From: Haematococcus lacustris
Lineage: Eukaryota > Chlorophyta > Chlorophyceae > Chlamydomonadales > Haematococcaceae
Reading direction: 5' to 3'
Assembly (NCBI GenBank): GCA_030144725.1
Contig: JASKMD010000005.1
Coordinates: forward strand, 4,005,404-4,069,403
DNA length: 64,000 bases
Shown here: piece by piece, positions 1 to 64,000 of the stretch
Position numbering within the stretch: the first letter of the stretch is position 1
Layout: every line of letters starts with the position of its first letter
Program-made: the position numbers and the translations under genes
The notes under the pieces: generated by a model
What the model was told of the DNA's origin: nothing
The model's input: the letters and a program-made list of their open reading frames with translations, nothing else
Database searches by the model: none

Positions 1-179
1 AGCTGCCTGCTGCTGCCAGGGGGGTGCAGCAGGAGGGGGGGGCACGTCAGGGGCGGCACCCACACCAGCACCTGCTGCTGCCCCCAGCTCATCCCCATGC
101 AGGGCGGCCACTGTGTTGCGAATGTGGGCCAACACAAGACCCTTTAGCTTGGGCTTCAACCACCCCTTCATGACAGGAC

Positions 180-345
180 ACGACAGGACACGACAGGAGG
201 GGGTGGGAGGGGGGAGGTGGGAGGGGGTGGGAGGGGGTGGGAGGAGCTGGGAGGGGGTGGGAGGGGCGGGGCTGGGGCTGGGAGGGGGTGGGAGGGGGTG
301 GGAGGGGGTGGGGCTGGGGCTGGGGGTGGGAGGGGCTGCCAGGGG
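180..345. repeat. G-rich minisatellite
   Basis: Imperfect repeats of GGGAGGGGGTG with GGGGCTGGGGCTG variants. Open frames through it on both strands are repeat translations, not genes. A similar block lies at 950-1075, in front of the second copy of the adjacent duplicated unit, so the G-rich block seems to belong to that unit. Confidence 0.85.
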
Positions 346-349
346 GTGG

Positions 350-949
350 TCCGGTTGGGCTAGTCAGCACTGCAAGGCAAAGTTAGGTCACGCCAAAGTA
401 TGTTCCCGCAAGCCTACTCAATGAAATGACGTGCTTTCTTCTCCAACAGCAGTGTCGCTGAGTTAGGAACAATGTTGACACTCGAAAGTCTGGAAAGTCA
501 TAGTGGTCAGCTCACAACATGCCGATCTGTGCAAGGGGGTCCCTTTTTCTGTGTGGCTGGCTAGAGAGACCTCTTTTCAATCGCACCTCGCAGCAATGTC
601 GAGTGTCAACTTGCCCAACGACGGTCCTCCGACACCGCCTGCACCAATGAAAGGCTTGCGGAGTGAGCCTGGCGGGCTAAACATTGATTGTACTTCTGGC
701 TCGATAGCAAGCGCAGTTCTATCACTGATGCCGCTATACAGCACTAATGCAATCGATGGTGAGCACCTGAGGTGCATCCGCGATCGCTTGCGCCGGCATG
801 GCCTCATTCGCAAGAGGTATAGCGCCGCTTGCCAGTAGATGCGCAATAATTCGCAGGTGCCAATGTGACAAACGCTATCAGAAACGGTGCAGTATTGAAA
901 TAGTATTTGCATGAAGATTACCAACCCCATGTTGGGGACTCCTGAGAAG
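350..949. repeat. Tandem duplicated unit, copy 1
   Basis: This stretch is clearly homologous to 1095-1687. Shared landmarks are the run CTCACAACATGCC (about 509 and 1261), the segment encoding LPNDGPPTPPA on plus, and the terminal ATGAAGATTACCAACCCC. Both strands stay fairly open in both copies (for example PPGSLR and GGVGGPSLGKL on minus), so the coding strand, if any, is unclear. Copy 1 has an in-frame stop near 836 on plus where copy 2 reads on. I do not recognise the product. A third fragment is at 57783-57905. Confidence 0.7.
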
Positions 950-1075
950 GAGGGAGGGAGGGGGGGGAAGGGGGTGGGAGGGCGGGGCTGGGGTTGGGAG
1001 GGGGTGGGGGTGGGGGGGAGGGCGGGGCTGGGAGGGGGTGGTGGGAGGGGGTGGGGGTGCAAGGTCGTGCAAGGG
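950..1075. repeat. G-rich minisatellite, second block
   Basis: Repeats of GGGAGGGGGTGGG-type sequence precede copy 2 of the duplicated unit, as 180-345 precedes copy 1. Confidence 0.8.
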
Positions 1076-1094
1076 GGTGCAAGGGGGCACGGTC

Positions 1095-1687
1095 CGGGCG
1101 GTCGGAGCAGGCTAGTCATTCCTGCAGGCAAAGTAGGGTCACGCCAAAGTCATTTGGAGCAGTCCTGATCATCTAATTGCCATGCTTTCTTCAGTCGGAG
1201 TTGTGACGTTGAGTAAGGAACAGAGTTACCAATCGAAAGTCTGGAGAGTCACAGTGGTCAGCTCACAACATGCCATTTTGTGGATGGGGGTCTCCATTCC
1301 TGAGAGAGAGACGCACGTTTCCCGCGTATGCAACAATGTCGATTAGTAACTTGCCCAACGATGGCCCTCCAACACCGCCTGCAACAATAAGAGGCTCGCG
1401 GAGCGAGCCTGGCGGGCTGAAATGTGATTGTACTTCCGGCTCGATGCCAAGCGCAGTTCGCTCATTGGTGCCGCTACACACCACTAGAACAATCGATAGG
1501 GAGCAGCTGAGGTGTGTCCGCGCTCGCTTGCGCCGGCATGGACTCCGATGCAAGGATAAACGCGCCGCTTGCCAGTGGATGCGGAGTAATTCGCAGGTGC
1601 CAATGCAACAAACGTTACCGAAATCGGTGCACTTTGTAGCGAGTACTTGCATGAAGATTACCAACCCCCCTGTTGGGGACGCCTGAC
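1095..1687. repeat. Tandem duplicated unit, copy 2
   Basis: Second copy of the unit at 350-949, diverged by substitutions and small indels. The plus frame 1270-1686 (138 codons) and the minus frame 1664-1263 (133 codons) are both open. Without a family match I cannot tell which, if either, is translated. The unit ends at a CAACCCCCCTGTTGGGGACG motif matching the end of copy 1. Confidence 0.65.
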
Positions 1688-2294
1688 TGCAGGTTGCGTT
1701 GCGGTAGCGCCATTATGGACACCCTGCATCACTACCTTGGTCAAGCTTTGAAGCTCTCCCCTTGTTCGCTGGTCCTTGCCCCACTTTGCATGAGCTGGCA
1801 GGAATAATCTGCGAACATATGGGTGACTTGAATGCTGATACGGCCACTGGTTTTGATAGTGCCTGCAGCTTTACTAACCACGCCCAACATGGCCAGGATC
1901 ATACCCACAACCTGCTGCAAACCACTGCCACCAAGCTGCAGACAGCCAGCATTCCTGCGGTCTGCATCTTTCTTTTTCACATGGCGCATGCACAACAGGC
2001 ACCGCAGCCTGGCCACAGGAAGTTGTTTGCTGCTTTATAGCAAACTCACGACCACATCCCACGGCACTTGTTGTGGCAGCACCAGGGTTTTGTGCATCTA
2101 CCACAACATCTCTCGCACTGCGGAGCAATCGGTCGCATGTGACGGTTTTACATGCCAAAACATCAGAGTTGGGAGGCCCTGACTCGCAGGGTGTGAAAGG
2201 CTTGAATGAATGGCGACAGCTATTCTCAATGGAAGGCAGGTCACCCCTCCCATTGAACCACCAACCCCCCTCACGGTAAGGGACAACGGTTTTT
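1688..2294. other. No recognised gene
   Basis: A minus frame at 1741-2016 (91 codons) and several plus frames are open, but none resembles a known family and no convincing splice chain joins them. Confidence 0.5.
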
Positions 2295-2512
2295 TTGAAC
2301 TCATTTCTGCACGGATTTACACGCGGATTGATGCGTCAAAAAGGGGCTGCGCTGAGCCACACGCTGAGCTGGTCGGGCATGTTGGCACAGAGGTTCAGCG
2401 TGCCAGTGTGGTGGAGCTATGGGGCTACAGCAGTGCTATGGGGCTATGGGGCTACAGTAACAGCTAGGGAGCGTCTGGACCCGTGTAACGTTACATGTTA
2501 CATTGTTATGTT

Positions 2513-3366
2513 ATGCAGCAGGGACGGGGACGGGGAAGGGCAAGCACTAAAGATTATCTCATCTGCATTTCACATGCTGCATCACAACTGCAGTTGTTTG
2601 TGCATGCCATATGCATAGTGTGCTGTTGACATTGTAATAGTCACCTGTCTCTGCCTCAATGCTGGTGGTCATCCACACCTGCAGTTTCATCCAAGCGTAG
2701 GTTTCACTACAAGCTAGCTCTGTCCATCAAGGTGCAGTGGAAGAGCGGTGCCCTTACCCCGCAATGTGGGCATGCCACTTTGATACTCTCCCCTGGCCAC
2801 TGGTCGTAAGCAGCTGGCACTTCCTTCAAGTCAGCTGGCCGTTTGAGTAGCTCCGGCATAGGCGCCTCCTGTCACCACGTGCAAGTTGAGCACTGGCTCA
2901 CCCAACATGGCAACTCAGAGTCGTCGTATGCCTGTATCACCTCTTCAGAATGCACCGTCCCAAAGACAATGGGTGGATGCGCGACGCTGCTGCTATCGGG
3001 TTGGTTTTGTAGAAGGCTTCTAGACTCTGAGACTGCGTAGTCCTCTGCCTGTGCTGCCTGCTTCAAGGCAGACGCTGATGACATCTTATTGTGTTCCTAC
3101 GTTGTGATTCGCGTGCAGCAAGATAGGACGTTGTAGCTGGCGCCGCGCCAGGAACAACAGGTTGCGAAGTCGAACAGAGCAAGCGACATTAAGCACGACA
3201 TAAAGTGACCTGCAAGCTTGCAAAACCATTGGGGGGAGGGGGGGGGCATTCTCAAAGGTGCCTAGTGGCGCGTGTCTCTTACCTGGGTTCACTAGTATCA
3301 AAGCTGCAGCAGCTCCCTGCCCCCCACGAGGGATCCAGCTGATGCTCATGCTATCGCTGCCTCAGG
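2513..3366 (-). pseudogene. Captured fragment of the zinc-ribbon-like gene
   Basis: Near-identical to 15602-16440, differing by a few substitutions and short indels (for example an extra GGGGAC near 2525 and extra sequence near 2570). It carries the upstream exon from the ATG at 3084 and the short second exon. It stops exactly where the third exon of the 15.5-kb copy begins, so the Cys-x2-Cys of exon 3 is missing. It lies inside the hAT element and looks like a passenger. Confidence 0.8.
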
Positions 3367-3665
3367 CAGTAGGGAGCGTCCGGACCCGTGTAACGTTACA
3401 TGTTACATTGTTATGTTATGTTACATGTTACATCCCGTATACGTACACGTGCCGGTCATGTTACATAGCCTTCTTAGCTGCTCGGCTCGAATACAGTGAG
3501 CTTGTACACCCCGCCGCACTGGTCGCAACTGCTCCCGCACCAGAAAATATTTTTGGGGTCGCGGGCCGCGGGCTGCAGCTCGGCAAGCCGCAGTCGCAGT
3601 TCTAGCAGCTGCTGATGGCTGCTGAGAATGTTTCCAAGCAGCAATCCTACAACAGTCTCAATTTG

Positions 3666-3906
3666 GCAGCAAATGTTGTACTCTTTCGTTACAATAGCGA
3701 CGGCATTGTGGTGTGCCACTGCAAAAGGTGCCCACAAACAACCGGGCCGAGCTCGGCGTCGCTAACATGAGCCAGCTGCCAGGCACAAATGCAAGTTTTG
3801 GCCCACTGCCGCGAGAGGACCGGGGTGAAGCAATGCCTCAAGCCTTGACTCAAGGCATTCAGCGGGCTGTCAGGCGCAAGATCGGACTCTTTCTCGACAC
3901 GCAGCA
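3666..3906 (+). pseudogene. Decayed N-terminal hAT transposase piece
   Basis: Translation gives RYNSDGIVVCHCKRCP, matching the 8.2-kb transposase (QYGSDGLVYAHCKACP). After a frame change comes NMSQ and then IQRAVRRKIGLFL, matching LQRAVRRRFGLFL there. The C-x2-C spacing of the BED-like zinc finger is kept. The frame breaks near 3740 and the match ends at the CTTCTA repeat, so no transposase can be made. The two hAT elements therefore share a transposase lineage although their terminal repeats differ. Confidence 0.75.
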
Positions 3907-4010
3907 ACTTCTGACTTCTACTTCTACTTCTACTTATGCTTCTGCTTCTACTTCTATTTCTACTTCTACTTCAACTTGTACTTCTACTTCTGACTTCTAC
4001 ACGCAACAAC
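3907..4010 (+). repeat. CTTCTA-type repeat
   Basis: Imperfect repeats of TACTTC / TTCTAC with point variants, just downstream of the transposase remnant. Confidence 0.85.
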
Positions 4011-4912
4011 TTCTGGCTTTTACACAACCTTATCATGCATGTCCCGGTGCCGGGACGTGTGCGATTGGCGTAGCACCGTGCGGCATGCGATGAACGCTTA
4101 GCCTGCTGTACGCCCGTAATGCCAGGAACCCCGTAATCGTTAGCATGTAACATCCCGTGTAACATCCCGTGTAACACCCGTATAACCCGCAAATGTAACA
4201 GTTACATGTACGTACATGTACGTACATCAGACGCTCCCTAGTAACAGCACACTTAAAGGGCAGGCATGATTCAGAGGGAGGGGTGGTGAAGCAGTGGTTG
4301 AGGGGTGAGATCCTGGCTGATCGTGTCGGGATGTGCAATGCATTGGGGTTTGTGCAGCATTGCAATGCATACCACAAGGCAGCTACTGCTGCTGACCCCA
4401 GCAAGGCTCACCGGGCACGAGCAAGTGTGGGTCATCGGTGGTGCTTGGAGCTGAGCACACAGGAGGTAGAGCTTTGCAGTGCTCCCCAGCGGGATGAACA
4501 TGCCTTTGCATCATCCATCCCCGGCTCTATGAGCATGCACAGCTGCTTCTTCCCTGCTGCAGGGATCCAGGTCGAGTGGTCACAGACTGCATGTGCATGT
4601 GCCCAATGCATGACCCCCGCACCAAGGGGTGTGTGTATGAGGCCCTCCATCACAAAGCCCTTTGTGTCCATGCCCATGTTTGATCAGAAGAGGGATGACA
4701 AGCATTGGGACGATGAGTGCCTCACCCTTCTGTGCTCATTTGCACCTGACAGCGTGAAGCAGCTGTGCACCTTGGGCAAGAAGCTGAGCGTGAAAATGCT
4801 AAACGAGTATTGCAGTAAGGCAGTGGGATTGTATGTGCCAACCGGCACCTTGCGTGCTGACCTACGGTACATAGTACTGGAGCATTTGAATGAGCAGGCA
4901 GAGTGCGACTGA

Positions 4913-5347
4913 GCTGGCTGTGTAAAAGTTGAGAAAACTGGGCTCCATGCATAAAGTGTACCGCAGTGTACCGCAGCGGAAAACTCTGCATCCTGGGTTG
5001 TGGGTGTTGTAAAGCAGCACTTGAGAGGCCCATCGCGCACAGCGGAACCGTTTGCGTGCCTGGCAGACTGCCGGTCACCGTATGTGCCAGCAGCTCGGGC
5101 GTGCAGGCGCAAGCGCGACGCAGAAGAAAGGCATTTCGCGTTAAAATGACAACTCAACTCTCACCACGCCGCAAAGTCAAATGTCCCTTACGTGGGGGTT
5201 CAATGGGAGGGGTGACCGGCAGCGCCTCTAGCCAGGTCCAGCCTCTAGCCAGGTCCGTTCAGTCGGTTGTACTGGGTAGCTCGGCTTCCTAGCTCCCGCA
5301 AAGCTGTGAATGTTAGTAATGCCCCGCAATCACAATCACCATCTCCC
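4913..5347. other. No recognised gene
   Basis: Short frames only. A direct repeat of CCTCTAGCCAGGTCC occurs at about 5225-5255. Confidence 0.5.
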
Positions 5348-5582
5348 GGCGCGTTTCCAATGGACGGAGAAAAGAGAAAAGAGAAAAGAGATATCTTTCT
5401 CTGCATCTCTTTTTCTCCATCTCCGTTGGCCCTCCATCTCCATCTCCATCTCCGTTGGACCGTTGGCGGCAGTCAGAAGGTAGAGGAGATGGAGATGGAG
5501 ATGGAGGGCCAACGGAGATGGAGAAAAGAGATGGAGAGAAAGATATCTCTTTTCTCTTTTCTCCGTCCATTGGAAACGCGCC
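5348..5582. mobile_element. Foldback (long inverted repeat) element
   Basis: Two arms of about 100 bp are near-perfect inverted copies. The outer ends are GGCGCGTTTCCAATGGACGG (left) and its reverse complement (right). The arms hold purine-rich GAAAAGA and GGAGAT repeats, and the loop is about 33 bp (roughly 5454-5486). The left arm has one extra GAAAAGA unit. I see no clear target duplication. It may be a foldback/MITE-type transposon. Transcribed, it would form one long hairpin that could feed small RNAs. Confidence 0.8.
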
Positions 5583-5676
5583 GTCCGAACCCTCCTATCT
5601 CATAACATGTGCGGTGGACATTGCCTAAAAAGCTGTTTGCGGCTGGCCCGTCCGGCCCTCAACCATACATCATTAC

Positions 5677-8519
5677 TAGGGTGCGGTTTTTCTCATTTGT
5701 TCTCATTAGATCTAATATTAGTCAAATGTGTCTCATTAGGTCGTCTCATTAGTCTAATATTAGTCGTGGCTGGACAAGGTTCCCACCGGGGTTCGATTCC
5801 CGAGGACCGCAACCTGCTTCTATGTTCAAAAAAAAAAGCTTGCCACCTACATACATCGAAGTATACTCAGCTGCTCGTGTCCGTCCCCGTGCATGTGCCT
5901 GTGCCATTGACAAGCTCATTCGTGCCACACACAAAAAGACATGTGCTCTGTATGTGGGTGAGGTGTTGGCCGATTATCCCTTACTATTGGAAGGGTGGTG
6001 GCTTACGCGGTGATGCCAAGGGCCACAAGCTCAGAGGGCATTGCAGATGCGCCCTTTGGGATATTTGCATGAATGTACACCATCATCTCCGCCTTCTTGA
6101 TCCCGAGCTGTGCCCGTCCCGCCTCAAAGGTGTCACCCCAGGCTGACCAATTGCGCTCCGCCGCCGCTGTTGTGATGTGCATGGACAACAAGCGTGTAGC
6201 TGCCTCACTGAACAGAGGGTAGTCCTCTCGGGCAGTGAAGTCCCAGAGGCCACGGCGCACGCTGATGTCTGCTGCTACAGTTTTGCCGTCCTCCGATGTG
6301 CGCGTTTGCTCCTGGATGCCTGCCACATCTCTCACCATGTCATCCGACCACACGCCAAGCTTCAGGTCGGTCAGCTCCTTCCTCACTGCTGCGGTGGAGG
6401 CTTTGCTGAGGCGTGCCACAGTGTCAATGGTGTCCTCCAGCTGCTTTGGTGTGAGGTCCATAAAGGGGGGGCGCGCATGGACACCGGCCCTTGGAGGCTT
6501 GAAGTGGGCTGGGTCCACGACATAGGCTGCAGCGTGGACTGGAGCATAGTGCATCTCCGCTCGACGCTTGAAGGCAGCGACCACTCATAGGGCCAATGGA
6601 TGCCCTGGTGGCAGCTTTGCCTCCCACGTCTCAGCATTGGTCACGAGAGCCTTCCAGGTGGGCAACACCTGCGGTGAGGTTCATGCATGCATGCAAGTGT
6701 AGTGATCACGCATGCAGTTATGGTCATGCATGCATGCAAACTAGTGTTAGAGTTTGCTCACACCTGGCTGAGGTAGGGCATGTCAGCCTCTAGCCTGTGG
6801 ATGGCATTGCCAATCGGCTCCATCAGATCCACCACCAGGTTCAGCCTCTTCCACCAAGCAGCTACATGCACGCATGCATGCACGCACCCACAGGTCAATG
6901 ACTTAACTCAAGGATGGCTGCTGTTGCAAATGCAACTTCTGTGTTACTAACACATTAACTCACGTGTCAGCCTGTCAAACACAGTGGCATTCACGCTGCT
7001 GCTCCTCAGTTGCTCCCACGACACACTGGTCGTCATGCCTACAATGGCACCCATGATGACTTGCATGTCCTTGGCCATAAGGAGCAGACCGGCAAACCTG
7101 CAGCCGTGATACATATATGGCAATATGAATATCATGGAGGATTGGGCACGTAGGCATGAGGACAAGCACACCTTGTGGGATTGTTGGCGCGGATAGAGTG
7201 CACATTGCGCACGTGCATCTTCATCTGCTGATCTGCCAACTCCGTGCGGATGGCTTCACAGTCTCCAGACACCAAGCCTGCCAACTGCAAGGTGGGAAGC
7301 CCATGGCATTGGTGACAGGCACTTCCTAATGGTGGCAGGTGGCAGGCTCATGGCACGTGGCAGGTTAGCCTGACCTTGACATCTTCCAGGATGTGGGCCA
7401 CCGAGGAATCCTCCACAGAAGTACGCGTGCCTGGCCTGCCCTCCCGGGCTGGTGGCGTCCCAAGCATGATTGCCTGCCCTACTTACACACAGTACTTCCA
7501 GGTGTTGATCCTTGATGGCCACAGCGTCCTTCCTCTTGCCAGACACATCCACAACCTTGATGAAGAGCACGCCACCATCCGGCTTCAGTAGGATGAAGTT
7601 CACAAGGGGCGCACCCTTGCCAGCAAACTTGTACCTCCAGCCATCGGAGCAGATCACGAAACCATCCTGGCAATGAGCAAGGATGTCAATACATCAAGGA
7701 TCTATGACAGTGGTATGGATTGGCTGTCAGGATTGGAAATGGTGGTTGGCCTTTGTTCCCCTCATGCACTTGGCTGATTTGAGCGCTTACCTGCAGCAAT
7801 TTCACTAGCTGCTTCACAGTCAGCTCCTTGACTTCACGATGCAAGTCTTCAAGCTGTGTGGTGCGGTAGAACGTCTCCTTGTGCAAGTCCACACCCAGCA
7901 TGTCAAAAATTGCTTGTAGATGCTCATTGTCAACCGCGCGAAAGGGAGTCCGCGAAGTAGTGAGAAACAGCCCGAACCTACGACGTACTGCACGTTGCAG
8001 AGCCTCTGGCACTGGCGACCCGCGCTCACTTGGCAGTACTGGGCCATAGTTGTTCTCTTCAACCCGCCGCTTGTTAGAAGCGCCTCCGCTTTGGGATTCG
8101 CAGACATGTTGCCTGCTTGTTTGGCTCATGTTCGAGACATCACGTCCATTGCCGTCTTCCCGCGGGCAAGCCTTGCAATGGGCGTAGACCAATCCATCCG
8201 AACCGTACTGGAACTCCCAAGTGTCCTTAAACTTGCTAGCCTCCGCTTTTTTCATCACCACAGACGGCGGGTGCTGTTTCTTATTGTACCATTGTAACAA
8301 CATCGCAACGTCGCTTGCTAGCCGCGGCCGACCAGCCGGCTAGCCGGATTGGCCAATGAAAATGTGACGCGCTTGTCGATGCGACCAGTGCGCTGGGGCC
8401 GCACGGATACGATCAAACCGCTTTATGTGGAATCAACGCCGACGACCTAATAACTAATACGACCGGGACTAATCTAATGATATTAGTTTTCTCATTAGTC
8501 GAGCCATAACCGCTCCTTA
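5677..8519 (-). mobile_element. hAT transposon with transposase gene
   Basis: The element is flanked by identical 8-bp duplications ATCATTAC at 5669-5676 and 8520-8527. Its ends are TAGGGTGCGGTT (left) and, read from the right, TAAGGAGCGGTT, matching at 10 of 12 positions. Subterminal regions on both sides hold repeated CTCATTAG / CTAATATTAG motifs, as expected for hAT transposase-binding zones. The minus-strand transposase fills most of the interior. A tRNA-B-box-like GGTTCGATTCC followed by A10 lies inside the left end (about 5792-5836). Confidence 0.92.
6003..8303 (-). pseudogene. hAT transposase, broken by one in-frame stop
   Basis: The chain begins at 8303 (alternative Met at 8255). Exons I can support are 7791-8303, about 7489-7666, 7172-7284, 6964-7097, 6764-6861 and about 6003-6660, plus a possible short exon near 7376-7420. 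The N-terminus has a BED-like C-x2-C (CKACP). A DUF659-like block follows (DLHREVKELTVKQL, then ICSDGWRYKF with the first catalytic Asp, then FIKVVDVSGKRKDA). The C-terminus has the hAT dimerisation region (TTAAAERNWSAWG). A TGA at 6585-6587 interrupts the last exon between HPLAL and VVAAFKRR. The usual second-Asp TDN segment is not visible. It would cut and paste its own element; this copy is probably inactive. Confidence 0.8.
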
Positions 8520-8527
8520 ATCATTAC

Positions 8528-10170
8528 ATCTAACCTCACATCATTACATTATAACATCCAACCTACACTTGTGTTCTCTGTAAAATGTCACTTGTGTTCT
8601 CTGTAACCGGTCACTTGTGTTGTGTGGCATTCACTGCATGCATGCTAGGGCTTTGTGTTGTGTGGCTCGGCCATTCGAGCGGACCCAGCTTGGCTTCGCT
8701 TCGAGCGCCCGGTCATGGCTTAAAACCATCTTTCAGCGGCTGGCATCGACCAAAAGGTAAGCGGACGGCTCCGATGGGCGGAGAGTGGTCGTAGTTTCGA
8801 TTCTTGTAACTATGGCGGGCTGAAACGACTTCAGTTTTGGAAAAAGGCCCCTGGCATGGCCAAATCTTAGCTGTTTTTCATGTTTTACCTGATTACTACT
8901 AGCACACGCATCAGGTTGCAGGCATAATTATAAAATCGATGGAAGTACTTGATGCGGTTCCCCGGTGCTCATTGCAAGGCATTGGGCACGTGTGGCATGC
9001 ATAAACATCTCATGACAGTGTGTCCATCACCACCACTCGCCATAGACCGAGCTGATGCATGTTAAGGCCAAGTCAGCGCCAAGGTGCGAGTGTGTGGTAT
9101 AGCTAGCTGCTGAAGAAGTTTCAGGCCCAAAGCCTCACGGCGTACCCCCTCAACCCGGCCATGAGACAAGCCTCTAACAAGCAGCATGTAGCACACACTG
9201 TAAACACCCAGGAGGCACCTGGACATCGCCGAGGACATCGCCGCAACAGCACACATACTTTAAGGCGCAAATAAGAGCGATAGAGCGCTCCTAGCGTTGT
9301 GTGCTGGTCGGGGCCCCCGAACATTGGACGGGGTCGCGGGCCAGCCGATCACCATAGGCCTATTCCTCTGAGCCGACGCTAACGTGCGCGGCGCTGCGTC
9401 AAGGCGTGCCAATCTTACATCGTGAAGCGGTGTATAGAGTCAGTTAAGTCCGTCCGAAAAAAAAATTTCCCCTTGCTTGTCTAGCCTGCTGCTTGTCTGC
9501 TTGCTGATTTATGGCCAACCCAACACGCATGTCAGGTCCAGCATATTTGCAACCCGCTGGGGCTGGCTGCACTCTATTCGGGCCATTACTAGCTCATCGC
9601 ACAAATCGGCGGCCTCATCCGTGCAGAAATCAGTTTGAAAGTTATCTCTTGAGCCATGGGGGTGCAGCCAATGGCGGGGGTGACCTGCTATGTGTCCCTG
9701 CCCATGACACAAAAGTACAGACCTCCACAAACATCTTACAGCACATTAGGGGTTCAGTGGCATGCTTGGTGATGTTGCATGAGCTGTGTCAGCTGTCCAG
9801 GATCATCAGCCATCAGCCTACGCATTTCCTCAGTGGAGCACAAGCGCGGGCGCATCTTTCTGGCTGGTATATGAAGCAGTAACATATCGGTTGCTGCAAT
9901 CAGGAGAGCAAGCTGCAGTGCGCCAACTACCTCTTCCCAACACTACACATCTATTGAACTCAAGTATGCGATCAATCCAATGGTCTTGGCATCACAGACA
10001 GATAGCGACGAGTGCATCAGCAGAGCGGAGGAAGTGGTTGAGTCTCAAGCACCATATTGCACTCATGCATCCAAGCTTCAGGGCTGCCTCCTACCTCTTG
10101 TGCCGCATGCCGCAGTGACGTGCATACTATCTAGGGAACAATACACTATGTCTAGCGCACAAAGTCACCT
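8528..10170. other. Intergenic, nothing recognised
   Basis: About 1.6 kb between the hAT element and the last exon of SSNA1. Only short open frames occur (for example 9511-9882 plus), none resembling a known protein, and I find no repeat shared with other parts of the window. Confidence 0.5.
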
Positions 10171-12678
10171 CTATGAGCTGCTCTGCTTCTTTTTCTGGAT
10201 ATTCACAGCCTCTCGTTTCAACACTGTCAGCAATGTCTGCGAGCTTTCCAAAATCTTGAGGTAAGCAGCTTCTGTCTCTTGAATGACTTTGTCGTACTCA
10301 TTCCTGCACACATTTGCCAAGCACATCATGTTAAGTATCATTTGTAAGCCATTGTGGCATGCTCAGGATGTAGGCATGCTCAGGATGCAAGAGACCCAGC
10401 AGAGGAGCCAGAGGACCCTGATGCGCCGCCGGCCATCACCAAGCTGCCGCTGCACCGGCGGGTCCTGTACGCAATCTACGTCAACCGGTGCCTTAAGGAG
10501 TGGCAGGACCCCAACCCCCCAGCACCCTTACCCAAAGGCGAAGGCAAGGGCAGGGGCAAGGGCAAGGGCAAGGGTCCTCGGGTGCCATTCTGCCCCCCAC
10601 CCTTCATCCTCACCCCCATGGCCGGGTCAGCTACACACTTCATCATGATAGATACCAGGGTCTTGCATGGGGTATGCATGGCGGAGCATGGGGTATGCAT
10701 GGCGGAGCATGCTGCCTACAGTCACTGGGACAGTGTGTTCAAGGTAGGCAAGCTCGCCGACCGAGGGTTTGTGTTTAATAGGCGAATCCTGACTGATGGG
10801 GTCAGTGTGTGTGTGCAAGACACACGCTCACTGGACTACAACCCCCCTGGCCCCTCTGGCAGCAGCCCAGCAGCAGCAGGCCCCTCTGGCAGCAGCAACA
10901 AGCGCCAACCAGCTGACATCGGCAGCGGCCTGGCTGACGAGCGGGCGTTCCAGTTTGACCCAGCCACTCAGATGGGCATAGGGCTGGACCCTGGGGCCAT
11001 CCAGGCAGTCAGTGCAGCTTCAGGGGTGTGGGATGAGGATGGGTGCCTGGACAGCTTCATCCGGAGCAAGCTGACCAGGAGCCAGGTGCAGCATGACAGC
11101 GGCCTGATCCAGGCTCGCCAGAACACTCAGAGGTGGATTGAGAACGTCAAGCTCGAGCTGCAGCACCTGGCAGCAGCCACCCCAGCAGGCACCTCCCTGG
11201 TGGCCATCCAGCGGCACCCTGGCCACTTGGGATGCAGTGTGGGAGGAGTACCGGCATCCCAAGCGGGCTGAGCAGAAGATGAGGCTGCATGGTGCGCAGG
11301 AGAAGGTCCTGGAGCGCTACTTGAAGGAGGTGGGAGTGCCAAGGGTAGGTGGGGAGAGGCAAGGCCAGATGATGATGACTGCCTCACATGTGACCTGCTA
11401 GGTACCCATGTCTCCAACCCATATAAGGATGTCATGCGCGGTGTGTGCCTTGTGTGCCGTTCAGTTAAAGGAGGAGGCAGCCATTGAGTCACAGAAGTGG
11501 TGGGGGACCCACAAGCAGTTGGTTGTGTTCTTTGGCAATGCAGGCATTGGCACCCGGGGTGGGTGGGGGGCCAAGGCTGTGCTGCAGGCCTGCCGCAAGG
11601 TGGTGGAGAGGGCCAACAGCGGCAAGCCAACCGACAGGGTGCCCGGCAAGGTGGTGACAGTGGATGAGTTCCGCACCAGCTCAGCTATGAACAGCCCCCA
11701 GCCCTGTGAGGCGGAGCTGGACCGCAGCAAGCCCACCAGGCTTACAGGCTGGAAGCCCCAGCCAGGTCAGGTGCAGAACCGCTTGTCGCGGTCAGCCTGG
11801 AGCAAGCGGTTTGAGGCGGAAGTGCGGGGGCTCATGTGGTGCCCACAGCTGCACCAGGCTACCCCTGGGGACCTTGGCAAATGGGTGAACAGGGACTGCA
11901 ACGCAGCCCTCAACCTCCAGAGGGCAGGGGAGAGCAAGTGGCGCCCATTGGAGCTGTGCAGGTGGCCACAACGAGCAAGGCTCCCTGCCCAAGGCAGGGA
12001 ATACCCAGCATTGGGCTACAAGGTGTTGCGAGACCGAGCCCCCAAGGCCCTAGCCCAGCAGCCTGTAGCACAGTAGCATATGTGCACCGCGCAATGCTGA
12101 GGCTGTTGCTTACATCAGAGCATGTGTTTCATGCCAACATTGGTTGCCTGACTCTCGCAAGGGGGGAGGGGTAGGAAATTAGGTATTGGTGCCGGATGCT
12201 TGCTGCATACAAACAGTTTGGATAACAGATAACACAGCCCCTGCCCTGTAGTAATAGTAGGGGAACAACTGTGCTGAGGATGCAGGGTGGCTGAGGATGC
12301 AGGGGTGCTGAGGATGCATGTGGACTGGCACCTTGTTTCATTCTTGCGAGCGATGGACTCGTTGACTTGAGCCAACCGCTTGGTGAGTATTTGTAGCTGA
12401 AAGCAAGGACACAAACATGCATGTCATGACTATGAGATGTTGTGTAGCTAGTGTACTGGGATCACCCACGTCCTGCTGAATCTTGTTCTTTTCCTGCTCG
12501 TCATCTTTGATTTGCTTAATAATCTCTTCCCGCTTCTCACGTAAGTCATCAATGCCTGCAAACATCAACATCTTGCTATGAGAGGTTGTACCGTGCCCAC
12601 AGGTGGAGGTCGACATTTCTGCTTACATTTGACGAGCTCGTTATTTTGACTCTGCAGCGCAGCGCCCTGTGCAGCCAT
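10171..12678 (-). CDS. SSNA1: SSNA1 / DIP13 microtubule-associated coiled-coil protein
   Basis: Four exons: 12627-12678, 12470-12555, 12332-12396 and 10171-10303. Phases join exactly and encode 111 residues, the length I recall for algal DIP13. The start ATG is at 12676-12678 ([18 protein letters not shown]). Then follow [10 protein letters not shown] and [13 protein letters not shown], and the last exon gives [20 protein letters not shown] and a lysine/serine tail. This matches SSNA1/NA14 throughout; the family forms a single long parallel coiled coil that self-assembles into fibrils and binds microtubules at basal bodies, centrosomes and axonemes. The first two introns are under 80 bp but the third is 2028 bp and holds a Fanzor sequence on the opposite strand. 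All splice sites look intact. Confidence 0.93.
10354..12076 (+). pseudogene. Fanzor (eukaryotic TnpB-like RNA-guided nuclease), 5'-truncated copy
   Basis: Open frame 10354-11271, a frame change near 11205-11215, then a segment to 11344, a 120-bp intron (11345-11464) and a final exon 11465-12076. Family landmarks in order: the pre-Ruv[17 protein letters not shown], RuvC-I GIGLDPG (Asp codon 10987-10989), the central [10 protein letters not shown] helix region, RuvC-II-like LVVFFGNAG with the alternative Glu in VDEFRTS (11666-11668), and Ruv[16 protein letters not shown] (Asp codon 11894-11896). Fanzors are omega-RNA-guided DNA endonucleases carried by eukaryotic transposons. The N-terminal wedge/REC part is absent because SSNA1 exon 4 lies only about 50 bp upstream, so this copy is truncated and, unless the frame change is a sequencing error or an unseen intron, inactive. 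It lies antisense in SSNA1 intron 3. Confidence 0.78.
12077..12175 (+). ncRNA. Candidate Fanzor omega-RNA / element 3' end
   Basis: About 33 bp after the Fanzor stop comes a run GCTTACA...GCATG...TCATGCCAAC. It is shared, at a similar distance, with the 59.5-kb Fanzor copy and with a solo tail at 22.07 kb. In TnpB and Fanzor elements the guide RNA scaffold overlaps the 3' end of the gene and the transposon end, so this is the expected position. No fold was computed; the call rests on position and conservation. Confidence 0.35.
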
Positions 12679-14241
12679 AGCTCGCGTCGCAGTGAGGTCT
12701 GCAAATGTCCAGCGAGCTAACCGATAATGCTGCCCGCTGTACGCAGCTGTGTCGTATGGACTGAAGTAAGGTTAGGGAAAACTGGACTGTGTTCACCAAG
12801 CTTGACCATGCAAAGCTTGCACAGACAACCGGAAAATTTAGCAGGCAGGCAGCTCAGCGGCCCCCATTAGTATAATCACGCTTCTAACAGACATCACCTG
12901 CCATTTGCACCAGTGTGATTAGGACACGGTGTTATCACGACACGGTGATTCCCTCGGCCTTGAACCTGAGAATGTTTTCACGTGCACATAGCCAAGATCA
13001 GTGTAGCATGATGGCAGTCAGGCCGAGGACAGCCCGACCTGTGAAAGCAGAGTTCTACACTTTAGTGCAGCTGCTAGGTGGCAGCCACAGTATGAGCCTG
13101 ACGGTTCCAGGGGCAGCAGTTGGGGAGCATGATGATACCAATGAGGAGGGCTGCTCAACAGCTTCATGGCTGGCAATGATGGCCGCCTGCATCCTGCTCT
13201 CAACAATTAGCAAGGGCAGCTCCTGGTAGCGTCGACCATGGCATAAACCTGGTGAGGAACCTACCATGCGACAGTGCCAATGGCTGATATGACAGCCAAG
13301 CACATGTGGCAGCCACTGGAGTCAGCCTGGGCTCCAGGGCTAGTCTATAGCTTGCACTGGATGCCACCCAGGACTAGCCCGACCAAGAGTGCACAGCTGC
13401 GCCACGGGGGCAGGCCCTTCCCTCTCCCTCCTGGTTTCCAGCCAGCTTGGTCACACACCCCAACCACGCGCCACCAGTATCCTTGTCTAAAAACAAGCTG
13501 TCAGCCAACAAAACAGTTGTTGCGCCCTTGCCATGTTGTGTAGCTACTCCACCACTGCCCAACACCTCCATGAGCAGCCTGAGACCACCGCAGATGGGAG
13601 GCGGCATCAGTTGGACAAGTCAGAGGATGGGTGCATGGTGTGGGGCTGCTTGGGGGTGATGACTACAAGGTAGCCATGATGCTGAGAGCCGCCATTTCCA
13701 TTAGGCTACCAGCTGACTTGCAGCCGGTTCTACAACAGCCCTGAGAAAGAGCAGGCGCCACTGCCTCATCACATGCCGTACCACCTACTGCTGCACCGCC
13801 AATGCTGCTTTACCTGCCCCCACACACTCACTGCGAACCACCGCAAGTTCCGAGTGTTGACCACCTCTACCCCTCATCGCAGGCCGCTGCCACAGCCGGG
13901 CCGCCAACGGACCCTTTTGCATTAAGATCACAACATGATGACCATAGTGTTTATTGCTGCCGCGCCCACCTCAGTGAGCCAATAGCCCATAGAGCCCCGA
14001 AGGGTGTGAGTGCTCACCCAGGCGTGGGTAACAAGCACCATGTTGCATGCTGTTCACGCAGACAAAGGCAACCTGTGGAGTGGGCAGTGGCTGGCGCAGC
14101 AATGGTCATAGCCCCGGGTGGGAAGGCCAGCAGGGGTAGCAGGTGGTGTGTTCTTGGAAGCATCAGAGGACTGAGGCTGGCTGTACATCTTGTGGCATTG
14201 AGCAGCACTAGTGTACTCTATGGTGTACTCTATGGTGTACT
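12679..14241. other. SSNA1 upstream region, no recognised gene
   Basis: It contains the SSNA1 promoter side and scattered frames (12915-13229 plus, 104 codons) that I cannot assign. About 90 bp around 13345-13440 (translating SLHWMPPR...KSAQLRHG) recurs inverted at about 17500-17590, which marks an old dispersed repeat. Confidence 0.45.
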
Positions 14242-14252
14242 CTATGGTGACA
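14213..14252 (+). repeat. Triple 12-bp repeat
   Basis: GTGTACTCTATG occurs three times in a row, just beyond the decayed Fanzor C-terminus. Confidence 0.9.
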
Positions 14253-14756
14253 CAGCAGGCTCCTGCTGCTGGGTCTCAGGTGCTCGGTCTCACAGCCACT
14301 TGAGGCCTGACCTGGTTACCCCCTGCCCTTGTATGGCGGCTTCAGCTGCTCTGGCCAGGTCAAGCCAGGTCAAGTGGGCACCACTTGCTCTCCCCAATGC
14401 GCTGCAGGTTTAATGCTGTATTGTAGTCTCTGTCTACCCACCTGGCTGGCTGTTGTGTTGGGGGAGTGGGTATGGCGACCTTGCCCTTCACGCTGCCCTG
14501 ATGGGCTGGGTGGGACCAGCTCCCTGCTCAGCCTTGGTGCGCTTGGCTGGTGGTGGAGCACTGGGCCTGGTTCTGGGGCTGCTGCCTGTCTGCGTGGTGG
14601 CTGTGGGAGCTTGCGTGGGGACACCTAATGAGGCCCCCTGAAATGGCTGGTTACTCTGCTGGGTCCATGAAGACTACGCCGGCTGCTGCCAGGTGCTGCA
14701 GTTGGGGCTGCGCCAGTGCCTTGTTCAGCTCCCTTGTCCCTCGCTAGGGCCTCCAT
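14242..14756 (-). pseudogene. Decayed Fanzor 3' part
   Basis: On the minus strand, WVDRDYNTALNLQRIGESKW matches the RuvC-III region of the other copies, with the catalytic Asp at 14426-14428. Downstream, a degenerate stretch ends at a TAG (14242-14244), aligning with the Fanzor C-terminus. Several stops interrupt the frame. At its 5' side ATGGAGGCCCTAGCGAGGGA (minus, from 14756) matches a segment that lies 3' of the 59.5-kb copy and in the 22.2-kb tail. Old copies therefore seem to be joined head to tail or rearranged. Confidence 0.75.
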
Positions 14757-15373
14757 TTGAGCCGGATCAGTAGTCTCCACTAGCAGTCACTAACTAGACC
14801 CGACCTGCCTTGTTCAGCCCACTGTCATGCCGCAACTGGCTCTTGCCTAGCTTCCACCAGGGCAGGTCCCCTGCTACCAGCAGGCCCACCTTTTTCAACA
14901 AACCTGGCGTCACACACCGGTGTGGCACAGCTAAGTGACAACCCGGACAGGGTAACTTGGCTGCGCGCATGTTAGGGCTCAGAGTTCAGTGTTACATGGC
15001 CCCATGCCTTCAAGCACCTACATTTAGGCAGCCAACCCCTAGCAGGCTATCAGTCTTCTCGAGCAAGGCTGGCGTCAACACGCAACAGTTCCATTGCAGT
15101 CCAAGACAAAATCAGTGGCACACACAAACCTTGCAGCCTAACAAACATCGCTGCAGGCTACAAACTCTGTTTTTTCATTGCACACAGACCCCTCCTGTTC
15201 TTGCACACAGCCCCTCCTGTTATGGACCCACACCCTCCCGGTCGACCAACAGCATTTTCCAAGCAAGGCTCCATGCATGACTGCCATAATGAGGTCATGA
15301 TGTGCCCTCGTGATCCTTTCATGCTTCCTTATAGGGACACAAGATGTCCTTACGGCTCGTGGACAAGGTGCAC
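14757..15373. other. No recognised gene
   Basis: Open frames exist on both strands (for example 15138-15464 minus), but without a convincing link to the neighbouring gene model, which ends at 15374. Confidence 0.45.
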
Positions 15374-16155
15374 TCAACGCAAGGTGCAGCAACCCATTCC
15401 TTTCCCACATGACTTGCCCTGCAATTAGCAAGGCCCACAGCGATTTCGAGTCACAGCCATGCAATGCAGCACGTCTTTCCCACTACTCATGCTTACCGTG
15501 TAGTGCAGGCCAACTCTGTCATAGCAGTTTGGGCAGTAATGTGAGTAGATGCTCCTAAAGAGAGGACCAGTTGAAAATAGGCTGCGGAAGCCTACACACT
15601 CTGCAGCAGGGACGGGGAAGGGCAAGCACTAAAGATTATCTCATCTGCTGCATCACAACTGCAGTTGTTTGTGCATGCCATATGCATAGTGTGCTGTTGA
15701 CATTGTTATAGTCACCTGTCTCTGCCTCAATGCTGGTGGTCATCCACACCTGCAGTTTCATCCAAGCGTAGGTTTCACTACAAGCTAGCTCTGTCCATCA
15801 AGGTGCAGTGGAAGAGCGGTGCCCTTACCCCGCAATGTGGGCATGCCACTTTGATACTCTCCCCTGGCCACTGGTCGTAAGCAGCTGGCACTTCCTTCAA
15901 GTCAGCTGGCCGTTTGAGTAGCTCCGGCATAGGCGCCTCCTGTCACCACGTGCAAGTTGAGCACTGGCTCACCCAACATGGCAACTCAGAGTCGTCGTAT
16001 GCCTGTATCACCTCTTCAGAATGCACCGTCCCAAAGACAATGGGTGGATGCGCGACGCTGCTGCTATCGGGTTGGTTTTGTAGAAGGCTTCTAGACTCTG
16101 AGACTGCGTAGTCCTCTGCCTGTGCTGCCTGCTTCAAGGCAGACGCTGATGACAT
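15374..16155 (-). CDS. Uncharacterised Cys-rich (zinc-ribbon-like) protein
   Basis: Exons 15829-16155, 15716-15749, 15497-15600 and about 15374-15418 join in phase. The first exon starts MSSASALKQAAQAED and has one in-frame TGA (15940-15942) after CSTCTW; a Met soon after it (APMPELLKRP) could be the true start. Exon 1 ends in ACPHCG and exon 3 carries HYCPNCYDR, a pair of C-x2-C motifs about 40-50 residues apart, as in a zinc ribbon. I do not recognise the family. Exons 1-2 are duplicated inside the hAT element at 2513-3366, with the same TGA. Function cannot be assigned; a transposon-derived gene is possible. Confidence 0.5.
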
Positions 16156-16440
16156 CTTATTGTGTTGCTACGTTGTGATTCGCGTGCAGCAAGATAGGAC
16201 GTTGTAGCTGGCGCCGCGCCAGGAACAACAGGTTGCGAAGTCGAACAGAGCAAGCGACATTAAGCACGACATAAAGTGACCTGCAAGCTTGCAAAACCAT
16301 TGGGGGGAGGGGGGGGGGGCATTCTCAAAGGTGCCTAGTGGCGCGTGTCTCTTACCTGGGTTCACTAGTATCAAAGCTGCAGCAGCTCCCTGCCCCCCAC
16401 GAGGGATCCAGCTGATGCTCATGCTATCGCTGCCTCAGGC
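15602..16440. repeat. Donor segment of the captured duplication
   Basis: About 840 bp nearly identical to 2513-3366. The left limit coincides with the intron 2 / exon 3 boundary of the Cys-rich gene. The right limit is in the upstream region at CTCAGGCAG, where the other copy passes into a hAT end. Confidence 0.9.
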
Positions 16441-17927
16441 AGGCAGGAGCCAGGCAGGCAGGAGTAGGTGTGCCAGCCCTCTGCACTTGATCGATACATC
16501 ACCATTCATGGCATAACATTGGGCTGGGCATCACACACTCATGTCAAGACATCCATGCAAGACATGTCGAGGTAGTTGGGTATTTGGGTGCACCCTTAAT
16601 GACTGCAACCCCCAACACCGGTGGCACGTTTCCTCCTAAGACCACTGAGCTTCTCATCAACAGTAACAGCGGTATGCCTGAGAGGCTAGGATAAGCCTGA
16701 TCAGCTATCATGGCTTATGGGTGGTGTTTGGGCCCAGTCATCGCTGTCCCGCCAGTACTTTGGAGCCCGGTGCAACCTCTGCCTGGCCAGGGGGGGAGCT
16801 ACAGGGCCAGGTGCAGCAGGGGTGCCTGGACAGGGGGGCAGGGGGGTCACGTGGCACCTCATGGCACCACTGCCACTGACCACTATCACTGGAACCTCCA
16901 GTCACAGGGAAGCTCAGCTCAGGCACAGCAAGGCAGGATTGGATGTACAGAGATGCACTCCTGCATGCAGTTGCTTCTGCTGCCCCTTGCTAATGCGCCC
17001 TTTCATGCTGAGAGCTCAAAAGAGCTGCCTCCACACATGTGTGATTCACGCATAGTGCAGGGGTTGCAAGAAGACCAAGTGCAGGCCTCAAGCCTCCTGC
17101 TCACGACTGTTCCCTGCGGTCCTCTGCTGTGAGGGCTTCAGCGTGCTGAGCTCTTGATAGTGCAAGTTGAACTCATTTTTACTTGACTCATCAAAGAGTG
17201 AGAGATCACCCTGCAACACTGCAGCTCATGCCTTACTTTTACCTCTTTTAACTACTAGCCCTGCCCCAGAGCGTGTCACAGGACGACCCTGCTCAAGTGC
17301 TCCTCTCCACTTGGGGTGCAAGTACACATTGCACACCGCTCCACCACATCTTGTACGCCGCGCTCACTTCGCACATTCCTGGAGCAGTGAGGTGGGTCTC
17401 GGCTTACCCTCATCCTGCACTCTTACCTTCAAGGGCGAGGTGGCAGCACTCCACCATCGTCGATACCTCAAAGGGTATGCAAGCAGCTGGGGGTTACAAA
17501 TCAGGGGCCTGGCCCCATGGCGTAGCTGTGCACTCCTGGCTCGGCTGGCTCTAGGTGGCATCCAGTGCAAATCCGGGCTATTGACCTCACTGTTAGGAGG
17601 TTTTGAGTGCTACATGCGTGATGTGGGGCAGCGGGTCCGTGCCTGCCCCCTCCTGCGATACAGAACCGCCACCCGACTTTCCTCTTCGCCCTTCAGTATG
17701 TGTCATCTCTACACTCTTTCGTGTCCTACATCGGACCGGGCGCCTGCGTGCGTGATACGTAAAGTTGATGCCGAAACACGGGCACGTCATATAACCCTGG
17801 CACCACGACTTCTCATTGATTGTTCCGGTTAAGCCAGATGGCTCCACTGGAGCATTTGTCGCAGCGGCCTTCACACAGTAATGTACGACATCGACGAGAC
17901 GAGGCGAGAATGTGTAATTACGCGACG
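16441..17927. other. Region upstream of the oxidase gene, with dispersed repeats
   Basis: No supported gene. The stretch 16700-16925 recurs inverted at about 58670-58850 (shared text such as CAGTGGCAGTGGTGCC). About 17500-17590 recurs inverted near 13345-13440. The last few hundred bases probably hold the promoter and leader of the oxidase gene. Confidence 0.5.
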
Positions 17928-20900
17928 ATGGCGAGCTCGGTAGCAGCGCTGCTGATAGGCCTCGCTGCACACTGCGCACTAGCCACAGTGCCGACGGTGC
18001 GTGCGGCGCCCTAGGTACTCTACTTATGCGGCTGCTCCACCTCTTCCTGCTGGTTTCGTGTAGGACCTGTCGAACTTTCAGAACGAATATGTGTGCGACG
18101 CACATACGTTGATTGTAAGGTGGGTCCGCCAGGAGGCCACAACGCCTGCCGGGGGGGGGCGGGGGCCCTGCCCCGGCAGGGGCCCGGCGGGGGTGCAGTA
18201 GTTCCCCCAGAGCAATCAACGCTAGCATTTGCTGCCTGTACCCAGGCCTGCCACTGTGCAAGACGTACAAGATGCTGTGCGTCTGCATGGCAGCGTGCAG
18301 GCTAATGGTGCTGGGCGCAGCTGGAACAGGGTGCGTCAGTGTCTGAGCAGCTCGGCCAGGCTGGTGTGGCAGCAACACCAGCAGCATCTGCAGGACCTCC
18401 ATGCACAACAACACTACCAACACCAATGATGGGATGCCATGTGACATGTGACATTGGTCAAGCCACCTGCCAGGACACAGCTGCTGAACCTCCAGCCACA
18501 TGCAAAAGTGGTGAATATGCCGCATGCTGGGCCGCATGGTCTGCATGGACCATGTACATGATGTGTGCACATGGCCACAGCCCTTCTTCTGCGCTGGCCC
18601 AGCCGCACCTGAGAACCTGAGCCAGCCGGCAGTGCTGGCCCAGTCAGAGCCTGGCATCATGGCTGGCAGGCCAAACTCCTCCGTGAACATTGTGACGACT
18701 GCCATCAGGCCCTTAGCCATCCGAGTGCTGGAGGAGGAGGAGGCTGTGGTGGTGAGTGGCTGGTTGATTTTGGTGGAGTGCCTGACACAAAGTGCTGGCC
18801 CTTGCATGAGGGCCCTGTCACCGGCCCTGATGTTGTGCTGCTTCTGGCTAGCTGTGCGCTGCAGGCAAAGGGTTGGCCACACCACCTTGTCCACACACGC
18901 GCCCCGCTGCACATCATGTCACGCAAGCCCTGCAGCCCTAGCGTCTGGGTCTGAGTCAACCTTGGCCCAGCACTGCTGCTGTGTGACACATGCCTTTGCC
19001 ATAGCTGCTTAGGAGCCACACACCAACTATACCCACCCATGCAAACTTTAGATCCATCCGCATGGCAGGGGCCATGCTAGCCACACTACAGCAGCCATCC
19101 CAGCCACACCATAGCATCCATCCCAGCCCTCACCCAACTCTGGATCCAGCATGCATCATCCCCAGCTGCCAGTGGGTGCCATGCCTTGACAAGCAGAGAG
19201 GTGGCTGCTGTGCAGGTGGATGCGGGCGTCATCACCATTGACCTGCTCAACTACCTTGCCAACTACGTCACAGCCCGGGCGCCTGCTGGCTGGACCCTGG
19301 TGAGTCTGACCAGGTCCCCAGTGCGACTAAGCTGGGAACAGTGTGACAAAACACACCTTTGTCACCAACAGTAATCAAGTGTTCTTGGTGACAAAGCTGG
19401 AAAGGGTGTGGCAGTCAAAGCCTTGAATGTGACAGGGCAAAGAAAATGGACAAAGATGGTTTACCACGGTGCTGGCTATGTCATGCGTGTTGTTGGGCTT
19501 CAGCAGTCCTTAGTCTTTCACAGTCTTGAGCAGTCCCTGCTGTTTGAGTCCTGGTGAGTGAATGTGTCCAGATGTCTTCAGCAGTCCCAGGTATCTGAAT
19601 CCAATGAGAACAGGTCTTCATGTTGACCTGACAAGAGCTGTCGCCTGGCCTACTGGTGAGGTGTTGAGGGTTGTCTTCCCTGCGCTGCGCTGCCCTGCAG
19701 CCTGCCTTCCCCTGGTATGTGTACCAGACCGTTGGCGGCGCAGTGGCCACCGGCACCCATGGCAGCAGCCTGAAGTGGGGCACCATGTCAAACCAGGTGA
19801 GCTGCAGTGGGAATAGAGTGGAGCTAAGAAGGCTGGTGTGTGCACAGGTTGACACAGCCAGCTCTTACGCTGCGCATAAGGGGTTGGTGAAGGCAACCTT
19901 GGTTGTGAGCTGCTCAGTCCCTTAAACAGCTGCAGGATAGCTGGAGCTGGTCAGGGACAAGATGACTGCGACGTCCCTCTAGGCCTCGATGACACCAGCA
20001 GGCACAAGTCAGCGCTCAAGGCCAACAGCAACCCATGGGTGCGTGCTCGCTTGGTGCAGGTGCTGGAGATGCAGCTGGTGGTGGCGAACGGCAGCCTGGT
20101 CACGTTGACGCCCGCGACGCACCCGTTCCTCATGCGCGCGGCCCGCGTGGCGGTGGGCAAGCTCGGCATCATCACGCAGCTCAAGATGCGAATTGTCCGC
20201 GAGCAGCCCGTCACGCGCCGCTTGCGCACCATCCCCGCATCCGCATTCCTGTCGCTAATGAGTGAAGCGCAGACCTCAGCGCAGCGGGGCAGCTACCCGG
20301 ACTGGGTCAATGAAACGGAGTTTTTCTGGTTGCCGCATCGATCCCAGGTGCGTCGAATTAGCGACGCACATCTCGACACATTGTACCAGCGCTTAGGAGA
20401 ACTTCTGAAAATTTCAGCGCAGTCTGTCGCGGTCTTGGGCTGCTAAATGCCAGCTGTTTATGCGCGCAGTTCATGATGGTGTCATTCACCCGCGGCGATG
20501 ACCCAGACCCGGCGACCCGGCAAGCAGTGCTTTCCAGCTACAGCCCGCAGAACACCACCGTGTTCAACACCAGCCGGCAGCTGCTGCAGGTGCGCCATGC
20601 CCCTCCGGCTGTCATCCTTCTCCATGTCCTTGTCCCTGTGATGCCACACATCAATATATTGATCTTGAACCAACTGCACACTCAGACAACTGATGACATC
20701 AATGTGGTCTGGGCTTATGGACACCTCCGGCTCCGTCTTACACCTTCCCCATGATGGGTGGGATGGCCTGTGGGTGAGCAGTGCTGAGGAGTGCCCTGGC
20801 ATACAGGCCGTACAGGGCTACCGATCCATAGAGCCTGGGGAGTCCAGGTAAAAAACAGGGGAAAAGCCCTGCGCATATCCCATCTCATACCCTCCTCATG

Positions 20901-23900
20901 CTGCCCAGCAAACGGGCCCCATCACACCGCACAGGCATCACACCCCACAGCACCCTTTCCACAAGGCTGCGAAGGCCTGGTCACACCGATCGTCACCCTG
21001 ACCTCACCTTGGGCTACCTTGACCTGCCTCGCCCTACCCACCCTGCCTCGGCCTCCCCGCCCTGCAGGACTCCCTGGTGACCCGCATGGAGGACCTGCCG
21101 CTGCTGCAAGGGGTCAGCTTCGACACCCATGGCGGGCTGACACCAGCTGCACAGGCAAGCAAGCTGTACTAGGTCTGTTAGTGCAGGGAGGGTCCCACGC
21201 TTTGTCCTGTGTTCCATCAGGGACCAGCGCTCTGAGGGGCCAACGCTCAGGGCCAGTAGGAGGCGTGCTCCTGCACACCACTGGTGCTGTCATGGAAAAA
21301 GACAGCAAAACAGAGAAGACTACGCCCTCATCTCCGGGAAGGAGAGGAGGGAGGAGAGTAGCCTCGGGACATGCCCTTGCTACCCTCCCACCAGTGTAGG
21401 GGGTTCAAGGGAACAACAGCATTGGCAGCAGCAGCAGCGGCAGCAGGCTGCTGTCATGTACAGCACTCCCATGGCCATGGCCACATTCCATTTGGGTCAT
21501 GAAGTCTGACGGCCAGACATGCCAGGGGCTGCCAGATGTGCATGTCTGGGCAGCAGCTAGTGTGGCGGATGCAGGCAGGTGTGAGGGGTCAGCTGCATGG
21601 GTGCAGCGCAGCAACGCGCTGCCAGCAGCTTGCCGGCCATTGCCTAGCCCTGTTTTAACACTGGTGCCTGCTGCTCTCAGGTCTACACCCAGTGGCTGCT
21701 GCAGCAGCACATCAACGCGCCCTTCACACTCCCCCGCACAGACAACAGCAGCAGCGGCGGCAGCAGCACGACAGTGCCCCGGCCGCTGTTACGCATGCCA
21801 GGCAGCCCAGAGGTATCAAGCAGCATGAACCCGGTGGCCGCTGGTCTCACCTGGCAGCTGCCCACGCCCATCCCTGCGCTGTGTGAGTGTGGCAGTGCCA
21901 GGCCGCCTCAACCGACCCTGCAACCAGCAGTGTGTCACACTCCCTCACTCGCTAGGTTACTACTAGCCAGCTGCTAGGGAACGGCAGCCAGCTGTCAGGG
22001 TACAGCACACAGCCACCCTGACGGCCAGTGCCTGTACCCATCACGGCACCCCAGGCTGCCATGGCATGGCAGCTTACAATTAGCGCATGTTTGTCATGCC
22101 AACTCTACACTATAGCCCTCGCGGTCAGGCAATAATGTAGGTGGTAGGCACTCATGCACCATGTCCATGTGCGTTGGGTTTACTCCACACAGCCCATCAA
22201 CACCAATTGAGTCCCGCTATTGATTCCTAGTGGTTCCTAGTGGTCCGACTCGTTTGGAGGCCCTAGTGAGGGATGAGGGGGCTGCCATGGCACCTTGTGA
22301 GGAGCGCTTGGTGGGTAAGCTAGGATGCTTAGCTGCCTGGCCACACGCCGGGGCAGTCCGCTTGTGTTCAAGATCCACCCTGGCCACTGCTGTTTCGCCA
22401 CAGCTGCTGCACCACACTCCTCAGGCCTGGCTGTGCCTCAGCCTGTGCTGGTGGCTGTGCCTGCGCCTGCCCCTGAGTTCAGCCACGTATGGGGACCCTG
22501 CTGCGGCTGCCGGCCTGCTGGACACCAACGGCTTGGGCGTGTCCGTGCTGGCCAGCAATGCAACCCTGGAGGCAGCCTCGTGAGTGGCTGAGGGGGAGAG
22601 GGTGCCCTGGGGCAGCTGCAGGGTCAGCACCGTCAGCAGTACGTGGCATTTGCCTGTCACAGTTGCTGCAACACACACACACACACGCACTCAATGTGGC
22701 AGACACAGTGTCGATGAGTCAGCTATGACCAGGCAGGGGCCAGGCAGGTCCAGACTGGGCTACAGTCCACTCAGGGCCAACCTGGGCTGTTCTATAGTTC
22801 AGCTGCACGTCGTATCAAAGCACATGGCCTCAGTGTCATGACCCTTGCTTGCAGCGATTGCCTCTGCAGCCGGTCTGCTGCCCTTCTGTTGATGGTGGGA
22901 GCAGGCCGCGCCCCTCTTCTTCTGCAGCCGCTCTGCTGCCCTTCTGCCTTGATGCCCTCCTGCCTTGCTGCCCTCCTGACTTCCTGTTGCGCCTGAGGAA
23001 CGCCCTTGATAGTAAGGAGCTCCACTTTGGCACGTGGGCCAATCTGCTTCACCTACTTTCACCCACAGCACGGTGGCCAGCGCTGTAGGGAAGCCATGAT
23101 GCCCTGCTGTGTGGCAGCTTACATACTTTACACAAGCCCTCCCACAAGACCTCATACGCCAACAGACCTGTTGACAGCTGGATGACGCGCCCATGACTGC
23201 TAGATAGGTCCTCGACAAACACAGCGGCACCACTCATCCTCACCCTGTACGTGGACTCCAGACGACTGCAGACCTCTGCAGAGCGTGGTCAGTTCGAGAA
23301 AGTGGACTGTAGTGTCTGTAGAGTGTGGTCTCTCTGCTCCAGAGCCGCCTTGGTGGAAACCAGTGTCCCTTGCATGCTGGCTCACAGGGCGTACCTGAAG
23401 CAGCCTGCCTCATACGAGTTCACTGTCAGGAGTGCGCTGTTTGACCAGGTAGGCAGTTTGTGCCTGTGCCTATGCGTGCCTGTATTTGTGGACGTGTGTG
23501 GATAGGAAGAGGGAGGGCAACCTGTGCAATTTTAGTAGGCAGTCGGCTGGCAGCTGTTTGGGTCCTTGCCTGCCACATGTCTCCCACCCCACTCCCCATC
23601 TGCCTGCCCGGGCGGTGCTTGTATTTCCTCCCCCTTCCTGTTACTTCCATGCCTGGTGTATCCACTGCAGCTATATTGTGCTCCAGGCTGGCCTATGTGG
23701 TCATGCCCAGCATCACACTTCCTGTCACTTCCATGCCCGGTGTACCCATTGTGCCCGATGCGGTGGTGTCTGTGCAGTACGAGGTGGCCTTCCCCTTGAG
23801 GCAAGCCGCCGACTGCTTGGCAGGCCTGCTGGCCGTGGTGTACGGCAACGACACGGACAGCCTGCGTAACGAGACACGCGCCAGGGACAAGGGCTTCCGC

Positions 23901-25607
23901 ACCCCTCCGCTCATCAGGGTGGTGGCCAAGGAGGACGCCCTGCTGGGCCTCACATGTGGGTCACACACTGCTCCTACTGTATAGCAACCAGGGTCATACT
24001 CTGCACAAGGTCATGCTCTGCGTGAGGTGCTCTGACATGGAATGAGCAGGTGTGATGTCACACTACGGATGATCGAATGTGGCACCAGGAGCACCAGGAG
24101 CATGATCGAATGTGGCACCAGGAGCACCACACACTGATGAGTTGCCAAGGTATCGACTCGGTTGCACCCCAAACACCAACACCGGTGGCACGCTCCCTTT
24201 CAAGGCCCCTCCTAGGATCAAAACCTGCTTACTCCTAGCATCTAATGCATGGAAGGCTTACCAGGACGGCCTGGCCCTGTTGCCCTGCAGTTGACGAGCC
24301 TCACATGTACATTAACATTGAGGACTACATGTACTACAACACGGGGCGCAGGAGCAACACCGCCTTCCAGGCCGTCATGGCCTACTTGCGGTCAGCTGTT
24401 GCCTGCATCCAGCTGTTGCCTGCCACGCACTCAGCGCACCCAGCTGAAGCACATGCATGCAGCGGTGCTGGGACAAGTCAAACGCAGACATGTGAAGGTT
24501 GCAACAAGCCTGCTTTCATATCTCTACCCCTCTACCCCTCTCACCCTACCTGCCACTCATCCCCCCACCCGCCATGTGCCTCCCTCTCACTGCCCCATCC
24601 ACTTCGCCTGCCAGGCCCAGGGCCAGGGGCAGGGCCAGGGGTAGGGGTATGAGTAGGGGTAGAGTCAGAGTTCAAGTTAACCCTCACCCTGACCCTAGTC
24701 CCTAACCCCTTCGTAACCCTGGTTCCTAAACCCTCCTGCTCAGGCCCAGGGCTAATCCTAACCCCCAACCTTTACTAATCCCAACCCCTTCCACCCCTGG
24801 TGCCCAGGTCCAGTCCTAACTGTGGTTCAAGCGGGCTGCACGGGGCAGGAGCTAGGCTACACTGGGGCAAAGCTGGCTGGCCAGACCCCGGCTGCTGGCA
24901 CGGCGACAAAGAGTACGGCAGCAACTGGTGCCACTTTGGGTGCGCCCTGCGGCAGCTGGACCCTGGCGCCAAGTTCACGGACAGTGCTCCTGACAGGTGA
25001 GCGCCGGGCTGGCAGCGGGGCTGTGGCTGGCCAGTAGAGCAAGGGGCGCCATACACAGCATTGTACTCAATTGGCCAGCTAGTCGTGGTGAGCGCCGTGA
25101 GGGCAAGTCAGGTTGGTGGGACCATGCCAGACGAGGGCGGCGCAAGCCACGGCGGGGCAGCGCAGGGCAGTAATGACAGGTCATAGGTAGTTCGATTTCG
25201 AGCTGGGCAGGACAGGTAAGCGCGGGCTAACGGCTGTGATGGAGGGGCCGATCGACTGACGGCTTCGGCTGGCCTGTTGAGTAAGGGACGCCATTCACAG
25301 CATTGTGTAGCTCTTGGCTGGTTGACTGGTAGTGATGACACCAAACACACCCCTTTGCCCAATTGCAAGCACAATGAAGCACAAAGGCACTCGCCCCACA
25401 CCATTTATGGCATTTTACATCCCATGCTGCTGTCACGGTTGCTGTTGGGTTGCCTCTGGTCACAGATGGAACTGGCAGGGCGTGGACCTAGACGGCTGCT
25501 GTGGTCCTGACGGTTTCCTTGTCAACAAGCCCAACTGCACCTGCTCAGTGCAACACGCGCGCGATGCCACCAGCTGCCCACCAGCCCCGCACTACACCAA
25601 CAGATGA
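17928..25607 (+). CDS. L-gulono-1,4-lactone oxidase-like FAD-linked oxidase
   Basis: Sixteen exons close in phase and give about 658 residues: 17928-17996, 18064-18119, 18246-18330, 18581-18751, 19216-19299, 19701-19796, 20060-20347, 20470-20589, 21068-21154, 21681-21882, 22483-22579, 23388-23448, 23778-23955, 24291-24390, 24856-24996, 25466-25607. A signal peptide (ASSVAALLIGLAAHCALA) suggests secretory-route targeting. The FAD-binding domain shows ATVQDVQDAV, NGAGRSWN, FFCAG, VDAGV and TVGGAVATGTHGSS; the ALO-type C-terminal domain includes LHWGKAGW. The family oxidises aldonolactones, in some members to ascorbate. GAGRSW has Arg where covalently flavinylated relatives have His, so FAD is probably non-covalent. 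The intron after exon 9 uses a GC donor. An upstream in-frame ATG at 17910 is possible. Confidence 0.85.
22067..22296 (+). mobile_element. Solo Fanzor-element 3' tail in oxidase intron 10
   Basis: Aligns with 59567-59740, the region just 3' of a Fanzor stop codon. Shared text includes CAGCTTACAATTAG, GTCATGCCAACTCTACA, GGTTTACTCCACACAGCCC and GGAGGCCCTAGTGAGGGA. No Fanzor coding sequence is attached here, so it is either a deletion remnant or a non-autonomous derivative. It lies wholly inside an intron (21883-22482), in the same direction as the host gene, and does not disturb its splice sites. Confidence 0.8.
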
Positions 25608-26859
25608 CCTGTCCTGTGATTCCCCTGGCATGCCCAACTGGAGTGCCGGCAACCATTCGCCGTCTGAGGGACAATGGGGACCCGTCAGGCCGAGGGGAAA
25701 TGGCGATCTCTTCCCAGATCTTCATTGTTGACTTGCTGCTTGCTGCTGAACTTGGGGTGCTGCATGGCCCAAGAGATGCTATGCGACCTGTGCCTTGCCT
25801 GATAGGATGATTAGATATCATGAGCCTAGGTACCCTGCACCTTCCTTGCATGACGTTCCTGCATTTCCCTGTCAGCACTGTCCCACATGGTGCGCGATCT
25901 CATGGTTGCCGAACATGACCCCATGCATCACGCCATGGATTGCAACACGAGGAGGAGCAGCAGCAGCTGGGGATCTCCAGGGGTGGCTGATGGCGGCTGG
26001 ATTGAATGATTGGGCGGCCTGGTGCGAGCGGCGTGCATGCAGCGAGTTGTAGGTGCATGCCGTGAGTTGTAGGTGCATGCAGCGAGTTGTAGGTGCATGC
26101 AGCGAGTTGTAGGTGCATGCAGCGAGTTGTAGGTGCATGCAGCGATGCTGAGGTGCAGAGTAGAGGTGCAGAGTAGGGCTATTCAGGCCTTTCGGTCCTA
26201 GCTCTGGTGACGTGGCCTAGGCCAACCCACACCAAAGGGTGTAGTAAGGTGTGCAGGGTTGTGCATGGCACATGACGCATGGTGCATGGCACGTGGCTGC
26301 AGCATGGGAAGGATAGGCTAGCTTAATAGGTAAGCCACTGCGGCGTGTGAGGAGTGAGTGAGGGTGCACACTGTAGTGTGTGTGGAGAGTGAGGCCCAGC
26401 TCTGCAGACATTGGCTTCCGACATATGCATGCCGGGGCATGGCCAGGAAGCAAGGCACCTGATGCGCATTTTCACGTAATGAGAGGCAGGCAGGCAGGCA
26501 GGGTAGCATACATCACAATCTCGTCACAGGTTGGTGCACCAGTACCCCGGTTGAGCAACCAGTGCCGACTGCTTGGGTGGAAAAGCAATATGTGAAGTGT
26601 AAAATGTTGAGGGCCAGTTCGTCTCGTGGTGCAGGCCCCCGCTGCAACCACCAAGGTTGCCTGACGCATGACTTCAGGCGCGGAGCTTTTCTTCATGAGC
26701 AGGAGCCTGGCGCGGCCATCACCGCTGCAGCCCAGCTGGCAACCCCTGCCCCCCACCCTTGCTGTTGCCAGCTGCTTGCAGCTACTGCCTCCTTGCTTGC
26801 CTTGTCCCTGCCCAGCGTCAAGTCCTCGAGGTGCTTGCGCTAAGCTGTCTGGTTTACCA
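25608..26859. other. Region 3' of the oxidase gene
   Basis: No gene supported. It holds the minisatellite listed separately and short frames only. Confidence 0.5.
26036..26146 (+). repeat. 20-bp minisatellite
   Basis: About five tandem copies of GCATGCAGCGAGTTGTAGGT; one has a CCGT variant and the array ends in a diverged unit. Confidence 0.9.
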
Positions 26860-27030
26860 GCTTGACCGCCTCCGAGGTGGTGGAGTCCACCACTTGTCGC
26901 CTAGCTGCCTCCGCTTCTTTGTCAGCCAGCTGGCACTGCTGCTCCAGCCATGCCAAATCAGGCACTAGGGCCACTGTCTGCTGCCTGACTAGCACCTAAC
27001 GGCCCCTTCCAGCAGCAGGGCAGCCACCCG
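26860..27030 (-). pseudogene. 3' exon fragment of the coiled-coil gene family
   Basis: The minus strand matches the last-exon region of the array genes (compare 28920-29035): LVPDLAW, QCQLADKE and the reverse complement of GCCAGCTGGCACTGC. Upstream exons are not found here, and the adjoining Ala/Pro/Gln-rich stretch to 27500 has no match. A truncated fourth member of the array. Confidence 0.55.
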
Positions 27031-28340
27031 GCTGAGTGGAGGCAGCGCGCCACATCCCAGCACTGGCCCTACCCAGTCCGCACCCCGACCTGACCCCCCT
27101 GCTGCCCAGGCCCCGACCCCAGGGGCTGCTGGGCCAGGGCGGCAGGGCCACAAACACGCAGGGGGGCTAGCAACAGAGCCATTGCCCGGGCGGCAGTTTG
27201 CAGGAAGGGCTAGAGTGCAGCAGGGGCACAGTCAGGCCGCACAAGAGCAGCATGGCTGTGAGCAGGCAGCCCCCCTACCACACTCACAGCAGCAGGGGCC
27301 ACAGCAGGGGGAACAGCAGGGGCAGCAGCAGCAGCAGCAACAAGAGCCAGTGGTGGTGGCAGGTGTGCACAGCCAGGCGCCCAGCTGCTGTGAGGGCAGG
27401 GTGCCAAGCAATGGGCAAGGGGTGGCGGCAGGGGGCCAGGCAGCAGCCCGCTTTCAGGCTGTGTGGCCAGGCTAGAGCAGCGGGGCCTCACGCCGCCCGT
27501 GAACCCCTAACCAGCCTGAGCTCAAGCCCATGACAGGGGTTAGGCCTTGTGGTGCTAGTATCCACATCATGGCAAGCGGACTGGCTGATGCGAGAGTGTT
27601 GCCAGTACTAAGACAGGGGGAGAAGGCCTTGGGTTGCTGAGTACTTGAGACTGGCTGGGTGGCTGGTGAGGGAGGGCTGTGGCTGATGTGACTGGTGTCA
27701 GTGTTGAGAGCCTCGTATGCATGTGTACTTCAGAGTGTCTCAGGTTGGTATGTGTCATGGGCCCATGTTGCAAGGTTTTGCATGTTTGTGCTTCACTGTG
27801 TATGTCAGGGCCTGAGCTGTTGGAAACACAATTGGCATGTCTCCAGTGGTTTATAGACTGCGCTGGACATGTTGCCATCATGGCTCTTGTGTTGGTGCCT
27901 CACTGAGAGCATAAGCCATGTATCGGGAGGGCCGCGGCTGATGAGACTGATGTCGGTGTTCACGGCATCGTATGTGTCTAATTATGTGCATCGGTCCTGA
28001 ATTTGTTGCTAACGACTGTGTCACATCAGAATAACTGCGTTTGCCATATACCACTACTAAGTACCAGGCCACAACGCATGCTTACATGGTCAGCATACTC
28101 AAACCTTGTGGATGCCAAGATGCCATGCCAGGCTGGTCACATCGAACCACATCGTACCACCAACACCTTAACACCTCAACACCATGAGCTGTGGGTAGTC
28201 TCACTCAGCTGCACTTAACTGTGGCGTCCTCAGTCCCATGTCAGCTCCCTTGATGACCATAAACCCACCACTGGTGGCACGTTGACACCAAACCACTGTA
28301 CCACCCAAGGCACTTAGCCACACTTAGCCGCCCAATACCT
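27031..28340. other. No recognised gene
   Basis: 27200-27480 is a CAG/GGGCAG-rich low-complexity stretch. A diverged direct repeat pair occurs at about 27672-27760 and 27930-28000 (both with GGCTGATG...GACTG..GTC.GTGTT). Nothing else is supported. Confidence 0.45.
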
Positions 28341-28344
28341 GAAC

Positions 28345-28537
28345 CCTTGCGCATGGCAGTTGTTGGGGTCCTTGCCTTCCACTTGCCTCCCACTCCCATT
28401 CCTATCCCCACTCCCACTCCATCTGCCTGCACGGGCGGTGCTTGTAGTTCCACCACCTTCCTGTCACTTCCATCGCTGGCGTATCCCCCGTATGTGCCCG
28501 ACGCGTGTATGTGCAGTACGAGGTGGCCTTCCCCTGC
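28345..28537 (+). pseudogene. Duplicated fragment of the oxidase gene (intron 12 / exon 13 edge)
   Basis: Matches 23552-23800. Shared landmarks are GGGTCCTTGCCT, ATCTGCCTGC.CGGGCGGTGC, and the splice acceptor plus first codons CAGTACGAGGTGGCCTTCCC of exon 13. The match ends soon after, where it abuts the last coiled-coil exon on the other strand. It cannot encode anything useful alone and records a local segmental duplication. Confidence 0.7.
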
Positions 28538-28552
28538 ACAGTGCATGTGCCC

Positions 28553-31550
28553 TCAGGGCCTTCCCTTCAGCATTCGGTTGCGCACCACAGGCTTCTGAAA
28601 GCCCATGGCATTCGCCTTGCCCACCTTGTGGCCTGCTTGCTGGTCCTGCTGCTTCACTCGCTGCTGCTGCCTGGCTGCTGCTTCAAGCTGCCGCCGCCCG
28701 TCCTCCACACTCTGCTCAGCCAGCAGTCGCTGCCGGACCATCTCTGTAGACGCCTGCTTCTCTTCAGCACCTGGCTGCTCTCCCTCATGCTGCTGCTGCT
28801 GCTGCTGCCTCCCTCCCTCATGCTGCTCAGCACATCTGCGCAAGCATTGATCAGCCTCCTCCTTGCGATGAGCAGCCTCACACTGCCTCCTGTGAGCCTG
28901 TATTACAGAAAGCTTGGCTGCCTGCAGCTGCTCATCAGCCAGCTGGCACTGCAGAGCCAGCCATGGCAAATCAGGCACTAGGGCCACTGCCTGCTGCCTG
29001 ACCAGCACCTGGCGGCCCCCTCCAGCAGCAGCGCAGACCAGGCCAGGGCGCACCAGGAACAGGGGCCGGCTGCAAGGGGCAGGCAGCACACAGGAGGGCA
29101 GCATGACAGGCTGGGTGGTTCAGGCAGAACAAACAGCCTTCAGCCTGCACTGCCCACCAGCCTTCCACCCTCACCCTCACCTTGCCTCCACTTTGCCCAG
29201 CAGCTGACGCACAGGCGCCTCACACGCCTGCTGCCCCTCCTGCGCCACCCACTCCTCCAGCCTGCACACCAGCTGCAGCCCGGGGCAGCTGCTCTGCAGG
29301 CTGGCCAGCAGCAGGTTGACCCGAGTCATGGCAGCAGCCAACGCCACCAGCTGAACTTGCCACACCCGACTTGCTTGCTGGTCCTCGCCCAGACCCAGCT
29401 GCTGCTCCAGCTGCTGCTGCATGTAATCCCTGATGCCCCCCACATATCGTACCAACACCTCCCTGGCAGCCGTGTTTGAGGTCGCCTGCTGCTGCGCCAC
29501 CAGGAACAGGGTCCTGCTCTTGGCTTGCTGCAGCTGCTGCAGGACCGCATGCAACTCGGTGCACCCTGCCTCAGGGCAGCTGGTGAGGCAGGCAAGGTAG
29601 TTTGTCAACCCGGCCGGAGCTCTGTCTGCGTACCAGTCCACCTGCTGCTGAGCAATGCCCAGGGCTGTGTTCAGTACTTGGTGGTGCAGGGCAGCAGCAC
29701 AGCTGTCTCTGTCCCAGATGCTGACCAGGGCGGCTGCGCCCTCCCGCGCAGCCTGGAGTATGCTTTGCACGGGAGGGGTCTGTAGGGTGGGCCCCCGCAC
29801 CAGCACTGCCGCCAGCTGCTGGGTGGCGACACCAAGATGGTCCAGGCACTGCTGCTGCTCCACACTACCAAAGCCCACTGGGAAGCTGCCGCCCGCATTG
29901 GCCTGGGTAGCCTGAGCAGAAAGGGGTACTGGCTGGGCCTGACCCCCTCCACTGCCACTGCCATCACCAGGGATGTTGCTGCTGCTGCTGCTCCTGATCA
30001 GCTGCTCCAGCCTGTCTTGGGCCCTTCGCAGCTCCTCCTGCAGCAAGGTAAGGAAGTAAGCCCAGCAGCGGCACAGCAGGCTGCACCCATTCAAACCACT
30101 TGAGGGACCTTGTGGCCAGTGACCACGCGGCGGCAGCAAGGTGAGGGCATGGCGTCCATGTGAGGCTCCATGCAGTGGTAGCGGCTGATAGGCTTGGGAG
30201 GAAGGGATTGGGGCAGCAAGGGGTAAGGGAGGTGGAGGGGCTGCCTGCTCACCTGGCTCAGCTGCAGCCTGGCTGCCGTTGCCTCCTCTTTGGTGTTGCT
30301 GGTGACCAACCGTGTCTCCAGCTGTTTCATGGCTGCCTCATGACGCAACTTGTCCTGCTGCAGATCTGCCACCTCAGCTGCCAGCTGCAGGTTGTACTTC
30401 TGCAGCACACGGAAAGACAGGCACGCAGGGCACCATGACTGCTATGTTTGCTTTGGGACTCCCCCAGCTGCTTGGATGCGCTTGGATGAGTACTGCCTCC
30501 TGCTTTCCTGTTGCGAGGGTTTACCTTAGCCCAGCCTGTTGCTTGATGAATTGCTAGGCATAGTGTTAGTTCGCACAGTCATGGAGCCGGTGGTAAACAT
30601 GGATGCACGAACAATGGTGTCCATGACCACAATACCACCCATCTTCTTGACTTGCCTCTGCATCTGCTGCTCTTCTGGACGCCTCTTGCAGCTTGGCCTG
30701 GTCCTGGCGCCTGGACTTCTGCTGCTGCTCTAGCAGCTGTTGAACACTCTTCTGAGCCTTGTTTAGCTTGCTGTCAGCATCCTGCTTGGCCCTGGCCAGG
30801 CTAGAGGCGTTCTCCTCAACTGTCCGCAGCTGGGAGCGCAAACCTGCTTCTAGCTGCTGCTTTTCCTGGGCCAGGCTGGTGGCATGGTCCTCTGCTGCTT
30901 GTAGCCGAGCAAGCAAGGCTGCTTCATTCTGCTGCTTTGCTGTAGCCAGGCCAGCGGCATGATGCTCTGCTGTCTGCAGCTGGGAATGCAGAGACTCTTC
31001 ACGTCGCTGATGAGTCCTGGCTACGTCAGCGGCATGTTGCTGTGCTGCAAGCAGCTGACTGCGCAAGGCTGCTTCTTGCTCATGGTGGCGCTGCTGGGAT
31101 TGCACAATCATGAGGTGCAGCTTGCCCACATCCTGGGGCAGAGGCTGGCCATCCACGTCCACACATTTGCTGCATGCGCATTACAAGCCGCAGCAAAAGT
31201 AAGAATGGTGCTGAACGGCTAGCAGCACCACCCTATCTGCTAACCCTGGGTAGTACTAGTCACCGTGGGTAGTACTAGTCACCAGGTGGAGGTACACAGC
31301 AGGGACTGTGATGTGTACAGAGTTGAAGAGATGTTGGTGCATTGGCCCATGCACCACACCTGTTGCCTGCAGCCCACTGCACAAATGTCGAGCCTGTGTG
31401 AGCTTCGCCACAGTGGCCGTGGCACATCTGACCCCTAGCCATACCCTGGCTGGCGTTCGGGGCGGCTCGATCGATGTTGAACGGGGCAGGGCTGCCTGAG
31501 GAGCTAGCTGTCACAATACGCGCATATGATACCAACAGTGGTGCGGACAT
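28553..31550 (-). CDS. Coiled-coil array gene, unit A
   Basis: The start MSAPLLVSYARIVTASSSGS is near 31550. A coiled-coil exon (about 30650-31168) begins CVDVDGQPLPQDV and is rich in Gln/Ala/Glu heptads. Then come an exon at 30253-30399 (AAEVADLQQDKLRHEAAMKQ), a large exon at 29181-30037 (ELRRAQDRLEQLIRSS through the helical GKVEAR end), and a last exon at 28553-29069 with further coiled coil and a Gln run. The boundary of the coiled-coil exon is uncertain; the 29181-30037 to 28553-29069 junction is in phase. No enzyme motif or membrane segment is seen. I do not recognise the family; a structural or cytoskeletal role is only a guess from composition. Units B and C are paralogues. Confidence 0.55.
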
Positions 31551-31920
31551 GACAGTGGTAGCGATTCTTCTGCGACCTACACCCGCCTGCCAGTCTGCAT
31601 CAATCCGAACGCATGCGAAACTTGCGCTGCTGAGCCGCTGCAGAGCGAGATCGTGAGGTGAGCGAAAACAGACTGCCTGGCCTTATTAAGCCTGTTCCAA
31701 TGCTGGCGACGGCAGTCGCGCGTATGTAATGTGTTTCACGGCGACTAGGGTTCTTCGAGTGTGACAGCAAGGTGAGAGGCGTTAAGCTCGCTGCCCCGCA
31801 TCGCATCTCATCGCAACCGGGCGGCGTGAAATGCGTACTGCGATACTGCGTTAAGCTCGTATCGCATCTCATCGCATCTCATCGCAAACGGGCAGCTGCA
31901 ACGCAACTGCGACTGCGATG
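31496..31920. repeat. Duplicated 5' region of the coiled-coil array (unit A)
   Basis: Closely matches 33715-34090: GAGCTAGCTGTCACAATACG, GCATCAATCCGAACGCATGC and CATCGCATCTCATCGCA are shared. It covers the first codons and upstream region, so the duplication included the promoter. The CATCTCATCGCA motif is repeated within it. Confidence 0.85.
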
Positions 31921-32556
31921 GGTCACAACTGCGCTGTCATGAACAGAAAGGAAGACATGTATCAGTTTGCAACTGCACTGGTGATTTGGTGCCGGTGCAG
32001 ATTCCTTGCACCAGGTGCAGGTGCAGCAGTCCAGCTGGCTACTTACTCAACTAGCGTCCCTGTGACCCCCTTGCCTCCTTTCCTGCCCTGTACCTGATCA
32101 TTCTTTGATGCACTTGGTCTGCACCAGCCTCACACACCAGCCCGGCTACCTCGCTGGCTACTTCTGGCACTGGCAAACAGGCATTGGCACAGCCAACCTT
32201 ACTTAGCACCTCCCCCACACCACAACTGGGTAAGGGTCATGTCTGCAGCAGAGGAATGCAGGGCACTTGTGTCAGCGTTGTGCCTCACGGTACCATGCTA
32301 GCCCTGGTTGTATGTGCAGCCACCTCATCCTGGTACTGCAACGCACTGCCGGGCATAATGGCCACACTAGACAGAAAACCCCTACAGCACTGGCCATCAT
32401 AACCAGCAGCCATGGCAGTGCTGAGTCTGCATCAGCCCTGCAGGCATGCTTTAGCCAACAACTTAAGGCACACGAATCCTGCTGGCTTGCTGTTTACTCA
32501 GCCAGGGGCAGCCTCATGGGACAGGGACGCCTTTCACTGAGGTTCTGTGCACCACC
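31921..32556. other. Spacer between array units A and B
   Basis: No gene supported. The text resembles the unit B-C spacer (for example the run around TTGCCTCC...CTGCCCTGTACCTG), as expected if the whole unit was duplicated. Confidence 0.5.
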
Positions 32557-33771
32557 CTACGACACACCTGCCTCCTGGCCTGCCCTGTACCTGCTCAGTG
32601 TCTCATGCACATGGTGCTGCCGCTCAACAGCCTCACGCAGCAGCCTGGCTGCCTCGACCTCTCGTAGCCTCCCTGCCTCCACCACCGCATCAGCCTGCTG
32701 ACACTGCTGCTCCAGCCATGCCGGGTCAGGCACCAGCTGCACTGCCTGCTGCCTGACCAGCACCTGGCGTCCCCCTCCAGCAGCAGCGCAGACCAGGCCA
32801 GGGCGCACCAGGAACAGGGGCCGGCTGCAAGGGGCAGGCAGCACACAGGAGGGCAGCATGACAGGCTGGGTGGTTCAGGCAGAACAAACAGCCTTCAGCC
32901 TGCACTGCCCACCAGCCTTCCACCCTCACCCTCACCTTGCCTCCACTTTGCCCAGCAGCTGCCGCACAGGCGCCTCACACGCCTGCTGCCCCTCCTGCGC
33001 CACCCACTCCTCCAGCCTGCTCACCAGCTGCAGCCCGGGGCAGCTGTTCTGCAGGCTAGCCAGCAGCAGGTTGACCCGAGTCATGGCACCAGCCACCGCC
33101 ACCAGCTGACCTCGCCACACCTGACTTGCTTGCTGGTCCTCGTCCAGACCCAGCTGCTGCTCCAGGTGCTGCTGCATGTACTGCCTGATACGCTTCACAT
33201 ACTGATATGCTTCCCTGGTGGCCGGGTCTGAGGGCGCCTGCTGCTGCGCCACCAGGAACAGGGTCCTGCTCTTGGCTTGCTGCAGCTGCTGCAGGACCGC
33301 ATGCAGCTCAGTGCGCCCTGCCTCGGGGCAGCTGGTCAGACAGGCAAGGTAGTCTGTCAATGCAGCCCCAGCAGTGTGCTGAAACCAGTCCACCTGCTGC
33401 TTTGCGATGTCCAGGGCCACACCCAGCACATGATGGTTCAGGGCAGCAGCACAGCTGTCTCTGTCCCAGCTGCTGACCAGGGCGGCTGCACCCTCCCTTG
33501 CAGCCGTGAGTATGCCTTGCACAGGAGGGGTCTGTAGGGTGGCCCCCCGCACCAGCACTGCCACCAGCTGCTGGGTGGTGATGCTCAGCCGGACCAGGCA
33601 ATGCTGCTGCTCCGCACTGCCAAAGCCCATTGGGAAGCTGCTGGCAGCACTGGCCTGGGGGGCTTGGACAGCAAGGGGCACTGACAGGACCCCCTGGTCC
33701 CCTACGCTGCCACTGCCTGAGGAACTAGCTGTCACAATACGCGCATATGATGCCAACAGTGGTGCGGACAT
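32557..33771 (-). CDS. Coiled-coil array gene, unit B (short form)
   Basis: Two exons, 32936-33771 and 32557-32824, join in phase and encode about 367 residues. The first exon fuses the family N-terminus (MSAPLLASYARIVTASSSGS) directly to the middle domain (LSVPLAVQAPQASAASSF onwards), without the long coiled-coil exons of units A and C. The rest is colinear with unit A: WDRDSCAAAL, CLTSCPEAG, LHAVLQQLQQAKSRTLFLV, EEWVAQEGQQACEAPVR. The last exon is shorter and ends LSRYRAGQEAGVS. The join lies in Ser/Gly-rich sequence present in both source exons, suggesting an internal deletion rather than a splicing variant. Function unknown. Confidence 0.6.
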
Positions 33772-34090
33772 ATTAGTGGTTGCGATTCTTCTGCGACCTA
33801 CACCGCCTGCCAGTCTGCATCAATCCGAACGCATGCGAAACTTGCGCTGCTGAGCCGCTGCTGAGCGAAACAGCGAGGTGCGCGAACACTAAGCGCCTGG
33901 CTAAGCTTGTTTTAATGCTGGCGTCAGCAGTCGCGCGTATGAAATGATTTTCACGGCGACTAGGGTTGTTCGAGTGTGACAGCAAGGTGAGAGGCGTTAA
34001 GCTTGCTGCCCCGCATCGCATCTCATCGCAACCGGGCGGCGTAAAATGCGTACTGCGATAGCATTTGCGACTGCGACTGCGACGGGTTGC
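33715..34090. repeat. Duplicated 5' region of the coiled-coil array (unit B)
   Basis: Counterpart of 31496-31920; see there for the shared landmarks. Confidence 0.85.
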
Positions 34091-34563
34091 CACTGCGAAC
34101 AATGACATCATTGTATCATTTTCGCAACTGCATGCGTATGGTAGCTGCAATGGTATGGAGCTGCAGTTGTTGCCGGTGCAGGTTCCTTGCAGCAGGTGCA
34201 GGTTTCTCCGTGCAGCTGGCTATTCACTCATTTAGTGTCGCTGTGACCCGTTTGCCTCCTTGCCTGCCCTGTACCTGGCACTGCAAATCTTACTATTTCC
34301 TATGTATTACTTCCACACTGCAACAGTAGAACTGTCATGTCTGCTGCAGAGGTCTCAGCATTGCGCCTCACGGGTACATTTCAGCCCTCCCTGTATTCCC
34401 CGTTGACCCAGCAGCCTCACTCCGGCACTGCAAAGCCCTACCACATGCTAAGTGCAGCGCAATTAAATTTGCAGGCATGCTCCTTGCAGGCATGCTTGCA
34501 GGCATGCTTGAGATACTAGCTGTGGGCATGCTCACTGTCATATCATGTTGGCTTGCTGTGCAC

Positions 34564-37251
34564 TTAGCCAGGGGCAGCCTCAGGCTCGCCTGGCACTAAG
34601 GCTTGTGTGCCACCCCGTGTCACGCCTGCCTCCTGGCCTGCCCTGTACCTGCTCAATGTCTCCTGCACATGGCGCTGCCGCTGAACAGCCTCACGCAGCA
34701 GCCTGGCTGCCTCGACCTCACGTAGCCTTCCAGCCTCCACCACTGCATCAGCCTGCTGACACTGCTGCTCCAGCCATGCCGGGTCAGGCACCAGCTGCAC
34801 TGCCTGCTGCCTGACCAGCACCTGGCGGCCCCCTCCAGCAGCAGCGCAGACCAGGCCAGGGCGCACCAGGAACAGGGGCCGGCTGCAAGGGGCAGGCAGC
34901 ACACAGGAGGGCGGCATGACAGGCTGGGAGGGGCAGGCAGAACAGACAATAGCACCTTAAGGCTCTCTTACCCTTACCTTGCCCACCAGCCCCTACCACC
35001 CTCCCCCTCACCTTGCCTCCACTATGCCCAGCAGCTGACGCACAGGCGCCTCACATGCCCCCTGTCCCTCCTGCGCCACCCACTCCTCCAGCCTGCTCAC
35101 CAGCTGCAGCCCGGGGCAGCTGCTCTGCAGGCTGGCCAGCAGCAGGTTGACCCGGGTCATGGCAGCAGCCACAGCCACTAGCTGAGGTTGCAACACCATG
35201 CCACGCTTGAGATAGGGATAGCCAAGGCCCAGCTGCTGCTCCAGCTGCCCCTGCATGTGTCCATGTCCAGGGCTGTGCTCTGCTCATTGAAGGCTGCGCA
35301 CCAGTCCACCTGCTGCTGAGCAATGTCCAGGGCTGTGTTTAGCACATGATGGTGCAGGGCAGCAGCACAGCTGTCTCTGTCCCAGATGCTGACCAGGCTG
35401 GGCGGCCCATCCAGTGATCCCTTTGCTGCCTCCAATAAGTGCTGCACCAGGGGGTGCTGCAGATTATCTGCTGTCACTATGGTATGCGCCAGCTGCTCAG
35501 TGGCAATGCTCAGCTGGTCCAGACACTCGTGCTGCTCTACACTGCCAAAGCCCACAGGGAAGCTGCCGCCAGCACTGGTCTGGGCAGCCTGGGCTGCAAG
35601 GGGCACTGGCTGACCCCCTTGACCCCCTCCACTGCCACTGCCATCACCAGGGATGTTGCTGCTGCTGCTCCTGATCAGCTGATCCAGCCTGTCTTGGGCC
35701 CTTCGCAGCTCCTCCTGCAGCAAGGTAAGGGTGCCCAGCAGTGGCACAGCAGGCTGCCCCCATTCAAACCACGGAGGGACCTTGTGGCCACGCGGCGACA
35801 GCAAGGTGAGGGCATGGGGTCAATGTGGGGTTCCATGCAATGGTATTGACTCACAGGCTGGGGAGGCAGTGAGGGCAGCCAGCCAAGCTCAGAGGAGGGA
35901 GGTGAAGGGGCTGCCTGCTCACCTGGCACAGCTGCAGTTTGGCTGTCATTGCCTCCTGCTGGGTGCTGCTGGTGGCCAGCCGCGCCTTCAGCTGCTTAAT
36001 GGCTGCCTCATGCTGCAACCTGTCCTGCTGCAGGTCTGCTGCCAGCTGTTGCGTGTGTCCCTGCATGGTGCCAACCCAACGCTGTACAATGGCCTGGCTC
36101 CTTAACGCCACCACACGAGAGAGGGTTGTTAACTGGCTGCCTGCCACCACCACACACAATGCCACATGTGCCACATTACTCGAGTGGCACCTATTCTTTT
36201 ACATGTGCCTGCTGCTCATGAGTCAGCTGCATAGTTTCCACTGCTGCACTTCAGGCAACATTCAGCATCCATTCTGAACCACTTGCCTGTGCGGAGGTGC
36301 TTTGTCTTTTCAGCTCTTCCATCTTGGTTTGGGCCAGGCATAGGAACTGCTCATGCTGCTCCTGCAGCTGTTCTTTTCCCATTATGGCTTGTTGCAGCTT
36401 GACGTCAACATCATACATGGACCCTGTTAGGTTGTCAGCCCGCTGCTCTGCTGCTTGTAGTTGATTGAGCAGGAGTTCCTGATGCTGCCGGTGGTCGTCC
36501 TGCAACTGCCGCACCATTTGGTGCAGACTGCTCACAGCTTGAGGCAGCGGCTTGCCATGCAGGTCAACACAGTGCCTGGAGGTAAGCAGCAGCGGCAGCA
36601 GCGGCAGCAGCGGCAGTTGTGTGCAAGCCAGCCAAGTTTGTAGGCTATGCAATGAGGGCAGGGCAAAGGCGAGGCAAGGTGAGGGACAGCTGCTTAGTCT
36701 GTCAGGGCTGCCCCACACTTGGCAACCCATGTACGAGAAAAAGACGGCTCCTAGGCTCCTAGCTAGGGTGGAGGAGGAGGGACATCACACCTTGTCCCTC
36801 ACCTGTCGCTTAGAAGCCAGAGGTGAACATCAGGGTCAAGGTAGATATCGCCGCAGTTGCCAATGCACCCTTGCTCTCCAGGCAACCCCTGGCAAGCACA
36901 CCTGAGGCTGGCTGCCAGGTTGGCTGCCTGGGAGGCATGTGAGGGAGCACTGCCGCTGCCAACAGCTGAGGTGCTGCCAGTTTTCTTAGGCAAAACCTCT
37001 CTGTCACCCAGAGGCTGCTGGCTTGGGGGGGTTGCACTGGTCTGAGTCTGGGCACAGACTGTGCCCACTCGCGCATAGGAGGCGAGAGCTGCTCTTGGCG
37101 CGTGTGAGTCGCCCGCATGCCCACTGGCCCCGCCTGGGCTGGAGTTCGGAGCCACTATCCGCGCTTGTGACGGATCGGGTGCAGCATCGAGGGATGCCGG
37201 TGCGTGTTGTTCGCCTGGAGGACCACTGCGGCCTAAGCTACGGCCAAACAT
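34564..37251 (-). pseudogene. Coiled-coil array gene, unit C (probably frameshifted)
   Basis: The first exon (from the ATG at 37251, donor near 36805) encodes a longer Ser/Pro/Ala N-terminus. The next exon (about 36285-36584) starts HCVDLHGKPLPQAV and is coiled coil. An exon around 35930-36110 (QLAADLQQDRLQHEAAIKQ) and the middle domain (from about 35720 downward) follow. Near 35250 the middle domain has lost about 65 residues relative to units A and B, and the frame changes between VDWCAAFNEQ and QLEQQLGLG. The last exon is 34564-34882. Unless a small intron restores the frame, the protein ends early. The N-terminal part is the most elaborate of the array, so unit C may be the ancestral member. 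Confidence 0.5.
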
Positions 37252-37680
37252 GAAACGCGAACTCAGTTGTGAGCCGAGTGTTTGCGATTATACATACCCT
37301 CCGATGGTCAGCTGCAGCAGGCCGCAGATGCTCAAGTCGCGAGGCCTAGCGCATCAAGCTACCACGCATGAAATGGTAGGCCGTGGGAACTGGTCCGGCG
37401 AGGTATTCACGGAGACTAGGGTTGTTTTCACGGAGGGGTTAGGGTTCCTGACACTCAATGGGGCACTGCTGCGTACAGAACCTACGGATACAACGAATCC
37501 ACGAAACCAGGGTCTTCCTCACAGAGACAAGGGTCGATGCAAACCAGGCACCCAGTCCCATATCTATGCTCTGCTAGTTGGCTACTACTTGCCATCCGCA
37601 AAACAAACATTGCCTGGTGGTCTACGCTATTGCCAGAGGCGTGGTGCTCGCAAGTCTAGCCGGCACGCTACCTGCTTACA
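37252..37680. other. Unit C upstream region / 3' side of the long coiled-coil gene
   Basis: Contains the repeat GGAGACTAGGGTTGTTTTCACGG with the ACTAGGG motif also found upstream of units A and B. A TGTAA polyadenylation-type motif on the minus strand (37676-37680) directly follows the stop of the long gene. Confidence 0.45.
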
Positions 37681-54727
<17,047 letters not shown>

Positions 54728-55343
54728 GGACAGCGCTTAGGCCTAGCTGTGCGTGCTACTTAGTGTGCTGGTAGAGGTGGTGTGGAACGGGCTAAGCCAG
54801 GTTAGGCATAGTGTCACATGTACGTTCATATTTGCCGATGCGTCGAACCATTCATTAATGACGGTGACATGCCGGCTACAGTATGGCACGCTGTGATCCT
54901 TTGTTTCCGCAGCAAAAGGTCTGGAGGTGCGACTTGTGCGCGAATGCGTTCGTCATTTCATGCTTCGCGCACGTATATGCATTGCAAGAAGAGGTCTGTG
55001 TCCAACTTTTGAAAACATGGACAACTGCTTTAAGCTACTGGGCTCTTTGTTACTTGAGCTTCTTACTATCTCGGGGTGTCAAGCTCATGACTCTAATAGT
55101 GTCTGGTATGCCCAACCAGTCTATCTGGGTCTATCTACAGATAGAGCCGCCAATGCGCTGATGGCAGCAATGATGCAAGGCTTTGAACACACCCCTATGG
55201 TACCACTGCAATATGGTAGCAGTTTGAGAGCTTTTGCTATTGTCCTGCTTGTTAGCAGTCATCCATGCATCATGGATTTTGTTTTGTTTGCACCGCCGCA
55301 AGTTGTGTAGCCCCCTTTCGTGTAGGCAAAGCACGTAGGTGCC
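54728..55343. promoter_or_regulatory. Shared divergent promoter region
   Basis: 616 bp separate the start of the long coiled-coil gene (minus, 54727) from the RPL15 start (plus, 55344). It is less GC-rich than the flanks. No TATA box is obvious at a fixed distance from either start. Divergent layout is seen; shared regulation is inferred. Confidence 0.4.
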
Positions 55344-56277
55344 ATGGGTGCCTACAAGGTAGGAGCTACATCTCTGCAGGGATCTCAACCGCGCGATGGC
55401 TGCGGCTTCACATTTGCGATGTTCCGTGCCCGCAGTACTTGGAGGAGCTTTACAAGAAGAAGCAGAGCGATGTCATTCGCTTCTTGCTACGCATTCGGTG
55501 CTGGGAGTACCGGCAGCTGCCCGGAGTAGTGCGGCTGCACGGGCCTTCAAGGCCAGATAAGGCCCGGCGCATGGGGTACAAGGCAAAGCAGGGATATGTA
55601 ATGTATCGTGCACGCGTGCGCCGTGGAGGCCGAAAGCGGCCAGTGCACAAGGTGGGACAGCACTGCTGCTGTCCGCTCCATCTTCAGCAGCAGACCCAGC
55701 AGCAGGTGCAGCGCTGCGCCGCGCAACTCGCAGGGTATTGTGTATGGCAAGCCTTCCAGCCAAGGCATCACACAGCTGAAGCCGACACGCAACCTACGCA
55801 GCGTCGCTGAGGAGCGTGTGGGACGCAAATGCGAGGGCCTGCGTGTGCTGAACTCTTACTGGGTCAACGAGGTGTGCTGAACTTGCTTGCATCGCCCATG
55901 CAGTCCCTGGCAACCCTGTTGCTAGCCTGTGCTCCCTGCATTACATGCTCAGGACTCTACATACAAGTACTTTGAGGTCATCCTTGTGGACCCAGCCCAC
56001 GCCGCAATTCGCAATGTGAGTGTCAGATGCCCTTTACATGCCGATTAATTCGGGATACAAGCTGACGCGCTTACGCACTGGTGCATGCGTGCAGGACCCG
56101 CGCATCAACTGGGTATGCAACCCCGTGCACAAGCATCGTGAGCTCCGCGGCTTGACATCCGCTGGCAAGTCCTACCGTGGTCTGCGCACCAAAGGCCACG
56201 CTGCACACAAGCTGCGGCCCTCGAGGCGCGCCAGCTGGCGCAAGCGCAACAGCCTCTCTCTCAGGCGCTACCGTTAG
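55344..56277 (+). CDS. RPL15: 60S ribosomal protein L15 (eL15)
   Basis: Five exons, 55344-55358, 55436-55651, 55734-55871, 55953-56015 and 56095-56277, all in phase 0, encode exactly 204 residues, the usual eL15 length. The sequence runs MGAYK then [105 protein letters not shown] and the closing NSLSLRRYR. It has the plant-type C-terminus. eL15 is a universally conserved eukaryotic/archaeal protein of the large subunit that binds 28S rRNA. The exon 1 of only 15 bp (five codons) makes it easy to miss in automatic annotation. Confidence 0.97.
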
Positions 56278-57240
56278 GTCAGTCCACCTGGAGCACCTGT
56301 GGGAGCTCAAACTGCAAACAGCGGCACTGGGCCCACCTGCAGCAACCAGCCATTGCTGAGGTGGCCATGGCAGTCATAGAAGTGCATGACTGGCACTCCT
56401 GGTGCATGCACCAGCAATATGCCGCCTGGATTCCTATGTCCTGTTTATTTGTGTGCTGCATAATGTAACTTTGAGCAAGCAGACATGTTGTGACTCATCT
56501 TAATTCTGAGCAACCACACATGTTGTGACTCATCTTGGAGCACAGCAAGTCATGATGTCTTGATATGTTCACAATGTGCTCGCAGGCAGAGCTTGGAGGC
56601 GTCTGCAGCTGGCTTCAGCAGCAGTGGCGTGTTGGTTGCAGTTTGGCAGTGGTTTGGTTATAGCAGTCAGCTGTGCTCCAGCAGCAGTGGTGTGTTGGTG
56701 GGCAACCAGCATGCACTGGATGGCAACATGCAGTTCATGCCCCTGTACTTCATTGTTCTGCCTGTGGCGAGGAGTGTGTAAGAGGCCCTGGCTTTACAGG
56801 CAGCTTACCCTGACTCGTGTTTGCAGCTGCAAGGGAGGTTCACATGCATGCTTGCATGCACATTGTCACTGTGTGGCCTGGCAGGTGTTCGGAACTGCAG
56901 TGGGAGGTGTGGGCCTGAGCCCAAGCACACGGCAGCAAGGAAAGCAATCACTGTTAGTTCCAACACGTCCAGATTGACCCGCCCAGGCAACCCTGCCAGC
57001 ACTCCCCATCACCCCATTATGCCTACAGCAGACACTCCTCCACTCATCATGCCACCACCTCAGACATCCAGGACAGTCAATGACCTGGGCTGGGGGCACC
57101 AGCTGCTGCCACCCATCCACCCAACCCAGCAGACTGTCGCTCACCTCCGTCTAGCAGGGCACCGTAGCCCATGGTCATAGCTTTTGCCGCCATAACTGCA
57201 TTAAGCACGTCGTCACCAATTCCCTCATCAACCCAGCAGG
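56278..57240. other. RPL15 3' UTR and intergenic
   Basis: 3' UTR up to the TGTAA signal, then no supported gene. A repeated CAGCAGTGGCGTGTTGG / CAGCAGTGGTGTGTTGG pair occurs at about 56617 and 56682. Confidence 0.5.
56464..56468 (+). terminator. Polyadenylation signal TGTAA for RPL15
   Basis: TGTAA is the usual algal (Chlamydomonas-type) polyadenylation signal. This one lies 187 bases after the RPL15 stop, a typical 3' UTR length. Confidence 0.6.
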
Positions 57241-57249
57241 CAACAAGCA

Positions 57250-57680
57250 CCACGTAAAAAGCAGAATGATAGGGGTCCTCCTCGCTGTGTCGTGTGTATA
57301 TGGAGCTATGTGCACATGGCTGTGTCGTGTGTATATGGAGCTATGTGCACATGGCATGGGCGCAGGCTGGCTGTACTTTTGCCTGACCCTGACCTGTGAC
57401 AGGTCGATAGCCTAGATGGGCATGACATGCATGCACATGATGGCAGCTTGACGGGGGCAGACTACTGTGCTGAGGCTGCAGCAGGTGGGCCTGGTTTGGG
57501 CGGTCCTCTCAGCCACTTGCAGCCCAGGTCCTGACAGCGCAGGCCACGAGCATTGCTCCAGCCACCGGCTTTCCACGATGCATCGCATGTCCAATGTTGC
57601 ATGTTAGTCCTTGTCTCCCCCCAAGTCTGGCTGCTGGCCCTTGCCTTCGGTTCACTGGCTAGGCTCAGCTGCCTGCTCAA
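57250..57680 (-). pseudogene. Decayed Fanzor C-terminal copy
   Basis: On minus, DLGCKWLRGPPKPGPPAAAS aligns with the Fanzor tail (GLGYKRLRDKPPKA...). DNA-level similarity to the 59.3-kb copy runs through the RuvC-III region, but the RDCN motif itself has been lost through indels. The unit is repeated at 58003-58500, sharing GGGTCCTCCTCGCT, GTATGGAGCTATGTGC and GGCTGGCTGTACTTTTGCC-type text. Confidence 0.55.
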
Positions 57681-57782
57681 CCTTTGTGCGCTGAGCGCGC
57701 TTGGCTGGTGGTGGTGGTGGTGGTGCTACACCATGCAAGCACAGGACCCGGCTGCGGCAATCAAGTCTCCCGGTAACATTTA

Positions 57783-57905
57783 TCCTGAGGCGTCAGGCGC
57801 TTCCAACATGGGGTTGGTAATATGCATGCAAGTACTCTCTCAATACTTCATCTTTTTCGATACCGTGTGTCACATCGGTAGCTGCACATCAATGCGCGTA
57901 ATCTG
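57783..57905 (+). repeat. Third, inverted fragment of the 350/1095 unit
   Basis: Reads CCAACATGGGGTTGGTAAT then CATGCAA..AC and GTGTCACATCGG. This matches the minus strand of 840-946 and of the end of copy 2. The unit at the window start is therefore dispersed, not only tandem. Confidence 0.75.
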
Positions 57906-58002
57906 ACCATCAGCGCAAGCCATTGCATTCTTTGCTCGCGTACTGCCACATGTGCCCGCGAACAAATCACATCGGCGAGACGGGTCTCTCTTAGCCCACA
58001 CA

Positions 58003-58500
58003 AAGGGCAGAATGACAGGGGTCCTCCTCGCTAATGGCTGTGTCGTGTGTGTATGGAGCTATGTGCCTATGCACATGGCATGGGCGCAGGCTGTCTGAAC
58101 TTCTGCACAGGCACTTCTTTGGCTCAGTCACATTATCTGCCATGTTGGCTGCATCATGCTTGCGCTGAAATCCATGTACGACGAGCCGGCTGGCTGTACT
58201 TTTGCCTGACCCTGACCCACAGGACCCTGACCTGTGATGGCAGCTTGACGTGGGCTGTGCTGCAGGTTGCAGCATGTGGGCTTGAGGTGGGCGGTTTCGC
58301 AGCCAGCCCAGGTCCCGGCAGCGCAGGCCACGAGCATTGCTCCAGCCACCTGCTCTCCACGATGCATTGCATGTATGAATGATGGTGGCCTACACCGCTC
58401 AAGCCGTCAGCCGTTAGGCTGCTTGGCCAATGTCCAATGCATGTCCAATGTTGCATGGCAGTCTGTCTACCCCCAAGTCTGGCTGCTGGCCCTTGCCTTT
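58003..58500 (-). pseudogene. Second decayed Fanzor C-terminal copy
   Basis: Colinear with 57250-57680 and likewise without an intact RuvC-III motif. It retains AGGTCCCGGCAGCGCAGG-type sequence and CTGGAGCAATGCTCGTGG on minus. The two copies look like a tandem duplication of one already damaged element. Confidence 0.5.
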
Positions 58501-58669
58501 GGTTGGCTGGGTAGGCTCAGCTGCCTGCCCAACCTTTGTGCGCTGGGTGCGCTTGGCTGGTGGTGGTGGTGGCTGCCTGGCTCAACACCTACATAAAACA
58601 TGCAACCACAGGACCCGGGCTGCGGTCACCCGGGCTGCAAGCACAGGACCCCGGCTGCGGACCTCAGTG

Positions 58670-58850
58670 GCTGCCACATGTGCCTGTGACTGGAGGTTCC
58701 AGTGGTAATGGGCAGTGGCAGTGGTGCCATGAGGTGCCACGTAACCCCCCTCCCCCTGCCCAGGCACCCCTTGCCCAGGCCGCACCTGCCTAGGAACTCC
58801 TCCCCCTGCCCAGCACCCCTGACTGTACCTGGCCCACAGGCTGTATCAGC
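58670..58850 (+). repeat. Dispersed repeat shared with 16700-16925
   Basis: CTGTGACTGGAGGTTCCAGT and GGCAGTGGTGCCATGAGGTG are shared, in inverted orientation, with the 16.7-kb site. No coding assignment. Confidence 0.7.
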
Positions 58851-58942
58851 ATGCAGGACAGCTCACACACTGCACACAAGGCTCCCTGCGGGACACCCTG
58901 CCCCTGCCCTGCCGCATGCTGACATCCCTCCATGAATCTCCC

Positions 58943-60192
58943 ATGAAATCCAAATTGCTTGAAAAGGCCACCGCCCGTCGCACTGCGCATCGCGTGATGG
59001 CTAAGAAGAAGCCGAAGGGTAGCGACAAGAAACAGAAAGGTTCGTGTCCCTAGCCGACTGTGAGCTACGTGAACTACGTGCTGTGAGATAACCCGTCGCT
59101 CCTGTTGGTTCCATCGCAGCGTCTCGTTCCCGTCAAGGCAAGCAACGACAGGAGCGTCGGGATAGTTGGACCACGCGTAGACGTCAGGTGGCGCCCCCGC
59201 CTTTTGTGTCCCCGCACTGTTTGTGTTGAACCCGCCTTTGTCTTGGCCTGTCAAAAGCCGGCAGCTGAGCCCACTAAGGGCAAAGGCAAAGGCAAGGCTG
59301 CCAAAGCCAAGCCAGCACCACAGCCAGGCATGTGGCTGGACAGGGACTGCAATGCAGCGCTCAACATGCAGCGCATTGGGGAGAGCAGGTGGCGGCCGCT
59401 GGAGCTGTGCTACTGGCCAGACCAGGGAGCTCTGCCAGCCAAGGGCAAGGAATACCCTGGCCTGGGCTACAAGCGGCTGCGAGACAAGCCTCCTAAGGCC
59501 CAGCAGCAGCAGCAGCAACCTGCTGTGGCACAGTAATGTGTGCCCCCTATGTTGAGTTGTCATCAGCTTACAATTAGTGCATGCAGGTCATGCCAACTCT
59601 ACATCATAGCCCTCGGGTCAGGCAATAGTGTAGGTGGTAGGAGGGCTCACGTGCCATGTGCACTGGGTTTACTCCACACAGCCCAATAACACTGTGCTCA
59701 AATGGAGGCCCTAGTGAGGGACAAAGGGGCTGCCATGCGCGCTCGCCCACGCAATCAATTCAGAATGTCACATGCGCGCTACGCAGTCCATAGACCCCCA
59801 TAGAGTCCAAGCTCCCAGTCCATTGATCGAGGGTTGTTGGGCAGTCAGGCTTCGAGCTCGCACTGCAACACCAGTGCATGGATGTCCCTGACTCACTGCC
59901 TAAGGCAACGGTGGGAAGAAGCGGGTGTTCACGAGTGTCTTTCAATAAGAGGGCGGCCACACAGCCTAGCGATGCACCATCCACCTCCTTACAGGCATGT
60001 CACAAGCCAACAACACCAGTCATTCGCCAGCCTGTTGATGAGCAGCAGTACGCTACCCTCGCTTGGCCAGCACCTTATACTTTCTGTCACTGCTGGTGGC
60101 AACATCATCCAGACCTCAAGCCATGGACTTCCAGGCTGCTCAGCCAGGGTCGTTGCCCCCTCAGCCGCTGCCCCACAGCACCCTCTCCGTGA
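58943..60192 (+). CDS. Small basic protein gene with a Fanzor in its second intron
   Basis: Exon 1 (58943-59039) encodes MKSKLLEKATARRTAHRV and a Lys-rich MAKKKPKGSDKKQK. Exon 2 (59120-59187) adds RQGKQRQERRDSWTTRRRQ. A third exon from 59845 continues in phase (GFELALQHQCMDVPDSLPKA) to at most the stop at 60190-60192. Phases 1 and 0 fit at both junctions. The first 55 residues are strongly basic, suggesting nucleic-acid binding or a nuclear/nucleolar signal, but I do not recognise a family. Intron 2 (59188-59844) contains the Fanzor 3' end and its tail in the same direction. The stop lies only 43 bp from the convergent WNK stop. Further introns in exon 3 are possible. Confidence 0.45.
59250..59536 (+). 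pseudogene. Fanzor C-terminal fragment (RuvC-III)
   Basis: Open to a TAA at 59536. After a KGKGKGKAAKAKPAPQP linker comes [20 protein letters not shown] (catalytic Asp codon 59345-59347), then RPLELCYW, LPAKGKEYPGLGYKRLRDK and a Gln-rich PAVAQ end. It aligns over its full length with the C-terminus of the 11.9-kb copy ([20 protein letters not shown]). RuvC-I and RuvC-II are missing upstream, so this is a 5'-truncated copy. It lies in intron 2 of the small basic protein gene, in the sense direction. Confidence 0.8.
59537..59740 (+). ncRNA. Candidate Fanzor omega-RNA / element 3' end
   Basis: The region from the Fanzor stop to about 59740 is shared with the solo tail at 22067-22296, and its first part with 12110-12150. 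Conservation between otherwise decayed non-coding copies implies either recent common origin or a functional RNA/end sequence. By analogy with TnpB and characterised Fanzors the guide scaffold would end at the right element boundary, here probably near 59740. No folding was done. Confidence 0.4.
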
Positions 60193-60234
60193 ACCACTGC
60201 CCCAGCTAACCCACCCTAACCCTAAGCCGCCCCT

Positions 60235-63200
60235 TCACAACCCATTTGCTACAACAAAGCCACTGAAGATGGCGGGTGCATGCGGGCAGCTGGACTTCCT
60301 ACCCATTGCCGGTGGCCCAGCGAGGCTCCCCCCGCCCACCCCTTGTGACCCAGCCGGCTCGATCCGGTCAAGCGCATCACCACTCCGACCCAAGCCGGCC
60401 TGGACGGCCCCTTGCCCCAGGGCCATGCTGCCAAACCCAGAACCCGAGCCAGAAGCTGAGCCTGAGCCAGACCGGGAGGTGGATTTGAACCCCCAACCTT
60501 CCGCACTATGGCTGGCAGCGGTGATGGTGGCGGTGGTGGCGTGAGGGAAGGGCTGAGAGCGGCCGCCACCCCCCCCTCCTCCCTCCGACCCCTGCCTACC
60601 AGCCCCGTAGGCAAGTTCTGGCACGTGGTGTCCCCCCTCCCACCACTCACCGCCAGGCCACCCAGCCCCCAGACCCACAGCCACAGGCTGGGTGGCCTGG
60701 CCGCTGAGGGCTGAGGTCAGGCTATTGCTGCTGCTGCTCTCCTGGGCTGGTGCCGCTGGGACCCCTGGGTGGTGGGTAGGTCTGGACTGAGCTGCCGTGT
60801 TGCTGCCACCACCACCGCCGCCGCTGCTGCTGCTGCTGGTGCTGCTGGTGGCAGGCTGCAGGCAGGTTGCCTGGGCGGTGCCGTTGGAGGTGTCTGGGGC
60901 TGTGGTGGTGGCGGCAGCGCACCGGGCAATCTCGTCCTGCAGCCAGGACAGGGACAGGGGCAGCACGACAATTGTGGCAGGCAGCAGAAGGCAGCAGGCG
61001 GGCAGCGGGCACCACTGTGGCTGCGCCTCCCTTACTCCTTACTGTAGCTCATCCGCTTCTCTGGCTCCTCCGCTTCTCGAGGTCTCTCCCCCGCTCCCTT
61101 TTAGCTCCCTTCCCCTTCCTTCTCTAAGTTCTTTCTCTCCTAGGTAGTTCCCCTTCTCTTTCCCTTTCTCTCTGTTCTCTCCTTAGTCTCAGTCTTTACA
61201 GGTTGGCTTGTATGCACCCAAGCCCTACCTCCTTAGTGTAACAACTACTACTACTCCTACATCTGCCCTGTGTCAACCCACAGAGGTCCACCCCCCTCAC
61301 CTTCAAACCCTTTGATGTGGGGGCACCTTGCCCCCTTCCCGCCCCCTTCCTGCCCCCTTCCTGCACGCCTCCTGCCCCCCTCCTACTGCCCTCCTGCCCC
61401 CCTCCTGCCCCCCTCCTGCATGGGCCATCATGTCTGTCACGCTAGCTGCCTGGCCCCCTACCCCACTGCCGCCACACCACCCTCTGCCCTACCTGCCTGC
61501 CCCACCATATCCCCTCCCTGCCCACCCGCCCTCCCGCTGCTGCCCTCCCGCTGCTGCCCTCCCGCTGCTGCCCTCCCGCTGCTGCCCTGCCGCCCCGCTG
61601 GCCAGCTGCTCGCCTGGATCATGTCAGCGATGAGGCGCGCTTCCTCCACGTTGAGAGACAGGTTCTCCACCATCTCACTGGCCACCTCATTGGCGGTGTC
61701 AGCGTCCATGTCGTACTGGAACCCCACCTTCTTGCGGGTGCCTGCCTCACCACACAGCACAGGGGGGAGGGAGGGCTGGGTGGCAGCGGGGCGCCAACTC
61801 AGAAGCTTGACAGCAGGTGGCGGCAGGGAGGCAGACAATGGGGGTAGGGTGGACCAGGAGGGGCGAGGGGGAGGTGGCAGCGCTTGAGGCAGGCAGTGGC
61901 GGGGGCGAGGGCAAGGAAGGGGGCAATGAAGAGGCAACGAGCAGCCTGGCACCTGGAGCAGGCCCCCGGCTCAACACCCTGCTGCTCAGCCTCCCCTGCC
62001 CTTCCCCCTGCTGCTCAAATGCTGAGCTGGTAGGGGTAGGGGTGGTGGGGGCGGGGGTGGTGGGGGAGGAGGGGTAGGGATGGTGGGGGCGGGGGTGGTG
62101 GGGGAGGAGGGGTAGGGGTGGTGGGGGCGGGGGTGGTGTTAAGCCCCCCCCCCCCCTCCAGTGGCCCCCCTCACCTCTTGTGTTGACAAAGGACATGGAG
62201 AAGGCGAGCATGTTGTCGTGTTGGGAGCGGCAGGCCAGGCGCACGCGTTGCCTGATCAGGGCGCTGCGGGCCGCTGAGTCACCGCAGGACCCAAGCACAT
62301 CCCCCAGCAGCTCCTCCTCGCTCTCACTGCCGCCAGACTGGTGGACAGGGGCCAAGCAGCTGGTGGTGCCTCAGTGGGTGATGGGGGGTGAACACGGGGC
62401 AGCAGGGGGCACCATCCCATCCCATCCCATCCCATCCCATCCCATCCCATCCCATCCCATCCCATCCCATCCCATCCCATCCCATCCCATCCCATCCCAT
62501 CCCATCCCATCCCATCCCATCCCATCCCATCCCATCCCATCCCATCCCATCCCATCCCATCCCATCCTTCTAACCAAGTGCCGAACGGGTCATGGCGTGT
62601 AAGAAAGAAACACGTCATGGCAAGTTTGAAAGCCACGACATGGTGAGTGTGAACGGTTCACCCACAGTGTGGCTGGAGCCTACGCCCAGGATGGCAATGC
62701 CCTCCTCCTCCTCCTCCTCCTCCTGCGCTGCCTTCTCCCGCCCCTCCGGGCCCCTCTGCCCCTCCTCTCCACGCCCTTGCCAGTAGCCATGGGGGGGGTG
62801 GCTGGGGCTGCGCTGAGCAGAGCCTGGGGAGGTGGCAGGGGAGGGGCCTGAGGCCACCTTGTGGGGGCTGTCCTCAAACAACAGGGTGTCGGCCAGGTCG
62901 GCTGGGGGGCTGTCCCCCCCCCGGCGCCCCCCCCCCTCCTGCCGTCCCCCTCCCCACCCCCTCGCCATGCTGAACCTGGCCGAAGGGGCTGGGGGGGTGG
63001 GGCAGGGGCCCTTGCAACCAGTCTGCAGCCCCCTGCCCCCCTCTGCTGCTGCTGCTGTTGCTGGGGCTGAAGGGCGTGGGCTGCTGCTGCTGAGGGGGGG
63101 GGGGTGCGCAGCCAGGGGTGGGGGGCTGTGCCTGCTGCCGGGGAGGGAGGGGGGTGGGGGGAGGGGCTAGGGCTCTGAGTGCTCCCCCTGGGCGTGGCAA

Positions 63201-63608
63201 TGGCCAGGGGCAGGGGGCTGCCTGGCCTGAGAGGGCCCCGGGCCCCCCCCCCTTGCCCCCCCGCTGCTACAGCAGCAGCAATGCTGGCTGGCTTATCATA
63301 ATGTGTCAGGTCATACAGCGGAGTGGTGATGACCGGAGGAGGCTGGGTGCGGTTGCGCAACCCGCCCCCGCCCCCCTGGCCCCCCTGCTGCTGCAAGGGG
63401 GGTGGGGGTGGGGCGACGTAGGCTGCTGCCGTGGAGGGTTGCTGCGGGGTGCCCCGTGTGTTGGTGGCAGGGGGTGGGGGGTGGGGGCTGCTGGGCTCTA
63501 GGAAGCCTAGGGTGATGGATGTGGAGCGTGGTATGGGGGAGGGGGGGGCGGCGAGGGGTGGGGTGGGGGCTGAGGGGGAGGTCTGTGGGCTGTGGCTGGG
63601 AGGCATGC

Positions 63609-63646
<38 letters not shown>

Positions 63647-64000
63647 GGGGTTGGGGGGAGGGCCCCAGGGTTTGTGGGGGAGGGGGATGACTGTTGGGAA
63701 GGGTGGTCAGGGGGGGGAGGGGGGAGCAGGGGGGGGGGCACGCTGGTGGTCAGGGCCAGCAGGTTGGGGGAAGAGGTCGAGGAGTGGAGGCCAGAGGCCC
63801 CCGGGGGGGTGGCTGCGGGCAGCAGCAGGACAGGCTGAGGCTGGGGTGAATAACAGGGGTGGAGGGGTGGGTGGGTGGGGAGGTGGGTGGGTGGAGGGGT
63901 AGGGGTAGGGAGGGGGGGGGGTAAGGGTGAGTTAGGGGTAGGGGTAGGGGGGGGCAGAGTTTCAGCGGAGGGTGGGAGGAGTCAGTCTGGGTGGTGAGGT
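60235..64000 (-). CDS. WNK-type protein kinase, C-terminal part (5' end outside window)
   Basis: Three 3' exons are firm. 62175-62337 ends AFSMSFVNTR; 61614-61741 encodes RKKVGFQYDMDADTANEVAS then VEEARLIADMIQ; 60235-60936 begins DEIARC and ends in a Ser/Gly-rich tail. Together they form the OSR1_C / WNK autoinhibitory-type domain (compare FPFD..DTA..VA.EMV..L...D...IA.MID.EI). Upstream, about 62667-63900 is a Pro/Gln/Ser-rich linker with a Gln run and YDLTHYDKPASIAAAV. The kinase domain must lie beyond 64000. WNKs are Ser/Thr kinases with a displaced catalytic Lys that act in ion homeostasis and, in plants, flowering and clock control. The intron after 61614 has a GC donor (CAG|GCGAGC). Confidence 0.75.
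62414..62567 (+). repeat. ATCCC pentanucleotide array, about 31 copies
   Basis: Perfect ATCCC repeats in the WNK intron between 62338 and about 62666. The GWDGM and IPSHP frames here are artefacts. Confidence 0.97.
63611..63643 (-). repeat. CAG run encoding polyglutamine
   Basis: About eleven CAG codons on minus, encoding a Gln tract in the WNK linker frame (after PPTP, before SMPPSHSP). Confidence 0.8.

Follow-up and report, generated by a model that had tools for sequence, protein, structure and literature searches.

SSNA1 and the element in its last intron

The window, a stretch of 64,000 bp from Haematococcus lacustris (C312:4005404-4069403 of assembly G000), carries the basal-body gene SSNA1 on its minus strand. 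Reconstruction of the exons in the window gave four exons and a product of 111 aa (Table 1), with introns of 71, 73, and 2028 bp, all of which have GT..AG borders. In a previous sequence-only reading, intron 3 was placed at 12331-10304 with a length of 2028 bp, and introns 1 and 2 were described as shorter than 80 bp; the coordinates were exact and the lengths agreed. The product was identical to P0121, an H. lacustris protein from another source, and together with the intact intron borders this bore out the claim that SSNA1 was undamaged by the insertion. A slightly mis-spliced version of the product matched one solved chain, SSNA1 9dsm_A (E 9.5e-07). Of 775 SSNA1 relatives, 120 were listed, and none of these carried a QJQ45 name.

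Table 1. Positions in the window of SSNA1 and of the Fanzor-bearing element in its last intron.
Feature	Position	Strand	Remark
SSNA1 exon 1	12627..12678	-	
SSNA1 exon 2	12470..12555	-	
SSNA1 exon 3	12332..12396	-	
SSNA1 intron 3	10304..12331	-	2028 bp; some 133 bp once the element and a single duplication copy are removed
SSNA1 exon 4, with stop	10171..10303	-	
5'-truncated, decayed Fanzor-bearing mobile element	10390..12276	+	1887 bp; left edge from the homology limit (within 2 bp) and the end of the left duplication, right edge from the common 3' terminus
Left target-site duplication copy	10382..10389		AGGATGCA, after ATGCTC
Right target-site duplication copy	12277..12284		AGGATGCA
Fanzor remnant, open stretch	10390..11217	+	contains RuvC-I DPG; up to the 11-nt deletion
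Fanzor remnant, frameshift to splice donor	11216..11344	+	
Fanzor-gene intron	11345..11464	+	phase 0, GT..AG; in aligned copies too
Fanzor remnant, C-terminal part with stop	11465..12076	+	shifted glutamate (VDEFRTS), RuvC-III (NRDCNAALN); no zinc ribbon
3' non-coding end common to copies	12077..12276	+	candidate cis end and guide-RNA scaffold
17-bp tandem repeats of host intron, left side	10356..10389		two units; last overlaps the left duplication
17-bp tandem repeats, right side	12273..12318		2.7 units; first overlaps the last four bases of the element

The insert is on the plus strand and thus antisense to SSNA1 in its last intron, as had been proposed, and DPG, VDEFRTS, and NRDCNAALN can be read in it as expected of a Fanzor-type gene. 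The span given for the Fanzor element, which was that of the whole intron, stood only in part: the element does lie inside intron 3, but its mobile part covers 10390-12276 only. The 17-bp repeats at both edges were considered as terminal repeats belonging to the element and rejected, because they are absent from the other copies, which stop at the position corresponding to 12276. In the public annotation, the locus corresponds to gene model QJQ45_012530 (P0001), which crosses the frameshift by a different splice.

Fanzor identity and loss of the zinc ribbon

The motif DPG at RuvC-I was taken from the Fanzor definition in PMC10711439. The window has GLDPG at this place; among the 120 listed relatives, 95 motif matches were obtained, with GIDPG in 51 and GLDPG in 38. 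The shifted glutamate, which stands six residues before the zinc ribbon position and is followed by [TS][TS], is found in VDEFRTS in the window, and its motif place was recognized in 111 of the 120 listed relatives with a pattern allowing E, D, or Q. The C-terminal RDxNAAxN appears as NRDCNAALN in the window, and CNAAL was present in 111 of the 120. A shifted glutamate and C-terminal RD letters are shared with the characterized Fanzors, as described in the accessible parts of PMC10432273 and PMC11423790; unlike those proteins, the H. lacustris family is known from sequence alone, and its window copy is broken.

Of 8000 candidates scored in a homology search, 699 proteins reached E<=1e-3, and the 120 listed of these 699 were all from H. 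lacustris. A chance resemblance to Fanzor was ruled out by the 699 homologous proteins and their common motifs. A C4 zinc ribbon was searched for as CxxC between the glutamate and RDCNAAL, and it was found in none of the 99 listed relatives with both motifs. Judged from these proteins, the listed H. lacustris family as a whole has lost the zinc ribbon. Many, not all, Fanzor members carry this ribbon (PMC10711439), and Bao and Jurka put it into their Fanzor motif (accessible text of PMC3627910).

PF07282, the TnpB/Cas12f TNB profile, scored 13.9 bits against window 11465-12073 at a cut-off of 26.3, and a Pfam scan of the public model P0001 gave no match. The cut-off was passed by two of eight scanned proteins, P0017 (26.5 bits) and P0058 (27.6 bits), both of which had been selected for the scan owing to a listed precomputed hit. 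When matches at E up to 1 were counted, PF07282 was found in 10 of 15 proteins (best 9.7e-05); as evidence on the other side, an NCBIfam transcription-factor-IIB model matched five of the same 15 (best 1.7e-06). A family profile matched no solved chain at E up to 1, and the AlphaFold model of the relative P0048, built on a 34-row alignment, had a mean pLDDT of 34 and was unusable. Rfam gave two matches in window 10000-13000 (E 0.21 and 0.41), far under the gathering scores. Among viral contigs, none of 19 pattern matches was confirmed.

Lesions of the window copy and the second SSNA1 locus

The implied presence of a working nuclease gene was not supported, as the 5' end and start codon are missing from the copy, its frame is shifted, and its codons have drifted. 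Relative to the family protein, it begins within the coding region, so that the start codon is lost. The frame is shifted near 11216 by loss of 11 nt, and a further 9 nt are deleted shortly after the glutamate; both deletions are absent from the duplicate described below. All three catalytic letters are still present. The window copy is dead and cannot make its protein. In itself, the locus is a common transposon remnant, not to be taken for a functional nuclease nested in a ciliary gene, and users of the annotation should be cautioned that gene model QJQ45_012530 is such a remnant. The element family is of more interest than this copy.

A second SSNA1 with the same insertion was found in inverted orientation about 3 Mb away, at C312:972000-978000 (L009). 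As both SSNA1 loci carry the insertion, it predates the duplication or a split of haplotypes; what they have in common is the insertion and not a full Fanzor frame. The second SSNA1 lies within an inverted duplicated block on the same contig, in which window 9508-47469 corresponds to G000:C312:933000-976056 in pieces of 78-97% identity, up to the end of the stretch that was compared. The block could be a segmental duplication or two haplotypes joined in one scaffold.

Between the two loci, SSNA1 shows seven synonymous and no non-synonymous codon differences, and the Fanzor part shows 10 synonymous and 17 non-synonymous differences over 368 codons. The deletions also differ, and the sequence corresponding to window 10376-10848 is missing from the duplicate. 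The counts of 7/0 versus 10/17 therefore indicate that selection holds SSNA1 and not the Fanzor, which on this sequence comparison is a passenger in the SSNA1 intron. Among 21 copies of the family, identity by codon position was 0.918, 0.925, and 0.919, so that codon positions give no sign of protein-level selection in this alignment. The exons were more alike than the Fanzor intron (0.921 vs 0.881), which could reflect selection in source copies.

Ends of the family, hairpin, and insertion motif

In a DNA search of the genome, 40 of 5117 first-look candidates were scored, and neither figure is a copy number. The search for further Fanzor copies with their ends aligned, which had been suggested as a check, yielded copies with one common 3' end. 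Besides the window itself and the SSNA1 duplicate, 38 matches were scored in full; 22 of them end at query 1972-1980 (window 12275-12283) and 16 earlier (1825-1964). The terminus was kept in the window and in 25 of the 27 loci read, a sample in which 19 of the 20 loci of one batch had been picked for an intact right end. It mostly reads ..GTGCTG, with unrelated DNA beyond, and the 3' end of the family follows the pattern TAGGGGAAYAAYN(0-1)GTGCTG. Similarity among copies stops at this terminus, whereas it fades gradually toward the 5' side. The 5' starts are ragged: for several copies the beginning lies within, or close to, a 15-bp tandem repeat located upstream of the MKGKKRKG start, and others, including the window copy, start inside the Fanzor gene. 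Several matches start at query 546-548, where an internal repeat breaks the alignment; these positions are not element ends.

In the window, the two 8-bp copies listed in Table 1 directly adjoin the element edges. As this duplication sits in a 17-bp tandem array on both sides, the 8-bp match may partly be array similarity. When foreign flanks were placed at the window locus, 3 of 25 matched equally well at some place within it, and a 10-bp match close to the same edge was given by one. The right flank was compared with upstream DNA in 21 non-redundant copies, a set from which L011 and L012, without the terminus, and L016, L025, L027, L031, and L034, as duplicates, had been removed. Where repeat places were tied (L021 and L022), one of two was counted, and the controls were treated likewise. 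Nine of the 21 copies had an exact repeat of 8 bp or more, compared with 11% of 420 foreign-flank controls, and the other 12 had none of this length. The corresponding values were 12 of 21 versus 26% at 7 bp and 3 of 21 versus 1% at 10 bp. GCT[GC] precedes eight of the nine repeats of at least 8 bp, L035 being the exception, and nine of the 12 of at least 7 bp, compared with 4 of 109 control matches.

Close to the left edge estimated from homology, repeats of at least 8 bp occurred in 5 of 26 copies and in 1.1% of controls. Only four of the nine repeats lie within about 30 bp of that edge (L014, L028, L035, and the window), three of them after GCT[GC]; those of L022, L030, and L032 lie about 80-160 bp outside it, and those of L017 and L036 inside the homologous part. 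GCTG also forms the last letters of the element itself and matches the insertion motif GCT[G/C].

The 3' end of the window copy contains a 7-bp hairpin, CCCCTGC/GTAGGGG, which ends 13 nt before the terminus. A 7-bp hairpin with all seven pairs, 11-13 nt from the terminus, was present in 17 of 21 copies. Folding energies of the 3' ends were only mildly below those of shuffled sequences (mean z -1.55). As a whole, the 3' non-coding end was not better conserved than the exon (0.856 vs 0.921), but its block 12111-12145 was (0.930).

Origin and movement of the insertion

The most probable explanation, to which we give a probability of about 90%, is that a 5'-truncated element of a high-copy H. lacustris family entered an existing small SSNA1 intron before the locus was doubled, and is now a passive remnant. 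The element would have landed, already truncated, after GCTC and generated an 8-bp target-site duplication. The SSNA1 region would then have been duplicated in inverted orientation, or two haplotypes would have split, both with the insertion; both SSNA1 copies would have kept their protein as the Fanzor copies decayed. The element is presumably spliced out in the cell with the SSNA1 intron.

As for the movement of the family, one-ended rolling-circle transposition, assisted in trans by a putative Helitron2-type partner, appears the most likely mode. The closest likeness is to the Fanzor1 elements CRe-1, CRe-2, and CRe-3 of Chlamydomonas reinhardtii, which Bao and Jurka (2013) assigned to Helitron2 (accessible text of PMC3627910); membership of the H. 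lacustris family is putative, by analogy. Both groups, CRe-1 to -3 according to the same text, have a multi-copy Fanzor gene with introns, and copies are often truncated at the 5' end or internally deleted, with intact 3' ends that carry a hairpin. The one-ended pattern of CRe-1 to -3 was found here, with a fixed 3' end and ragged 5' ends, and with duplications in a minority of copies. In CRe-1 to -3, duplications of about 7-19 bp, mostly at truncated copies, follow a fixed tetranucleotide, as in H. lacustris; however, the motif before the left duplication is GCT[G/C] in H. lacustris and TTTT or T-rich in CRe. The H. lacustris family also differs from CRe-1 to -3, as far as that text describes them, in the loss of the zinc ribbon.

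The main rival to this mode is that the family was moved in trans by target-primed reverse transcription with a LINE-like machine, which we consider possible though unlikely. Such a process also leaves copies with a constant 3' end, a truncated 5' end, and short, variable duplications, and the fixed 3' ends, the uneven 5' ends, and the 7-10 bp repeats observed here are in line with it. However, the Fanzor intron 11345-11464 is retained in the 21 copies of the alignment (pairwise identity 0.881 on average, gaps 0.006), and thus spliced mRNA was not the template. Moreover, the terminus has no poly(A), and it carries a terminal hairpin, a feature of Helitron1 and Helitron2 in the available text of PMC3627910.

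For the insert itself, a regulatory role, in which a transcript from the Fanzor strand would regulate SSNA1, might be suggested by its antisense orientation and its presence at both SSNA1 loci. We regard this as highly improbable, since the 5' region of the family is lost in the window copy and the duplicate carries a different internal deletion. The length of intron 3, far beyond that of introns 1 and 2, could likewise suggest that the element created the intron in an introner-like manner. This origin has still poorer prospects: the splice sites lie 78 and 47 bp beyond the duplications, in sequence not common to 27 other loci (L010-L036), and the empty intron would measure 133 bp. That an active Fanzor homes in the intron, with a right-flank guide cutting empty SSNA1 alleles, is close to negligible despite the three catalytic letters and a right flank (AGGATGCAGGG..) that would follow GCTC in the empty site like a target behind a 5' motif, as the copy has no start codon, a frameshift, the 9-nt deletion past the glutamate, and 17 non-synonymous differences from a duplicate that itself lacks the equivalent of window 10376-10848.

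Any guide action would fit the anatomy of intact copies only. In the accessible parts of PMC10432273 and PMC11423790, the first stem loop of the guide RNAs of GtFz1, SpuFz1, and PpFz1 has 7 bp, and the 5' motifs recognized by four tested Fanzors are 3-5 nt long; the counterparts in H. lacustris are the 7-bp terminal hairpin and the 4-nt insertion motif. By analogy with those systems, the 3' end of intact copies may also serve as guide-RNA scaffold, with the right flank acting as the guide. Since the guide target in an empty site would follow GCT[GC], the previously raised idea of action on the empty SSNA1 allele is sound in principle, and such action is conceivable for intact relatives only, not for the window copy.

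A broader proposal, which we consider doubtful, is that a Fanzor lineage has reached hundreds, perhaps thousands, of copies after loss of the zinc ribbon with D-E-D kept, and that its insertion motif GCT[G/C], identical to its own last 3' letters, is read as a target-adjacent motif with the right flank as guide. If so, intact copies would recognize empty sites and their own right junction, and nuclease targeting would be tied to the choice of insertion site. A Fanzor lineage that has no zinc ribbon and whose many copies share a defined 3' end and an insertion motif offers a natural test series for whether target motifs follow insertion sites.

The family in the genome and in the annotation

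A chromosome-level H. lacustris assembly, the most probable source of the QJQ45 gene models, has 30,575 genes and 50.8% transposable elements (accessible text of PMC10400597). In the openly accessible literature on Fanzor and green-alga transposons that was surveyed, no description of the H. lacustris Fanzor family was found. In Auxenochlorella, a Fanzor-encoding element is the most abundant repeat and was termed uncharacterized in the available text of PMC12633428; by description, it resembles the H. lacustris family as an abundant Fanzor element of a green alga.

Of the 120 listed relatives, 13 also bear Pfam domains besides PF07282 and PF26935, as would be expected if host gene models swallow intronic copies. 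Host gene models fused to Fanzor copies were observed, among them P0064 (QJQ45_009574), which bears PF00494, squalene/phytoene synthase. Thus, some of the H. lacustris gene annotation is contaminated by the family.

Decayed Fanzor relics of a sister subfamily were observed elsewhere in the window, at 14257-14892 (minus strand), 57541-57705 (minus), and 58877-59485 (plus), the last of which appears internally deleted. A weaker relic at 58261-58557 (minus) matched only at E 0.001-0.005, and its DNA resembles the piece at 57 kb. In L011 and L012, expanded 6-bp repeats of tens of units surround the Gly/Lys-rich stretch of the Fanzor. A piece with no coding part, at window 22070-22289, resembles the 3' terminal region of the 59-kb relic (83% over 135 bp), and such 3' ends may therefore spread alone.
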